63,023 nucleotides of DNA from the NCBI GenBank assembly GCA_018700525.1, contig JABITN010000062.1:1-63023 (forward strand), given 5' to 3'. The notes under the pieces are model-generated. The model did not search any database. It worked only from the letters and a program-made list of their open reading frames with translations, and was not told the origin of the DNA. A program made the position numbers and the translations under genes. Below are positions 1-63,023 of this stretch, piece after piece. Every line of letters begins with the position of its first letter. Position 1 is the first letter of the stretch. This DNA comes from Opitutales bacterium. Lineage in GTDB: Bacteria; Verrucomicrobiota; Verrucomicrobiia; Opitutales; Opitutaceae.

Positions 1-251
1 TAATGATTCGCTTTTTCAACATCTCTCTTCAAAAGCAAGCGTGCATGGTTTAGAGCCCAGCGGCGACCATCATTTGGAGCCATCGCTAGTTCCATTTCGC
101 CAAACGTATCACCGATCCAATTAATGTATTCTATGCGACGCACTTGAATCTTTTTTTCTAAATCCCTTGATTCATTCTCTGCAAACAAAGCGAAAGGAAT
201 TATAAGAAAAAAGGAAAACGTAACTAGAAAGTTTTTCTTTGAGTTGGTCAT
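1..251 (-). CDS. N-terminus of an unrecognised secreted protein (truncated by window edge)
   Basis: The frame opens at an ATG at 249-251 and runs leftward off the window without a stop, giving 83 visible codons. Residues 1-24 form a classic signal peptide: a basic start (TNSKKN), a hydrophobic core and an ALFA cleavage site before ENES. The mature part is charged and looks helical (for example 'NWIGDTFGEMELAMAPNDG'). I do not recognise the family. Directly upstream of the ATG lies one copy of a 33-bp motif (252-284) that recurs at 43967 and 41073. The neighbour to the right on the same strand is another secreted protein. A role outside the cytoplasm, perhaps in carbohydrate use, is inference from the neighbourhood only. 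Confidence 0.7.
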   Translation of the reverse strand, partial: MTNSKKNFLVTFSFFLIIPFALFAENESRDLEKKIQVRRIEYINWIGDTFGEMELAMAPNDGRRWALNHARLLLKRDVEKANH

Positions 252-284
252 TGTTGATAGGAAATTCAATTGTTCCGATTTGGT
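252..284 (+). repeat. 33-bp dispersed motif, copy A
   Basis: The motif begins TGTTGATAGGAAATTC and ends TTCCGATTTGGT. It matches copy C (43967-43999) at 31 of 33 positions and copy D (41073-41105) at 29 of 33. Copy A abuts the ATG of the leftward gene ending at 251, so read on the minus strand it is that gene's leader. A weaker relative precedes the next secreted gene (about 1196-1238: TCAATGGTTCC then AATTTGATTAG). Its function is unknown; a shared promoter or leader is one possibility. Confidence 0.6.
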
Positions 285-363
285 TAGCGTAGAATCGCGA
301 TGGGCGTGAGTTGTTCTTCTTTTTCGAAAAGTAGAGGTTTTAGTAAAAGACGAGGAAGATCTA

Positions 364-505
364 AGAGTCTGTTTAATAAGTCAGTGTAGGATCGGGGTTA
401 CCCCGCGATTGTGTCGGTTCGCATCAGATGGATTGAAGAATCGCGGGGTAAACCCGATCCTGCAGATTAGATGCAGGGTGATTTTCGAGTTATTAAACAG
501 TCTCT
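364..505. repeat. MITE-like palindromic element with nested inverted repeats
   Basis: Outer arms at 364-379 and 490-505 are 16-nt inverted repeats with one mismatch (core CTGTTTAATAA). Inner arms at 388-410 and 439-461 are 23-nt inverted repeats with one mismatch (TCGGGGTTACCCCGCGATT side). The outer arm sequence recurs as terminal repeats of the short element at 57892-57953. There is no coding capacity. This is consistent with a small non-autonomous transposable element, or with a strong hairpin just past the stop of the gene at 509-1186. Confidence 0.65.
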
Positions 506-508
506 AAA

Positions 509-1186
509 CTATTTTAGGTCCTCTGCTCTTTTCACAGGTGTGCCCGTGTTCCACCGAGCTTTCCAGTCGGGCTTTTCAATCGTTGCGCGAAAAATGACGG
601 TGTTGTGCAAATCCAGGTCACTGGTCCATACGAATTCGGCTCCTTCGAAATGATAGTCCCTAAAAACTTGGGGAGGTCGGACAGTTGCTTCTTCATAGAC
701 TGTCACGGACTCCCACTTGCTGTGGTCGAAATCTACTTCAAACCAGTTTTCGGGAATGGGAACGTGTTTAACCGCGGGAGTCTCTCCTTCCATGGGACCA
801 AAGAAATAGCACTTGGCTTTCCAGTTGGCATCGCTCACCACATCATCGCCCAATTTAAGAATAAACCCTCCATCGCCAATCATTGTGTGTTCATACTCTT
901 TGCCCGTAATGGCGTCGGCGTTGTCTCTGGCCATTACGGCAATGGTCATCGGGAATTCTGGTAGCACATCTACGGATACGATATTATGAGGCATAAACTC
1001 TATTGAGTCCGTCGCGATGAGCTTTCCGTTAATGTATAGTTTGAACCAATTATCGGCGTATACGTTGAGCTTAACCGTATCGGTCATGTTCGGTTTCACT
1101 ATGTGAGCTGGTAGCCGACTCCTGCGTTGGGAAAAAGCGGGAGCGATTAAGGACGTAATAAGGAGTATGTAAAGAATTCTAGTCAT
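509..1186 (-). CDS. Secreted hypothetical protein, probable beta-sandwich fold
   Basis: This 225-residue protein starts at an ATG (1184-1186). It has a signal peptide over residues 1-19 (hydrophobic stretch ending IAPAFSQ). The mature part has alternating hydrophobic strands and several Trp/Tyr residues ('LNVYADNWFKLYINGKLI', 'FEVDFDHSKWESVTVYEEA'), a pattern resembling galactose-binding-like or ligand-binding beta-sandwich proteins that accompany sulfatase and glycoside hydrolase genes. I do not recognise a named family. No catalytic motif is visible. It lies between a MITE-like hairpin at its 3' end and a 495-bp spacer upstream, apparently as a single gene. Function is unassigned; extracytoplasmic location is well supported. 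Confidence 0.75.
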   Translation of the reverse strand: MTRILYILLITSLIAPAFSQRRSRLPAHIVKPNMTDTVKLNVYADNWFKLYINGKLIATDSIEFMPHNIVSVDVLPEFPMTIAVMARDNADAITGKEYEHTMIGDGGFILKLGDDVVSDANWKAKCYFFGPMEGETPAVKHVPIPENWFEVDFDHSKWESVTVYEEATVRPPQVFRDYHFEGAEFVWTSDLDLHNTVIFRATIEKPDWKARWNTGTPVKRAEDLK

Positions 1187-1681
1187 TGTTATTATGGATT
1201 ATCGATGGGGGCTCAATGGTTCCAATTTGATTAGAGGGTAGGGTGAATGCAGAAAATATTTTTTGTATTTATTATTAGGTTACAAATAATTGATTCTTAG
1301 TTGAGTAACTATTCGAAACAGCGCTTTCCATTTCCTCCTTTTGATTCTCCAATGGCAGCGGAGGCTCTTTATCGGAGTCTTAGGTAGGCTTGAGGTTGTC
1401 TTCCATGAGGGTTAGATGATGATCGTCATGTTTCTACAGGGTTTTCCTAGGGGCACAAGCTTGGATCTCGCAATGATGAAAGACCCTGGCCCAATCCTGT
1501 AAATGTTCTGGGTTTGGTTGGATCGAGGCCTCTGGATTTGGTTTTTGCCTCAGGGGGCACCGGCGTTCCTGAGGTTGGGATTATGGCTGCTCCGACTATG
1601 CTCTTCGAGCTACGGTGGACGTTGTCGCAGGTCGGTAGTTGCCTTAAATGGGGGCCTCTGGGATGTCTTATTAAACCGCCT
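1187..1681. other. Spacer of about 495 bp, possible degraded coding sequence
   Basis: The leader side (1196-1238) resembles the 33-bp motif seen at 252-284. Between about 1430 and 1680 the plus strand has two short overlapping open frames of 60-66 codons with protein-like composition (for example 'DLVFASGGTGVPEVG'), but neither has a convincing start or an identifiable family. I see no tRNA, no strong terminator and no intact gene. Confidence 0.4.
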
Positions 1682-2983
1682 TTAGAGAAGGTTGGGCGCG
1701 AGCCAGCGGGGTAGGAACAGAATCAGGTCCGGAAAAAGAATAACAAGGATGAGTAGGATGAACATGGGGATGAGGATGATCGCTACGTCTTTGATCGCAT
1801 GGATCATTTTAATCTTTCCGAGAGTGCAAGAGATCAAAAGACAGAGCCCGTAAGGAGGTGTGACTAATCCAAATGCGAGAGAAATGACTCCAATGATGGC
1901 AAATTGTATTGGATGCATACCTACTTTAGTCGCGAGAGGAAGAAGGATTGTCCCGAGTATAATAATGGCGGGAATCGCGTCGATAAACATTCCGATGACG
2001 AGAAATGCGAGGGCTACGATGAAGCCAGTGGTAATAGGCCCAGTTCCGAAACCAGCGAGTACATTTACGAGCTCTTGAGGGACTCGGTAGTAGGCGAGGA
2101 GCCAACCGAAAGCCGATGCAGTGCCAATGCAAAAAAGAGAAATGGAGGCGAGGCTGGCTGACTCGTAGAGCACTTTTCGGAAGCTCTTGAAATCTATTTT
2201 TCTATATATGAGTCCACCGAGAATTGCCGAATAAATGACTGCGACTACGGAGGCTTCGGTGGGCGTGAAAAAACCTAGAACGATCCCGCCTACGATGATA
2301 GCGGGAGTGACGAGCGCGAAGACTGCTCGTCCTAGGGCTTGAATGAACTCCTTTAAAGAAGCTCGTTGATATATGGGGTAGTTGCGTGCTTTGGCGTACA
2401 CGTACACAGTTCCCATCATGAATACAGCCATGAGAAAGCCAGGAACTACTCCTGCGAGGAAAAGGCCTCCGATTGAAACTGACATTAGCCCGCCCCACAC
2501 GATCATTAGAATGCTCGGAGGTATGATGACTCCCATTACGGATGAACAAGCGGTGATCGCGACAGAGAAGCTCGTGTCGTAGCCTTGCTTTTTCATCGCG
2601 GGTATCATGAGGGAGCCAATGCCCGCCGCGTCGGCCGTCGACGATCCGGAAATGCCTGCGAAGAGCATGCTTACCATTACGTTTATGTGTCCTAGTCCGC
2701 CGGGAAGGTGACCAACGGAAGCCCGAGCGAGTCCGACTAAACGTTCTGTTATTCCGGACGCATTCATTAAATTGGCAGCGAGAAGGAAAAAGGGAACTGC
2801 CAATAAAATGAAGGCGTTGTATGATTTCCACATCTCCTGCAGCAGTACGATGGGAGTCATGCGCGGATCGAGGATGAATACTGGGATGCAAGCCAGGCCA
2901 AGGGCGAAAGAAACCGGGACTCGAAGCACGATCAGAATGGCGAACGTGCCAAATAGAATGAGGGATACTTCTCCCGCGCTCAT
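1682..2983 (-). CDS. dctM: TRAP transporter large permease (DctM family)
   Basis: This 433-residue integral membrane protein forms the ion-coupled channel of a tripartite ATP-independent periplasmic transporter in the cytoplasmic membrane. It is almost entirely hydrophobic with about 12 membrane segments. Family landmarks visible are 'NVMVSMLFAGISGSSTADA' (residues about 100-118), 'SSVMGVIIPPSI' and, in the second half, 'GLVTPPYGLCL'. The start ATG overlaps the last four bases of dctQ (ATGA), showing translational coupling. It is the last gene of the operon dctP-dctQ-dctM. The substrate cannot be read from the sequence; C4-dicarboxylates or sugar acids are typical of the family. Confidence 0.93.
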   Translation of the reverse strand: MSAGEVSLILFGTFAILIVLRVPVSFALGLACIPVFILDPRMTPIVLLQEMWKSYNAFILLAVPFFLLAANLMNASGITERLVGLARASVGHLPGGLGHINVMVSMLFAGISGSSTADAAGIGSLMIPAMKKQGYDTSFSVAITACSSVMGVIIPPSILMIVWGGLMSVSIGGLFLAGVVPGFLMAVFMMGTVYVYAKARNYPIYQRASLKEFIQALGRAVFALVTPAIIVGGIVLGFFTPTEASVVAVIYSAILGGLIYRKIDFKSFRKVLYESASLASISLFCIGTASAFGWLLAYYRVPQELVNVLAGFGTGPITTGFIVALAFLVIGMFIDAIPAIIILGTILLPLATKVGMHPIQFAIIGVISLAFGLVTPPYGLCLLISCTLGKIKMIHAIKDVAIILIPMFILLILVILFPDLILFLPRWLAPNLL

Positions 2984-3474
2984 TGTTTCGGCTCCTTTTT
3001 CACGCCCTTTATCATTCGGATATCTTCAGCGATTTTCTCGCCGACAAATAGAAGCCAAGTAAATCCGGTTAGGGGAAACGCGACATATATGCTAGCCATG
3101 TTTATCCCGCTCATTTCCGAGTTTTGGATGTATCCGATTTTTGCGAAACTTATTCCGTAAGATGAAAAGAACAAAGCCATCGTGGTGATCGCTCCATGGA
3201 CGATTAGGTTTCGTCTTCCTTGGCTTTGTTTTGTTTTTGGGTGGGGTAGAAGATCGACATCGAAGTGGGCGTTATCCCGAACTGCGATCATCGCTCCAAT
3301 CATAATGATCCAGACGAAGCAAAATCGCGCGATCTCCTCTGTCCATATGTAGCGCGGAATGATTCCGGTGTACCGGGAGATGATCTGGAGAGAGACAGGC
3401 AATATAATAAAGCCCATCAGTACGGTCAGCGTACGCCTCAACAATCGATAGTAGCTGTTGATGAATGAAGGCAT
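2980..3474 (-). CDS. dctQ: TRAP transporter small permease (DctQ family)
   Basis: This 164-residue membrane protein has four predicted transmembrane segments, the usual size and topology for the small subunit that pairs with DctM. Visible features include 'RRTLTVLMGFIILPVSLQ', the central 'YIWTEEIARFCFVWIIMIG' typical of DctQ, and 'AHFDVDLLP' between helices 2 and 3. It sits 33 bp downstream of the binding-protein gene and overlaps dctM by 4 bp. The start ATG is at 3472-3474. The DctQ assignment is secure because of position and helix pattern, since this subunit is poorly conserved in sequence. Confidence 0.9.
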   Translation of the reverse strand: MPSFINSYYRLLRRTLTVLMGFIILPVSLQIISRYTGIIPRYIWTEEIARFCFVWIIMIGAMIAVRDNAHFDVDLLPHPKTKQSQGRRNLIVHGAITTMALFFSSYGISFAKIGYIQNSEMSGINMASIYVAFPLTGFTWLLFVGEKIAEDIRMIKGVKKEPKQ

Positions 3475-3492
3475 GGATGCAGGTCAATAAAC

Positions 3493-3520
3493 GCTACTGT
3501 ACGTTAGCTACTGTACGTTA
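3493..3520. repeat. Tandem 14-bp duplication at the dctP stop
   Basis: GCTACTGTACGTTA occurs twice in direct succession (3493-3506 and 3507-3520). The second unit holds the last codons and part of the stop region of dctP. Because 14 is not a multiple of three, the copy adds no coding sequence; the dctP TAG falls at 3508-3510. It looks like a replication-slippage event. Confidence 0.8.
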
Positions 3521-4512
3521 TTGACTCTCTCGAGTACATCGAGGGCGTCGACTTCTTCCGCGAAAGCTATCTTGATTGGAACGGTCAATGCAAGGAGCTT
3601 GTCTCTCTCAGTGAAAACATGGGTTTTGAGTTTATCCTCTGCTTCCATTTGGGCAAGCAGTTCAGAGTCTAGGTTCGATTCAATCATCCGCCCGTAGGCT
3701 CCCGCTTCCTTGCCAGCCTTTATGATAGCCGCTTGCAAGTCTTCGGGCAGGCTTCGAAGCGTCTTGCCGCTAAAGCATAGTGGTCGAACGGTAATCGCGT
3801 GCTGAGTGAGCGATATTTGGGGGCCGACTTCGTAGAACTTCATTTGTTGAATACCGGTTGCTTCATTCTCTGCCGCATCAATGACTCCGGTCTGTATTGC
3901 GTTATAAATTTCGTTGTAGGCGATAACGGTCGGAGCCGCTCTTATCGCTTGAAAAATTCGAGTTTGTATCGGCGCTCCCATGACGCGTATATTGAGCCCT
4001 TTCAGCTCTTTCATATTTCTTACCGGTTTGTTTACGATAAGGTGACGGGTTCCGCCTCCAGCGTAGCCAATGAGTTGTACATCGGCCCTATCGGAGACGT
4101 CGTCTGCAATTGGCTGCAGAGCATCTCCATTGAGTACTTTGTTCCAATGCCCGGTATCCCTAAAGAGGAATGGCATATCCATGATTGGAGCCGCTTTTGA
4201 AAAGGTTGACATGTGGGAGGGCGAGACGATTGCGAAGTCGACGCTGAGGCCCTGGCTCATGTAAGCGAAATAGTCCTTCTCAAGGCCGAGCTCGCTGTTT
4301 CCGTAGATCTCGAATCGTACCTCGCCTCCGTAGTTCTCCTTAACGAGTTCTTCGAACTTCCGTAGCGTTTGATTGAAGGAATGGTTTTCGTCGAATTGAG
4401 AAGCCCCTCGAAGCACGATTGTATTGTCCCTTTCGGAGCACGCCGAGAAGAGCACTGCCAGCGATGATGCGATCAGGAGTGGCAGGAAAGATTGCAGCAA
4501 GCGATATTTCAT
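3508..4512 (-). CDS. dctP: TRAP transporter substrate-binding lipoprotein (DctP family)
   Basis: The protein is 334 residues if started at the ATG at 4510-4512; an in-frame TTG at 4596 would add 28 non-signal-like residues and is less likely. The N-terminus is a lipoprotein signal peptide ending 'AVLFSAC', so the protein is probably membrane-anchored in the periplasm. Family landmarks are 'ELKGLNIRVMGAPIQ' with the substrate-carboxylate-binding arginine, 'AYNEIYNAIQTGVIDAAENE' (the DctP family helix), and 'YEVGPQISLTQHAI'. It is the first gene of the three-gene TRAP operon and would set its substrate range. The ligand is not identifiable by eye. Confidence 0.93.
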   Translation of the reverse strand: MKYRLLQSFLPLLIASSLAVLFSACSERDNTIVLRGASQFDENHSFNQTLRKFEELVKENYGGEVRFEIYGNSELGLEKDYFAYMSQGLSVDFAIVSPSHMSTFSKAAPIMDMPFLFRDTGHWNKVLNGDALQPIADDVSDRADVQLIGYAGGGTRHLIVNKPVRNMKELKGLNIRVMGAPIQTRIFQAIRAAPTVIAYNEIYNAIQTGVIDAAENEATGIQQMKFYEVGPQISLTQHAITVRPLCFSGKTLRSLPEDLQAAIIKAGKEAGAYGRMIESNLDSELLAQMEAEDKLKTHVFTERDKLLALTVPIKIAFAEEVDALDVLERVNNVQ

Positions 4513-5309
4513 GGGGTTTTTGAGTTTTAGCGGGGTGATGGATTGGAAAGGAAAAAACTGATTTCCGAGTAAAGAAGGGTTTAGAAACCTAAGCAACTCT
4601 TTGATGACGATTTTGGCGAACGTCGATTGATTTGCGAAAGTGCTTGGGTGTGATTACAGATCAGTACGTCGGATTGAAGCGCTTTTTTGCTAACCTTGGT
4701 CGCGGCCGATATCCGAGCGGCTATAGAACGATGCAATCGTTATATTACCTTATGAAAATGGCCGCTCGGAGATCGGCCGCGACCTAAGTCTTTAGCCGCA
4801 AGAAGGTGCAAGAATCGCAAAAGCCGCAAGACCGGTAGGTCGATGTCTATGCTCTCAAATTTCCAACGCGACTTTGTGAAAAAGGGCGTCATCGCTTCGC
4901 TAGGATGAACCCGCTACGGAGGGACTCAATAAGGATGGCTTGTGTCTCGCCAAATAAGGTTCATTAAGGTTTGAAAACAAAAGGGGTTCACCTCTCCCTA
5001 TCTCTAAAAGTTTCTTAAATTGACAGGTATGGATGTGGGCCGATGCTAAGGAGCTTAAAAGAAGAAGGGGGACTTCGGCAATTTTTGAAATATATTTTGT
5101 AAACGATGTTTGAATACTGATTGAAACGCAGTTTCCCATTTTTGTAGGGACCTATCGCTATCGCGGAAAAGATATCCAGAACGATATTTGCGCGTTTAAG
5201 AGTGGAGTTGAGCTCCTTTCCGTGCTGATAAGGTTGAGTGTTATTGTGCTTCTCGTGTTTTCCAAAGTATGCGTGCATACGCGACCCATCAACTCCACCG
5301 ATTGCTAAA
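4513..5309. other. Spacer of about 800 bp without a supported gene
   Basis: The spacer contains the inverted repeat at 4698-4784 and AT-rich sequence. A leftward frame from 5320 to 5015 (101 codons, ATG start) overlaps the N-terminal coding region of the next gene, has no recognisable domain and is judged spurious. Promoters for the divergent dctP operon and the DUF1080 gene must lie here, but none stands out. Confidence 0.5.
4698..4784. repeat. REP-like GC-rich inverted repeat, copy 1
   Basis: Two 24-nt arms (4698-4721 and 4761-4784) pair with a single mismatch; each contains GGTCGCGGCCGAT and CCGAGCGGC or their complements. The 39-nt AT-rich loop lies between. Related copies occur at 52763-52836 and, as a half element, at 56073-56096. 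All lie between genes. No transposase for this family is present in the window. Confidence 0.75.
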
Positions 5310-6338
5310 ATGATTCTCATAACTAAAGCTCGTCGCTATCAAACGGGACGATTGAACCTCCGTACAATCTGCCTGTTAGCTTGCCTCTTTTGGCCTTTTG
5401 CGTCCTTTGCCGAATCGGTTCCTAAAGGTCTTATTGGTGATTGGTCTCTAATTCTCTCAACGAATGAGCCTGCTTGGTTGAAAGTTGAAATAAAGGATGG
5501 AGAGCCTGTGGTTCACATGCGTGTGCATGTTCAATCCGCTGGACCGCACAAGATCATCGAATTCAAAAACAATCGTTTGACATTTCCAGTCAAGATAAAG
5601 CGAGAGGGGAAAGACGGTCCTAAGGTTACTACGAACACGGTGACGGTCGGTTTGAAAAACGGAAAACTAGATGGGATTATTGTGAACGAATCGCTAGAGA
5701 AGCCGTATGATCGCATTACGTTTACGGGAAAGAAGTTTCCTTCAATGCCTGATCGTCCCGACCTATCGAAGGTCAGATTTGGGCACCCGGTTTCGCTTTT
5801 CAATGGAAAAGATCTGACGGGCTGGCGATTGTATGATTCCAAAAAGAAAAACGGTTGGAGGGCCGAAGGCGGCATGCTGGTCAATGACACTCCAAAGACA
5901 GATTTCGGATCCACTGGTTCTTATGGGAATTTGCAAACGGAAGCGGTGTTTGACGATTTCTGGTTGCACATCGAGTTCCTGATCGAAGGCAACCGCAATA
6001 GCGGCGTATATCTCCGAGGGATGTACGAGGCTCAGGTGGTTGATCGGGATAGCCGAATGCAGGGGCTTCAAGGAGTAGGCTCTATCTTTGGGAGAATCGC
6101 TCCATCCATACAGGCGGGAAAACAGCCGGGCGAGTGGCAGACTTACGATCTCACATTGGTGGACCGGCATGTGACGGTTGTGTTGAATGGAGTGAAGGTC
6201 GTCGACAATCAACCAGTGGAAGGTCCAACGGGCGGAGCGGTTCATACAGACCCGACGGTTCCTGGTCCAATCCATTTGCAGGGTGACCATACATCGGTGA
6301 AGTATAAGAATATCTATTTGGCTCCTGTCGTTCGATAG
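5310..6338 (+). CDS. Secreted DUF1080 (3-keto-disaccharide hydrolase-type) protein
   Basis: This 342-residue protein starts at the ATG at 5310, which gives a signal peptide ('ICLLACLFWPFASFAES'). An upstream in-frame extension lacks signal features. The first third is a small beta-rich domain; the C-terminal part from about residue 160 is a DUF1080 lectin-like sandwich, recognised by 'VSLFNGKDLTGWRLYDSK', 'LHIEFLIEGNRNSGVYLRG', 'GEWQTYDLTLVDRHVTVVLNG' and the ending 'GPIHLQGDHTSVKYKNIYL'. Members of this fold bind or cleave sugars outside the cytoplasm and are greatly expanded in planctomycetes and verrucomicrobia. The exact substrate is unknown. It appears to be a single gene. Confidence 0.88.
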   Translation: MILITKARRYQTGRLNLRTICLLACLFWPFASFAESVPKGLIGDWSLILSTNEPAWLKVEIKDGEPVVHMRVHVQSAGPHKIIEFKNNRLTFPVKIKREGKDGPKVTTNTVTVGLKNGKLDGIIVNESLEKPYDRITFTGKKFPSMPDRPDLSKVRFGHPVSLFNGKDLTGWRLYDSKKKNGWRAEGGMLVNDTPKTDFGSTGSYGNLQTEAVFDDFWLHIEFLIEGNRNSGVYLRGMYEAQVVDRDSRMQGLQGVGSIFGRIAPSIQAGKQPGEWQTYDLTLVDRHVTVVLNGVKVVDNQPVEGPTGGAVHTDPTVPGPIHLQGDHTSVKYKNIYLAPVVR

Positions 6339-6489
6339 TGCCTCATCTATCTCACTAATGAGACACGCGACCCGAGACGTCTCGCGCTACCATTGAGCAG
6401 GCAGGTGGGTCGAGACCTCTGGCCGCGATATTCAACCAAAGCTCGGTTGCTCCGTGATCTCCAGCGCAGCGGGCGGTTAAAACCCAAAC

Positions 6490-7197
6490 TCACAAGATGC
6501 CGCATTTTTGGAAGCTGTAGTAGCCGATACGGTTGGGGTCTTTTTGAGGCGAACCGATGATTATGTGATCGAGTAGGTCGATACCGATAGTCTGGGATGC
6601 TTCTCTGAGCTGACGGGTGACTTTAATGTCTGCCGCGCTGGGGCTAGGGTCGCCGCTGGGATGATTGTGGACGCAGATGATGGCGCTGGATCCGTGTCTG
6701 ATCGCCTCCCTGAAAACCTCTCTTGGGTGGACGAGACTTTGGCTGGCCGTTCCGGAGGTCACTTCGCAGGAGCGAATGAGTCGGTTTTTTCGGTCAAGAC
6801 AGAGAGTCCAGAATTTTTCAATTTCCAGACCGATGGCTCGTGAACGCATGAATTCGAAAATGCGTTTAGGCGTGTCTAGAATTGGATTCGCTTCGTTGGA
6901 TGCAGCGAGGACTCGTCGACAGATTTCAACTACTGTTACCAGTTGGAGCGCCTTTACTTTCCCAATACCTTTGAATCGACGGAATTCGCTGTCATCCCAG
7001 CTCACGAGATTGGATAACGATCCGGCGTCGTTTATGATGTTCGAAGCGACGTTTAGAACGTTGTGGCCTTTGCTGCCGCTTCTCAGAAGCATAGCGAGCA
7101 GTTCGGTTTCGCTGAGTGCCGATGCTCCCAATCGTTGAAGACGTTCTTGTGGACGCTCGGATTCGGCGAGTTCCATGAGTTTAGCATTCTCATTCAT
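6490..7197 (-). CDS. radC: RadC-family JAB/MPN+ protein
   Basis: This 235-residue protein, of normal family length, has an N-terminal helix-hairpin-helix-like part ('FRRFKGIGKVKALQLVTV') and a C-terminal JAB1/MPN+ metal-binding domain with 'VHPREVFREAI' and 'HNHPSGDPSPSAAD', the conserved His-x-His and Asp zinc ligands. RadC proteins are common but their cellular role is unsettled; a direct repair role has been questioned. It starts at the ATG at 7195-7197, divergent from the acyltransferase gene at 7365. Only about 150 bp precede its stop on the other side, so it seems monocistronic. Confidence 0.93.
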   Translation of the reverse strand: MNENAKLMELAESERPQERLQRLGASALSETELLAMLLRSGSKGHNVLNVASNIINDAGSLSNLVSWDDSEFRRFKGIGKVKALQLVTVVEICRRVLAASNEANPILDTPKRIFEFMRSRAIGLEIEKFWTLCLDRKNRLIRSCEVTSGTASQSLVHPREVFREAIRHGSSAIICVHNHPSGDPSPSAADIKVTRQLREASQTIGIDLLDHIIIGSPQKDPNRIGYYSFQKCGIL

Positions 7198-7364
7198 TGG
7201 CTAGGGTGGCTATGGAGTTGGCGAGCTCTGTCTGCCGCGAGTTGGAAGATGCAGATTTGAGATAACTACAGAGTGAATCTACTTGCGAGGCCCAAATCGA
7301 TCAAGGGAATTTCGTCTTTTCGCGCTCGACCCGGGTCTTGTTGAGTCGGTAGCGTGGTTGATTC

Positions 7365-8786
7365 ATGGTTTTTAGTTCGCCGATATTTCTGTTTGGATTT
7401 TTGCCAATCGTTTTACTGCTTTCGCTCCTAGTGGGTCGCTCTGCGCAGAATGGAATTTTGTTGGCGGCGAGTCTTTTGTTCTATGCCTGGGGCGAGCCGG
7501 TATTCGTTTTTTTGTTATTATTGTCGATTGGCGTGAATTTCGTGGTAGCTCGCGCCTTCTCAAGGGGAGGGGCCCAGCGGGCGAGTTTGTTGGGAATAGG
7601 AGTTGGCTTCAATTTGCTGCTTCTCGTTTCTTTTAAGTACGGCGCGTTTTTGTTGGAGAATACGTTTGGATTGTTTGGTGGTAGTGTAGAAGGCGCATCC
7701 AGTATGATCGAGCGATGGCCGGAGTTACCGATTGGAATCTCTTTCTACACTTTCCAGGCAATTTCGTATTTAGTAGACGTATACCGCGGTCAGTGTCGCC
7801 CACAGCGCAGTTTTTTGGATCTTGGGCTGTACATTTCAATGTTTCCTCAATTGATCGCTGGACCGATCGTTCGGTATTCGGAAATAGAGGATCAGCTAGC
7901 GAATCGCAAACGTAGCTTGGAGGGCTTTAATGCGGGGGCATCCCGGTTCGTTCGCGGATTGGCTAAAAAGGTTTTGATTGCGGATACGCTTGCTGTGGTT
8001 GCGGATGCTTCATTTGGGGGAGCTCCGGGAGGGCTTAGCGTTTCGATGGCTTGGCTCGGTTTGATCTGTTATGGGTTTCAGCTTTATTACGACTTTTCTG
8101 GCTACTCGGATATGGCGATTGGAATGGGCAAAATGTTTGGATTCCGGTTTCCGGAGAATTTCAATTTTCCCTATACGGCACGAAGCGTGAGGGAGTTTTG
8201 GAAACGCTGGCATATGACTTTGTCGCGTTGGTTTCGCGATTATCTGTACATTCCTCTTGGCGGGAATCGGAATTCGTCGGGACGGGTGGGTTTCAATCTT
8301 CTGATTGTATTCGCTTTGTGCGGATTGTGGCATGGGGCGAGTTGGGGATTTCTTGTTTGGGGGCTTTATTACGGGTGCTTTTTGTTGCTAGAACGAACAG
8401 TCTGGGGACGTTTTGTATCTAGTCTGCCGAAACTGGTGCAGCATGGCTATTTGCTTGGGATTGTTTTTTTTGGTTGGGTATTTTTTCGAAGCGAGACTTT
8501 GGCCGATGCAGGGGGGTATTTCCGGTCCCTGGTTGGGGCTGGGAATGAGGGGCTGACGAAGGGAGCGGTTTCGGTGCCTTTGGAATACGAAGCTATACTT
8601 GCGCTGGTTGTAGCGATTAGCTTTTCGACAAAGTATCCAACGCAGTTGGGAGAAGCTTTGTCGCGTGCGAGCTTTGGACGTTGGAGATCGTATGTTGGTT
8701 ATGTTGGAACTTTGGTATTGCTTGTCATTTGCATGAGTGCAGTTGCTAGCAGCACGTACAGTCCTTTTCTCTATTTCCGATTCTGA
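7365..8786 (+). CDS. MBOAT-family O-acyltransferase (AlgI-like)
   Basis: This 473-residue polytopic membrane protein has about 10-12 transmembrane segments. It carries the AlgI/MBOAT hallmarks 'MFPQLIAGPIVRYSEIE', 'YSDMAIGMGKMFGF', 'FWKRWHMTLSRWFRDYLYIP' and 'LCGLWHGASW' with the presumed catalytic histidine. In known systems this protein passes acetyl groups across the membrane for O-acetylation of an extracellular polysaccharide or cell-wall polymer. The partner transferase gene follows after one base. No alginate polymerase or epimerase genes are nearby, so the acceptor is not necessarily alginate. The start ATG at 7365 gives a hydrophobic N-terminal helix. Confidence 0.93.
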   Translation: MVFSSPIFLFGFLPIVLLLSLLVGRSAQNGILLAASLLFYAWGEPVFVFLLLLSIGVNFVVARAFSRGGAQRASLLGIGVGFNLLLLVSFKYGAFLLENTFGLFGGSVEGASSMIERWPELPIGISFYTFQAISYLVDVYRGQCRPQRSFLDLGLYISMFPQLIAGPIVRYSEIEDQLANRKRSLEGFNAGASRFVRGLAKKVLIADTLAVVADASFGGAPGGLSVSMAWLGLICYGFQLYYDFSGYSDMAIGMGKMFGFRFPENFNFPYTARSVREFWKRWHMTLSRWFRDYLYIPLGGNRNSSGRVGFNLLIVFALCGLWHGASWGFLVWGLYYGCFLLLERTVWGRFVSSLPKLVQHGYLLGIVFFGWVFFRSETLADAGGYFRSLVGAGNEGLTKGAVSVPLEYEAILALVVAISFSTKYPTQLGEALSRASFGRWRSYVGYVGTLVLLVICMSAVASSTYSPFLYFRF

Positions 8787-8787
8787 T

Positions 8788-9924
8788 ATGGCGAAGGAAG
8801 CAATACAGTCGAGACAGGAGAGAGTTTTTTCAAAGACGTACGCGGTTGTGTTCATGTTCTTGCTTGGGTTACCTTTACTCTCGCTTCCGTTTTTTACGGA
8901 TTCGGAGCGTACATCCGAGAAGCGGACACCGGTGGCGTTTCCTTCTTTGTCGAGCGATTACGGGGAGTTTTCGCGTGCATTCGAAGCGTGGTTCGAGGAT
9001 CACTTTGGTTTTCGCGCTGCTATGATTCGGTTTTATAGGCAGTCTCGATTCGAACTTGGGTTACTTGATTCCATGAACAATGTCGTGCGTGGAAAAGAGG
9101 ATTGGCTTTACTATTCGGGAGGCGGCGGTGGCGATTCGGTACAGGCCTATGCAGGAGCGAATGCTTTTAGCGAAAGCGAATTGGGTCGTTTACACCTTTA
9201 TTTTGAAACGTGGGGAGCTTGGTTGGAGGGGCAGGGGATTACATTCCTCGTTTTAGTCGGTCCCGACAAGGTTTCAGTGTATCCAGAGTTTTTGCCTAAC
9301 CGGATTGAGAAGAGCCCGTATGGGACTCGTGTTGAGGATTTCTTAGTGCGCATGTCCGAATCAGATTTTTCGATCGTCTTTCCGATAGACGAATTAATTG
9401 AAGCGAAGATTGGAGGATCCCAATTGTACTATAAATTGGATACTCACTGGAATGCGAAAGGGATGTTTGTTGCTTATGATGCTTTAGCTGAGAAGCTTCC
9501 CAAGTCGAATCGTCTTTCGGTGAACGATGTTCAATTCGTTGGAAGCGATCGATTAGGTGGCGATCTTGCTGAAATGCTTGGAGTCGAGAGTGATTGGGGG
9601 GATCCCACTTATAGTGTGGTTTTGAATCGAGGTAATTGGGCGATAAATGAGGGTGACAGAGAAGTGCTAGGAAAGACTGTGGATCGATTTTCGATAGACG
9701 ATTCGACTTTGCCTAAGGCCTTGGTGTTTCATGACTCATTTATGGAGCCTATGAAGAATTTGCTAGCCGGTCATTTTCGTGAGACGAATTTTTTGGCCGA
9801 TAAACCATTGGACAGTGCACTCGTTTTAGAGCTTCAGCCAGATGTTGTGATTGTTGAGTTTACTGAAAGGTCTCTCTATACTCATCTCAGGAAACCGTTA
9901 CCCATTGGTGAGGGTGGCCAGTAG
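8788..9924 (+). CDS. AlgJ/AlgX-type (SGNH) O-acetyltransferase
   Basis: This 378-residue protein starts at the ATG at 8788, one base after the TGA of the AlgI-like gene; the longer frame from 8737 overlaps that gene and is not used. A membrane anchor is seen at residues about 17-38 ('AVVFMFLLGLPLLSLPFF'). The globular part has the SGNH features of this family: 'GKEDWLYYSGGGG', the 'KLDTHWNAKG' Asp-x-His pair, and the serine in 'VFHDSFMEP'. It would transfer acetyl groups received from the AlgI-like channel to a polymer outside the membrane. The strict pairing and spacing support a two-gene operon. Confidence 0.9.
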   Translation: MAKEAIQSRQERVFSKTYAVVFMFLLGLPLLSLPFFTDSERTSEKRTPVAFPSLSSDYGEFSRAFEAWFEDHFGFRAAMIRFYRQSRFELGLLDSMNNVVRGKEDWLYYSGGGGGDSVQAYAGANAFSESELGRLHLYFETWGAWLEGQGITFLVLVGPDKVSVYPEFLPNRIEKSPYGTRVEDFLVRMSESDFSIVFPIDELIEAKIGGSQLYYKLDTHWNAKGMFVAYDALAEKLPKSNRLSVNDVQFVGSDRLGGDLAEMLGVESDWGDPTYSVVLNRGNWAINEGDREVLGKTVDRFSIDDSTLPKALVFHDSFMEPMKNLLAGHFRETNFLADKPLDSALVLELQPDVVIVEFTERSLYTHLRKPLPIGEGGQ

Positions 9925-9980
9925 GGTTCCTGCTTTTATTCCCTTTGGGTGTAATGCCCCGAACAGTCTACGCTCTCCGA

Positions 9981-10014
9981 GCTTCGTCCGTCATGAACTC
10001 TTGACGGGCGAAGC
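9981..10014. repeat. Hairpin element between algJ-like gene and pseudogene
   Basis: Arms GCTTCGTCCGTCA (9981-9993) and TGACGGGCGAAGC (10002-10014) pair with one mismatch. A weaker outer pair (CGAACAGTCT near 9960, AGACTGTTGTCG near 10029) suggests a larger element of about 80 bp. It is directly followed by a second hairpin at 10075-10133. Confidence 0.55.
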
Positions 10015-10074
10015 CCCTTGTGGGCGAAGACTGTTGTCGTAGATCCTGAGCAGTCGAAGGGCTTCGGCTTTAGT

Positions 10075-10133
10075 AGGGAGGACCGGTTCGGTCCTCAGTA
10101 TTGGTTGCTAAGAGGACCGTGCCGGTCCTCCCT
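10075..10133. repeat. GC-rich inverted repeat
   Basis: Arms at 10075-10095 and 10113-10133 (21 nt each, core GGAGGACCGG) pair with two mismatches; each arm is itself partly palindromic (GGACCGGTTCGGTCC), so a cloverleaf-like fold is possible. It lies at the broken end of the pseudogene at 10138. Confidence 0.65.
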
Positions 10134-10137
10134 AACT

Positions 10138-10715
10138 TCAGAAATACCCCGCTTGTGCGAAGTGCAAGTTGACCCCAAGGTAGAGAGCTTGCTCCGGGGA
10201 TTCTTTATTGGCAGAACTATATATTGTGTAGTAGTTTATGTCGTAGAAAGGGAAATTTTCTTTAAGGGGAAAACGATTGGACCTCAGGTGGAGCGAATCG
10301 AGTTCAGTGCCTATACCTCGAAGTTGAGCTGGGTATGGGACTGCAAGCGATTGTCCTTTTGCTTTACGGAATAGCGTTAGGTGTCGCACGCCTTCGACCG
10401 CATAAACGGGCAGGACGTAGTTTTCGTCACGGTTTGGAATAGGGCGACTACGCCGATGCCGTATTGTTTCCAATGATTGAGAAATTCGACTTCGTCTCTG
10501 ATTTCCTGGGCAGAGCGCGTTCCGTGATTACTGACTCGAACGAAATAATTTTCTTCGGACGAGTGTATTTTGTAGATGTCGTTGCTGCCTCGGAAAAAAT
10601 ATTTGTAGCGACTCGATTGGGCAAGATCGAATTGACTTCTTAGTGCTTCGAATAGTTGATCTGGATCGAGAGTCGAGTGAAGCGGTTTGATAGTAACGTA
10701 GTGTGTGGGACTTTC
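10138..10715 (-). pseudogene. Decayed phosphotransferase (APH/homoserine-kinase-like family)
   Basis: On the minus strand from about 10715 the first reading frame gives a typical kinase-family N-terminus: 'KYFFRGSNDIYKIHSSEENY', 'FVRVSNHGTRSAQEIRDEVE', 'FLNHWKQYGIGVVA'. Near 10440-10455 the homology moves to another frame ('PIPNRDENYVLPVYAVEGVR', 'HLTLFRKAKGQS'), which stays open to a stop at 10138 but loses similarity after 'GTELDSLHL'. The conserved catalytic HGDxHxxN segment is absent. No start codon is seen; the 5' end abuts the adhesin stop at 10729. This is a frameshifted, truncated remnant of an aminoglycoside-phosphotransferase-fold small-molecule kinase. Its ancestral substrate cannot be told. 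Confidence 0.75.
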
Positions 10716-10728
10716 CGTTTTGATTGAA

Positions 10729-13245
10729 TTAGAATGTATCCAAATCCGTGATATTGTTATTTATGTAGAGATGGGAGTCGGTTCCTGCGTCGTAGTAATG
10801 TTGGTAATCGACGCCGCCTACTGTTTCGGTTCCATCGCTTTGGAAGTCTTTCGAAATTTCAACATGATCGTCGTTACCCCCGTCAATGAAGAGTCTGTTT
10901 TCACTATCGGTCATATCGAGGATATCATCCGATCTGAGACGCAGATTGTTGCTTCCGGAACCGTCGATATCGAGCCGCTCGATGTTTTGGATGCCGCCAC
11001 TGTCGAGTACTGTTAGGTCGATTTCAAGGTTGCTGCGATCGAATTCCAGGGTGTCATCACCATCTCCGCTGTCGAACATCCCGAAATTTCCTCCGCTTCC
11101 TGAACCACCACCGGATCCTGATTTTGAACCGGATCCAGTTCCGGAGCCTGATCCACCTCCGCCAGAACTGACTCCGTAGTCGATGGTAATCGTGTCATCA
11201 CCTGCTCCAGTATCAACCGTGCCGTAACCGTCGGTCGCATCGATCGTATCATCTCCATCGCCGGAATCTGAAGTAATGTCGTCGTTGTGCTTGCCACCAT
11301 CAATTTCGTTATCGCCGTCGCCATTGTCTAGCGTGGCGTTGTAAGAGAGTTCGTCGCCTAGGTCCTTGTCGTCGAAATTGCCGGAAACGCCGAGCGAGAA
11401 AGCATCGTCTTTGTCTGTAGTCGCATCGGGGATACTGGAGGATACGGTTGGTCCGTCGTTGGTGTTCTCGACTGAGAGGCGAAAGGTTTGGCTGGCGGAT
11501 TCGCCGGAACCGTCGGTGGCGGTGATCGTTATATCTTGGTCTCCGATGTGTTCGTCGGTGGGGGTGCCGGATAGAGCTCCTGTACTAGGGTCGATAGTCA
11601 ACCATGATGGGAGCTCTGCTGAATAGGATAGCGTGTCGCCGCTATCGACGTCGATGAATGTCCCATCGGGAAGGCTCATCGCGAATGCCTCATCGGTGCT
11701 AGTGGCTTGTTGTCCGATCTTTACGGATACGACAGGAGCGTCATTGGCAGCTTCGATCGAAATAGAGACAGGAGAGTTTTTAGCAGACCAGGCGCTGCCA
11801 TCGAACCCGGACCATTGAAATACAGTGTTTCCATTCCAATCAGCGGTTGGCTGGAACGAGAGTTCTGCGATTTGTTCGTAGTCAATAAGTTGACCGATGG
11901 TTACGGCATCGTCTTCGAGGCTGAGCGTTCCGTTTCCAGGAAGCGTGTCGATGCGAACCATCTCAAGGTAATCGTTGTCCTCGTCCTCAAACGCAGTGTC
12001 GAAGTCATCGGGGTCAAAGTTTACTCGAATATCTTCGATATTGGAGGTAACGATAGGTGAAACGCCAGCGATTTCGTTAATATCCTTTGGCCAGATATCT
12101 ATCGTTTGCTCGATTTTGTGGCCTGTTTCGTCAGTTGCGACGATTCTAATTGGGTAGCTTTCGGGATGTGTTTCGTAATCGATGCTTACGCCATCTTTTA
12201 GTTTAAGCACATTGCCGGTGATTTGGAAAAGATCGGATGAGTCTTTCGAAAGGGTGTACTCGTAGGTATGGTTTCTTCCGGCGTCATCCGTATCTAATTT
12301 TCCTATCAATGCACCTTCTTGATTCTCGGAAACTTGGTTTTGACTTAGAATTAGGTGAAATGTTTCGCCGCCTCCATCTTTGCTCTCGATGACGGTGATA
12401 GTTGTATTTTTGGTGTCGTTTCCATCGTCGACGATGATATCGATTTTAAGTTGGGTGTTGTCCTCCAAGATATCGTTCGGGATCTTGGCGATTCCTGTCA
12501 AATCGTCGATTTCGATTTCGGTTCCGTCATTCCCGGCTACAACTCCGGTGATTACTGGAGAAGGGTTGATCCCGTCGCCGCTGATATCGAGAAATTTTCT
12601 AACGTCGATTTCTATGAATTCTGGAGTTTTTGTATTGGAGGCGGTGTTGGCTGTGCCGCCGGATTGCGGGGTGCCTAAATCGCCCGAGGCGAGTTTGATT
12701 CCATCGTCATCGATGTTTTGAGCAGTTGCTTTGGAAAAAGAATCGTCTTCGGCGAGCGGATCTCCTTTGGGCTGAGACGACGTAGTTTGAGAGAATTGCT
12801 GTGGTTGGGTTGTAATTTCTGGAGATTCTTCTTCTGAGATTGGGACTTGAGCAAAGCTCCACTCAGGCGATTTGGCTGTCGCGGCGATGACTAGTAGTGG
12901 AGCGAATACGAGCGTGGGGTTATTGGGGTCGTCAACATTGAAGGCAGGGTCGATTCCTTCGGTTTGTTGGACGAAATTGTGCCAGGTAATGGAAGCGCCG
13001 TCGTTAAGCTCGAGTGAGGGTTCCTTTGTAAAGTCGACTTCAAGGAAGTTCTTCAGAATGAAGGATGTTCCGTCATGGCAAACGATTTGCAGGTCTTTGT
13101 CCTGCGGAACGAGTTGGGCGACGATTTCCGGGTTTTGTATTTGGAAGCTTTCACCGGAGAAAACTTGGATACTTTCTCCGTCTTGGAGGGTTAGGTTTTG
13201 TGGGTGAGCAGAGGAGTTGGGTGTAAAGCTGATTTCGAGACTCAT
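10729..13245 (-). CDS. RTX-like adhesin with cadherin and putative Ig domains
   Basis: This 838-residue acidic protein has no cleavable signal peptide. Residues 1-125 form a FecR/retention-module-like N-terminal part; 135-210 is a Ser/Thr/Gln-rich linker; about 298-388 is a cadherin repeat ('NQVSENQEGALIGKLD'); 500-595 is a CADG/putative-Ig repeat ('LSYSAELPSWLTIDPSTGAL'); a second CADG copy (598-639) stops abruptly at 'LSYNATL'. Degenerate calcium-binding GDGDD repeats (640-690 and 725-735) flank a Gly/Ser run (693-720). The C-terminus ('LRSDDILDM', 'VGGVDYQHYYDAG') is of the type-I-secreted adhesin kind. It would be exported by a TolC-type system, which is not in the window, and may mediate attachment. 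Confidence 0.85.
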   Translation of the reverse strand: MSLEISFTPNSSAHPQNLTLQDGESIQVFSGESFQIQNPEIVAQLVPQDKDLQIVCHDGTSFILKNFLEVDFTKEPSLELNDGASITWHNFVQQTEGIDPAFNVDDPNNPTLVFAPLLVIAATAKSPEWSFAQVPISEEESPEITTQPQQFSQTTSSQPKGDPLAEDDSFSKATAQNIDDDGIKLASGDLGTPQSGGTANTASNTKTPEFIEIDVRKFLDISGDGINPSPVITGVVAGNDGTEIEIDDLTGIAKIPNDILEDNTQLKIDIIVDDGNDTKNTTITVIESKDGGGETFHLILSQNQVSENQEGALIGKLDTDDAGRNHTYEYTLSKDSSDLFQITGNVLKLKDGVSIDYETHPESYPIRIVATDETGHKIEQTIDIWPKDINEIAGVSPIVTSNIEDIRVNFDPDDFDTAFEDEDNDYLEMVRIDTLPGNGTLSLEDDAVTIGQLIDYEQIAELSFQPTADWNGNTVFQWSGFDGSAWSAKNSPVSISIEAANDAPVVSVKIGQQATSTDEAFAMSLPDGTFIDVDSGDTLSYSAELPSWLTIDPSTGALSGTPTDEHIGDQDITITATDGSGESASQTFRLSVENTNDGPTVSSSIPDATTDKDDAFSLGVSGNFDDKDLGDELSYNATLDNGDGDNEIDGGKHNDDITSDSGDGDDTIDATDGYGTVDTGAGDDTITIDYGVSSGGGGSGSGTGSGSKSGSGGGSGSGGNFGMFDSGDGDDTLEFDRSNLEIDLTVLDSGGIQNIERLDIDGSGSNNLRLRSDDILDMTDSENRLFIDGGNDDHVEISKDFQSDGTETVGGVDYQHYYDAGTDSHLYINNNITDLDTF

Positions 13246-13428
13246 AAGTATAACAGTTGGAACGCCCGAAAATGGAGCAGTTGCTTACTTCTTGTTACGG
13301 CTCGGAAACAGAGTATATTTACTGTTTAGTTTACAATTTTGTGTAATTACGAGAAGCCTCTTAGGGTCTAGAGCTCAATAGGATTGAGTTAAAACCCTAT
13401 TGTTCTGGAGGTTCTTCCGATTTCTTTC

Positions 13429-14322
13429 TTAGGCTGTCACTGTTTGAGGAGTTACCTGAGGGGAGTTTCCCGGTTCGGGGGTAGGAAATCGGAGGCTATT
13501 CAAATCGATCTTCATCTCGAACGCCTGAAGCGTTTTACCGATTGAAAATGAGCCGTTGCGTCTGTTGACTTTTCGGACGTGGACTCCATGGGGAGTTAAG
13601 TCGACGGCGGTGGCATCTGGCCAAGGAAGAAACGAGCCTGTATTGATGACAGTTGTTTTGTCTATTGGGGTAATTGTCGGTTTATGGGTGTGACCAATGA
13701 TTAGAAATCGAGGGTTTTGAATGTAGCGATGGACCATGTCGACTGCCATTTGCGGCGTTGTTTTCCAGCAATCCAATATTTTGAGAACGCGTGTCGGGGG
13801 CCAGGCTTGGCGTAGAAAAGTTTGCAGCTTACCCCAGACTGTCGGGTCGTAGTCTTTAAGTCGCGAGTGTTCTTCGACGCAAGCGTCTTTGATTGTCTGA
13901 AGAAATTCGTAGAAACTGACGCTGCCGTTGTGCTGGAGTTGCTTGAGGCCTTGTTCTGCTACGTCGCCTAGGAGTTGCGCATTTTGGCTCCATGGGGCGA
14001 TATTCTTGAAAATTCCGTCGCCGTGAGTGATTAGGATTTCGCCAGCGTTTACTTCGCAGTAGTGGTGTCGCGAGATTTTCGGGTCGTGATTGCCGGTTAT
14101 GAAATGGGGTTTCGTACCCCAGTTCCTGACGTAGGCTTTGAATTGATCGACCGAGGGAAGCGGGCTTTGCAAGTGCGAGGGTGTGTTCTCGAAATTTTGT
14201 TCGAGGGTATCTCCATTGAAAATAACGTCATCCGGCTCGGATAAAAGACCTTCGAGCGAATCGAGATCCTTGATAAGGCTAGCCTTATGGCCCCAATGAA
14301 GATCTGATAGTATTCTAATCAC
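13429..14322 (-). CDS. Calcineurin-like metallophosphoesterase
   Basis: This 297-residue protein carries all five metallophosphoesterase motifs in order: 'SDLHWGH' (residues about 6-12), 'FNGDTLEQ', 'ITGNHDPK', 'ITHGDG' and 'IIGHTHKP'. These provide the binuclear metal site. There is no signal peptide, so it is probably cytoplasmic. The middle region is helical and rich in Trp/His, somewhat like UDP-2,3-diacylglucosamine hydrolase relatives, but I cannot assign a substrate. The start ATG is at 14320-14322. It is separated from the adhesin by 183 bp and is probably transcribed alone. Confidence 0.88.
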   Translation of the reverse strand: MIRILSDLHWGHKASLIKDLDSLEGLLSEPDDVIFNGDTLEQNFENTPSHLQSPLPSVDQFKAYVRNWGTKPHFITGNHDPKISRHHYCEVNAGEILITHGDGIFKNIAPWSQNAQLLGDVAEQGLKQLQHNGSVSFYEFLQTIKDACVEEHSRLKDYDPTVWGKLQTFLRQAWPPTRVLKILDCWKTTPQMAVDMVHRYIQNPRFLIIGHTHKPTITPIDKTTVINTGSFLPWPDATAVDLTPHGVHVRKVNRRNGSFSIGKTLQAFEMKIDLNSLRFPTPEPGNSPQVTPQTVTA

Positions 14323-14495
14323 TCGTTTACGATTGGATTTAACTGACCTGGGTACATTGTGTGCATACTGTGGAATCGGTCAATTTCTCATTTCTAGTTA
14401 TATGTAATTGATCGGAATGCTGATCCGAATCTAAAGAGCGCTCTGAGAAATCCGATTAGAAAAGGATGGCGTCATTGGAAACAGTTAAAATGTAA

Positions 14496-14690
14496 TTGCT
14501 CTCATCTTCGAGCGCAGGTGGATTGAGTCACGATGCGGTTCGAAGTTTTGGAGACCTTGCGGAGTCCTTGGAGCATCCCGGCAAAAAGTTGGAGGATATC
14601 CTCGAAGCGTTGGACCCGAAGGCCCAAGGCGAACTCGCGAAGTTGCGTAAGATAAAGCAGACCATTGAGAATGGTGCCTACTTGGACTAG
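14496..14690 (+). CDS. Possible small protein (64 aa), FlgM-like C-terminus
   Basis: This is an open frame from a TTG at 14496 to 14690 with an in-frame TAA directly before it; there is no ATG in frame and no clear ribosome-binding site. The product is helical and charged ('HPGKKLEDILEALDPKAQGE') and ends 'LRKIKQTIENGAYLD', which resembles the C-terminal motif of anti-sigma factor FlgM, though it lacks the rest of that family and there are no flagellar genes in the window. It ends one base before the stop of argA on the other strand. Coding status is plausible, function unknown. Confidence 0.4.
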   Translation: MLSSSSAGGLSHDAVRSFGDLAESLEHPGKKLEDILEALDPKAQGELAKLRKIKQTIENGAYLD

Positions 14691-15992
14691 CTAGCCAAGG
14701 TCTTTGATAAGGATTTTTGATTGCCGATTTTCCTCCTGATAGGCTAGGCGGCGACTTTCAGGGAGGGCGTTTATATCGGTTTCACTGAAACCGCAAACCG
14801 ATTGGAAAAAGCTGAAGCTTTGCGTTGAAAGGGCTAGGATCTGTTTGGAGCCAATTTCCTCGGCTTTGTGGCAAGCGAACTTAGCCAGCTTTGAGCCGAT
14901 TCCTTGCCTTTGGTGCAGAGAATGCACGAATAGCGCGTTGATTTCCGCTGTATCCGGGGCTGCGTCGAATTGCGAAATGAGAACGCATCCGATTAGATTG
15001 CCATCGATTTCATAAACGTAGAAGTTTCCGATTTCACTTTCGATCGATTCGATCGAGCGGCGAGCAAGTTCTTCCTTTTCGACGGACCCACTCGTGAGAT
15101 GGTAGATCCGCGTTATGTCGGAGCGTTGGGCTTGTCGAATTTGCTGATATTCGTTTCCGTATACTAGAGTACCGACACCTTCGTTCGAAAAGACTTCGCG
15201 GACAAGGCCGTCGTGAATGTTCCCATCCAATATATGGATACGAGAGATTCCGCCCTTTACTCCGATGAGGGCGTGCTTGGCTTTGCTAAGCGCTGCGTCC
15301 TCGAATGGGTTGTCGTCGGCCAGTTTCGATTCCAGTACTGCTACTGGCAATTGGCGTTTTAATTCACCATCGATTTGCAGTCCTTCGAGTTCGGTGACGA
15401 AAATAGTCTTGGTCGCTTTGAGGGCGAATGCCGTTTCGACTGCAAGTAAATCGCTGTTTATGCGCAAAGTATGCCCGTTACGGTCGAACCCGATTGGCTG
15501 GATGATTGGGATGATGCTCTGAGTGACTAGGTGATTGAGAAATTCCGCGTCGATGCGGTCGACTTTGCCGCTTCGCTGATAGTCCAGGCCCTTGATGACT
15601 CCGATCGGCGTGGAGCGGACAGAGTTGGTTATAGCGCATTTTAAGCCTGTCTGCGTGAGTGCTTCGAGGATTTGGTGGGACGTTCTAGAGGATGCTCGGA
15701 TGGCTAGATCCAAAGTCGCCGGGTCAGTGGGGCCGGATCCGTCAATGTTTGAAATTTCGATTCCGCGATCGGCGGATAGCGCTGCGAGTTGCTTGCCGAT
15801 CCCATGGACGATGACGACTTTTATTTGCAGGCTCCTAAGAACGGCGATGTCCAATAGAATGTTCGGCAGGTTTTCGTTGTCTATGACGGCACCGTCCAAG
15901 GATATGACGAAGGTTTGCCCCAAGAATTTTGGCACATAGTTCAATATGCCCCTGAGATCGGCAGGTGTAATGTTGGAGATGGTTTCGTCCAT
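14691..15992 (-). CDS. argA: Amino-acid N-acetyltransferase (N-acetylglutamate synthase)
   Basis: This 433-residue protein catalyses the first step of arginine synthesis, acetyl-CoA plus glutamate to N-acetylglutamate. The N-terminal two thirds is an amino-acid-kinase fold ('KVVIVHGIGKQLAALSADRG', 'LRINSDLLAVETAFAL') and the last 140 residues a GNAT domain ('AEINALFVHSLHQRQGIGSK'), the full bipartite ArgA architecture. The start is ATG at 15990-15992; an in-frame GTG three codons earlier is an alternative. A membrane protein of unknown function lies upstream on the same strand after 141 bp. Feedback inhibition by arginine through the kinase-like domain is usual for the family. Confidence 0.93.
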   Translation of the reverse strand: MDETISNITPADLRGILNYVPKFLGQTFVISLDGAVIDNENLPNILLDIAVLRSLQIKVVIVHGIGKQLAALSADRGIEISNIDGSGPTDPATLDLAIRASSRTSHQILEALTQTGLKCAITNSVRSTPIGVIKGLDYQRSGKVDRIDAEFLNHLVTQSIIPIIQPIGFDRNGHTLRINSDLLAVETAFALKATKTIFVTELEGLQIDGELKRQLPVAVLESKLADDNPFEDAALSKAKHALIGVKGGISRIHILDGNIHDGLVREVFSNEGVGTLVYGNEYQQIRQAQRSDITRIYHLTSGSVEKEELARRSIESIESEIGNFYVYEIDGNLIGCVLISQFDAAPDTAEINALFVHSLHQRQGIGSKLAKFACHKAEEIGSKQILALSTQSFSFFQSVCGFSETDINALPESRRLAYQEENRQSKILIKDLG

Positions 15993-16133
15993 TTTGATCA
16001 CTTGGATAGAATCGGCTAAAAAATCGCACCGCTTCAGGCATTCTTCTAAATTCGATTGTTAATCAGCCCTTTAGAGAAAGATCAAGTCGGCAATGCATAC
16101 TCTGGGGCTAGAGCCGCGACCTTAGATGTGCCG

Positions 16134-16829
16134 TTATTTCTCTGTCGGGCCGCCAATGCGTTCGATCGTCCATTCTCGGACTTGCCCTTCGAGGTAGAAC
16201 TTGGCTTTGACGCTCGCGGTTTCAATTGGAACGGTATCGATTTCGAATAGGTAGGTTTTGGAAGGGCTTTGGATGTCGAAAGCGGCGAGTGCTTTGGCGT
16301 TTTCTATGCGCATTTCGGCGAGAATGAGGAGTTCGCCTTCTTTGTAGAAAGTGGCGAGTTTGAAGTTAGGGCTGTCGCCGAAGGCTTCCGGTAGAGACAA
16401 TTGGAGCTTGATCGGTTGATTGATTGAAAAGCTCGATTGGCTGGCTAGCGAATCCAGTTGCGGGATGAGAATAGGCCTTCGGGGAATGTAATAGACGATT
16501 TGCGAGGGCAGGTCGTTTTCGAGCGGACCGGAAATAAAACGGGCAGCGATATGGCCGGAGCTGAGGGTGTTGTCGTTAGTTTCTGCGCTCGGGGCAGCAT
16601 TTAGGCTGAACCAATCGTAGAGGTTTTTTTCGGCGACTTGATTGCGCCGTTCCTGCATCTCGTAGTTAGGTTCGTAGGGTTTTTCTTCTTTGCGGAATTT
16701 CAGCTGAACCCACGTGTAGAGGATTATAAAAGTGAGAATCGACAAGGCGATGGGCCACATCGGCCAAGGCTTACGTTCGGTCATTGGCGATCCGGGTTTC
16801 AGGCTGGGCTCCGAGTTCTGGTTTTTCAT
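16134..16829 (-). CDS. Single-pass membrane protein of unknown function
   Basis: This 231-residue protein starts at the ATG at 16827-16829. Residues 1-22 are cytoplasmic and basic/proline-rich, one transmembrane helix covers about 24-42 ('MWPIALSILTFIILYTWVQL'), and the rest is predicted to be periplasmic with beta-strand character and a run of prolines. No domain is recognised. It is divergent from proS (113 bp apart) and upstream of argA on the same strand. A half copy of the GC-rich repeat (GCCGCGACC near 16111) lies in the spacer between this gene and argA. Confidence 0.7.
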   Translation of the reverse strand: MKNQNSEPSLKPGSPMTERKPWPMWPIALSILTFIILYTWVQLKFRKEEKPYEPNYEMQERRNQVAEKNLYDWFSLNAAPSAETNDNTLSSGHIAARFISGPLENDLPSQIVYYIPRRPILIPQLDSLASQSSFSINQPIKLQLSLPEAFGDSPNFKLATFYKEGELLILAEMRIENAKALAAFDIQSPSKTYLFEIDTVPIETASVKAKFYLEGQVREWTIERIGGPTEK

Positions 16830-16942
16830 AAAGGCGGCAAATCAATCCTTTTTGCAGACAAGTTAAAGCCTGAACGAAGCAAATGGGTTCATTTTCTCGT
16901 TGCGCGAGGAAATCCGCGAGTACATGTCATAGGATTTAGACC

Positions 16943-18712
16943 ATGCAATTCTGGAGCCAGACATATATCCCAACTTTGAAGGAAAGCCCCGCGGAAGCGG
17001 AAATCGAGTCGCACAAACTGTTGCTACGGGCGGGCTTAGTACGTCGCGTGGGAGGCGGCCTGTACGCTTTTTTGCCTTTGGGGAAAAGGGTGTTGGATAA
17101 TGTGACGGAAATCTGTCGCGAGGAAATGAATCGCGGGCAGGCGATTGAGCTTTTGATGCCTGCGGTGATCCCTACAGAGCAGTGGAAGGAAGGTCCCCGT
17201 TGGAATGCTGTGCGCGAGGTGATGTTTCAGGTCATTAGTGCGGGCAAGGATGCGAAAGTTCCGGAAGAGCCTCAGTATGTGCTCGGGCCGACGCACGAAG
17301 AAGTGATCACGCCATTGATCGGTTCCGAGATCTCGAGCTATCGGGATATGGGAAAAACATTTTATCAAATCCAGACGAAGTTTCGCAACGAGATCCGCCC
17401 CCGCTATGGGTTGATGCGGGCACGGGAGTTCATCATGAAGGATGGCTATAGCTTCGACGCGAATGACGAAGATGCGGAGGCGACTTACCATCGAATCGCG
17501 AAAGCTTATGATAGGTTTTTCGCTCGTTGCGGATTGGACTTCATTTCGGTCGAAGCGGATGCCGGTATAATGGGAGGCGCTTTTTCGCATGAGTACATGG
17601 TCCCTGCGGAAGTGGGCGATGACGATGTGGTTTATTGCCAGGAATGCGGCTATTCTGCCAACGTAGAGAAAGCAACGAGCGGATTGGTCCCGAGAGATAT
17701 AGTCGACGCGGAGCCTATTGGGGAATTGGAGAAATTCGAAACTCCTGGCGCGAAGACCATTGAGAAGCTCGCTCAAGAGCCGTACAATATCCCAGCGGAT
17801 GCGCAGTTCAAGACTTTGCTGTTCGTGGGCGACGAAAAGCTTTTCGTGGTTGTGGTGCGTGGTTGCGATCAAGTGGAAGAAGCGAAGTTGAGCTCACTCG
17901 GCTATCAATTGATCCGTCCTGCGACGGTGGACGAAATTTTCGAAGCGATGGGCGCTTACCCTGGAAGTCTTGGAGCGATTAAGGGAACGTTAAAGGATCG
18001 TTCCAAGCTCGATGGCATCTATGGCGATGAGGCGCTTCGTTTGATCGGCAATGGTGTAACGGGAGCGAACGAGAAAGCGATGCACGTGAAAAACGTGAAC
18101 GTTAGGCGCGATCTCGATCTCGATCGTTTTGGAGATTTTCGGAAGGTTCAGGAAGGCGAACCATGTCCGAAGAGTGGCCAGCCACTGAAGATTGCCCGCG
18201 CAATCGAAGTCGGACATATCTTTAAGTTGGGCACGAAGTTCAGCGAGAACGAAAAGTTCGGCGCAATGTTCGATGACGCGGATAATAAGAGCCAAGCTGC
18301 AGTTATGGGCTGTTATGGTATTGGGATATCGCGCACATTGCAGGCGATAATCGAGCAGTCGCACGACAAGTGGGGGATCAAGTGGCCGTGGTCTGTTGCT
18401 CCTTACCAGGTAGTGATCACGCTTTTAGACCCAGATTTGGAAGAAGCGGCGACGCTGGCTAATACGATTGGCGTGGCCGCGGAAGCGGCAGGCGCTAGCG
18501 TGTTGGTGGATGATCGCGCAGAACGTCCGGGAGTGAAGTTTAAGGATGCGGATTTAATTGGCATCCCACTGCGTATCACTATTGGCGGTCGCGGTTTGAA
18601 GAATGGTGTGATTGAATTGAAATGGCGCGATGAAGACGACAAACAAGAAGTCGCGATCGCTAAAGCAACTTCGATTATTGCTTCTGCAATACGCGAAAAG
18701 GCGTCGAATTAA
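16943..18712 (+). CDS. proS: Prolyl-tRNA synthetase (bacterial type with editing domain)
   Basis: This 589-residue class II aminoacyl-tRNA synthetase charges tRNA-Pro in the cytoplasm. The start ATG at 16943 follows an AGGA 8 bases upstream. Motif 2 region 'IQTKFRNEIRPRYGLMRARE' (about residues 140-160), the INS editing domain (about 225-385) and motif 3 'AVMGCYGIGISRT' are visible, with an anticodon-binding domain at the end. Length matches the ProS type with an inserted editing domain. It is the first gene of an operon with clpS (3 bp gap), a DUF2017-like gene and a membrane protein gene. Confidence 0.96.
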   Translation: MQFWSQTYIPTLKESPAEAEIESHKLLLRAGLVRRVGGGLYAFLPLGKRVLDNVTEICREEMNRGQAIELLMPAVIPTEQWKEGPRWNAVREVMFQVISAGKDAKVPEEPQYVLGPTHEEVITPLIGSEISSYRDMGKTFYQIQTKFRNEIRPRYGLMRAREFIMKDGYSFDANDEDAEATYHRIAKAYDRFFARCGLDFISVEADAGIMGGAFSHEYMVPAEVGDDDVVYCQECGYSANVEKATSGLVPRDIVDAEPIGELEKFETPGAKTIEKLAQEPYNIPADAQFKTLLFVGDEKLFVVVVRGCDQVEEAKLSSLGYQLIRPATVDEIFEAMGAYPGSLGAIKGTLKDRSKLDGIYGDEALRLIGNGVTGANEKAMHVKNVNVRRDLDLDRFGDFRKVQEGEPCPKSGQPLKIARAIEVGHIFKLGTKFSENEKFGAMFDDADNKSQAAVMGCYGIGISRTLQAIIEQSHDKWGIKWPWSVAPYQVVITLLDPDLEEAATLANTIGVAAEAAGASVLVDDRAERPGVKFKDADLIGIPLRITIGGRGLKNGVIELKWRDEDDKQEVAIAKATSIIASAIREKASN

Positions 18713-18715
18713 TTA

Positions 18716-19021
18716 ATGGTATCATTTATTGGAGGAGGATCGTCATCGCCGGAAACGGTACTTGATGAAGCAACGGAGCTTTCGGGCTTATGGAGCGTCA
18801 TTGTGCTCAATGATCCGGTCAATCTCATGTCCTACGTTTCGATGGTATTTAAACGCGTATTGGGCATGAACTCAGCCAAAGCGGAAAAGCATATGCGAGA
18901 GGTTCATGAACTCGGCCGATCGGTGGTTTGGATCGGAGAGCGCGAGAAGGCGGAAACCTATTTGTATCAGTTGCAAGAGTGGCATTTAAACGCGATTTTA
19001 GAGAAGAATGAATCGACTTGA
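18716..19021 (+). CDS. clpS: ClpS adaptor protein
   Basis: This 101-residue protein delivers N-degron substrates to the ClpA/ClpC chaperone of the Clp protease. The core 'WSVIVLNDPVNLMSYVSMVF' is the ClpS signature (ND motif), followed by 'AEKHMREVHELGRSVVWIG' with the conserved HxxG segment. The start ATG lies 3 bp after the proS stop. The 3' end overlaps the next gene by 14 bp, so the two are translationally coupled. ClpS followed by a DUF2017-like protein is a pairing also known from actinobacteria. Confidence 0.93.
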   Translation: MVSFIGGGSSSPETVLDEATELSGLWSVIVLNDPVNLMSYVSMVFKRVLGMNSAKAEKHMREVHELGRSVVWIGEREKAETYLYQLQEWHLNAILEKNEST

Positions 19022-19454
19022 ATTTAGATTGGATATCCAGTCCGTTCTGCCGCTGCTAGAGCATGTCAAACCGCTTATGAAGGATCTGGCAAATGAGTTG
19101 GCTACGCCGAATGCTCCGCCGGATGAAGACGAGCTGATGTCGGATTTCTGGTCCAAGGATCTATTGACTTCCCAGCGCAAAGATATCGCGTCGATTGCCG
19201 AACTATTCGACGACGAATTTTTGAATACAGGTAGCGCTACGGTTGAGGAAGAAGATGCGGATCTTGTATTGCGCGGTTGCTCGGCAATGCGGCTCAAGCT
19301 GCGGGAGCGGTCGCTTGAAGCGTTCTCGGATGAAGCTCTTGAAAACGGCGAGCTCGAAATCGGAGATTTCGATCAAGAACAGAGAATTGGATATGCGGCA
19401 TACGCCTTGTTTGCGAGTATGCAGGAATTAATCATTTCTCAACTTGAGTTATGA
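19008..19454 (+). CDS. DUF2017-like protein encoded with ClpS
   Basis: This acidic, helical 148-residue protein starts at the ATG at 19008 inside the clpS 3' end. The pattern 'LMSDFWSKDLLTSQRKDIAS' followed by a segment with 'LRERSLEAF' and a C-terminal 'GYAAYALFASMQELIISQL' resembles DUF2017 proteins that sit beside clpS in actinobacteria; the resemblance is by layout and helix pattern, not confirmed by alignment. A role as a regulator or partner of ClpS-dependent proteolysis is inference. It overlaps the next gene by 4 bp (ATGA). Confidence 0.7.
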   Translation: MNRLEFRLDIQSVLPLLEHVKPLMKDLANELATPNAPPDEDELMSDFWSKDLLTSQRKDIASIAELFDDEFLNTGSATVEEEDADLVLRGCSAMRLKLRERSLEAFSDEALENGELEIGDFDQEQRIGYAAYALFASMQELIISQLEL

Positions 19455-19966
19455 CGGATTCAGCGGAAACCCGATTGAGCTCATCGAGTTGCGCGGTTTG
19501 CGGTCGGTCGACTCAGGCGGGGTTCACGCGATGTTCGGTTAGCTGTGACCTCGCCTCCAAGATACCTTTGTGCGACGGAGGACCTTTACCTGCAAGTTGG
19601 CCATTGGGAGGGGCGTTGATTTCGGCGTTTATTCTCTTCAATCAGTTGATGTTTTGGAGCTTGTTTGAAGTGAAGCGATCGCAAGGGGAAGTTGAGTTGG
19701 CGGGACGATTCGATTTGGGGTCCATTATTGTCGGGGCGCTTTGGTTAATTGGAGCTCTGTGGGCTTGGGGAGTTAGTCAGCCGAAGCGAGTTGGGGATGC
19801 GGTGATAGCTTTTGCGGCCCTATTGGCTGTTTTAGGGCCAAGATTCGTTTTCGAAGAGCCGCTTACCATTTCATGTTTACTTTTCATAGCTAATTTCTTG
19901 ATAGCCTGTCGCTTGTATCGGGGAAGTTTGGTGCTATGGCAGTCGTCAAAAAAGAAGGAAAAGTAG
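19451..19966 (+). CDS. Membrane protein with N-terminal zinc-ribbon-like motif
   Basis: This 171-residue protein starts in the ATGA overlap with the previous gene. Residues 14-32 hold four cysteines spaced like a treble-clef or ribbon ('CAVCGRSTQAGFTRCSVSC'), likely binding zinc, then four transmembrane helices follow (about 55-72, 90-108, 116-130, 138-156) and a lysine-rich tail. I do not recognise the family. As the last gene of the proS-clpS operon it may link protein quality control to the membrane, but this is speculation. Confidence 0.7.
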   Translation: MTDSAETRLSSSSCAVCGRSTQAGFTRCSVSCDLASKIPLCDGGPLPASWPLGGALISAFILFNQLMFWSLFEVKRSQGEVELAGRFDLGSIIVGALWLIGALWAWGVSQPKRVGDAVIAFAALLAVLGPRFVFEEPLTISCLLFIANFLIACRLYRGSLVLWQSSKKKEK

Positions 19967-20285
19967 ATCAATCGAACCATTCCGATTGACCCTGGGGCTC
20001 GATGACATAGGGTTTGTTTCTCACGCGCCCTGTCGTGTTCGAGGCGTTGGCTTTAATAGCTCTTAGCCTACCTTCTTTTATGGGAGACGTGATGAATGGA
20101 GGATGCCCAGCCGTAAACCGGACTGCAGAATCTGTTTTGATGTCACCCACTTTAATATACACAGGACCAAGAGCCCTGTTGGCGTACGGCACTATGGTGG
20201 GGCGCGTGAAACTCTTCTATCGAAGATGCCTCGAAATCGTTTTAACGGTTGCCCCTGGTTGAAAGATACTGGTATAGAGATCGAT
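19967..20285. other. Spacer of about 320 bp, doubtful leftward frame
   Basis: A 74-codon leftward frame with a GTG start (20192 to 19968) reads smoothly ('GPVYIKVGDIKTDSAVRFTA') but has no recognised family, no ribosome-binding site and no partner; it may be a remnant. I see no RNA gene or terminator. Confidence 0.35.
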
Positions 20286-20627
20286 ATGGACCCGAAAATC
20301 TATCAATTCCTCCACGTTATTTCGATAATCCTCCTGTCAGGTTTCACATTCGCTATTGCGGCGAACCCGCAAAAGCACAAGAAAAAGCTTATGTCGGTTG
20401 TCACCGGCATTCTGGGTCTCGTCGCTCTGGTTGCGGGCGCTGGATTGATGTCGAAGTTGCATAATAACGATTGGGCTCAAGGCTGGGTTGTTGCAAAAAT
20501 GGCTTGTTGGCTGGTCGTAATGGGCTTGGGCGGAATGGCTTACAAGAAATCGAAGTCGTTTATTTTCACTGTGCTGATTGCTGCTGTAGGAATTGCGGTG
20601 TTCATGGTTTATTTTCGGCCTTTCTGA
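20286..20627 (+). CDS. SirB-like small membrane protein
   Basis: The ATG at 20286 gives a 113-residue protein with four transmembrane helices ('IYQFLHVISIILLSGFTFAI', 'GILGLVALVAGAGLM', 'GWVVAKMACWLVVMGLGGM', 'FIFTVLIAAVGIAVFMVYF'). The helix layout with an early His in helix 1 resembles the SirB/DUF420-type integral membrane proteins; the assignment is tentative. A longer frame from 20103 has no membrane features at its start and is not favoured. The TGA stop overlaps the ATG of the DNA polymerase gene by one base (TGATG), so the two are coupled, though a functional link is not obvious. Confidence 0.7.
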   Translation: MDPKIYQFLHVISIILLSGFTFAIAANPQKHKKKLMSVVTGILGLVALVAGAGLMSKLHNNDWAQGWVVAKMACWLVVMGLGGMAYKKSKSFIFTVLIAAVGIAVFMVYFRPF

Positions 20628-22825
20628 TGACCGAAAGTAGAGCTAGCCCTTCGCTTTGCGGAATTTGGATAAATCCTAAAGGGCAGGCTTTTCAGGCTTG
20701 GGAAGATGGAGAAGGGGCTCGTCGGGTTGAGGTTCTACCATTTTCCCCTTTTGTGTGGGCGAAGGATAGCTTGACCTATGGGGAACCCGAGAATGCGTCT
20801 GTCACGCAACTTTCGGGGTACGCGCCGTTTAACCGATTGATTCATTTTGACGAGGTAGATGCGCATTCGGCCTTCGTCAAAGAACACGGGCGTCATGGGT
20901 CAATCGATTGGATACGGCAGCTCGAACAGCAGTATTTACTTTCTAATGCATCACGTTTGTACGCGGATATGCCTTATTCGAAGCTTCGACGCATGCAGCT
21001 CGATATCGAAACGGCTTGTTCGGTGCCGGGCGGGTTTAGCGATTCGAAGCGTCCGGAGGATCGCGTGTTGGCGATTGGCATTCAATGCGGGGACAAGGTA
21101 GAGACTTTGACCTTAGCTGAGAGGACGGATGAAGCAGAGCGGAAGTTGTTGGAGCAGCTGAATGTTCGTTTCGAGGAATGGGATCCGGATACGGTTGAAG
21201 GTCATAACATTTTCAAATTCGATTTGGAGTATCTGCGTCGTAGGGCGAAGCGTTTGAAGGTTCCGGTGGCGTGGGGTCGCTTTGGACAGGTAGCGAAATT
21301 TCGGAACAGCCGGTTGAGAGTGGCGGAGCGCTGGATTGATTACACGCGCTGCGATATCCCTGGTCGCGCGGTTGTGGATACGTATTTGCTGATTCAGATC
21401 TACGATATCACGACTCGCGAACTCATGTCGTACGGGCTGAAGGATGTCGCTCGTTATATGGGCGTGACGCCAGCGGACGGCGGGGATCGCGTTTATATCG
21501 AAGGATCGAAGATTCAATACATGTTCGATGATGACCGTAAGCGTTTTCTCGGATATCTTCGAGATGATCTTCGAGAAACTGCGGGGGTTGCGGATCAATT
21601 ATTACCGACTTATTTCGAGCAGACGAAAGCGTTTCCGACTACGCTCCAAGAAGCTTGTCTACGCGGGACGGCAGGCAAGGTAGATCTCGTTTTTCAGGAA
21701 AAGTATTATCACTTGAAATCGTCTTGTCCGATGCCGGGCGAAGTTCGCTCTTTTGCAGGAGGCTACACGGCGAGCTTTAAGGAAGGCGTTTTCAAGAATG
21801 TGCTTCATTTCGATGTGGCATCGCTTTATCCGAGTTTGCTGTTGATGATCGGGCGGAACCCGAAGAAGGATACCGAAGGCGTATTTATTCCGATGTTGGA
21901 ACAACTTAGGGAGTATCGATTTAAGTTCAAGAAACTAGCTCGAGAAACGGATGATCCTGTATTGGCATCCGAATACAATGCTCGTCAGACCAGTTTCAAG
22001 ATTCTCATCAATTCTTTCTATGGCTATTTGGGCTTTGCGGGCGCTCGGTTTGGCGATTCGGAACTAGCTGCTGAAACAACAGCGAAAGGGCGCGAAATTT
22101 TGAAGTCGCTGATTTCGTTTTTCGATGAAGAAGGTTGTGAGCCGTTAGAAGCGGACACGGATGGAATCTACGTATCTGCTCACGGGTATTTCGATGATGC
22201 GGAATCATTACTTGCCAAGGCTCAGCGCATATTGCCCGAAGGAATTGAGTTGGAGTACGATGGGCGCTACGAAACGATGTTCTGCTACAAGGCCAAAAAC
22301 TATGCTTTGTACGATGGCGGAAAAGTTGTGATACGCGGATCGGCAATGCGATCCCGTGGTATTGAGCCGTTTCTAAAGGAACTCACGCAAACCTTGATCC
22401 ATTTTCTATTGGGGGCTTCTAAAGAAGATCCAAATGCTGCGGCTCGGGAAATCGAGTCGAAGATTAAGGCTGGCGAATTCGATGTGCGCCGATTAGCAAA
22501 ATCCGAAATTCTTAGTCAGAACCCGGAAGCTTACCGCAAGAAAATCGAGACTGGCGGAAAGCCGCGACGCGCTTCGGCGGAAGTGGCATTGATGTTGGGA
22601 GATCAGGCTCGAATGGGCGATCGGATATCGTATTTTATATCGCCTAAGGAAAAAGGAAAGACCGCGGATTGGCAGCGAGCGCTACCTGTGGAGCGATTTG
22701 ACAAGGAGCGTTTGCCTTATGATCCGAGCTATTATGTTAAGAAGTTAAATGATTGGCGAAAGCGTTACGCGCCGTTCTCTCCTGAGCTTGCGGAAGATCC
22801 TGACCAAGGAACGTTGTTTGGCTAG
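20627..22825 (+). CDS. polB: Family B DNA polymerase (Pol II-like)
   Basis: This 732-residue DNA-dependent DNA polymerase has a 3'-5' exonuclease domain. The start ATG at 20627 overlaps the previous stop. Exonuclease motifs 'MQLDIETAC' and 'VEGHNIFKFDL' come first; polymerase motif A is 'HFDVASLYPSLL', motif B 'FKILINSFYGYLG' and motif C 'EADTDGIYV', all with their catalytic Asp residues intact. It is somewhat shorter than E. coli Pol II. Such enzymes act in repair or damage bypass. The 3' end overlaps the convergent oxidoreductase-methyltransferase gene by 4 bp. Confidence 0.93.
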   Translation: MTESRASPSLCGIWINPKGQAFQAWEDGEGARRVEVLPFSPFVWAKDSLTYGEPENASVTQLSGYAPFNRLIHFDEVDAHSAFVKEHGRHGSIDWIRQLEQQYLLSNASRLYADMPYSKLRRMQLDIETACSVPGGFSDSKRPEDRVLAIGIQCGDKVETLTLAERTDEAERKLLEQLNVRFEEWDPDTVEGHNIFKFDLEYLRRRAKRLKVPVAWGRFGQVAKFRNSRLRVAERWIDYTRCDIPGRAVVDTYLLIQIYDITTRELMSYGLKDVARYMGVTPADGGDRVYIEGSKIQYMFDDDRKRFLGYLRDDLRETAGVADQLLPTYFEQTKAFPTTLQEACLRGTAGKVDLVFQEKYYHLKSSCPMPGEVRSFAGGYTASFKEGVFKNVLHFDVASLYPSLLLMIGRNPKKDTEGVFIPMLEQLREYRFKFKKLARETDDPVLASEYNARQTSFKILINSFYGYLGFAGARFGDSELAAETTAKGREILKSLISFFDEEGCEPLEADTDGIYVSAHGYFDDAESLLAKAQRILPEGIELEYDGRYETMFCYKAKNYALYDGGKVVIRGSAMRSRGIEPFLKELTQTLIHFLLGASKEDPNAAAREIESKIKAGEFDVRRLAKSEILSQNPEAYRKKIETGGKPRRASAEVALMLGDQARMGDRISYFISPKEKGKTADWQRALPVERFDKERLPYDPSYYVKKLNDWRKRYAPFSPELAEDPDQGTLFG

Positions 22826-24465
22826 CGTTTGAAAATGAAAATCGGGTATGGAGATCGAGCGATACCCGTGGGGTGGCGTTCTATTTCGTGTCTGTAAAGT
22901 GTTGGGTCGAGTTTTTGGATCCATTTTAGAATGTCGGCGGTTTCGCTGTTTCCGCCTTCGTGTCCTGGATAAAGGACTACGCTTAGGATTCCATCAGGCC
23001 TTAGCCGGTCGAGACATTGATTAAGCGCGTCGATTGTCGTTTCGGGGCGAGTTATGAGGGATTGATCCCCTCCGGGGAGATAGCCTAGGTTGAATACTGC
23101 AGCAGCGATTGCCCTATCTTCAGGTAGGCGTTTTGAGAGGTTGGAATGAGAGTCGGCAATGAAATGAATAGGCGAGCTGCAGTTGGCCTCTTGTATTCGC
23201 TGTCGGGCGTTTTTAATTGCTTCTGTTTGTACGTCGAATGCAAATACGCACCCGTTTTCGCCGGTTCGCTGAGCGAGCCAGAGGGTGTCATGGCCATTGC
23301 CGGCAGTAGCGTCGATTGCTGAGTCGCCTGGTTTTAGAATTTTCAGTACACGTTCTTGAGCGATTCTGACTGCAATCCAGCGTTTTGGGGCTGCTTGAGT
23401 GGATTTAATGAATCTTGAAGGAAGGACGTCTGGGTGAAGGGTCTTGTCATTCCAAATGAAATCGTGAAGCGTTTGGGCGAAGTAGGGCGTTTGGTTGGCT
23501 CCTTTGCTGCCGAATCCGTTGAATGATAGGATGCGTGGGTTCTCGGGGGATGGTCCTACGACCGGTTTCGCTCCGGCTGTGGCCGGGCGAATGCCGGCTC
23601 CGATGGACGACCATTTCCAGCGGTCGCCAAGCATGCGTTCGAGAAAAGCTTCGAGTTCGGCTATTCCTTTGGGATCGGCTATTTCGTCGATCTGGTCCCA
23701 ATTATAAGTAGCCCCTACGCTGATCGTTTGATCGTGTCGCGGCAGTAGGAAGTACTTTTTGATGATGGCCGTATCTCCTAATTGAATATCGGAATCGATG
23801 GTTCCTATAATCCCTTTTGCAGGTTTATAGGGGACGAAGGAAAACCATGGGTTGGTGGTTGCTAGATGCCCTTCGCAAAATATTGCGTAGTGAGCGGATC
23901 GATTTTTCCAGGTTACTTGGCCCTGGGTGGCTTCGATTTCGGCGTACTCGAATTCAGATTCTATAAGGGCTTCTTGCGAAGCAAGCGTAGATCGGATAGC
24001 GTTAACGAGATTGGGTATATCGAGGTAACCAGAGCCGTTGACGGCGAATCCCTCTTCGTTGGAGATGTCGATCTCCTGGGGTACTTTCAAGGAAGCGAGA
24101 GGAGCTGACCACGGTTGGTACTTGGCTTGATCTTTCCGTTTTTGCCATTGTTTTCGTTCGTCCGGACTGGCAAACAAGCGAGCAATTGAGCGAGGGTGAT
24201 AAAACTGAACCTGATGGCTCTCTTCAAGCGATCGGTAGAAATTCGTCGCGAATGGAATGAGCGTATTGGCTTTCCAAATGAGGTTGAGTCTGCGGCCACC
24301 GATGGGATTGATCAATCCGGCGGCGACCTGGGAGCATCGCGATTTTCCTGGAAAATCGATGACGAGAGGACGTTTACCTTGTTGTGAAAAGGTGTGGGCA
24401 AGGACGGAACCGGCGAGTCCGCCACCGAAAATGAAGCAATCGTATTTGCGAGCTGTGCTTGCCAT
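22822..24465 (-). CDS. Fusion: MnmC-type FAD oxidoreductase + MnmM-type tRNA methyltransferase
   Basis: This is a 547-residue two-domain protein with an ATG start at 24463-24465. Residues 1-355 are a DAO/ThiO-family FAD oxidoreductase ('FIFGGGLAGSVLA' dinucleotide motif, 'QVAAGLINPIGGRRLNLIW', 'GAGIRPATAGAKPVVGPSPE'). Residues 362-547 are an MnmM (formerly YtqB, rRNA_methylase family) SAM methyltransferase with 'IDATAGNGHDTLWLA' (385-394 core), 'VFNLGYLPGGD' and 'VVLYPGHEGG'. In MnmC the order is methyltransferase then oxidoreductase. The inferred role is cmnm5(s2)U34 to nm5(s2)U34, then methylation to mnm5(s2)U34, in tRNA wobble position 34. queG, another position-34 enzyme, lies 600 bp away on the other strand. 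Domain calls are solid; the reaction is inferred. Confidence 0.85.
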   Translation of the reverse strand: MASTARKYDCFIFGGGLAGSVLAHTFSQQGKRPLVIDFPGKSRCSQVAAGLINPIGGRRLNLIWKANTLIPFATNFYRSLEESHQVQFYHPRSIARLFASPDERKQWQKRKDQAKYQPWSAPLASLKVPQEIDISNEEGFAVNGSGYLDIPNLVNAIRSTLASQEALIESEFEYAEIEATQGQVTWKNRSAHYAIFCEGHLATTNPWFSFVPYKPAKGIIGTIDSDIQLGDTAIIKKYFLLPRHDQTISVGATYNWDQIDEIADPKGIAELEAFLERMLGDRWKWSSIGAGIRPATAGAKPVVGPSPENPRILSFNGFGSKGANQTPYFAQTLHDFIWNDKTLHPDVLPSRFIKSTQAAPKRWIAVRIAQERVLKILKPGDSAIDATAGNGHDTLWLAQRTGENGCVFAFDVQTEAIKNARQRIQEANCSSPIHFIADSHSNLSKRLPEDRAIAAAVFNLGYLPGGDQSLITRPETTIDALNQCLDRLRPDGILSVVLYPGHEGGNSETADILKWIQKLDPTLYRHEIERHPTGIARSPYPIFIFKR

Positions 24466-24543
24466 TGTGTAGGCGATCGAGAGAAAAGATAAAGAAAGGG
24501 ATTGTATGGAAGCAGGACTTTTTTGAAATGCTAGCGTAATCGA

Positions 24544-25089
24544 ATGACGGAACGATCAAAACAGTTGAAGCCCAATCTTTATTTGGTGGGATTTATGGGT
24601 ACAGGCAAGAGCGCTGTCGGTAGGTCGGTGGCAAGTCGTTTGGGGTTTGCGTTTATCGATAGCGATCACGCGATCGAAGAAGCGGATGGACGATCGATTA
24701 AGGAAATCTTCGATTCCGAGGGTGAGGTGGCGTTTCGGAAATTGGAACGTAAGTTTATTGATGAAGGTCACGCGAATGAGTGTTGCGTTATTTCTTGTGG
24801 GGGTGGTCTGATCGCGCAGCCGGGTATGCTGAAACGGCTGCGAGCGAAGGGGCCGGTTGTGTGCTTGCTCGCTTCTCCAGAAACGATTTTCGAGCGCGTA
24901 AAAGGAAACGAGAAACGACCTTTGCTGAACGTTCAGGATCCGTTGGCTCGGATTCGGGAATTGTTAGGAGAGCGCGAACCGATTTACAAGAAGGCAGGAA
25001 CGGAAGTATTGACTGATGGGCGCACGATTTCGGATGTAGCGTCGCATGTTTGCCGCGTTTATCGATCGGACGCACGCTCTTGGAAATGA
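24544..25089 (+). CDS. aroK: Shikimate kinase
   Basis: This 181-residue ATP-dependent kinase phosphorylates shikimate in the chorismate pathway. The Walker A loop is 'GFMGTGKSAVGR' (residues about 17-28), the shikimate-binding region 'FIDSDHAIEE' follows, then 'GEVAFRKLE' and the glycine-rich 'VISCGGG', and the lid arginine in 'NEKRPLL'. Length is typical. It is divergent from the oxidoreductase-methyltransferase gene (78 bp apart) and overlaps queG by 4 bp (ATGA), so the two are translationally coupled. Confidence 0.95.
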   Translation: MTERSKQLKPNLYLVGFMGTGKSAVGRSVASRLGFAFIDSDHAIEEADGRSIKEIFDSEGEVAFRKLERKFIDEGHANECCVISCGGGLIAQPGMLKRLRAKGPVVCLLASPETIFERVKGNEKRPLLNVQDPLARIRELLGEREPIYKKAGTEVLTDGRTISDVASHVCRVYRSDARSWK

Positions 25090-26291
25090 ACGCGTTGGAT
25101 GGAGTTGAAAAGGAAGCTCTGAGAGAGGCGCTTATTAATCTGGGTTTTGATGATGTCCGGTTTACTGATCTTTCGCCGATTGGTCCGAACCGCCTGAAAG
25201 AGTGGGTGGAATCAGGCTACCATGCGGACATGGAATGGCTGAGGAATTCGATCGAGAAGCGTTTGAATCCGGATCTTGTTTTGGAAGGCGCGTGTTCGGC
25301 GATTATGTTGGGGGTAAACTATCTTCCAAGCGAAGCGGGTGCTGCAGAGCAAAAGCGTTGGGGGAAATACAGTTTGTATCAGGATTATCACGATACAGTG
25401 TTGAAAGGGCTGAAGGAAGCTGGAGCGTTATTGGAGGAACAATTTAATTTGGGGCCTCGGGATTATCGATATTACGTTGATACGGGGCCGGTGATGGAGC
25501 GCGGTTGGGCGGCGGCTTCCGGAATGGGATGGCAAGGGAAGAACGGGATGCTGATTTCCAAAACTCATGGAAATTGGCTGTTATTGGCGACTATGTTGAC
25601 GCGCGTTCCGATTGTCCCGGATGCTCCAGTTAAAAAGCGCTCGGGTGACGATTTTGCACGGGTGGAGCTGGGCGCTTTGTGCGGAAAGTGTCGGCGTTGT
25701 ATAGACGAATGTCCTACGGATGCGATTGTAGAGCCGGGGTTGCTAGATGCTAATCGCTGTATATCTTATCAGACAATCGAGAATAAGGGAGTGATCCCGC
25801 GGGACCTGCGTCCTGGGATTGGGAGCAGGATATTCGGTTGCGACATTTGTTTGGACATTTGTCCTTGGAATCGATTTGCCAAGGCGGGAAGACAGGTTTT
25901 GCTCGCGAAGCGGTATAGCGTGGTCGAGCTGCGACTGTTGGATATCCTCGAAATGGAGATCGATCAGTTTCGAGAAGCGTTTCGAAAAATGCCGATTAAG
26001 CGACTCAAGCTGAGGGGATTGTTGAGAAACGCTTGTATTGTTGCTGGGAATTTGAGGGAAGAATCGGATTGGTCGGAGGGGCGCTTGGATTCCGACTGGG
26101 GGAGGCGTGTTATGAACGCGTTGATACGATTGGCTCGTAATGAGGAGGCAATGGTTAGGCCGCATGCGGTCTGGGCACTGTTTCGGCTATGGGGCGCGGA
26201 GGCTCAGGTTTTTTTGGCCGAAGTGCGGGAGTTGGAAGATGACGAGGAAACGCTTGAAGAGTATCGTTGGTGGGATGATGGGCTTGTTTAG
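25086..26291 (+). CDS. queG: Epoxyqueuosine reductase
   Basis: This 401-residue cobalamin and iron-sulfur enzyme performs the last step of queuosine formation at tRNA position 34. The ATG at 25086 overlapping the aroK stop is chosen over an in-frame upstream start. The corrinoid-binding N-terminal half contains 'GWAAASGMGWQGKNGMLI'; two 4Fe-4S cluster motifs follow: 'CGKCRRCIDECPTDAI' and 'CDICLDICPWNRFA'. The C-terminal part is a short HEAT-like helical repeat region ('VRPHAVWALFRLW'). Length is that of the longer QueG type with the C-terminal repeats. Confidence 0.95.
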   Translation: MNALDGVEKEALREALINLGFDDVRFTDLSPIGPNRLKEWVESGYHADMEWLRNSIEKRLNPDLVLEGACSAIMLGVNYLPSEAGAAEQKRWGKYSLYQDYHDTVLKGLKEAGALLEEQFNLGPRDYRYYVDTGPVMERGWAAASGMGWQGKNGMLISKTHGNWLLLATMLTRVPIVPDAPVKKRSGDDFARVELGALCGKCRRCIDECPTDAIVEPGLLDANRCISYQTIENKGVIPRDLRPGIGSRIFGCDICLDICPWNRFAKAGRQVLLAKRYSVVELRLLDILEMEIDQFREAFRKMPIKRLKLRGLLRNACIVAGNLREESDWSEGRLDSDWGRRVMNALIRLARNEEAMVRPHAVWALFRLWGAEAQVFLAEVRELEDDEETLEEYRWWDDGLV

Positions 26292-26391
26292 AGACGGCTA
26301 ATTAGTGGAGGGATCTTAGGGGCGTTACTTGCCACCTTCGCCGAGTTTGGCCAGGTGGATCGGGACTGCCGGATTCGATGTCATGCAGTCC

Positions 26392-26793
26392 TTATTGGAA
26401 TGCTTGATTGAGCGCTTCGAGGAATTTGCGAGGCGCTTTGATGGGTTGAGCTTGTTTGTTCATGAATGCGTGCACACTGCAGCCCGTAGCGATTAACTCG
26501 TCGTCTTTTAGAACTTCGTATTCGAGACGGATCCTCACGTAGGGCTTTTCTTTGATGATGGTTTTGATCGTGATGACGTCGTCGTAGGTTGCTGAGCGGC
26601 GGTATTTCATGTTGATCTCGATAACTGGTAGTAGCAGGCCTTGGGCTTCGAGCTCTTTGTATGGAAAACCGTGTTCTTTGAGCAATTGGGTGCGGCCGAT
26701 CTCAAGCCAGGGGAGGTAGTTGGCGTGGTAGACGATGCCCATCATGTCGGTTTCCGCGTAACGGACAACTATTGTGGATTCACTGGTGATCAT
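26392..26793 (-). CDS. YbgC/FadM-type acyl-CoA thioesterase
   Basis: This 133-residue hotdog-fold thioesterase carries 'VRYAETDMMGIVYHANYLPW', the family signature including the catalytic Asp, and later 'IKTIIKEKPYVRIRLEYEV'. Length matches the 4HBT/YbgC family. It hydrolyses acyl-CoA or acyl-ACP thioesters; substrate unknown. The ATG start at 26791-26793 overlaps the 3' end of the glycosyltransferase gene by 4 bp, so the two form an operon that is divergent from the ACP-FabZ/ketosynthase genes; a shared lipid substrate is possible. Confidence 0.88.
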   Translation of the reverse strand: MITSESTIVVRYAETDMMGIVYHANYLPWLEIGRTQLLKEHGFPYKELEAQGLLLPVIEINMKYRRSATYDDVITIKTIIKEKPYVRIRLEYEVLKDDELIATGCSVHAFMNKQAQPIKAPRKFLEALNQAFQ

Positions 26794-27983
26794 GTTGTAT
26801 TAGAGGAAGTGGGTAGGTTTCGTTTCGTGTTTGAATTGGGGTCGATTTCGATGTCCCAATCGTTGAAGAGGAGTTTTGCGGATTCGACCCAGTTGTTGCG
26901 CCGTGACCATTTTCGGCCGTTTTCTCCCATTTGCGAGCGGAGGTCGTCGTCTTGTATTAAGCGAGCGAAGGCGCTGGTTAGGCCTGTGTTGTCACCCGGT
27001 TCGACCAATAAGCCATTTTCGCCATGGGAAACGGCTTCGGCTACGCCGCCAACTCGATTGGCGATAATGGGTAATCCGTGGGCAGCGGCTTCTAGGTAGA
27101 CGAGACCAAAGCCTTCGACGCTTTTGCGGAAGTTGACGCTGGTCATCGAGAAAATATTGGCTCGGGAATAGAGGTCTTCGAGTTCGCTGTTGGAAACGTC
27201 GCCAAAAAAAGTGACTTCGAAATCCATTTCTTTAGCGAGCGTTTTCAGACAAGTACCGTAGCCGCGTTTGTTTCCGGTTCCGACGATCCAGAAGGTTATC
27301 CTTTGTCTTAGTTCGGTGGGGAGCGCGGCGAGAGCTTTCAAGATGAGCACTTGTCCTTTTCGTGGGTGAAGCCGTCCAACCGTTAGAATATGGATACGGT
27401 TCGATGGGCTATTAATTTTGGGTTTCGGAGTCTCGAAATTGGTCCTAAGGGCTCCGGGCGTCAGGTAGGTTTTGAGTTTAGAGGCAGGGAAGCGTTTACG
27501 GATCAACGCGTGAGTAAACTCCGACAGGGCACTGATGCGATCGGCTCGTTTGATGATTCGATTGACGAGGAAACGGCGAAAAGAATTGGAGGCAAACGTG
27601 TTAATTTCGGTACCGTGAAAGGTTAGTATTAGCCGTTTGGGTTTGAGCGCTTTGAAGAATTGCAAATAGCGCATCGTAAGGATTGGTCCGGGGTCGGATA
27701 GGTAGACGATGCCTTTGCGGAGTTTGCGGCGTTCGCGGATCCATTCTCGAGCTAATTGGAATTGGCAGGACAGGTCTTGCGAACCTTTGAGATTGAGTCG
27801 ACGAACTTTGAAAGGGAAATCGGCGTCTCCTGACGGGTCGCCTCGTGGTGCCCAGACTTCAACCTCGTGGCCTATTTTAACTGCAGCACGTGCCATTTCT
27901 TCCGTAAATGTCGCGATTCCACCCTTTTTCGGGGAAAATTCGTGAGTAAGAACGTAGATTGGCAGGTTCGAGGCGACGCTCAT
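26790..27983 (-). CDS. Glycosyltransferase family 4
   Basis: This 397-residue GT-B enzyme has an N-terminal acceptor domain starting 'VLTHEFSPKKGGIATFTEEM', typical of GT4, and a C-terminal nucleotide-sugar domain with 'HILTVGRLHPRKGQVLILKA' and the E-x7-E motif in 'EGFGLVYLEAAAHGLPII'. It should transfer a sugar from a nucleotide donor to a lipid or polysaccharide on the inner face of the membrane. The start ATG is at 27981-27983. It is upstream of and coupled to the thioesterase gene. The acceptor is unknown. Confidence 0.9.
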   Translation of the reverse strand: MSVASNLPIYVLTHEFSPKKGGIATFTEEMARAAVKIGHEVEVWAPRGDPSGDADFPFKVRRLNLKGSQDLSCQFQLAREWIRERRKLRKGIVYLSDPGPILTMRYLQFFKALKPKRLILTFHGTEINTFASNSFRRFLVNRIIKRADRISALSEFTHALIRKRFPASKLKTYLTPGALRTNFETPKPKINSPSNRIHILTVGRLHPRKGQVLILKALAALPTELRQRITFWIVGTGNKRGYGTCLKTLAKEMDFEVTFFGDVSNSELEDLYSRANIFSMTSVNFRKSVEGFGLVYLEAAAHGLPIIANRVGGVAEAVSHGENGLLVEPGDNTGLTSAFARLIQDDDLRSQMGENGRKWSRRNNWVESAKLLFNDWDIEIDPNSNTKRNLPTSSNTT

Positions 27984-28055
27984 GATTTATTAGAAAGCAA
28001 GAGGTTGAGCATCTTTAGGGGCTAGGCTATCACAAGCCCTTATTTCGTTCCTTTT

Positions 28056-28134
28056 TAACTACCGCTGGGGCAGGATTTACCAAAATTAGCGGTGAATTCA
28101 AAAATATTGGTAAATCCTGCCCCAGCGGTAGTTA
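28056..28134. repeat. Perfect 28-bp inverted repeat
   Basis: Arms 28056-28083 and 28107-28134 (core CCGCTGGGGCAGGATTTACC) pair without mismatch around a 23-nt AT-rich loop. It lies in the spacer between the divergent glycosyltransferase and ACP-FabZ genes. Perfect pairing suggests recent insertion or selection for the hairpin. No second copy of this sequence was seen in the window. Confidence 0.85.
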
Positions 28135-28315
28135 TCTTGTGTGAAAGGAGATCTATTGGAGCAAAATAGCTAGTGGCTAAAGAGTGGAGATGGGATGAGG
28201 GACTGAGTAGGGCATGACAATTATCAACAGCCCCGTTATTCTTAGTCATTTCTCCGTGCTGGATCCATTATTATCATTTACAATTAGGTGTCGGCCAACT
28301 TTGTTACTTAACGAC

Positions 28316-29242
28316 ATGTCAGACCAGACAACGATGAAGAGGGAAGTTGCGGGGGCGCCCGTTGCTGAAAGCGAAGAATCGCTCAGGGATACGCTCAAAC
28401 GTTGCCCGGCGGAGACGCTTGAGGCTGCTTTGGCCTATCGCAAGAGCGGCGATGTTTCATTGGTTCCGGTTATTGTTCTTGGGATTGTCGAGCGATTTTT
28501 GGATCCGGATGTCGGGGATAAACTGCATTCAGGAGGGGATTCGATTGAATTCATGACTGATTTGGGTATGGATTCATTGACTATGATCGAAGCGATTATG
28601 ATGGTCGAGGAGTCGCTTGGAGTTTCGATAAAGAACGAAGAACTCTTAAATTTGCGATCGGTTGGCGACCTTAAGAGCTTTATTCATGAGAAGCTAACGG
28701 GGATTGCTTGCGAGGAACCGAAGACATTTTACTCGGTGGATCAAATTGCGGCCATTATGCCTCAGCAAAGTCCTTTTCTTTTTCTGAGCCAGGCGACTGT
28801 GACGGAGCTTGGAGCGAACGGAAGCTATCTGATCACGGGGCAAGAAGAATTTTTAGAAGGTCATTTCAAGGGTAATCCAGTTTTCCCTGCTTCTCTTATG
28901 TTGGAAGCTTTAGGACAATTGGCGGTGTTCAAGTTGATCAAGAATCCGCCTCGAGAGGTCCAATCGACAATTGATAGCTCTGAAATTTATTTTACGGGAG
29001 TGGACAGCGTTCGTTGTCACCGAATTTGCAAGCCGGGCGATACTTTGGAGATGAAAATCCAGGTAAAACGTGTGCGTGAGCCTTTAGCGATCTTCTCGGG
29101 CCAGATCACGGTGAATGGCGAAAAGTCGGTTGTTGCGGAGGAAATCACGCTGGCTTTCAAGTCGGAAGGTGCCGCATCCTTGCTTGAAGGATCGACGAAT
29201 GGCCTCAATGGAGGAACTCATTCGACAAATGGCGCTCATTGA
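28316..29242 (+). CDS. Acyl carrier protein-FabZ-like dehydratase didomain protein
   Basis: This 308-residue protein starts at the ATG at 28316; an upstream in-frame extension from 28214 looks non-coding. Residues about 50-128 are an acyl carrier protein with the phosphopantetheine serine in 'LGMDSLTMIEAI' (Ser87). Residues about 138-285 are a FabZ hotdog domain with 'EGHFKGNPVFPASLMLEALG', keeping the catalytic His183 and Glu197; the usual PHRYPF segment reads 'PQQSPF', and the oxyanion PGV reads PAS. The C-terminal 20 residues are Asn/Gly/Ser-rich. An ACP fused to a dehydratase beside a ketosynthase suggests a dedicated acyl chain pathway apart from normal fatty acid synthesis; the product is unknown. 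Confidence 0.85.
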   Translation: MSDQTTMKREVAGAPVAESEESLRDTLKRCPAETLEAALAYRKSGDVSLVPVIVLGIVERFLDPDVGDKLHSGGDSIEFMTDLGMDSLTMIEAIMMVEESLGVSIKNEELLNLRSVGDLKSFIHEKLTGIACEEPKTFYSVDQIAAIMPQQSPFLFLSQATVTELGANGSYLITGQEEFLEGHFKGNPVFPASLMLEALGQLAVFKLIKNPPREVQSTIDSSEIYFTGVDSVRCHRICKPGDTLEMKIQVKRVREPLAIFSGQITVNGEKSVVAEEITLAFKSEGAASLLEGSTNGLNGGTHSTNGAH

Positions 29243-29402
29243 GCCCGTCTAAGTTTCAATGCTTAAGGCCAGAGGTCTTGTAGCTTCTTTGGTGTTTAAT
29301 CGTTTCGAGAGCGGGGCGAGTTCAATCTTAAAGTCTGGACTTCAAGCGTCCTAGGTTCTGTCTTTGTGAGCTGATATTAGTGTGGGGCACGGATTGCGAA
29401 GT

Positions 29403-30671
29403 ATGGAACGAAAACGAGTTTTTATTACGGGAGTAGGAGTCATTAGCGGAATCGGCAATGACGTTCGGGGTGTTTCCGAAAGTCTGCGTGATTTGAAACA
29501 TGGTTTTAGTGCGTATCCTCCTTTTTTGGACGATCCGCTTGCTCCAGTGACGCTGGTTTCTGCTCCTAAGGAATTTCAGGTTGATTCCAATGATTTCGAA
29601 GATTGGGTTTATCCTGAGCAATATCGTGTTCGTCGTGAAGTCTTACGGGGATTCGCTCCTCATGGATTGTATGTGTATTGTGCGATGAAGCAGGCAATCG
29701 AAGACGCTGGACTTGAAGAGGAAGATGTTTCCAACGTTGAAACGGGGATTTATACGGCTTCGAGCGGATCGACTCGGCTAGTTTATCATAACATGTCCCG
29801 TATGCACGAAGTGGGCCCTATGCGGTGCTCGCCAACGGGAATTGTGTCGGCGATTTCGGGAACGTTGAGTTTTAATCTCGTCGCCGGTTTTCGGATTCAA
29901 GGCAATTCATGTGGTTTTTCATCAGCTTGCGCTTCTTCCGGGCATGCATTGGGGTTTGCCTACGACGACATTGCCATGGGGCGTCAGAAGCGAATGTTTA
30001 TTGCTGCGGGCGAGGATGTGAACTACGAGAGCGTGGTACCTTTCACGGGGATGCGCGCTTTGTCGCTCGAAACGGATCCAGTACGCGCGTCTTGTCCTTT
30101 CGACGCTAAGCGAAATGGTTTTGTGTGCGCGGGCGGCGGAGCGGTTCTTGTATTGGAAAGCGAAGAAGAAGCGATGCGTAGAGGGTCGACTCCTTATGTT
30201 GAATTGCTTGGTTGGGGACAGTCGAGTGACGGGCACAATGTTGCGATTTCCCATCCGGAAGGGCTTGGCTTGATTCGTGCAATCGACAAAGCGTGCGAAT
30301 CGACTGGGGTCGATGCGGGGGAAATCGACTACATCAATGCTCATGCTACGTCGACTTTGATTGGCGATGCCAGCGAAGGGAAAGCTCTCGATGTTGTATT
30401 CAATTCAAAAGGCTATAGCCCGAAGATAAGTAGTACCAAAGCGATTACGGGTCATGGTTTGAGTTTGGCGAGCGCTTTAGAGGCGAGTATTATTAGCATC
30501 GCGATGAAGGAAGGGTTTACGCCAGGGTCGGCCCATATTCAAAATTTGGATTCGCAATTCGAAGCGTTTAATATTATCCGTAAAACGGAATTGGTTGCGC
30601 CTCAGGTTGCGCTGAGCAATAGCAGCGGTTTTGGCGGTGCGAATGTGTCGCTGCTTTTCAAGCGAGTGTGA
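29403..30671 (+). CDS. Beta-ketoacyl-ACP synthase (KAS II/FabF type)
   Basis: This 422-residue thiolase-fold condensing enzyme starts at the ATG at 29403; an in-frame GTG lies seven codons upstream. The catalytic triad is present: Cys176 in 'SSACASSGHA', His314 in 'NAHATSTLIGD' and His351 in 'AITGHGLSLASALEA'. The sequence is a little more divergent than housekeeping FabF ('RMHEVGPMRCSPTGIVSAIS'). It lies 160 bp downstream of the ACP-FabZ gene on the same strand and probably elongates chains carried by that ACP. The 3' end overlaps recD2, which is convergent, by 14 bp. Confidence 0.9.
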   Translation: MERKRVFITGVGVISGIGNDVRGVSESLRDLKHGFSAYPPFLDDPLAPVTLVSAPKEFQVDSNDFEDWVYPEQYRVRREVLRGFAPHGLYVYCAMKQAIEDAGLEEEDVSNVETGIYTASSGSTRLVYHNMSRMHEVGPMRCSPTGIVSAISGTLSFNLVAGFRIQGNSCGFSSACASSGHALGFAYDDIAMGRQKRMFIAAGEDVNYESVVPFTGMRALSLETDPVRASCPFDAKRNGFVCAGGGAVLVLESEEEAMRRGSTPYVELLGWGQSSDGHNVAISHPEGLGLIRAIDKACESTGVDAGEIDYINAHATSTLIGDASEGKALDVVFNSKGYSPKISSTKAITGHGLSLASALEASIISIAMKEGFTPGSAHIQNLDSQFEAFNIIRKTELVAPQVALSNSSGFGGANVSLLFKRV

Positions 30672-32886
30672 GTCGCTCTTTGAGTAAGGTACATCGTTGC
30701 TTTGAGTCGCTGTTTTTCGCTGCCATCGCGTAAGCGGCAGGATCGCCGATGATTACGACTTTCTTTTTGCCTCGGGTGATCGCCGTATAGATGAGGTTTC
30801 GCTGAAGCATCATGAAATGAGCTTTGAGGATGGGAATTACGACGACGGGGTATTCGCTCCCCTGAGACTTGTGAATGCTGATTGCGTAGGCGAGTTTCAG
30901 GTCGAGGAGGTCCGCTTTTTCGTATGAAACGGATAGTCCGTCGAAATCAACTTCGACCGTACCGTTAGCGCCGTCGATGGATTCGATGATCCCTATGTCT
31001 CCATTGAACACGCCTTTGTCGTAGCTGTTGCGGGTTTGGATGATCTTGTCGCCTGGTTTGAATTTCAAATAGCGGAAGGGCATCGATTCCTGCGATCGGT
31101 TTAAGTTTTCCTGAAGGATTTCGTTTAGATTGCCCACGCCGGCGCCGCCTTTGTGCATCGGGGCGAGGGCTTGTGCATCGTTGATGGGGTCCAGATTGAG
31201 CGTTTCGCGAACGAAAACCCTAAAAACGTCTAGGGTCTTTGTTGCACAGTCTTCTTGATCGCTAGCAGCGACGAATTGAAAGTCTTTATTTTTTACCAGC
31301 TCTCTCGCGTCATTGACGGGAGTCGGCAAAGAGACTTGGCCTTGGTTAATCGCGTGGGCATAGTGAACGATACTGCTATACTTGGTTTGCCGAAAGACTA
31401 CGTCTAGACGAGTGACTGGAATTCTTTTGGAGTGTATTAGATCCTTCAGGACGTTTCCGGCTCCGACGGAAGGTAACTGGTCAATGTCGCCAACGAGAAT
31501 GAAATGCGCCTTGGTGGGAATAGCTTGGAAGAGGCTTGAAGCGAGCCGCGTATCGAGCATCGAGGCTTCGTCCACGATAATTACGTCTGCGTTGAGCGGT
31601 TTGTTTTCATTGACGGTGAACGAGCCTTCTGCCGGATCAAACTTTAAGAGGCGATGAATTGTTTGCCCAAAAGCTCTTGTCGTTTCGGAAAGGCGTTGGG
31701 CGGCTCGACCAGTTGGAGCTGCCAGGAGCACTCGGGCTTTTTTCGCCTTTAGGATAGCTACGACAGCTCGTAGGATGGTTGTTTTTCCGGTTCCGGGTCC
31801 GCCGGTTAAAATAGAAACCTTGTTGGCGAGAGCTTTATCAATGGCGACTTTTTGAAGATCGCCAAATTCGAAACCCGCTTTTTCTTGAGCCCAGGCGACT
31901 GCTAGGTCGCGTTTGATTGGAGGTAGACCGCTATCGGAATCGATGAGACGCTTGACGCTCGCGGCAATATTTTCTTCAGCGGTAAAATTGTAGGGGAGTT
32001 GGCTATACGCAGTATCGTCGTTGTGCACGAAGCGTTTAAGCAGTTTGTTTTCGAGGACGCGTTCGAGTCCCGTTCGGGCGATGTCCTGATCAATTTCGAG
32101 TTTTTCCGCGGCAGCGTTAGCAAGATCCCTTTCAGGGAAGGCGGTGTGGCCTTCGTCTTGGAGTTCTTGCATGACGAATTCAATTCCGGCGTCTACCCGT
32201 TGGGCGCTGTCATTGCCGATGCCCATGTTGATTCCTATACGATCGCAAGTCTTGAATCCTATTCCTTTTATGGAGCGGGCGAGTTTAAATGGATTTTCTT
32301 TTATCAGGTCGACGGCGACGAACCCGAATTCCTTGTATATCTTAAGGATTTGCGTCGGGTTGACGCCGTAGGGGGCGAGGAAGAGTGACAAATCGCGGAT
32401 ATGGCTTTGCTCATCCCACGCGACTTTGATTGATCGTGCGCGTTGCTTGCCGATGCCGCCCACTTCCTGGAGTCGGGCGGATTCTTCGGAAATAATTCTG
32501 AGGGTGTCTTTTCCGAAGTGCTTTACTATGCGATCGGCGATTCCTTTGGAGACGCCTTTTACTAGACCGCTGCCGAGGTATTTTCGAATTCCATAGATAG
32601 ATGCGGGCAATTTCGATTCGAAACGGGTCCCTTTGAATTGCGCTCCGTGGGCGGGGTGGCGCGTCCAGTTTCCTTGGATACGTAATGTTTCGCCGCATTG
32701 GACCCCTGGAAACTTGCCGACGATGACCACAGTTTCCGTGGCCTTTTCGGGGCGAAGGTCGGCGATGAGGTAGCCATCCTCGTCATTCGAATACTTGATT
32801 CGTTCGAGGACTCCTGTGAGCGTATCGTTGGTGCTAGTCTGAGGCAAAAAAATGGGTTGTTTTAGTAAAATTTGAGAATCGCTCAA
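30658..32886 (-). CDS. recD2: RecD2-type DNA helicase (SF1B)
   Basis: This 742-residue 5'-3' DNA helicase is of the RecD2 type that works without RecBC. The N-terminal region has helix-hairpin-helix repeats ('SGLVKGVSKGIADRIV', 'QEVGGIGKQRARSI'); the helicase core has Walker A 'LTGGPGTGKTTILRAV', 'VIIVDEASMLD', 'LVGDIDQLPSVGAGNVL', and the C-terminal SH3-UvrD part 'YAISIHKSQGSEYPVVVIP', 'LIYTAITRGKKKVV'. No ATG exists near the N-terminus; a TTG at 32884-32886 is the likely start, 8 bp after the HAD phosphatase stop. Confidence 0.93.
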   Translation of the reverse strand: MSDSQILLKQPIFLPQTSTNDTLTGVLERIKYSNDEDGYLIADLRPEKATETVVIVGKFPGVQCGETLRIQGNWTRHPAHGAQFKGTRFESKLPASIYGIRKYLGSGLVKGVSKGIADRIVKHFGKDTLRIISEESARLQEVGGIGKQRARSIKVAWDEQSHIRDLSLFLAPYGVNPTQILKIYKEFGFVAVDLIKENPFKLARSIKGIGFKTCDRIGINMGIGNDSAQRVDAGIEFVMQELQDEGHTAFPERDLANAAAEKLEIDQDIARTGLERVLENKLLKRFVHNDDTAYSQLPYNFTAEENIAASVKRLIDSDSGLPPIKRDLAVAWAQEKAGFEFGDLQKVAIDKALANKVSILTGGPGTGKTTILRAVVAILKAKKARVLLAAPTGRAAQRLSETTRAFGQTIHRLLKFDPAEGSFTVNENKPLNADVIIVDEASMLDTRLASSLFQAIPTKAHFILVGDIDQLPSVGAGNVLKDLIHSKRIPVTRLDVVFRQTKYSSIVHYAHAINQGQVSLPTPVNDARELVKNKDFQFVAASDQEDCATKTLDVFRVFVRETLNLDPINDAQALAPMHKGGAGVGNLNEILQENLNRSQESMPFRYLKFKPGDKIIQTRNSYDKGVFNGDIGIIESIDGANGTVEVDFDGLSVSYEKADLLDLKLAYAISIHKSQGSEYPVVVIPILKAHFMMLQRNLIYTAITRGKKKVVIIGDPAAYAMAAKNSDSKQRCTLLKERLTLA

Positions 32887-32894
32887 TTCGTAAA

Positions 32895-33557
32895 CTATGA
32901 AAAAACCGTGTCTGCGATTTCCTGCAAGCTTTCGAAAATATGATCGGCCCTAGCTTCCTTGAGTTCTTGGACCGAATGAGAGCCTGTAGGCACGCAAAAA
33001 CTCGTCATCCCGACGCAATGTGCTGATTGAATGTCGAATGGGGAGTCGCCTATGAGAATCGCATCTGAAGCGTTGACGCCGAGTCGCTCGAGAACAATTT
33101 GAGACAATTCGACCTGAGGTTTGCGGTAAGGAGTGTCTTCGGCCCCTAAGACGAGCGTGAAGGAGTCAGTGAGTCCTAGTGAATCGATTATATTCCTTGA
33201 ATGCGAACCGGTCTTATTCGTGAAGACAGCGGCTTGAATACCCTTTTTATCAAGCGCTTGCAGTAATTCTCGAGCGCCTTTGAGTAGAATAACACCTTCA
33301 AGGTGGATTTCGTCGAAACGTTGATTCCAGTGCTTTTTGGCTTCTTCGAGTTCGTCTTCGCTGAAAAACTTACGGATTGTGACTGGCATCGAGCCGCCAA
33401 CTTCTCGTTTTACCTGATCGTAGGTTGGGGGCGTTTTACCCATTTCCTCAGCCGCGTATTGGTAGCAGCGACAAATTGTTTCGAAATGATCGACCAGGGT
33501 GCCATCCATATCGAGAAGGACGGCCTCTGTTTGTTGGGTTTTGGTGGTAGTTGACAT
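32895..33557 (-). CDS. HAD-superfamily hydrolase, phosphoglycolate-phosphatase-like
   Basis: The ATG at 33555-33557 gives 220 residues; a longer in-frame start at 33605 adds 16 residues without features. HAD motifs: I 'LLDMDGTLVDH' with the nucleophile Asp, II 'AAVFTNKTGS', III/IV 'KPQVELSQ' and 'ILIGDSPFDIQSA'. A cap domain lies between motifs I and II. It resembles Gph/PpaX-type phosphatases of subfamily IA; the substrate is not certain. It is upstream of recD2 with an 8-bp gap. If it is a phosphoglycolate phosphatase, pairing with a repair helicase would fit the disposal of 3'-phosphoglycolate from damaged DNA, but this is only a guess. Confidence 0.88.
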   Translation of the reverse strand: MSTTTKTQQTEAVLLDMDGTLVDHFETICRCYQYAAEEMGKTPPTYDQVKREVGGSMPVTIRKFFSEDELEEAKKHWNQRFDEIHLEGVILLKGARELLQALDKKGIQAAVFTNKTGSHSRNIIDSLGLTDSFTLVLGAEDTPYRKPQVELSQIVLERLGVNASDAILIGDSPFDIQSAHCVGMTSFCVPTGSHSVQELKEARADHIFESLQEIADTVFS

Positions 33558-34330
33558 TATTTTTAAAGGAAGAACTGCTTCTTGCGAGAGATTGAATCTT
33601 AGCAAACTTATTCTGGATTTCTAGATTTGAAATGGCGTCTGATATGCGCCGCTTGAAGCGGGTATGAGTGTATCGCAGGGCTTAAAGTATCTCGAGCTAG
33701 CTTTGAATAGGGCGTTCTCGGCAAGTTATGAAGATGACTAGATGAGGCTCTAAAGATTATGTGAATAACTTGAGAGTAACTTCGCAAATTGCGTTTCCCC
33801 AAGTGTTTTCGAAGCTAGTTCTACTAAATTTTAAGGATGGATCGTTATTGTATGGAACTTCAATTGTAAAAACGAGGATGGACTCGCGTTGGCTCATTTT
33901 TTACGCGATTACTCCTCGTTTTCTAGGGAGTATGTCACCCATCAATATGGGTAAAAGAGCTTATTCAATGGGTACTTCAAGCTGGTTTCTTTCAAGTTAC
34001 TGATAGCCAGTTGTTTGATGGATTTATGTAGCCGGATTTCGGGGGCCGATCGGGTCTCGTCGATTATATTGGATATAGTCGAGGCACGTCGCTTTTTTAG
34101 TGCCAATGAAGAGCTGTAACTTTTGCAGAGTAGTGCTTGCTGGCTTGGGGGCGGGTTTTTACAAAGAAACAAGCTTGACGCCTCTCGAAATTACTCATGA
34201 TAGCGAAGTCTATCGTAGATCCGGGTGATTTGAAATCGATTGTGAAGAATCTCAGAAAATACGGCGAATTTGCCAGTTCCCCAGAGTGTGAGAGTAGTCA
34301 GTTAGGCCCTTTTAGACCCACTGTAGTTGC
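33558..34330. other. Spacer of about 770 bp without a supported gene
   Basis: Only short frames with no recognisable family are present on either strand. A weak stem (AAAACGAGGA at 33869-33878, TCCTCGTTTT at 33913-33922) flanks an AT-rich loop. Part of 34040-34190 has protein-like composition on the minus strand but no start and no family. It may hold decayed sequence. The panE promoter should lie near its right end. Confidence 0.4.
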
Positions 34331-35254
34331 ATGAAGATAGGAATCGTAGGCGCGGGGGCGATTGGATTGTATTATGGAGCTCGATTGCAGAGGCTTGGGG
34401 AAGATGTTGTATTTCTCTTGCGGAGCGATTTCGACGCAATATCGAAAAATGGAATACGCGTTCGAGCATCGGATGGGAATTTTCGGTTGGAGAAGGTTAA
34501 GGGAGTTCAAAATTCTTCGGAAATGGGGGTTGTCGATTTGGTGATAGTAGGTTTGAAGGCAACCGCGAATGCGGACTTGGGCGGTTTACTCGCCCCTATT
34601 GTTGGGGCTGAGACATCTATTCTGAATCTTCAAAACGGTTTGGGCGGGGATGAGTTACTGGCGAAGCTGTTTCCAGACAACCCAGTACTCGCCGGTCTGT
34701 GTTTTACTTGCCTGAATCGAGTCGATCCTGGTGTCGTAGAAAATTACCTTCTGGGGAGCGTTGCGATAGGCGAACGGGGCGGACCGGCTTCAGGGAAAAC
34801 GAGACAGATTGGCGAAATGCTTAATCGCTCCGGCGCTAATTGTCGTGTAACTGATGATCTGAGATTAATGCAATGGAAGAAGCTTGTTTGGAACGTTCCG
34901 TTCAATGGGCTTTCGATTGTCGCGGGAGAGATTAGCACCGACGTGATCGTATCGGACGAAGGCCTTAGCCGATTGGCGAGAGGATTGATGGAGGAAATTA
35001 TCGCTGTCGCAGCGGCGATTGGTATGGAAATCGAATCTGATTTTATAGACGAGCAGTTCGCTCTGACGCGCTCGATGGGCGAATACAAGCCGTCGAGCCT
35101 CGTCGATTACCTAGCGGGCAGGACCGTTGAGGTAGGCGCGATTTGGGGCGAACCTTTACGTTTGGGGGTCGAAGCAGGCCTCGATCTTCCGAAATTGGAG
35201 ACGTTGTACAGATTGTTGCGACTTGCGTGCGAAAGTCGTTCGGCAGATTGCTAG
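34331..35254 (+). CDS. panE: 2-dehydropantoate 2-reductase family (ketopantoate reductase)
   Basis: This 307-residue NADPH-dependent reductase has an N-terminal Rossmann domain ('MKIGIVGAGAIGLYYGARL') and a helical C-terminal domain with the family's catalytic lysine region 'LMQWKKLVWNVPFNGLSIV' and 'SSLVDYLAGRTVEVGAIWGE'. PanE makes pantoate for coenzyme A. Many paralogues of this family have other ketoacid substrates, so the pathway assignment is probable, not certain. It starts at the ATG at 34331 and ends 7 bp before the stop of the convergent purA. Confidence 0.88.
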   Translation: MKIGIVGAGAIGLYYGARLQRLGEDVVFLLRSDFDAISKNGIRVRASDGNFRLEKVKGVQNSSEMGVVDLVIVGLKATANADLGGLLAPIVGAETSILNLQNGLGGDELLAKLFPDNPVLAGLCFTCLNRVDPGVVENYLLGSVAIGERGGPASGKTRQIGEMLNRSGANCRVTDDLRLMQWKKLVWNVPFNGLSIVAGEISTDVIVSDEGLSRLARGLMEEIIAVAAAIGMEIESDFIDEQFALTRSMGEYKPSSLVDYLAGRTVEVGAIWGEPLRLGVEAGLDLPKLETLYRLLRLACESRSADC

Positions 35255-35261
35255 GGTTTCC

Positions 35262-36818
35262 TCATAAAGGACAGTCGAATGCTAGCAGTTCGCGCGTTTG
35301 CGGGAGGTCTTTGATTATTTGAGCTGGCATGGGACCGACTCCGAGGTAGCGAAGATTTGGCAAGGTCTCGGGCCATTCTTCGCCGTGATATGCGGAATCC
35401 AAAATGCTTCTCACCATTCCAGCTACGTAGGCTTTGGCCTCGGCAGGGAGATCGTCGAACATTCGGGCCGTTGAGATGTCTTGGCTCCATCCTGCGTATT
35501 CTTGGTACACAGGTTTTAAGGTCATGCGAAGCGCGTCGTTGCGCGGAACGCGGTAGAGGCGATTGCCGTTCTCGTCTTCGTAGGCGATGCAAATTTTCAG
35601 ATTGCCGTTCCAACCGTCGCCGTGGCCGAGGGCGTCGATCTTGTTGATCATGAGATCGTCGTAACCGCCGTAGCGAAGCGTGTCGGCCTTTTCGATGGCG
35701 TCGTACCAGCCGACCATACGTTGACGTCCGGTGGACGTGCCGAATTCGAGTTTTCTCAATCGGTCGAAAAGTGGATGGGCTTCGTCGACTTTGGTGAGGA
35801 ATACGTGTGTACCTACTTTCGTATCGTAAGCTTTGGCCACTCCGAAGACGTGTAGGGGTTGGACGGGTATGCAGGCGGAATTGAAGAATTCCGGGGCGTA
35901 AGTATGGGAAGCGGAAACGTTAGGAGAAAATCCTTGGCGTTTATCAAGCCAGTAGGCCTGGCCATATTCGCCGATGACGTATTTTCCTGCGGCTTCGGCC
36001 TGACGGACAATCTCGCGAACGTCTTTTATGTGTTTGCTCAGTTGCTGTCCGGCATCCCAATAGGTGTCGATTATGGCATCGAGATTTAGGGTGAAAGGAG
36101 CGTCTCCTTTAAAGCGGTTGAAATCGAATTCGCTTTCATCGAATAATTCCGCTTCTAGGGCGTCGGCGTTAGCCCTGGTTTCGGCTTGGGTAAGCGTTTC
36201 GAAAAACCCATTCCAAGCGTCTTCGGTTACTTGGCAGACGTGTTGGATTACTTTGCAGGCTCGACCGGCTTTTTGGGTGAGCTTTTCGGCATAAGCGTCT
36301 TTGCCGTAAAGGTAGTCGCAGTAGAGTATTTGGAATTGGCCGACTTCATCGGAGTAGGAAGGCGTTATGCCGCGTCCTGTGCTGCCGCGCGGTTCTTCGT
36401 TGATGATATTGACCCGGTACCATTCCCAAGCGAGATCGAGAAGTCGGTGAGTGATGTCGGAAACCATGGTCCGTTCGTCGATCGCAAGCCGCTCAGTTAC
36501 GTGGTAGTCTTTTGCGTCGACGGGCTTGAGCTCCCAGAGGAATTTTCGGGGATCGGCAACGACACCGGCTCCGATTGCGAGGACCTTCACTGATTGGTTG
36601 ACGACGCCGGCTGGGAGTAAGTTGAGCTTGAGGCCTCCTGCCGTGTGTCCTGAATTGGCGCCTCCATTGACCTTGATAACGACATCGACTGGGTTTGACT
36701 CTCCAGTGCTTGCGGCAAGTTCTTGAACGACTTCTGAAATGAGGCGGCCTTTGCCTTCATCGCCCATGCTAATGCCGCAATCGGCGATAAGTCTGCTTTT
36801 GAATTCGTTGAGGGCCAT
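35262..36818 (-). CDS. purA: Adenylosuccinate synthetase, divergent long form
   Basis: This 518-residue enzyme should join IMP and aspartate with GTP to give adenylosuccinate. Family motifs are present but altered: '[15 protein letters not shown]' (catalytic Asp kept), '[13 protein letters not shown]' (catalytic His kept; usual form GGNNAGHT), '[12 protein letters not shown]', '[13 protein letters not shown]' and '[13 protein letters not shown]'. It is about 90 residues longer than E. coli PurA, with insertions in the middle and at the C-terminus. No second PurA is in the window. guaB, the enzyme of the other IMP branch, is directly upstream on the same strand (186-bp gap). Confidence 0.85.
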
Positions 36819-37004
36819 GATTTAAATGGATGAAATTTGGAAAGGGATTTGGTTGTTTGTGGCGGGCACAGTGGAGAGCAAGGGGAGGAAACTGTCGCTC
36901 TCGCTCTTCAAAATCGAGGAAAAGCCAGGCGTTGTTCCCAATAGTTGCGCCCGGCGCAAGAGTGGGTTGAACGTGTGACTCCGAGGCGTGACTGACTGGT
37001 TTGT

Positions 37005-38573
37005 CTAACCGCGCTTGGCGACTTCGATTACGTCGTGAGGAGAGGATTCTTTCATGCCGGCGGAGCTGATGCGGACGAAGCGCGCTTTTTGCTTGAGGGC
37101 AGCAAGATCCTTGGCGCCGTTGTAGCCCATTCCGGATTGAAGGCCGCCAGCCATTTCAGCGAGCATGTTTACGACGGAGCCGCGGACTTCCTTCATACCT
37201 TCGATACCTTCGGCGGTGAGCTTGCGAGCGGTGTCCTTTTTGTTGTGACCATAGCGAGCGGCGCTGCCTTTTTCCATAGCGCTGAGACTACCCATTCCGC
37301 GGTACTGTTTATAGAGAGTGTTGTTGATTTCTATAATGTCGCCAGGCGCTTCACGGCTCCCGGCGAGTAAGCCGCCGAGCATAACGCAGTCCGAAAGGGT
37401 CATTGCTTTAACGATGTCACCGGACTTTGTAATGCCGCCATCGGCGATGATGCGCACGCCTTTTTTGGCTGCTCCTTTGGCGGCTGAGTAGAGCGCGGAA
37501 AGTTGAGGAATTCCGACACCGGCGACGATGCGCGTGGTGCAAATCGAACCAGGACCTTGTCCGATTTTGATCGAATCGGCCCCGCAGTCGGCGAGGTATT
37601 CAACTCCACTGGCCGATGTGACATTGCCTGCGATTATGGTGAGATCTGGGAACTCATTGCGGAGGAGTTTTACGACTTTTCCGATGCCAGCGCTGTGGCC
37701 GTGAGCTGCGGAGACGGCAATCGCATCCACTTTTTCGTTACGCAAATTGGTGACGTGCTCGAGAATGGCGTCTTGGTCGAGGGTTCCGTCGGCTTTCCAA
37801 ACGGTTGAAATGGCAGCTCCAACCAAGAGGCGGAAGTCGGAATCGCGAGCGGGCTTGAGGACGCTTTGCTTTTCGGAGATAATGCGCTCGATGTCGGAAA
37901 TGCTGACGAGGCCTTTGAGGCGATTGTCGTTGTCGACGACGAGTAGTTTGTTGATTCCGAGGTGATTGCTGAAGAATTTGTCGGCTACACCGATTGGATC
38001 GGGCTTAATTTCGGATTCTTTTAATGTAAAAACGTTGTTGGCTGGGTCCATCGCTTCGCAAACCTTAATATGGCTGTAGCGGGCTTTGACGACGCGGCTG
38101 CTGAGGAGGCCGACTAATCTGCCGTCCGTTTCCGTGACCGGAAAGGTTTGGAATTTGTAGCCTTTTTCGTCGATGAGCTCGAGCACGTCACCGATGAGAA
38201 TATCGGGTTGGACGGTGATGGGATTCGGGAGTAGGCCGTTGATATGGTATTTAACACGAGTGACTTGGGAGACTTGATCGCGGTAGGGCATGTTGTAGTG
38301 AATGATACCCATTCCGCCGCAAGTCGCCATGGCGATGGCCATTTCATACTCGGTGACCGTGTCCATGTCCGATGAGATTATCGGAATGTTCAGGGCGATT
38401 CGATCGGAGAGACTGGTTTCCAAATTCGCGTCCTTCGGGAGGATTTCGCTATAGTTGGTAGCGAGGGAAACGTCGTCGTATGTGAATGCTGTGTCTCGTT
38501 GTGATGAGAAGAACGCGTCAGCGTTCTGGTAGAAGTCGTTCTCGTCGAATTTCTCTGTACTCGGACTGGCCAT
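37005..38573 (-). CDS. guaB: IMP dehydrogenase
   Basis: This 522-residue NAD-dependent enzyme oxidises IMP to XMP, the first step to GMP. The TIM barrel is interrupted after about residue 115 by two CBS domains ('[11 protein letters not shown]', '[14 protein letters not shown]'). The catalytic loop '[15 protein letters not shown]' carries the active Cys, and '[19 protein letters not shown]' and '[19 protein letters not shown]' (flap region) follow. The usual 'PMDTV' reads 'SDMDTVTE', a small change. The N-terminus is about 25 residues longer than usual. The start ATG is at 38571-38573, divergent from menC by 100 bp. Confidence 0.95.
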
Positions 38574-38673
38574 GATCCGGCATAGAGAGTCTGAAATTCG
38601 GAATCAAGTATTTTGCGTGGTTACTCCCAAAAAAGATGGCTTAATCGCGGGTTGGTGGATTGAGTCGCAACCC

Positions 38674-39675
38674 ATGGTTGAGTTAGAGTTCAAAGCTTAT
38701 CGACGTTCTTTTGCGAAAGCGTATCAGACGGCTTCGGGTTCCATGCGGACGCGTTCGGGTATTTTGATTCGATTGAGCGACGAGGAGGGACGTGTCGGTT
38801 TTGGCGAGGCTGCGCCGATTGAGTCGTTCGGGACGGAGTCGTTTCTTTCGGCTTTGTCGGCCTGTTCGAGTTTGAAGGGAGAATTTGAATACGAAGCGGT
38901 TATGGCTGGATTGGCGGCATATCCTTGCGTGCGCTTCGGAGTGGAGTTCGCTTTGTCCATGATGGAAAGCGATGAGGAATTCACTTCGGTCGACGCTCCT
39001 TGGCCAGTGAGCTCCTTGGTGCCGAATGTCGCGGACATGGAGGCAGTGGAGGTTTGTTTGGAAGCGGGGTATCGGTGTTTGAAATTTAAGATTGGAACGC
39101 GCGATTTTGCGGAGGAACGTCGGGCATTGGATCACGTATTCGGATTGACGGAAGGAGAAGTGGCGATTCGCTTGGACGCGAATGGCGCATTGGAGCTGAG
39201 CGAAGCTCGGAATTGGTTGGAATATTTGGGCGAGACGCCGGTGGAGTTTTTGGAGCAGCCTCTAACGCGGGGCGAGGAGGAGACGATGCGTCGCTTGTCT
39301 GTGGATTATCCGACGCGAATCGCCTTGGATGAGTCGATCGCTTCGGTGGACGATTTGAATCGTTGTCGCGATCAGCATTGGGAGGGGTTGTTTGTCATTA
39401 AGCCGTCGCTGTCGGGCCAGTATGGAAAATTGATAGAGAGTTTGAAAGAGGGAGATGCTGATTCGTTGGTTTTTTCCAGTTCTTTGGAGACGATGATTGG
39501 AGCATCAGCTGCCTTATCGGTTGCGATCGAGGTGGGCGCGGGCGAGAATGCCTTGGGTTTTGGGGTTGAGTCGTTGTTCGCGGATAGGGGTGTTGGGTTA
39601 TTCTTGGGCCCGTTTTTGCAGAGGGATAATTTGCCTGCTTTGGATGATTTTGAAACGTTGTGGAACCGGATTTAG
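38674..39675 (+). CDS. menC: o-Succinylbenzoate synthase (enolase superfamily)
   Basis: This 333-residue enzyme starts at the ATG at 38674; an upstream frame extension from 38572 antisense-overlaps the guaB start region and is not used. Catalytic residues of the family are visible: the KxK pair in 'CLKFKIGTRDF', metal ligands in 'IRLDANGALE', 'FLEQPL' and 'IALDESIAS', and the second lysine in 'FVIKPSLSGQ'. It dehydrates SHCHC to o-succinylbenzoate in menaquinone synthesis. The downstream ligase gene overlaps by 16 bp and confirms the pathway. Confidence 0.9.
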   Translation: MVELEFKAYRRSFAKAYQTASGSMRTRSGILIRLSDEEGRVGFGEAAPIESFGTESFLSALSACSSLKGEFEYEAVMAGLAAYPCVRFGVEFALSMMESDEEFTSVDAPWPVSSLVPNVADMEAVEVCLEAGYRCLKFKIGTRDFAEERRALDHVFGLTEGEVAIRLDANGALELSEARNWLEYLGETPVEFLEQPLTRGEEETMRRLSVDYPTRIALDESIASVDDLNRCRDQHWEGLFVIKPSLSGQYGKLIESLKEGDADSLVFSSSLETMIGASAALSVAIEVGAGENALGFGVESLFADRGVGLFLGPFLQRDNLPALDDFETLWNRI

Positions 39676-41078
39676 ACAGATTATTTGAATTCGGGCTTCG
39701 AGGCTGCTTGTTCCCTCAATTCGGGGATATGTGGAAAAGCCGTATGGATGCGGCTAGTTCTTCCGTTGATTCTTTGATTGCCAATGGGGGTTCCGAACGA
39801 ATCCGGATTGCCCTTTCGGTTTCGGATCCGGAAAGTTTTTGCACATGGTTTCTAGCTTTGGGTAGGTACGATATCGATCTGTTTTGTTTTAATCCTAAGT
39901 GGGGAGAGCAGGAGCATTCGGTGGCAATGGATATCGCTAGGCCTCATTGGGTTTTGGGCGATTTTTCAGATGTTAGATTCGAGCATACCGCCGGTGTTGA
40001 AGCGAAGAGGGGGGTAGACAATATTGCGGTAGGGCTTCGCTTGATGATACCTACGGGTGGGACGTCGGGAAAAATTCGGTTTACGATGCATCGTTGGTCG
40101 TCGTTGTCTGCGTCGGTTTATGGCTTTCAGGTATTTTTCAATGTGAACCATGTTTCGTCGTTTTGCGTGTTGCCGTTATATCACGTTAGCGGATTTATGC
40201 AGCTGATTCGCGCTTTGCTGACAATGGGGAAGGTTGTGTTTGGTTCGGTGGATACGTTCAAAGAGGGGCATTCGGTTTTGGCGGATGCGAAAGAGAGGGG
40301 GTGCTTCTTGTCCTTAGTCGCCACGCAATTGGAGCGATTGCTGCGGGACGAGGCGAATGTCGCTTTGCTTCGTGGCTATCGAGCAATCTTCGTTGGGGGA
40401 GGACCCGTTCCAGATAGTCTGTTGAAAAAGGGGATTGATTTAGAGCTGCCTTTGGCTCCGACGTATGGGATGTCGGAAACGGCGGCCCAGGTTGCGACAA
40501 TGGAGCCTGATGCGTTCTTGGAGGGCAGAACCGGGCAAGGGAAAGCGTTGCCGCATGCTCGCCTATCGGTCGTCGATGATGAAGGGAGTCTGCTTAAGGC
40601 TGGTGAGGTCGGGCGTATTCAGATAGCGGCGAGCTCGATCTTTAGGGGTTATTATGGCGAAGAGGAACGATTGGTGGATTCTATTGTAGCGCCAGATCTG
40701 GGATCTTTGGATGATTTTGGTAATTTGACAGTGATCGGGCGCTCCGATCGCGTGATTATTTCTGGGGGCGAGAAAATTGATTTGCATGAAATCGAACGTG
40801 TATTGGAAGAGACCCGATTGGTTTCGGATGTATTTGCTTTTGGATTAGAGGATAGTGAGTGGGGCTCGAAATTGGTTCTTGCTTACGTCCCTGTTGCCGA
40901 ATCAACGGTGGACGAAGAACTGCGCGTGGCTCTACGTGGGAAGCTGTCCGATTTAAAGATGCCTAAAATTTGGCTAAGGATGAAGTCGCTTCCGCGGAAT
41001 GAGGCGGGCAAAATTCAAACAGAAGTCTTATTCAAACGAATTGAGAAATCTGCTGATCGTTGGGTGGGCCCCTGTTGA
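39660..41078 (+). CDS. menE: o-Succinylbenzoate-CoA ligase (AMP-forming)
   Basis: This 472-residue protein starts at a GTG at 39660 inside menC; an ATG at 39729 is an alternative start and would trim 23 residues. Adenylate-forming motifs: 'LMIPTGGTSGKIRF' (P-loop), 'LAPTYGMSETAAQV', 'VIGRSDRVIISGGEKID' and the terminal catalytic lysine in 'NEAGKIQTE'. It activates o-succinylbenzoate to its CoA ester in menaquinone synthesis. The TGA stop is contributed by copy D of the 33-bp motif at 41073. Other men genes are not in the window. Confidence 0.9.
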   Translation: MEPDLDRLFEFGLRGCLFPQFGDMWKSRMDAASSSVDSLIANGGSERIRIALSVSDPESFCTWFLALGRYDIDLFCFNPKWGEQEHSVAMDIARPHWVLGDFSDVRFEHTAGVEAKRGVDNIAVGLRLMIPTGGTSGKIRFTMHRWSSLSASVYGFQVFFNVNHVSSFCVLPLYHVSGFMQLIRALLTMGKVVFGSVDTFKEGHSVLADAKERGCFLSLVATQLERLLRDEANVALLRGYRAIFVGGGPVPDSLLKKGIDLELPLAPTYGMSETAAQVATMEPDAFLEGRTGQGKALPHARLSVVDDEGSLLKAGEVGRIQIAASSIFRGYYGEEERLVDSIVAPDLGSLDDFGNLTVIGRSDRVIISGGEKIDLHEIERVLEETRLVSDVFAFGLEDSEWGSKLVLAYVPVAESTVDEELRVALRGKLSDLKMPKIWLRMKSLPRNEAGKIQTEVLFKRIEKSADRWVGPC

Positions 41079-41105
41079 TAAGAAATTCAATTGTTTTGAT
41101 TTAGT
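41073..41105 (+). repeat. 33-bp dispersed motif, copy D
   Basis: TGTTGATAAGAAATTCAATT begins the copy; it matches copy A (252-284) at 29 of 33 positions. It overlaps the menE stop codon. The remaining spacer to 41266 holds no gene. Confidence 0.55.
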
Positions 41106-41266
41106 TCAGGATTATTTTCCCGCTATCAAGTTAGGATTTCTGCAGGTTCCGAATCTCCCGCTTGATCGCTTAAAACGATATAGCATGAGGAGGTTCTCGG
41201 AAATAAATCAGCTTCGTTTCTCGCGGATTTTCTAACGTCTGCATTGATAGCGATGCTTAATCCGAA

Positions 41267-42493
41267 TTATAATAGGCCCAAAACCATTAGAATGCTTTTA
41301 GCTCCCAAAAATATAGCAATCGCCAAAATGGCTATGGCGCATGCATTTTGGCCCAGGCTATTGCGGTGAATCCCAAGAATCGATTGCTTGTTGGACATCC
41401 AGACAAGAACCCCTGCAACGACGGGTAATAGGAGTCCATTGGCGATTTGGGCGAACTTTATAATCTCGATCGATTTGAGCCCCGAACTCGACGAAAGCAC
41501 GCCCAAGGCGAGAATGAGCATCCAAGTAAATCTAAAATTTCTCGATTTTAGGTCCGTTTCCCAACCCAGGCAGCCCGCAGCGACATACGCTGCAGCGAGG
41601 GGCGCCGTAATAGCGCTGGTTATTCCCGCGGAAAACAGTCCGACAGCGAGGGCGTATTTCGCGAATCGCCCAAACAGAGGCTCCAAGCCCAGAGCAAGAT
41701 CCGATACGCTGTCGATTGTTTCCTGGCCGATCGCCGCTGCGGATACGACAATACACATCGAAACGACTCCACCTAATGCTACCGCGATGATAGTATCTTT
41801 TCTTGCTTGTTTCAGATCGCTATTCTTATTCCACTTCTCCTTGGCGAGAGACGAATGCAAGAAGAGGTTGTAAGGGACTACGGTTGTGCCAATAAGACCG
41901 ATAACGGTAAGGAGGCTACCCTGAGGCAGGCTAGGAGCGAATATTCCTTTCGCGATCGCAACGATATCTGGTTTAGCGATTGCCGCTGTGATTAAGAATG
42001 CCGTGCTCATTACTAGGACTAAGGAAATAAGCGTCTTTTCGAGAGCTTTGTAACTTCCTACATAGAGTAGTGCAAAAGCGATCCCTCCAATTGCTATGCT
42101 GAAAGGATTGATGCGCCCCCCCCCCAGCTCGTAAGTTTTTTCTCCGAAGACCGCCTCCAGACCAAGAGCGCCTCCGCTAATGTTCCCCGCTTCATAAGCA
42201 GCATTTCCGACCACGATGGCCGAAAGAATCAGCAGGACAGTCAATCCCTTCAGTGCGGGATTTCCTATCTCCTTATTGATAATCTCAGCCAATCCTTTTT
42301 GGGTAACGATCCCTAATCTCGCCGACATTTCTTGGAGCGTAATCGTAGCGAAGATTGAGAGCGCCATTGCCCACAACAGAGCATAGCCGAATTGGCTTCC
42401 CGACAAGGTGCACAGGGTTACCGTTCCGGGGCCCACGAACGCAGCCGCGATAATCGGACCTGGACCGATTTCCTTAAAAGAGAGCTTAATCAC
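41267..42493 (-). CDS. NRAMP-family metal transporter with altered metal site
   Basis: This 408-residue integral membrane protein has about 11 helices. NRAMP-family landmarks are clear: 'AAFVGPGTVTLCTLSGSQFG' in helix 1, 'LLWAMALSIFATITLQEMSA' in helix 2 and 'TVVPYNLFLHSS' in helix 6. However, the metal ligands of ordinary Mn/Fe transporters (DPGN in helix 1, MPH in helix 6) read GPGT and VPY, so the selectivity may differ, as in NRAMP-related magnesium or other non-canonical transporters. The start is a GTG at 42491-42493, overlapping the upstream DUF2891 gene by 8 bp. Confidence 0.85.
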   Translation of the reverse strand: MIKLSFKEIGPGPIIAAAFVGPGTVTLCTLSGSQFGYALLWAMALSIFATITLQEMSARLGIVTQKGLAEIINKEIGNPALKGLTVLLILSAIVVGNAAYEAGNISGGALGLEAVFGEKTYELGGGRINPFSIAIGGIAFALLYVGSYKALEKTLISLVLVMSTAFLITAAIAKPDIVAIAKGIFAPSLPQGSLLTVIGLIGTTVVPYNLFLHSSLAKEKWNKNSDLKQARKDTIIAVALGGVVSMCIVVSAAAIGQETIDSVSDLALGLEPLFGRFAKYALAVGLFSAGITSAITAPLAAAYVAAGCLGWETDLKSRNFRFTWMLILALGVLSSSSGLKSIEIIKFAQIANGLLLPVVAGVLVWMSNKQSILGIHRNSLGQNACAIAILAIAIFLGAKSILMVLGLL

Positions 42494-43595
42494 CGCGGGC
42501 AGAGTTTAGGGCATAAATAGCAAAACTTCCCAGCCAGTGACCCCCTTCGTATTTGTCGCCTACAAGATTGGGCAAGGAGTAGGTGATGTGCTTGTTTGCG
42601 ATAGGCTTCAAGTGATCGTATTTCGACGATCCCTCCGCTATTTTGTTCAGGCACCAGGCTCGAGAAAAATTGAGCCCATCTAAATGCACGAGTTTCCCAT
42701 CGGATCTGTCGGATACGATTCCAACCTCCAAATCGAAATCCCTTTTTCCGAGCCTGGGGAGGAAAGTGCTTATCCAGGCATCGAATTCCGGTTCGTCCAA
42801 AACGCGCTTCATCAGCGCCGCTTCTTCCAAGCATGGCGATAGGAAATCATATCCGCTTGGCTCCCAGCTTAAGGGACCATTTCTGTCCATGGAATAGAAA
42901 AGTCGGGCCCGTTCGTCGATCGCGTCTTTTAGCTCTCTATGACCGCTGGCGATAGCGTAATCCCAAGCGAATGATAGGCTAAAGGCGGTGTTGGTGTGTT
43001 CTCCAATGCGAATAGGGTAATTAAGCTTGGGCAGAAATTCGATGAGTTTTTCGACAAGAAGATTCGTTAGCGGACTTAGATTGACGGACAATTCTCTAGC
43101 CATGGGTTCATCCCAAGCGTGCAGCTCCTCTGCAAGTTTGAATACCCAAGCCCAACCGTATGCCCGCTCGTACGACTTGTTGATTTCGTCATCGAAATAG
43201 GCGACCTCGGCAAAGATGTTTTCTTCGGTTATCCGGGAAAGCAGTTTTCGCTTTATAAGTTCGGCATTCTCGAGATCCGGGAAATGTCTCAGCAAGGAAA
43301 CTAGGCTCCAGTGCCCATGCACAGCCGAGTGCCAATCGAAGCATCCGAAAAATGCCGGATGCAATTCCCTGGGGGATCTCAAGTCTTTAGGTCCAGCGAT
43401 TACTTGATTGAGCTTATTCGGATACTCGACCTCAAGGCAATGCAATGGCAATTGCGCTAAGCGATTAGCTTGAACGAGATCGAGTTGATGTATTTCGGAA
43501 GGGTCGACCATGGTAGGTAGCGAACCTTTATTTTTAGGCGAAGAATCGCACCCTAAAAAGAAAAGGAAAGCAATTGGAAGGACGTAGCGTATCAT
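42486..43595 (-). CDS. DUF2891 lipoprotein
   Basis: This 369-residue protein has a lipoprotein signal peptide (lipobox 'FLGC' at residue about 16). The core 'HPAFFGCFDWHSAVHGHW' and the repeated Trp/Glu helical segments ('SYERAYGWAWVFKLAEELHA', 'SLSFAWDYAIASGH') mark DUF2891, a probable alpha/alpha toroid. Its biochemical role is unknown; the fold suggests a carbohydrate-active or hydrolase-like activity at the periplasmic membrane face. It overlaps the NRAMP-like gene by 8 bp, implying a joint operon. The start ATG is at 43593-43595. Confidence 0.88.
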   Translation of the reverse strand: MIRYVLPIAFLFFLGCDSSPKNKGSLPTMVDPSEIHQLDLVQANRLAQLPLHCLEVEYPNKLNQVIAGPKDLRSPRELHPAFFGCFDWHSAVHGHWSLVSLLRHFPDLENAELIKRKLLSRITEENIFAEVAYFDDEINKSYERAYGWAWVFKLAEELHAWDEPMARELSVNLSPLTNLLVEKLIEFLPKLNYPIRIGEHTNTAFSLSFAWDYAIASGHRELKDAIDERARLFYSMDRNGPLSWEPSGYDFLSPCLEEAALMKRVLDEPEFDAWISTFLPRLGKRDFDLEVGIVSDRSDGKLVHLDGLNFSRAWCLNKIAEGSSKYDHLKPIANKHITYSLPNLVGDKYEGGHWLGSFAIYALNSARGD

Positions 43596-43966
43596 GGTTC
43601 GGAATATTTGTGCGGCTCTTTTCGAACCGTTTATTTATGAAAATCGGTTGTATTGCTAAGCCGATTTAAGGGTTAAGATCGTTCGTATTGAGTGGCGTCT
43701 GAGCCACGATTAGCACCTCGCAAAAATAGGCGAAAAGGCTCACTATCCATAAGTTTCGTTTCATAGAGTGTCGGGATCCTCTCAAAGGTCGACAATCATA
43801 CCCAATCATAACGCAAAATCCGTGCCAAGATGAAAAGCCGAAGTGGGATTACTCGAACGTGGAGGTGAACTTCCTGTTTACATCAAGCGTTATAACCGCC
43901 TCGCCGTCCACCTTTCTCAGTTTGCACTTTGCTTTCAACGAAGAGTCCAGAGCGGCTTGCTCGAAA

Positions 43967-43999
43967 TGTTGATAGGGAATTAAATTGTTCCGATTTGGT
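43967..43999 (+). repeat. 33-bp dispersed motif, copy C
   Basis: This copy is identical to copy A (252-284) at 31 of 33 positions. It lies beyond the stop of the truncated cytochrome gene in a region without an intact gene (43596-44052). The minus-strand frame of that gene continues past its stop for 67 codons to 43849 across this motif ('PYQHFEQAALDSSLKAKC'). Confidence 0.6.
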
Positions 44000-44052
44000 A
44001 CAGAGGGTCCATCTCGTAAAGGTACTTGGAGCAGTTCTATGTGTAGTCGTCT

Positions 44053-44682
44053 CTAAAGGGCGAAACCTTGCGAAATGGACGTAGATTGTAGTTGATATAT
44101 TAATACAAGAAATCGCCGAAGGTAGTCTCCAGTTTGCCATAGTGGTGGATGTCGCCGCCGGTCGGCTTCTGCAGATAGCGTTAGTCCCTCGGATTCCAAA
44201 CGTTTGCGAATGAAGGCATCGATTTCGTTTTCCGAGTGGTCTTTGGCAAACATAGGGACCTCCGGTTTGGCGGGGGCGACGAAAGCCCAGTGCTGATCGT
44301 ACTTCGCTCCTTCATTTATCCACCGATAGAAAATGTCTTTTTCTTCCTGCGTCAGGGCGCGGTGATACTCAGGCGGGGGCATTATATCTTCCGCATCCGC
44401 TGCATTGATCATCCAGGTCAACAAACTCTCTTCAGCATCACCTGGAATAATCGCCGGTGAACCATCGCGATCGGCATAGGCCCCTTCGGGAGTGTCCAAG
44501 CGCAAATCCGCTTCACGCTGACTGGCATCCGGACCATGGCATAAAAAGCAGGTGTCCGACATTATCGGTCGTACATCGCGGTTGAATGAAATCTCGCGTT
44601 TCGCTTCAGGTTGGCCTGAAGCTGATAGAGTAGATACTAAGACTGCCAAAAGAGGTATTCGATATCTCATCGATCGGTTCAT
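44053..44682 (-). pseudogene. Truncated planctomycete-type cytochrome c / DUF1549 gene
   Basis: The remaining 209-residue product has a signal peptide ('RIPLLAVLVSTLSASGQ'), the heme motif 'CFLCHGPD' within 'FNRDVRPIMSDTCFLCHG', the 'IMPPPEYHRALTQEEKD' segment of the PSCyt1 domain, and the opening of DUF1549 ('NEIDAFIRKRLESEGLTLSA'). Intact relatives are about 900-1100 residues with DUF1549 and DUF1553. Here similarity stops at 'AEADRR' and a stop follows 45 codons later. A large internal deletion is likely. Intact members are usually beside DUF1501 or sulfatase genes; none is adjacent here. Residual expression of a small secreted cytochrome cannot be excluded. Confidence 0.8.
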
Positions 44683-45006
44683 AAAGAAGTTCTAGTTAGG
44701 ATAGAGTGAAAGGGAGATTTGGGTTAAAGCGTCATTAATACCGAGATGGGTCGAAACGAGAAGCTCTTTGATTACTCGCACATCATTGATGATAGGAAAT
44801 TATTCTATTTCGATCAGTGGGTCACTGATTTTTCGCAATATACCTACTTCTCCGGAAATCTCCGGAAATCCGCCGCCTCTTTGTCAAAATCTGGTGTAAG
44901 TTTATTGGGATTGTAAGGCGGAGAATAGGGGTAATGGCGAGGGAGTGGAGGTTGATTCGCATTTTCAGCGTGCCAAGGCGGCGATAGGTTGCCATCTGTG
45001 TTGGTT
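44683..45006. other. Spacer of about 320 bp
   Basis: This is the promoter region for the divergent cytochrome remnant and polX. It contains a weak relative of the 33-bp motif near 44782-44815 (GATGATAGGAAATTATTC) and a short direct repeat (CTCCGGAAATCTCCGGAAAT, 44852-44871). No gene was seen. Confidence 0.4.
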
Positions 45007-46758
45007 ATGACCAAGCGCGAGATAGCCGACGTGTTGAATGATATTGCGACCCTCATGGAATTGAAGGGCGAGAACCCGTTTAAAATTCGGGCGTATTCCA
45101 ATGGAGCTCGAAAGCTCGAGACGCTGGACGAGGATTTGGGAGCGTTGATCGAAGCGGAGACGCTTGGCGATATTCCGGGATTCGGCAAAGCGCTCGTGGA
45201 AAAGATTGAGACGTTGTACCGGGAAGGGCGATTGGAGTTTTACGAGAAGCTGAAGGAGTCCATCGAGCCGGGGATTGTATTGATGTTGGAAATACCGGGT
45301 CTTGGTGCGAAGAAGATCAAGGCGCTGCATAAGGCTCTCGGCGTTTCGAGCATTGAGGCGTTGCAACAGGCTTGTGAGGATAATCTCGTGGCGGATCTGA
45401 AGGGGTTCGGCAAAAAATCGCAGGAAAAAATCGCTGAAGGAATCAAGAATCGGGAAGCATACGGGAAGCGGCATTTGTGGTGGCGAGCGCGAGCTGTGGC
45501 GGAGCCGATCCTGGAGGGGTTGCTGGCATTGCCGGAAGTGGAGAAAGCGTCGCATGCCGGAAGTTTCCGACGAAAACGTGAGCATGTGGGCGATTTGGAT
45601 TTTATTGTGGCTTCGTCGGCACCGGCTCCGGTTATGGATTGGTTTGTTGCCCAAGAGGGTGTTAAGGAAGTCACTGCCCAGGGAGAGACGAAGGCGAGCG
45701 TCCGATTCGAAAGCGGGCTTCAAGCGGATCTCCGAGTGGTTCCGTTCAAGCAGTTTAGTTTTGCTTTACATCATTTTACGGGTTCGAAGGATCACAATGT
45801 GCTAATGCGACAGCGGGCTTTGGCTCGTGGGTTGAGTTTGAGCGAGTGGGGGTTGAAGCCGGCTGATGCGGAATCGTTCGAGAGCGGTTTGGAGGTTGAT
45901 AGCGAAGAGGCTATATTTGCTTTATTGGATCTGAAATTCGTTCCTCCTGAATTGCGTGAAGGTTTCGGTGAGATCGAGGCAGCGGAAGACGCGGGGTTTC
46001 CTCAGTTGTTGAAGGTCGACGATTTGCGAGGCGTATTTCACAATCACACGACGGCGAGCGATGGCCGAGCGAGTCTAGGGGAGATGACGGAAGCGGCTCA
46101 ACAGCGAGGCTGGGAATATTGGGGCGTCGCTGATCATTCGAAGGCCAGCTTTCAGGCGAATGGACTTAATGAAACCCGCGTGTTGGATCAAATTGAGCGT
46201 ATCGAGAAATTGAATGCATCGAAAGCGTACTCGACTCATGTCTTCTCCGGCAATGAAACCGATATCTTGCCGGATGGTTCCTTGGATTTGGAGGAATCTG
46301 TTCTTATGCGACTGGATTACGTGGTGGCATCGGTGCATTCGTCTTTCACTCAGACCGAGGAAGCGATGACGGCTCGTATTGTTCGAGCGATCGAAAACCC
46401 TGCGACTACGATGTTGGGGCACTTAAGCGGAAGGCTTTTGCTCAGACGGGAATCCTATCAGCTCGATGTAGCGAAAGTCGTCGATGCGGCGATCGCTAAC
46501 GATGTTATCATTGAACTGAATGCTAATCCTTACCGACTCGATATGGATTGGCGTTTTTGGAGGAAGGCTGCGGAAAAAGGGCTTTTGACCAGCATCAATC
46601 CGGATGCTCATGCTCCGGATCATTTCGATTTCGTGGAGGCTGGGGTGAATGCCGCCCGGAAAGGTTGGTTGTCGCCGGAGAATGTGATCAATACGCTTCC
46701 ATTAAAGGCAGTGACCGCGATTCTCGCTAAAAAACGGCAGCATTTGAGAGGGGCTTAA
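45007..46758 (+). CDS. polX: Family X DNA polymerase with PHP domain
   Basis: The ATG at 45007 gives 583 residues; an in-frame TTG at 44989 is less likely. N-terminal helix-hairpin-helix repeats ('[18 protein letters not shown]', '[18 protein letters not shown]') are followed by the Pol beta-like catalytic core ('[11 protein letters not shown]' with the two Asp, third Asp in 'LQADLRVV'). The C-terminal PHP phosphoesterase domain has '[14 protein letters not shown]', '[12 protein letters not shown]', '[10 protein letters not shown]', 'VVASVHSSF' and '[11 protein letters not shown]', with the metal ligands intact. The enzyme type does base-excision-repair gap filling and 3' end processing. It is monocistronic. 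Confidence 0.95.
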
Positions 46759-46824
46759 CTGGGTCACTTCATTTTGTCCCAATTTTACTGAGGTGTGACA
46801 TGGGTGTGACACAATGGCCGTATT

Positions 46825-46854
46825 TTGACTCGGAGGATCTGGTTTCGCATAGCT
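46825..46854 (+). promoter_or_regulatory. Weak sigma70-like promoter candidate upstream of dnaK
   Basis: TTGACT at 46825-46830 is followed after 18 bases by ATAGCT (46849-46854), about 80 bp before the dnaK ATG. A second possible -10 (TAGAAT, near 46888) lacks a good -35. A direct repeat GGTGTGACA is just upstream (46792-46811). No CIRCE inverted repeat (TTAGCACTC-type) is present here or upstream of groES, so HrcA control is not indicated. Confidence 0.25.
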
Positions 46855-46934
46855 TATTTGTTTGTAAGACATTGATCATAATGGGTTAGAATCTTTTTTA
46901 TGAGCTTTGGTATGAGGTTTGCTAGAGGGGAGAC

Positions 46935-48890
46935 ATGGGACGAGTACTAGGAATAGATTTAGGTACCACTAACTCCTGCATGGCAGTGATGGATGGCGAT
47001 GAGCCAGTCGTCGTTCCCAATGCAGAAGGAGCTCGCACGACGCCATCGATTGTGGCGTTTACGAAAACCGGCGAAAGGCTGGTTGGTCAAGCGGCCAAGC
47101 GACAAGCGGTTACCAATCCTAAGAATACAATTTTTTCGGCAAAACGACTAATTGGTCGTAAATTCGCGGAAATCGAAGACGAGGCTGCGGGCATTCCTTT
47201 CAGCATTGTAAAAGCTGATAATGGAGATGCTTTCATCGAATGTCAGGTAGGCGATAAGACGGAGCAGTTCGCGCCGCAGCAAATTGCTTCTTTCGTTCTC
47301 GCGAAGCTGAAATCCGATGCGGAAGCGTACTTGGGCGAATCGATCACCGAAGCAGTGCTTACCGTTCCGGCCTACTTTAATGACAGCCAACGCCAAGCGA
47401 CGAAAGACGCGGGCAAGATCGCCGGTCTCGATGTACTTCGTATTATCAATGAACCTACCGCGGCATCGCTCGCTTACGGACTCGATAAGAAGAGCGACGA
47501 GAAGATCTCGGTATTCGACTTAGGTGGGGGTACGTTCGACGTTTCGATTCTCGAAATCGGAGACGGCGTTTTCGAAGTGAAGGCTACCAATGGCGACACC
47601 ATGTTAGGTGGAGACAATTGGGACACCGCTATCATCAATTGGATGGTGGAAGAATTCAAAACCGAGAATGGTATCGATCTGAAGGGCGACCCAATGGCGC
47701 TGCAGCGTCTTAAAGAAGAAGGCGAAAAAGCGAAGATCGCTCTTTCGTCTGCAACGACCTTCGATGTTAATCTGCCGTTCATCACCGCAGACGCGACTGG
47801 TCCGAAGCACCTTAACGTTCAGTTGACCCGGGCGAAGCTCGAGCAAATTACCGACGATCTTTTCGCTCGTTGCCGCGTTCCTTTCGAGAGTTGCTTGCGC
47901 GATGCTGAGTTGTCCGCTTCTGAAATCGACGAGCTCGTACTCGTGGGCGGTATGACGCGTATGCCCAAGGTGTTCGAGATCGCCGAAGAACTTGCTGGCA
48001 AAAAGCCGCACCAAGGCGTGAATCCTGATGAAGTGGTTGCGATTGGCGCAGGCATTCAAGGGGCAGTGCTCAAGGGCGACGTTCGCGATGTTCTACTACT
48101 CGATGTGACGCCTCTGACTCTCGGTATCGAGACTGCTGGTGGAGTATCCACCGCGATGATACCACGCAATACGACGATTCCTGCGAAGAAGTCGCAAACG
48201 TTCTCTACCTACGCGGACAATCAGCCTTCGGTTGAAATCAAAGTCTTGCAAGGCGAGCGCCCGATGGCCGGCGACAACAAAGTTCTTGGTACTTTCCACT
48301 TGGACAGTATTCCGCCAGCTCCTCGAGGCACGCCTCAAATCGAGGTGACTTTCGATATCGATGCCAATGGTATTCTAAACGTTTCCGCTAAGGACAAGGG
48401 CACTGGAAAAGACCAGAGCATCACGATCACTGGATCAGGTGGCCTATCCGAGGATGACATCGATAAGATGACCAAGGAAGCTGAGCTTCACGCCGAAGAG
48501 GACAAGAAGGTTAAGGAGCAGGTTGAGAATAAGAACCAGCTAGACAGCACTATTTATCAGATGGAGAAGATGCTGAGCGAATCTGGGGATAAACTTCCAG
48601 CCGATAAGAAGGCTCCGATCGAAGCTGCGATTACCGATGCCAAAACGGCGTTGGAAAGCGGAGATTCGGATAAGATGAAGGAGGCTCTCGAAAATCTAAG
48701 CAAGCTCGGCGCGGATCTTTACCAAGCCGCAGCCGCCGATGGTGGCATGCCGGACATGGGCGATATGGCTGGTGCAGCTGGCGGTCCTCCTCCTTCCGAG
48801 GATGGGGACGCGCCTCGAGGCGAGCCTAAGCAAGCTGATGTAGTCGATGCAGACTTTGAAGTCGTCGAGGATGACGAAGAGAAAAAGTAG
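46935..48890 (+). CDS. dnaK: Chaperone DnaK (Hsp70)
   Basis: This 651-residue ATP-dependent chaperone starts at the ATG at 46935, preceded by a purine-rich AGGGGAG. The nucleotide-binding domain shows '[18 protein letters not shown]', '[20 protein letters not shown]', '[16 protein letters not shown]' and '[12 protein letters not shown]'; the linker '[15 protein letters not shown]' and substrate-binding domain ('[20 protein letters not shown]') follow. The tail ends '[14 protein letters not shown]', a usual acidic DnaK end. groES and groEL follow after about 100 bp, so the heat-shock chaperones are grouped; dnaJ and grpE are not here. Confidence 0.97.
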
Positions 48891-48998
48891 GCGTATCCCA
48901 TTTTCAAGTAGCGTTCTCCTTATATGGGAAAGTGCCGCTTGCTCTAACCACCAACAATTCTATTTAACCCAAAGTAATCTAATAATAAAAACTCAATT

Positions 48999-49298
48999 AT
49001 GAGCGCAGTTAAAGTAAAACCACTAGGAGATCGCGTGTTAATCAAGCACGCAGACGAAGACGAACAAGTTCGCGATGGTATCATCATCCCGGACTCCGCA
49101 AAGGAAAAGCCACAAGAGGCTGAAGTTATCGCACTCGGCACTGGCGCCAAAGACAGCGATGGGAAAGCAGTTCCGTTCAACGTAAAAGTTGGCGATCGCG
49201 TTCTCACAAGCAAGTATGGCGGCAGCGAAGTAAAGATCGATGGCGAAACCTACCTTTTGGTCCGTGAAGACGATATTCTCGGTATTATCGAGTCATAA
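48999..49298 (+). CDS. groS: Co-chaperonin GroES
   Basis: This 99-residue Hsp10 forms the lid of the chaperonin. Visible signatures are '[20 protein letters not shown]', the mobile loop '[20 protein letters not shown]' and the roof region '[15 protein letters not shown]'. The ATG at 48999 is preceded by an A-rich stretch (AAAAACTCAATT) with no Shine-Dalgarno sequence. It is followed by groEL after 48 bp. There is no CIRCE operator upstream. Confidence 0.97.
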
Positions 49299-49334
49299 TC
49301 GAAATCGGTAGACCAAATAACCAACAGTATTTAG

Positions 49335-50987
<1,653 letters not shown>

Positions 50988-51019
50988 TCCGCGTCTCAAA
51001 CGCCGTTTGAAAATTTCAA

Positions 51020-51048
51020 AGCGACCCTCTATGAGGGTCGCTTTTTTT
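51020..51048 (+). terminator. Rho-independent terminator after groEL
   Basis: A perfect 10-bp stem (AGCGACCCTC at 51020-51029 with GAGGGTCGCT at 51033-51042) with a 3-nt loop TAT is followed by a run of seven T. It lies 32 bp after the groEL stop. Confidence 0.9.
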
Positions 51049-51212
51049 ATTTAAAAATTCCCTGAAATGCTGGGTTTTCATGTATTTGAGTGAGAAATGG
51101 AGCTTTTTCCAGTTTGAGTGGTCAAAGAATATACAATTAATTGACGACACTAAGGTGTTTTTCTGTGGGAGGGAGGCAATCATAGTTGGCTTGAAAAAAG
51201 GGGCAGAGGCAA

Positions 51213-51581
51213 ATGGAAGAAATCCTAGTAATAGACGATGAACCAATGATTCGGTCGATGATGAAAATGGCACTGGCGGAAATGGGATATACCGTTACGG
51301 GTGCGCATTTTGTAGAAGAGGCCTTGGGTACTTACGAAAACGATACTTGCCGATTTAGCGCTATGGTGACCGACTTCAATTTAGAGGACGGTACTGGATT
51401 GGATATTGTGAACACGGTTAACGATAATGAAGAATCTATTCCAGCTATTCTAATGACAGGGAGCGCGAAGATCTCCCCTCGAGATAGTTATCGGGCCGGG
51501 TTTTCAGCCTTTTTCCATAAACCCTTCGGCTGCGCTGAGATCGGTCACGAGATCGATGAGCTTCTCGGCAAAGCGAGCTAA
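51213..51581 (+). CDS. Single-domain response regulator (CheY-like)
   Basis: This 122-residue receiver domain has no output domain. Acidic pocket residues Asp8-Asp9 ('VIDDEPMIR'), the phosphorylatable Asp54 in 'AMVTDFNLEDGTG', Thr82 in 'AILMTGSAK' and the lysine in 'FHKPF' are all present. The start ATG at 51213 follows GGGGCAGAGG, a purine-rich site. No histidine kinase is adjacent, so it is an orphan; the partner and output are unknown. Confidence 0.9.
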   Translation: MEEILVIDDEPMIRSMMKMALAEMGYTVTGAHFVEEALGTYENDTCRFSAMVTDFNLEDGTGLDIVNTVNDNEESIPAILMTGSAKISPRDSYRAGFSAFFHKPFGCAEIGHEIDELLGKAS

Positions 51582-51719
51582 CTCAGTTCGCTAATTTCCT
51601 AGTTGTATTCGGCTGTTGGATTTCGAGGTTTTCATAGCGGATTCTATTTGCGATACCCGGATGATAAAGGGGTATTTTGAATGTGATTTCTTGCGAATTA
51701 AGGGTAACAATCCGCTCCG

Positions 51720-51943
51720 ATGAAATTACTCCGGCTTCTAACCCTGGCTTTGCTGCTCCTAAATAGTTTTGCCTGCGCCCAAAAGGCGGCTCCCGCGTCG
51801 AAGATTCGTTGAATATTGGACACTTCAAAAAATTTGAGGATTCGATGCTCTCACGTTCTTTGCACGAATGGTACCTGAAGCAGCAAGCGATCCTAAAACT
51901 CCTACCTCCCGGAAAAAAACCGGATGAAAAGAAGGGGGCTTAG
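51720..51943 (+). pseudogene. Small lipoprotein or secreted-peptide gene, frameshifted
   Basis: An ATG at 51720 opens a signal peptide ('KLLRLLTLALLLLNSFACAQ') that stops after 30 codons at 51810-51812. From about 51782 a second frame continues with coherent, charged sequence ('RVEDSLNIGHFKKFEDSM', 'LHEWYLKQQAILKLLPPG', 'KKPDEKKGA') to a TAG at 51941-51943. Joining the frames near the CCCAAAAGG run at about 51778-51786 gives a protein of about 73 residues. Either a one- or two-base indel has broken the gene or the base call is wrong. It overlaps the start of the next gene by 20 bp. Confidence 0.55.
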
Positions 51944-52735
51944 GAAAACGCTTTGTTGTTTCGGTAAAGGATCCGCGTTTCGTGTAGTGGTAATAAAGGT
52001 TAGGATAATCGATGTTGTTATTGCCGTTGTCTTATTGCTGCTTAGTATTGGGTGTGCATCGATTGAGCGTATTTTATCGTTTATCCAAGCCATGGGGAGG
52101 ATACCAATAGCCTGCAGCCCTGGGTGAAGGTTAATAGGCTTATCGGTTTTTCGTGCCTGGTTGAGTCGCCTAAAAATGTTTGGCTTTTGATTCATGGAAA
52201 TCGGGGCCAGGTCGCTGATCGCGAGTATGTAATCCACTGCTTATCTATTGAGGACTCAGTGTTTATTCTCGAGTATCCAGGTTATGGTAATCGTTCAGGA
52301 AAGCCTTCACGAAAATCGTTTAACGAGGCGGCGGAGGAAGCTTATTGGGAGTTGAGGGAACGGTTTCCGGGGACTCCGGTTTGCGTGGCTGGAGAATCGA
52401 TTGGAAGCGGCGGAGCGTGTTATCTCGCTTCGCTGAATTCCCCTCCTGACAAAGTTGCGCTTGTAGTGCCTTTCGATGTTTTGTCGTCCGTGGCGAAAGA
52501 GAAATTCCCATCAGTGATTGTGAATCTCGTTTTGAAGTCGAACTGGAATAATGTGGATTCTCTTTCTGGATACAAAGGTCCTGTCGATATATTCGGAGCT
52601 AAATTGGATACGATTATCCCTGTCAGTCACGAGCAAGCAATTGTGTAATCGGTTCCGAATTCGGAATTAACTTTGATCGAGGGTGGACACAACGATTGGA
52701 GCCGCGAAGATAGAGTGACGTTTCGAAATCCTTGA
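51924..52735 (+). pseudogene. Alpha/beta hydrolase lipoprotein gene with a frameshift and a nonsense codon
   Basis: The first frame (ATG at 51924) encodes a hydrophobic lipoprotein leader ending 'LLLLSIGCASIERIL'. Near 52075-52090 homology passes to another frame ('YPSHGEDTNSLQPWV') and continues as a typical hydrolase: 'VWLLIHGNRGQ', 'VFILEYPGYGNRSGKP', the nucleophile elbow 'CVAGESIGSGGACY' and 'PVDIFGAKLDTIIPVSHEQA'. An in-frame TAA at 52646-52648 interrupts it, yet the same frame goes on with 'SVPNSELTLIEGGHNDWS', carrying the catalytic His, to a TGA at 52733-52735. The serine and histidine of the triad are thus on opposite sides of the stop. This is a recently inactivated enzyme gene, possibly formerly in an operon with the small lipoprotein gene. 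Confidence 0.75.
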
Positions 52736-52762
52736 GATCTCAGAATCTCAGTGCTTTAATAA

Positions 52763-52836
52763 GGTAACGGCCGATCTCTGAGCGGCCATATCAAGAAGAT
52801 GATTGCTCCTGTAGCCGCTCGGAGGTCGGCCGCTAC
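52763..52836. repeat. REP-like GC-rich inverted repeat, copy 2
   Basis: Left arm 52763-52786 (core CGGCCGATCT) and right arm 52814-52836 (core GCCGCTCGGAGGTCGG) pair with a few mismatches around a 27-nt loop. It is the same family as 4698-4784. It sits 8 bp from the modF stop codon. Confidence 0.65.
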
Positions 52837-52844
52837 ATCTTAAA

Positions 52845-54281
52845 TTAAGAGTTTTTCTCACAGATAACATCGAAATGGACACCTTCTTTTTCTGAAGGGG
52901 TAAAATTGATCTGGTTTTTAAATAGTTTGAGGCTTTCGTCTTTACGATGACTTACGAATAGCAGAGTTGTGCGTTTTAGCGCAGCAAGCTTTTCGATAAA
53001 GGCTAGGACGAGGTGACGGTTAAGGTCGTCAAGCCCTTGCGTGGGTTCGTCGAGGATGAGGAGTGACGGTTGTTTTATGAGTCCACGGGCGATCAGCACG
53101 AGGCGTTGATGCCCCCAGGAAAGTTGACGAAAATAGGTGTTGGCTTGATCGGATAGACCCATGACCTCGAGCCATTGGAGAGCTAGCTGGCGCTGGGCTT
53201 CGGTCGCTTGTTGATAGAGACCGATGCTGTCGTAGAATCCGGATACAATGGTCGTGAGCGCATTGCCAGGAGCTCGATAATCGCGATGCAGGGATGCGGA
53301 GATGATCCCGATATGTTTTTTTATTTCCCAGATGCTCTCGCCGGACCCTCGTTGGAAATCGAAAATCTGGAGATCGTTGCTGTAGCATTGCGGATGGTCG
53401 CCGGAAAGCAGTTGGAGCAAGGTGGATTTTCCCGCTCCGTTGGGACCGGTTATGATGGTGTGCTCTCCCGAGTTGAGTTTCCAGTCGAAGTCTTCGAATT
53501 GAATTTCGTCACCGTATTGGACACGGCATTGGGTCATGCGAGCAATCGTGTCGAATACGGGCGCGTTGCCAGGGGGAGGCGGTGGGAGGTCCGGAATATT
53601 TGCAGCGTCGAGAGTAAGGATTTGTCGAATCTCAGGTTGGCTTTCGATGATTGCTTTGGGACCTGCAGCGATTAGTTGACCACGTTGCAGAATGCCTAAG
53701 TGAGTTGAGCAGGGCGGGATGTCGTCGATTCGGTTGGCGAGAAAGAGCAGGTCATGACCTTCGTCGACGAGGCTTTGGCAAAGCGAGGTCAGTTCTTCGC
53801 GAGAAACCGTATCGAGTCCTTCGAAAGGTTCGTCGAGGATGAGCAGATCGGGGTTCGAAAGGATATCTTTTAGAAGAAGTAACTTTCGGGCTTCGCCGCT
53901 CGACAGCAGCTTGTAACCTCGGTCGAGGATGTAATCGACGCGCAGCTTGCTTGCGAAATCGCGAGCTTGGGATTCATCGGCTCCCGATTGGAGAAGGATT
54001 TGGAGGCCCGTAGAACCGTGGTCGATCCGATCGAGGTAGTCAGTGTCGTCGTTCTCGATCTCAGCCTCGTAGGTCGATTGCTGGACTTCGAAGGATGCCC
54101 AGCTGACTCGTTTGGGGAGTTGTTCTATGGAGCCGTTTTCTGGAGTGGAATCGCCGCTAAGGACAGAGGCTAGCAGGCTTTTGCCGGAAGCGTTTCCGCC
54201 GATCAGACACCAGATTTCTCCAGGATTCGTCTCCCAACGATCTATGCGGAGGCTTCGGCATCTTAGATTTTCGAGGAGCAT
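52845..54281 (-). CDS. modF: ModF-like tandem ABC ATPase
   Basis: The ATG at 54279-54281 gives 478 residues; a TTG at 54311 would add ten residues. The protein holds two ABC ATPase domains. The first has Walker A '[18 protein letters not shown]' and signature '[13 protein letters not shown]'; the second has '[20 protein letters not shown]', '[16 protein letters not shown]' and '[18 protein letters not shown]'. Such soluble tandem ATPases (ModF/PhrA) lack membrane domains; the ModF role in molybdate metabolism is not well proven. It is divergent from ilvC. No modABC genes are in the window. Confidence 0.85.
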
Positions 54282-54460
54282 GTAGGATGAAGACGATTGG
54301 AAAACGGCCAACCTGGGAAGCTTTTTGTGGAAGAAACTTGTTTCGAAAACGGATAGAGCGAAGAAATAGCCCTTGCCAGTCGTTCAGGACTAAAATTGCC
54401 CTTTACGAGGGTGGCGCTACCTGCATAGGGTCTGCGATTCTATTTTTACCGGATCTCGCG

Positions 54461-55942
54461 ATGAGCAGAAAAAACTACTTTAACACTCTGACATTGGCTC
54501 AGAAATTGGAACAACTCGGCCGCTGCCGCTTCATGGATAGCTCGGAGTTCAATGGCGTGGAAGCGCTGAAGGGCAAAAAGATCGTCATCGTGGGATGCGG
54601 AGCCCAAGGTCTGAACCAAGGTTTGAATCTACGCGATTCCGGTTTGGACGTTAGCTACACTTTGCGCGCCTCTGCTATCGAGGAAAAACGCCAATCGTGG
54701 AAGAACGCTTCGGAAAACGGATTTACAGTGGGCACTTATGATGAGTTGCTGCCAACGGCGGACCTCGTTTTGAACCTTACTCCAGATAAGCAGCATGCTG
54801 CAGTTGTTGAAGCCGTTCAGCCTCACATGAAGCATGGAGCTTGTCTCTCTTACAGTCACGGATTCAACATCGTTGAAGAAGGCGCCAATGTCCGTGAGGA
54901 TCTAACCGTGGTTATGGTCGCTCCAAAGAGCCCAGGCACGGAAGTGCGTGAAGAGTACAAGCGCGGCTTTGGCGTTCCGACTCTTTTGGCGGTTCACACG
55001 GAAAACGATCCGAATGGCGAAGGTTGGGATATTGCTAAAGCCTACGCAGCAGGAACGGGCGGAGACCGCGCCGGATGTCTCGAGTCGAGCTTCATTGCGG
55101 AAGTGAAGTCCGATCTTATGGGCGAGCAGACGATTCTTTGCGGAATGCTACAAGCGGGTTCGCTACTCTGCTACGATAAGATGATCGAGCAAGGCATGGA
55201 CGCAGGTTGGGCGAGCAAGTACGTTCAGCACGCTTTCGATACAATTTGCGAATCGCTGAAGCATGGTGGCATCACCAACATGATGGATCGCTTAAGCAAT
55301 CCAGCGAAGCTCAAGGCTTTCGAGCTTTCCGAGCAGTTGAAGGACATCATGCGCGATCTGTTCGACAAGCATCAAGAAGACATTATGAGCGGCGCGTTCT
55401 CGTCGGGAATGATGGCGGACTGGGATAATGACGATAAGGATTTGTTGGGATGGCGCGAAGCGACTAACGGGTCGGCTTTCGAAAAGTCAGTTCCTGCGGA
55501 TGTCGAGATCGGCGAGCAAGAGTATTACGATAAAGGCATTCTCATGGTAGCGATGGTTCGTGCCGGAGTTGAGTTGGCGTTCGAAGCGATGACCAATGCT
55601 GGCATCAAAGCGGAATCGGCTTACTACGAGTCTTTGCATGAAACGCCGCTTATCGCGAATTTGATCGGTCGCAAGAAGCTCTACGAAATGAATAAGGTAA
55701 TTTCGGATACAGCTGAGTATGGATGCTACCTGTTCTCGAATGTAGCAGAGCCGCTTTTGGGCGATTTTATGAAGGGCGTGAATGTCGATGTGATTGGCAA
55801 GGGTCTCGACGTGGCCGACAATCAAGTGGACAACCAGCGTCTCATCGAAGTGAACGCTGCCATTCGCAATCATCCTGTCGAAGCGGTTGGCGCGATATTG
55901 CGTGGTCATATGACGGCGATGAAGCAGATTGCCGTTGGTTGA
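54461..55942 (+). CDS. ilvC: Ketol-acid reductoisomerase, class II
   Basis: The ATG at 54461 gives 493 residues; the open frame extends upstream to 54287 but the added segment overlaps the modF region and lacks family features. The N-terminal Rossmann domain has '[20 protein letters not shown]'; the duplicated C-terminal knotted domain places it in class II, like E. coli IlvC. Catalytic metal-binding region '[19 protein letters not shown]' is intact. It converts acetolactate or acetohydroxybutyrate to the dihydroxy acids of branched-chain amino acid synthesis. No other ilv genes are near. Confidence 0.96.
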
Positions 55943-56020
55943 TCGACGTTCCTTCCAAACGGTTTTTTGTAAAGACTCTGTGCGTATTGCGTAGAGTTTT
56001 TTTACTTTAGAAGGAGCGTG

Positions 56021-56096
56021 TTGGCGTAGCTACGCCAAGGACTCGCGTGGTTTTCGATAATAGCGGAATATGGCCGCTCGAAGATCGGTCGCTACC
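56021..56096. repeat. Palindrome plus half copy of the GC-rich repeat
   Basis: TTGGCGTAGCTACGCCAA at 56021-56038 is a perfect 18-bp palindrome. It is followed at 56073-56096 by a sequence matching the right arm of the REP-like family (GCCGCTCGAAGATCGGTCGC). The left arm of that family is not recognisable here, so this is a partial or decayed copy. Confidence 0.6.
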
Positions 56097-56097
56097 T

Positions 56098-57867
56098 TTA
56101 GGGTGCTTCGGTGGGTATTCCGAGTTTTCTGATTTTCAACGTCCTGAGCCGATTGAGGGCAGCCATAAGTTCCTGGATACGGATTTCGGCTAGGTCGTTT
56201 CCGTCGAGGGCTGAGAGGCCTTTTTCGTCCATGAGTGCTACAATAGTCTCAAGCGCTTGGATAATCGATTGATCATTGAAGAGTTTATTCTCGCAGGCAT
56301 AGGCGAGGGCAGCTCCGATTGTTCGAGTTTGGGATGGGTTAACGAGTTGGGAGAGGAGGGATAGGTCAATTTCTTGGGTTCCGAAGATTAGTGAACGCGT
56401 GTTTTGCGCTTTGATGTTTTTGCGGGGTGGGCGTTGTTGGCGATGCCCACCATGCCTCGATCCTCTGTAGGGAACAGCGTGTTTGTAGGGATTTATTGAT
56501 GAGGAATCAGCGAATCGTTTGGCTATTCCAATATTAAATGGCGTCGTTTCTTCGGTTGATGGTGAAATTGAGAAATCGTCTCCGCAGAGGGCTTTTGCCT
56601 GGGGAGTTAGGTCCTTGGGTAGATAGTTGTCTAAGGCGATGACGCGATGGGCCGGTTCGAAGTAGTCGCCAGAGCCTCCTAGTACTAGGATTGTGGAGAC
56701 TCGGTATTGATCGTAGAGCGAGCGGACGCGTTGGACAAAAGGGGTGATGGGCTCTTTTTCTGGAGCGATGAGCTGTTGCATGCGAGCATCGCGTATTAGA
56801 AAATTGGTGGCGGAAATATCTTCGTCGATCAGCAGGGCGTGCGAGCCGGTTTCTAGGGTTTCGATAATGCTAGCGGCCTGTGAAGTTGAACCCGAGGCGT
56901 TCTCTGTGGTGAAGTTTTGAGTATCTTTATCTCCGGGCAAATTGTTAATGAATGGAGAGAGGTCGACTGAAGCGACTGAGCGAGCATCTTCAGCTCGAAC
57001 TTTAGTAGCGTCCTTTCGAGCTACGACTTGTTCGCGCCCATCGCCTGGGATATGATTGTAGACGCCGCGTTCGATGGCATTGAGCAGGGTGGATTTGCCG
57101 TGATAACCTCCACCGACGATGAGGGTGATTCCATCGGATATTCCCATTCCAGAAATCTCTCCCGCGTGAGGAACAGTTAGACGAACGCGTTGGGACGCCG
57201 GCGATTCGAATGGAACCGCATTGGAAAGCGGATGCTGGTCGATACCTGATGCTCGGGGTAGGATAGCTCCGTCCGCAATAAACGCGACTAGACGATGATC
57301 CTCTAACTGCGAGCGTAGGTGATCAGCATCTTCATTGGTATCGGCGAATGAATTGATGTCGGTTTTATCATTTTTCGATAGTACGAGAGCCTGTGACACT
57401 ATTTCTGGGAGCGTTTCGGTTAGTAGTCCAATTGCGGCTTTCCCGAGGATTCGCCGTCCATTCGCCGGGAGACCGACTGAGAAGCGGACGATTGTTTCGG
57501 TTTTGCCGATTTCGACGCAGGTTCGCTTTAGGATTTCTTGAACTGGAGTATCGATCTCGAGGCGTCCGGATTTTCCGGATCCGAGTGACGTTTGCCCGTG
57601 TCGACAGGCTGCAGAAAAGGAGCGAGCTAGATAGGTTTCCGATCCTGTGCGACGGGATGCGTTGGAGAATAAGCTGGAATCGATCAAGGAGCTTCGATGA
57701 TCGATGCGAATAGAAAGTCGAGATGGGGAGGCGAAGGGGTCGCCTTGTACGCGCTCGATTGACAAGGTGAACTTATTGAATTTATAGCTTCCTCGTATGT
57801 TCTTATATGCAGGATACGGCTTTCCGTCAATCTTGCAAAGCGAATGGTGAAGATCTTCTGAAGTCAT
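56098..57867 (-). CDS. ABC-class ATPase (COG3044-type), function unknown
   Basis: This 589-residue cytoplasmic protein has an N-terminal beta-rich domain followed by a P-loop ATPase. Walker A is 'VGGGYHGKSTLLNAI' (residues about 251-260), an ABC signature-like segment 'TENASGSTSQAA' follows, and Walker B is 'GSHALLIDEDISATNF' (341-356). A C-terminal region contains an Arg/His-rich patch ('GSRHGGHRQQRPPRK', about residue 490), possibly RNA- or DNA-binding. This is the predicted ATPase of the ABC class seen widely in bacteria; its role is not settled. It appears monocistronic, with repeats at both ends (56021-56096 and 57892-57953). Confidence 0.85.
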   Translation of the reverse strand: MTSEDLHHSLCKIDGKPYPAYKNIRGSYKFNKFTLSIERVQGDPFASPSRLSIRIDHRSSLIDSSLFSNASRRTGSETYLARSFSAACRHGQTSLGSGKSGRLEIDTPVQEILKRTCVEIGKTETIVRFSVGLPANGRRILGKAAIGLLTETLPEIVSQALVLSKNDKTDINSFADTNEDADHLRSQLEDHRLVAFIADGAILPRASGIDQHPLSNAVPFESPASQRVRLTVPHAGEISGMGISDGITLIVGGGYHGKSTLLNAIERGVYNHIPGDGREQVVARKDATKVRAEDARSVASVDLSPFINNLPGDKDTQNFTTENASGSTSQAASIIETLETGSHALLIDEDISATNFLIRDARMQQLIAPEKEPITPFVQRVRSLYDQYRVSTILVLGGSGDYFEPAHRVIALDNYLPKDLTPQAKALCGDDFSISPSTEETTPFNIGIAKRFADSSSINPYKHAVPYRGSRHGGHRQQRPPRKNIKAQNTRSLIFGTQEIDLSLLSQLVNPSQTRTIGAALAYACENKLFNDQSIIQALETIVALMDEKGLSALDGNDLAEIRIQELMAALNRLRTLKIRKLGIPTEAP

Positions 57868-57891
57868 GTATTGAAAATTTATTTGGATCTA

Positions 57892-57953
57892 GGAGACTGA
57901 TAAATAAGTCGAAGATTGTTATGCTGCCTACACTGGCTTATTTAACAGTCTCT
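57892..57953. repeat. Short MITE-like element sharing terminal repeats with 364-505
   Basis: Arms 57892-57910 (GGAGACTGATAAATAAGTC) and 57936-57953 (GCTTATTTAACAGTCTCT) pair with few mismatches around a 25-nt centre. The right arm end equals the terminal repeat of the element at 364-505 (AGAGACTGTTWAATAA type), so the two belong to one family though their interiors differ. Confidence 0.65.
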
Positions 57954-57992
57954 AAGTCCTAGTCAATCGTAGGGCTGGCACTCGTTCCGGCC

Positions 57993-60900
57993 CTACCACA
58001 GGTGAGCATGTCCAGCGGGACAAGCGACGCAGTTTTCGGCTTGGGGAATTGGAATGCCAATTCCTTGGTTTCCGTTTTGCCAGAAGAAATTGGGCTGTGC
58101 TGGCTCTTGGGTTCCGTATTCGGTCATGGTGGCTGCGTTGAATAGCTTTCCGTTTGCCATGGTGTATTGGATACGTTCGCTGTGACGAATGTTCTTTGTC
58201 GGGTCGAATCCTTTTTCGATGACAATGAGGTCGGCGAGTTTTCCTTTTTCCAATGAGCCGATTTCGCCATCGAGGCCAAGATACTTCGCTCCGTATAACG
58301 TGCCGCAGGTGAGGGCTTCTTCTGGTGTCATGCCGCCTTGTACGAAACTCCAGATTTCCCAATGGGTGCAGATTCCATTTAGCTGGCCATGGCCACCGGC
58401 TTGGACGAGGCCGCCTTGGTCGAAGCTGGCTTTGGCGATGGTGGCGACGTCCATGTGATTGTAGTCATCCTCATGGGCTTTAATTGGACGACGCGATTTT
58501 GGCTGGAGAATGTGAGGTGGTATGAATGCATTGAGTCGAGAATGTGTCCAAAGGTCGTCGTGGGCGTACCAGTAGTTCTCGCCCCAGAGGCCGCCGTAAG
58601 CGACGGAGAGCGTGGGGGTGTAACCAACTCCCGTTCCGCGCCAGAGATCGAGGACATCGTCATAGATGTACTGAACCGGCATGGTGTGCTCGATGCCTGT
58701 GTGGCCATCTACGATCATGGTTAAGTTGTGCATGAAAGTCGAACCGCCTTCGGGTACCACCATCATTTCTTTTTCACGTGCGGCGGCTATTATTTGCTGA
58801 CGCTGATCGCGTCGCGGCTGATTGTAGCTTTTAACACTGATAGCTCCGACTGATTTCATGCGACCCAGGTGGAATTGGGCGTCTTTTAGGGATTTAACCT
58901 CGGCTTTGTATGAACCAGTTGCTCCGTAAAGAATGGTTCCTGTGGAAAATATGCGCGGAGCGGTGAGGAGACCAATTTTGCCCAGCTCGCTCGATGCGAA
59001 AATGGTTTCGGTATCGCTTGAGGGGTTGTGGATTGTCGTTACCCCGAAAGATAATCGAGCTTTGTCGACCCAGTTGTTTTGAGGAATAATGCCATGGGTG
59101 GCTTGGGAGCCGTGTGCATGCGTATCCACAAAACCAGGAAGGATGACTTGATTGAATACATCGACGATTTTCGCTTTCTTGGGAACCTTTATTTTCGATC
59201 GCTTCCCAATTCGAGTGATTCGATTTCCTTCAATGACGATGGTCCCATCTTCAATGGTTCCGTCTTCGCCCATGGTGACAATCTTGGCACCGACTAAAGC
59301 AATGGTCGTGTCTGGCTTTGCATGTGCGGCTTTGAAGCCAATAGCTTGTTCGATAATCGACTCTTCCGGAGTGACTTTCGCACCATTGTTTAGGAATGCG
59401 TAGGCGCTTGCGAGTTCTCTTGTGAAGAGATTGGGGCCGAGCGACCAATGAAGGCGTTGGCTATCGCCTGAAAAACGGATGGAAATGCCCGCCTCTTCGC
59501 TGACTTGGGCGATAGGTAGCGTTTTTCCTTTGGGACCAACGAGTATGGATCGACTAGTCGCAACGAAGGGAGCGACGTATACGTTGAAGCGTTCGACGAA
59601 AGCGAGCCACTTGCCATCGGGAGAAATTTGGTAATCAGTCGCCCATTTGCTTGTGTAGTGAGTTTGTGGTTCTTTGCCATCCATGTCTACGGAAACAAAG
59701 ACTCGATTGTCCGCATCTTTTTCACGCTTTGCTTGTTGATAGAAGAAGCGGTCATTGATGGCTCCGAATTGCGGGTCGTTACCTTTTTTGAGGATACGTT
59801 TGGCTTCGCCACCACGTGCTGGAATTCGATAAATGCCTTGTTCACGCGACCAGAGTGATGAACGGATGAGTCCACCACCTACGCGACTAAAGAGAATAGT
59901 TTGCCCATCCGGCGAGAAAACAGGTTGCGTATAGTGGCCCGGGTCTTGAGTGACGATCCAATCTTCCTGGTTAGTCTCTCGTTCGAGAGAAGCCACTCGT
60001 ACGCTACCAAGTTCTTCGTCGTTCCAAGTAGTGTAGACGACGTATCGGCCATCTCTGGACAAGTTGGGAAACATTTCGAAATGTTCGGTTTGATCGGTGA
60101 GTCGTTTTGCCTCGCCGTTTGGCAAATTGCGAACGTAGAGATGTCCCAGGGCTTGAAATAGGACTTGACTGCCGTCGGGTGTGACTTGTGTCCAGCGAAG
60201 CATTCGCACGTCAAATTCTTCTGGAGCCACTGCGACCGGATTTCGAAGGGCTTCGGATACGCGGCGCTCGTCTTGGATGTGAAATGGAATGATGGTATCG
60301 CTGCCGTCAGTTACACTTATTTTGCGGATTTTTCCGCGTGCCCAGATGACGATGTATTCACCGTCTGGAGTCCATTCGAAGGAAGGGTAGACTCCGTGGA
60401 TCGCCCAAGTCTCCTGCATGTCGCGTTCAAGCTGATCGTTTAGCAATCGGATAGCTCCCGTTTCAGTATCGAAAAGGTGTAGGCCTGTTTTTCCGTCTAC
60501 GCGTCGGACGAATGCAATTATTTTACCGTCCGGAGAAGGAGTTGGACGGCAGGCTCCTCCGGGACCAGTGATGTAGGATTCGGTTTCATCGGTCGCTAGT
60601 TCTATTCGCTTGATCGCATAGATTTGCTTGTGGGGATCTTTGCTGTATTCGAATTCACTGCCTGGGCTGACATCTTGCGAGTAATAGAGGTATTTGCCGT
60701 CTGGGGAAAAAATCGGTTCGTTTACGTCCTTCTGTTCGGTTGGCTTTTTAGTCAGCTGTACGCCGCCTTGAGCATTGGAATCGACACCGCTTTTGTGGTA
60801 GAGCCACATCTCGCCAGCTCCGAGAGAGCGACGACTTGTGAAGTGCTTGCGAGCTACGATGTAGTTGCCGTCTGGTGACCAGGCGGGTCCATTGAGCAAC

Positions 60901-61382
60901 TGGTACGATTCATCGGTTATTTGAGATAATGAGTCGTCTTCCGGTTTGATTAGCCAAATATTGTCTCCAGCCAATTTACTTTTGCCCGTTCGGTCGCTGG
61001 TGAATGCTATGGTTTTGCCGTCAGGACTGTAGCGTGGTTGCATATCCCAAGCCATTCCTTTGGTAAGCCTTTCGGGATGGATGCCATTGGAGCCATCTGC
61101 TCCGCTGATTGGCATTCGGTAGAGATCGCCAAGAAGGTCGAAAACGATTTCTTTGCCGTCGGGACTAACGTCTAGGCTGATCCAGGTGCCCTCGGTAACG
61201 TCGATTGCCTGATCGTGCGTGGGGCCAGGTGGATTTTCGATGTCCCAAGCTGGGGTTTCCTCCTTTTTTGAGTCGGGTTCTTTCGCTTCGTCCTCGGCGA
61301 AGGAAATGAAAATTGTGGAAAAGCTGGCTAGGAGGGCGAGAGCCTTAGCGCAACGATATGGAAAAGGGGTGAGCCATGTCAT
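57993..61382 (-). CDS. Secreted PD40 beta-propeller + amidohydrolase fusion protein
   Basis: The ATG at 61380-61382 gives 1129 residues with a signal peptide ('ALALLASFSTIFISFA'). The N-terminal about 650 residues contain repeated TolB-like WD40/PD40 units ('PRYSPDGKTIAFTSDRTG', 'PIFSPDGKYLYYSQD', 'PVFSPDGQTILFSR'). The C-terminal about 400 residues are a metal-dependent amidohydrolase: 'VILPGFVDTHAHGSQ' with the HxH pair, 'HTGIEHTMPVQ', 'LVQAGGHGQLNGICTHWE' and 'LEKGKLADLIVIE'. The tail has 'CVACPAGHAHLW', which looks like a metal or heme motif but is not a canonical CxxCH. Substrate unknown; a periplasmic or outer-surface hydrolase of peptides or cyclic amides is likely. Confidence 0.88.
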   Translation of the reverse strand: MTWLTPFPYRCAKALALLASFSTIFISFAEDEAKEPDSKKEETPAWDIENPPGPTHDQAIDVTEGTWISLDVSPDGKEIVFDLLGDLYRMPISGADGSNGIHPERLTKGMAWDMQPRYSPDGKTIAFTSDRTGKSKLAGDNIWLIKPEDDSLSQITDESYQLLNGPAWSPDGNYIVARKHFTSRRSLGAGEMWLYHKSGVDSNAQGGVQLTKKPTEQKDVNEPIFSPDGKYLYYSQDVSPGSEFEYSKDPHKQIYAIKRIELATDETESYITGPGGACRPTPSPDGKIIAFVRRVDGKTGLHLFDTETGAIRLLNDQLERDMQETWAIHGVYPSFEWTPDGEYIVIWARGKIRKISVTDGSDTIIPFHIQDERRVSEALRNPVAVAPEEFDVRMLRWTQVTPDGSQVLFQALGHLYVRNLPNGEAKRLTDQTEHFEMFPNLSRDGRYVVYTTWNDEELGSVRVASLERETNQEDWIVTQDPGHYTQPVFSPDGQTILFSRVGGGLIRSSLWSREQGIYRIPARGGEAKRILKKGNDPQFGAINDRFFYQQAKREKDADNRVFVSVDMDGKEPQTHYTSKWATDYQISPDGKWLAFVERFNVYVAPFVATSRSILVGPKGKTLPIAQVSEEAGISIRFSGDSQRLHWSLGPNLFTRELASAYAFLNNGAKVTPEESIIEQAIGFKAAHAKPDTTIALVGAKIVTMGEDGTIEDGTIVIEGNRITRIGKRSKIKVPKKAKIVDVFNQVILPGFVDTHAHGSQATHGIIPQNNWVDKARLSFGVTTIHNPSSDTETIFASSELGKIGLLTAPRIFSTGTILYGATGSYKAEVKSLKDAQFHLGRMKSVGAISVKSYNQPRRDQRQQIIAAAREKEMMVVPEGGSTFMHNLTMIVDGHTGIEHTMPVQYIYDDVLDLWRGTGVGYTPTLSVAYGGLWGENYWYAHDDLWTHSRLNAFIPPHILQPKSRRPIKAHEDDYNHMDVATIAKASFDQGGLVQAGGHGQLNGICTHWEIWSFVQGGMTPEEALTCGTLYGAKYLGLDGEIGSLEKGKLADLIVIEKGFDPTKNIRHSERIQYTMANGKLFNAATMTEYGTQEPAQPNFFWQNGNQGIGIPIPQAENCVACPAGHAHLW

Positions 61383-61457
61383 TGCCAAAGATTGCAATCC
61401 GAAGGGATTGCAGTGGCAAGACAGGATTTTGGAATGATCCAACGTTGGAAGATGAAA

Positions 61458-61509
61458 AGTAGTACAGGCTTCCAGCCTGTTTCTTCACAGGAAAAATGCC
61501 TGTGCTACT
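61458..61509. repeat. Hairpin repeat of the 'acaggct-agcctgt' type
   Basis: Outer arms 61458-61469 (AGTAGTACAGGC) and 61498-61509 (GCCTGTGCTACT) pair with one mismatch; the inner ACAGGCTTCCAGCCTGT (61464-61480) is a second palindrome. It lies between the sulfatase stop and the amidohydrolase start. Similar motifs are, from memory, widespread between genes in verrucomicrobia and planctomycetes. Confidence 0.7.
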
Positions 61510-61515
61510 ATTGCT

Positions 61516-63023
61516 TTAGCGTCCGTCGCCGGTGTAGATGATAATGCCGTCCTTGGGAGCTTGAGGCCAAGGCGTGGTTCCAGGAGCCCATTCCTTGGGC
61601 TGAGTTGCTCGGACTTTCCCGACTGCTTCTTTGATCCATTCGGGTGCGTTTACATTTTCGTTTTGCCCATAAACCCAAGGGAGTGGGGGATCCATAAGTA
61701 GGGTCATATCTGGCATGGGTGGACGTTCGTCCCCAACTTGGGCTACGCGTTTCGAGAGGCGTTCGACAATTTGGGGATGCACTGCGGCGATGTTTTCCTT
61801 TTCGCTAGGATCGGTAACGATGTTGTAGAGTTCTTCACCGACTAGTTTGTAGTCACCCTTTCGGATAGCAGGAAAACGAACGCTGCCGGATACTTCGAAA
61901 ATGATTTCGTCACGCTTGCTTGATTTGCCAGAAAAAATGGTGTCGGTCATATCGATACCGTCTACTTTTCGTTTTTGTTTCATGCTTCCGCCGGCGAGCG
62001 TAATGAACGTGTTGTAGAAGTCGACAATGTGCATAAGGCCATCATTGGAGCTGTTGGCTTCGAGTTTGCCTGGCCAGCGCATGACGCAGGGGACGCGTAC
62101 GCCACCTTCGTAATTCGTGTTCTTAGTTCCGCGATAGGGCGCATTCATTTCTTCGCGTAGGCCGCCGTTGTCGTTGGCGAAAATGACGAGCGTGTCGTTC
62201 GTGTATCCGTATTGATCGACTGCGCCGACAATGCGACCGATCGCATCGTCTAGGCATTTGAGAGCGGCGTAACGTTTTTCGTATTTGTTGGTGTAGCGAG
62301 GGATTTCTTCGAGCGGTCCGTGGACTGCGTTAAATGGGACGTAAATGAAGAACGGCTGTTTTGACCGTTTCTTGTCTTTGTCATGGTCAGCGATGAGGCG
62401 TACGGTTTCATTGGCGATAAGATCGGTTGTGTAGCCTTGCTCGAAGATTGGTTCTTGGTTTCGATGCCAGTCGTAGACCGCGTAGCGAGCGGGGGCGTTG
62501 TGTGGAATCGTGTAGTTGTTGTAGTCGATGCCCCATGCATAATGTCCGTATTGCGTTGCGAAGCCCTGACCCATCGGGAGATGCTCCGGCAACCATTCAC
62601 CGCAATGCCATTTGCCCACTAGGGAAGTGCGATAGCCGACGTCTCTTAGTGCTTCGGCGATAGTGCGTTCGTTTGTATCGAGAGCATGAATGCGGCGTGT
62701 TTCCTCTCCGCGTTCATTAATTGGCAAGGTAAGGTCTAGTTTTTCCAGGTAGCTAGGCTTTCCGAAATCTTCTGAGCGCCAATCGCTCCAAGTGCGGAAA
62801 GCGAAGCGGCCCGTCAAGAAAGCTGCCCGGGTTGGGGCGCAAACCGCGTGAGAATAGAATTGAGTGAGTTTGAGTCCATCGGCTCTCAGGCGGTCCATGT
62901 TTGGAGTCAACTCGGGGTTGCCGCCGTTGAAGCCTACTTCGTTCCAGCCCATATCGTCGGCCAGCATGAACACGATGTTAGGGCGGCTGCCATCGACGGA
63001 GGCTGCTTGGCCTAGGCTATGGA
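61516..63023 (-). CDS. Formylglycine-dependent sulfatase (N-terminus beyond the window)
   Basis: The frame runs from its stop at 61516 to the right edge, about 500 codons, with the signal peptide outside the window (visible start '...SVDGSRPNIVFMLADDMG'). The formylglycine site is 'CAPTRAAFLTGR' (C-x-P-x-R), with metal ligands in 'LADDMG' and in 'VIFANDNGG'. The conserved 'GKWH' is followed by Cys (GKWHCGE; often GKWHLG). It is an S1-family arylsulfatase-type enzyme acting on sulfated organic substrates, such as algal polysaccharides, outside the cytoplasm. No anaerobic or aerobic maturase gene is in the window. It is transcribed in the same direction as the amidohydrolase. Confidence 0.93.
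   Translation of the reverse strand, partial: HSLGQAASVDGSRPNIVFMLADDMGWNEVGFNGGNPELTPNMDRLRADGLKLTQFYSHAVCAPTRAAFLTGRFAFRTWSDWRSEDFGKPSYLEKLDLTLPINERGEETRRIHALDTNERTIAEALRDVGYRTSLVGKWHCGEWLPEHLPMGQGFATQYGHYAWGIDYNNYTIPHNAPARYAVYDWHRNQEPIFEQGYTTDLIANETVRLIADHDKDKKRSKQPFFIYVPFNAVHGPLEEIPRYTNKYEKRYAALKCLDDAIGRIVGAVDQYGYTNDTLVIFANDNGGLREEMNAPYRGTKNTNYEGGVRVPCVMRWPGKLEANSSNDGLMHIVDFYNTFITLAGGSMKQKRKVDGIDMTDTIFSGKSSKRDEIIFEVSGSVRFPAIRKGDYKLVGEELYNIVTDPSEKENIAAVHPQIVERLSKRVAQVGDERPPMPDMTLLMDPPLPWVYGQNENVNAPEWIKEAVGKVRATQPKEWAPGTTPWPQAPKDGIIIYTGDGR

What the first reader, a model, noticed from the sequence alone, without database searches (positions are those of the whole stretch)
22822..24465. Single-chain FAD oxidoreductase plus MnmM-type methyltransferase: an MnmC analogue built from different parts
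Seen: residues 1-355 are a DAO-family FAD oxidoreductase and 362-547 an MnmM/YtqB methyltransferase (DATAGNGHDT, NLGYLPGGD). Known: MnmC of gammaproteobacteria carries an unrelated methyltransferase at the N-terminus and a DAO-type oxidoreductase at the C-terminus, and turns cmnm5U34 into mnm5U34; in Gram-positive bacteria separate DAO and MnmM proteins do the two steps. Inference: this protein is a convergent bifunctional enzyme with the order reversed and a non-homologous methyltransferase. queG, another wobble-base enzyme, is 600 bp away. I cannot tell whether such fusions are already catalogued.
Basis: partly seen in the sequence, partly recalled or inferred. Interest (0 to 1): 0.75.

Follow-up and report, generated by a model that had tools for sequence, protein, structure and literature searches.

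The report
Fused FAD oxidase–MnmM tRNA methyltransferase
One bacterial gene joins an amine-oxidising enzyme to a tRNA methyltransferase, and it probably carries out the last two steps in making a modified letter of the tRNA anticodon, a job that other bacteria do with differently built enzymes.

Summary
The 547-aa ORF at 22822-24465(-) is a FAD oxidoreductase (DAO, residues 8-332) fused to MnmM (366-546, above NCBIfam's equivalog cut-off). It is no artefact: 26 of 252 family genomes carry the fusion, in 8 genera. A second fusion, in another family, nests among unfused neighbours, so fusion (or splitting) happened at least twice.

In 288 genomes of the phylum, all 46 with MnmM also have the DAO; in 12 of the 44 unfused ones it lies directly upstream of mnmM. 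The host has mnmE and mnmG, but no MnmC2, MnmC1 or MnmL above cut-off. Catalytic residues are mostly kept.

Best reading: a bifunctional cmnm5U34 to nm5U34 to mnm5U34 enzyme, working like MnmC. Activity is inferred, not shown.

Corrections: the oxidase half is homologous to MnmC1; only methyltransferase family and order differ. In two Bacilli records mnmM follows a TIGR01212 (MnmL, radical-SAM) gene, not a DAO. Trees cannot say whether the DAO is nearer MnmC1 or ThiO. New variant of a known kind.

The parts
22822..24465 (-). DAO-MnmM fusion gene, 547 aa, ATG start, stop included
   Evidence: fusion found in 26 of 252 family genomes
23470..24444 (-). DAO-family FAD oxidoreductase domain, residues 8-332
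24409..24429 (-). FAD dinucleotide-binding glycine motif, residues 13-19; G14, G16, A18 and G19 invariant
   Evidence: alignment A1 of 25 fusions; G14 and G16 align with E. coli MnmC G271 and G273
23587..23589 (-). Arg293, aligned with E. coli MnmC Arg567, invariant in the 25 fusions
23371..23409 (-). interdomain linker, residues 353-365; pLDDT below 50 at 356-359
22828..23370 (-). MnmM methyltransferase domain, residues 366-546
   Evidence: NF053511 189.8 bits; TM-score (by target) 0.86-0.93 to the YtqB/MnmM-family chains listed
23284..23313 (-). SAM-site motif DATAGNGHDT, residues 385-394; D393 aligns with B. subtilis MnmM D34
   Evidence: PMC9976899
23065..23091 (-). NLGYLPGGD, residues 459-467; N459 and Y462 align with B. 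subtilis N101 and Y104
   Evidence: PMC9976899
22960..22971 (-). YPGH, residues 499-502; Y499 and H502 align with B. subtilis Y141 and H144
   Evidence: PMC9976899

Best explanation
The gene encodes a bifunctional tRNA wobble-uridine enzyme. MnmE and MnmG first install cmnm5 (or nm5) on U34. The N-terminal FAD domain oxidises the glycine-derived amine of cmnm5U34 to an imine that hydrolyses to nm5U34 and glyoxylate. The C-terminal MnmM domain then transfers the methyl group of SAM to nm5U34, giving mnm5U34. It arose by joining two neighbouring genes, dao and mnmM, that already worked in the same pathway. Shown here: the architecture, its conservation, the residues, the co-occurrence and adjacency, and mnmE/mnmG with no other MnmC2, MnmC1 or MnmL above cut-off. 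Inferred: both activities, the order of reactions, the tRNA set, and that the untethered DAO of relatives does the same step.
Against: No activity is shown. B. subtilis K110, whose K110E mutant is inactive, is Q468 here, and by ungapped extension K11 falls on Q370. Trees do not decide between MnmC1 and ThiO as nearest kin of the DAO (p-AU 0.437); of 5 MnmC1-versus-ThiO diagnostic positions the window has 2 MnmC1-like and 1 ThiO-like, and unfused DAOs beside mnmM have more ThiO-like than MnmC1-like cells there (27 against 19 of 60). Six of 16 DAO-only genomes have no MnmM and no PF05430, nor an NF033855 match; one of them (G146) is cut at a contig end. The most distant fusion, G296, has lost the N101, Y104, Y141 and H144 equivalents and scores below the MnmM cut-off. 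Four MnmM genomes have both DAO and MnmL, so the DAO may be redundant there. In most unfused MnmM genomes (32 of 44) the two genes are not adjacent. Co-occurrence statistics ignore shared ancestry.
Confidence: 0.8

Rival explanations
1. The oxidase half is a glycine oxidase (ThiO-like) or other free amino-acid oxidase, fused to MnmM by chance of gene order and unrelated to tRNA.
Against: ThiO score far below its cut-off of 250.8. The three reference thiO genes lie beside thiS and a thiazole synthase gene, whereas this gene lies beside polB, aroK and queG. 46 of 46 co-occurrence with MnmM, repeated adjacency and two fusions.
Confidence: 0.07
2. Both halves act on tRNA, but not as successive steps: MnmM methylates nm5U made by the ammonium route of MnmEG, and the DAO acts on another modification or only on a subset of tRNAs.
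For: DAO occurs without any recognised partner methyltransferase in 6 of 16 DAO-only genomes; all six were searched again with NF033855 without a match. MnmEG can make nm5U directly (PMC9976899 introduction).
Against: The DAO mostly goes with mnm5 methyltransferase families: MnmM in 46 genomes, a free-standing PF05430 protein in 6, and a long-frame PF05430 protein in 4, of which the one checked (G160) is Tgt-fused.
Confidence: 0.1
3. Artefact of assembly or gene calling.
For: Window genome is in 268 contigs.
Against: Same fusion in 26 genomes of 8 genera, three of them one-contig genomes; no frame break in the window; purifying selection on both halves.
Confidence: 0.01

Closest known systems
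MnmC of gammaproteobacteria (bifunctional MnmC2-MnmC1)
   Same: One chain with a DAO-fold FAD oxidase and a SAM methyltransferase; predicted same two reactions; the nine conserved positions checked in the FAD half are shared
   Different: Order reversed (oxidase first); methyltransferase is MnmM (PF06962) rather than MnmC2 (PF05430); oxidase half lies in its own clade and scores 52 bits against a 174 cut-off
MnmM/YtqB of Bacillus subtilis and Staphylococcus aureus
   Same: C-terminal half is an MnmM equivalog with TM-scores of 0.86-0.93 to solved family members
   Different: Free-standing in Bacilli, next to a TIGR01212 (MnmL) gene in the two annotated records examined; here fused to a FAD oxidase
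MnmL/YtqA (TIGR01212, radical SAM)
   Same: Held to fill the same step before MnmM (PMC12548931 table passage; Jaroch et al. 2024 recalled, not read)
   Different: Unrelated enzyme class; no match over cut-off in this genome
ThiO / glycine oxidase
   Same: Same fold and highest curated score for the oxidase half
   Different: Far below the ThiO cut-off; no thiamin genes beside it; partner is a tRNA methyltransferase

Membership tests
MnmM (NF053511 / PF06962) | Score above the curated equivalog cut-off | tested here: met
   189.8 bits, cut-off 135
MnmM (NF053511 / PF06962) | Residues needed for activity in B. subtilis: D34, N101, Y104, Y141, H144 | tested here: met
   D393, N459, Y462, Y499, H502 (residues from PMC9976899)
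MnmM (NF053511 / PF06962) | K110 (tRNA backbone contact; K110E inactive in B. subtilis) | tested here: not met
   Q468; it is also H in the C. thermocellum homologue 3eey, so not a strict family mark
MnmM (NF053511 / PF06962) | K11 (U33 contact; K11E inactive in B. subtilis) | tested here: inconclusive
   lies before the aligned stretch of 8h0s; ungapped extension puts it on Q370, where most other fusions have R
MnmM (NF053511 / PF06962) | Methylates nm5(s2)U34 | not testable with these tools
   needs an assay
MnmC (bifunctional) | MnmC2 methyltransferase (PF05430 / NF033855) | tested here: not met
   no PF05430 match in the protein and no PF05430 or NF033855 match in its genome
MnmC (bifunctional) | MnmC1 domain above TIGR03197 cut-off | tested here: not met
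   52.2 bits, cut-off 174.2
MnmC (bifunctional) | MnmC1-conserved residues of the FAD half | tested here: met
   9 of 9 positions examined are identical; 7 of them are also kept in all three ThiO references
MnmC (bifunctional) | cmnm5U to mnm5U in one polypeptide | not testable with these tools
   needs an assay
ThiO | Score above TIGR02352 cut-off | tested here: not met
   72.2 bits, cut-off 250.8
ThiO | Phylogenetic grouping with ThiO | tested here: inconclusive
   not in the best tree, but not rejected (p-AU 0.437)

The most novel reading that the evidence does not exclude
The DAO family here is a further kind of MnmC(o)-type wobble-uridine oxidase, distinct from the MnmC1 clade and from radical-SAM MnmL. 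It is the missing partner of MnmM throughout much of this phylum, and was welded to MnmM into an MnmC-like enzyme at least twice independently.
Probability: 0.6. Interest if true: 0.65.

Novelty: new variant of a known kind. Interest (0 to 1): 0.55.

Why it matters
When MnmM was described in 2023 its discoverers wrote that the MnmC(o)-like enzyme of MnmM-bearing organisms was unknown, and that they had expected, and not found, a fused oxidase-methyltransferase in their three-species Gram-positive comparison (PMC9976899). The radical-SAM MnmL has since been named for Gram-positives (cited in PMC12548931; original not read). In this phylum 42 of 46 sampled MnmM genomes have no MnmL above cut-off, and all 46 have this DAO, so the fusion acts as a Rosetta stone that makes a specific, cheap test possible. 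It also suggests that the last two steps of mnm5U are put together from interchangeable parts: MnmC2-MnmC1, MnmL-MnmC2, DAO-MnmM and perhaps Tgt-MnmC2-like chains all occur in one phylum.

Tried and rejected
Chance or assembly artefact: rejected. G066 as a further fusion (the search reported one 662-aa frame): rejected, since a single in-frame stop separates the two ORFs; the same holds for G690 and G739. A single origin for all fusions: rejected on the DAO tree (p-AU 3.9e-47), not rejected on the shorter MnmM tree (p-AU 0.0755). For the 26 fusions of the own family alone a single origin is not rejected (p-AU 0.152), although three of them (G472, G405, G296) fall outside the main clade on the MnmM tree, and with more rows the MnmM half of G405 grouped with that of unfused G772 (98/95); so there may be more than two fusion events. 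Using queG as supporting evidence: weak, because it is divergent and the aroK-queG-polB block is simply syntenic around the fusion (aroK in 20, queG in 19, polB in 15 of the 24 family fusion loci compared, G466 left out; most loci have only 1.5 kb flanks). Diagnostic positions MnmC1 versus ThiO: only 5, inconclusive. L044 as a ThiO reference: dropped, since its plasmid relatives are annotated mainly as D-amino acid dehydrogenases or FAD oxidoreductases; it was kept as a DadA-like row, and three annotated plasmid ThiO genes were used instead. The DAO half found nothing in plasmids at E 1e-5. Literature: no paper in the held library was seen to describe this fusion (listings). The most relevant paper, Jaroch et al. 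2024 (J Bacteriol), is not held; from memory its abstract mentions 'fusion proteins', so this or a similar fusion may already be listed there. Rows dropped: the DAO tree left out halves of 290 aa or less (L148, L081) and L078; the MnmM tree left out L007 (136 aa); later trees were thinned (SolA and most fusions; most fusions, 13 named rows, all but 3 references; most fusions, L168, one reference). The listing is capped, so weaker matches were not seen. The VIA listing did not test the MnmM half.
Full report

Is it real? Of 252 genomes held for the family, 26 carry the fusion, in 8 genera, at 27-74% identity to the window; one of the 26 (G466) is open only from residue 94 on. Ten of the 11 genomes listed for the own genus have it. 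One of them (G468) carries the same stretch as the record named Opitutaceae bacterium isolate ANT-100 (L002), so the host belongs with that Verrucomicrobiota family. Three fusions lie in one-contig genomes (G223, G471, G296). Both halves show dN/dS near 0.15 between the window and L002.

Origin. In 288 genomes sampled from the phylum, 62 have a DAO match, 46 an MnmM match, and all 46 MnmM genomes have the DAO (E up to 1e-5). Two of the 46 are fusions; in 12 of the other 44 the DAO lies directly upstream of mnmM on the same strand, in four families, and in 32 it does not. In a class-wide sample of 384 genomes, three more fusions appear in one genus of another family (G706, G745, G764), together with further adjacent pairs, of which 9 were fetched and read. 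On the DAO tree these three nest among unfused neighbours G690 and G667 with support 99/95 and 100/97, and holding all fusions together is rejected (p-AU 3.9e-47). The MnmM tree gives the same nesting (98/84), but its single-clade test is not significant (p-AU 0.0755). So fusion, or fusion and later splitting, happened at least twice. Fisher's p for co-occurrence (5e-40) ignores shared ancestry and is only descriptive.

Partners. The own genome has mnmE (352 bits) and mnmG (741 bits) side by side on contig 59. It has no PF05430 or NF033855 match and no TIGR01212 match above cut-off (best E 4.6e-6); the fusion is the only match that spans more than the first 44 positions of the MnmC1 model and the only ThiO-like match at E up to 1e-6. 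Of the 46 MnmM genomes only 4 (G039, G128, G172, G228) have MnmL above cut-off. Among the 16 DAO-only genomes, 10 have a PF05430 protein: six genomes of one family with a free-standing one, and four (G085, G088, G160, G260) with a long frame; of these G160 was checked and is Tgt joined to a PF05430 domain. The remaining six (G091, G146, G169, G181, G193, G271) have none, which speaks against a strict link, although G146's gene is cut by a contig end.

Residues. In the MnmM half, D34, N101, Y104, Y141 and H144 of B. subtilis correspond to D393, N459, Y462, Y499 and H502; K110 is replaced by Q468, and K11 falls on Q370 by ungapped extension. K11E, D34A, N101A, N101D, Y104A, K110E, Y141F and H144A were inactive or nearly so in B. 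subtilis, and Y104F was about three-fold less active (PMC9976899 section 21). Seven of the 25 aligned fusions have F at the Y104 position, two have R at the H144 position (G471, G405), and the outlier G296 has lost most of these residues. In the DAO half the nine E. coli MnmC positions examined are identical; eight come from Table 2 of PMC3648344 (passages) and Ser304 from its section 9. Seven of the nine are kept in all three ThiO references too, so they argue for a working FAD site rather than for the substrate.

Kinship of the DAO. In a 91-row tree the family that accompanies MnmM is one clade (100/99), with the fusions of the own family a sub-clade (87/89); ThiO, DadA and SolA are split from MnmC1 plus this family at 97/91. 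In a thinned 74-row quick tree without the long SolA branch the support is SH-aLRT 81, and grouping with ThiO is not rejected (p-AU 0.437). I therefore claim a distinct clade, not descent from MnmC1.

How it most likely works. After MnmEG makes cmnm5U34, the FAD domain oxidises the carboxymethylamino group, releasing glyoxylate and leaving nm5U34; MnmM methylates it to mnm5U34. This follows the MnmC scheme (PMC3648344, passages) and the shown activity of MnmM (PMC9976899: abstract, sections 4, 15, 20, 21, 22 and passages); neither reaction was tested for this protein. MnmM crystals are dimers in which the partner chain touches U35 (PMC9976899, section 20), so the fusion may dimerise through its C-terminal half, unlike E. 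coli MnmC, which appears to be a monomer in solution (PMC3648344, passages). That is a guess.

Known or new. Enzymes with these two activities in one chain are known (MnmC), and MnmM is known. The 2023 MnmM paper looked for an oxidase-methyltransferase fusion in its Gram-positive comparison and found none. Jaroch et al. 2024, cited for MnmL in PMC12548931, is not held; I recall that its abstract speaks of fusion proteins, so this one may be catalogued. Within the held library, the listings of searches showed no description. I file it as a new variant of a known kind: it works like MnmC, but is not a member of the MnmC family by its defining methyltransferase or by the MnmC1 cut-off.

Noticed in passing
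L125 1-1998(+), L126 2764-4500(-), L129 2844-4499(-), L135 1-1944(+): Other genomes of the phylum, three of these four from the window's own family, carry Tgt (tRNA-guanine transglycosylase) followed in the same chain by a PF05430 or MnmC2-like methyltransferase (NF033855 73-82 bits in L125 and L135, cut-off 136). A possible link between Q34 and mnm5U34 modification.
   Followed up: partly
L040 73-1977(+), L043 247-1977(+); same frames: In many genomes of the phylum outside the window's class, MnmL (TIGR01212, radical SAM) is fused to MnmC2 (PF05430) in chains of about 600 aa.
   Followed up: partly
window genome G000: No MnmA (TIGR00420) above cut-off was found in the 96.5% complete genome (best 24.9 bits), so its wobble uridine may lack the 2-thio group, or the gene is in the missing part.
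   Followed up: no
20471-22825 (+): A bacterial family-B DNA polymerase gene (PF00136, PF03104) whose 3' end overlaps the end of the fusion gene by 4 bases; the pair is syntenic in relatives.
   Followed up: no
L183 3920-4306(+): A Neisseria gonorrhoeae record (chromosome-sized, listed as plasmid) has an MnmM-like open frame of 129 aa, shorter than the tblastn match; an MnmM homologue in a betaproteobacterium.
   Followed up: no
G091, G169, G181, G271: Genomes rated 98-100% complete with the DAO but no recognisable mnm5 methyltransferase; their end product or DAO function is unexplained.
   Followed up: no
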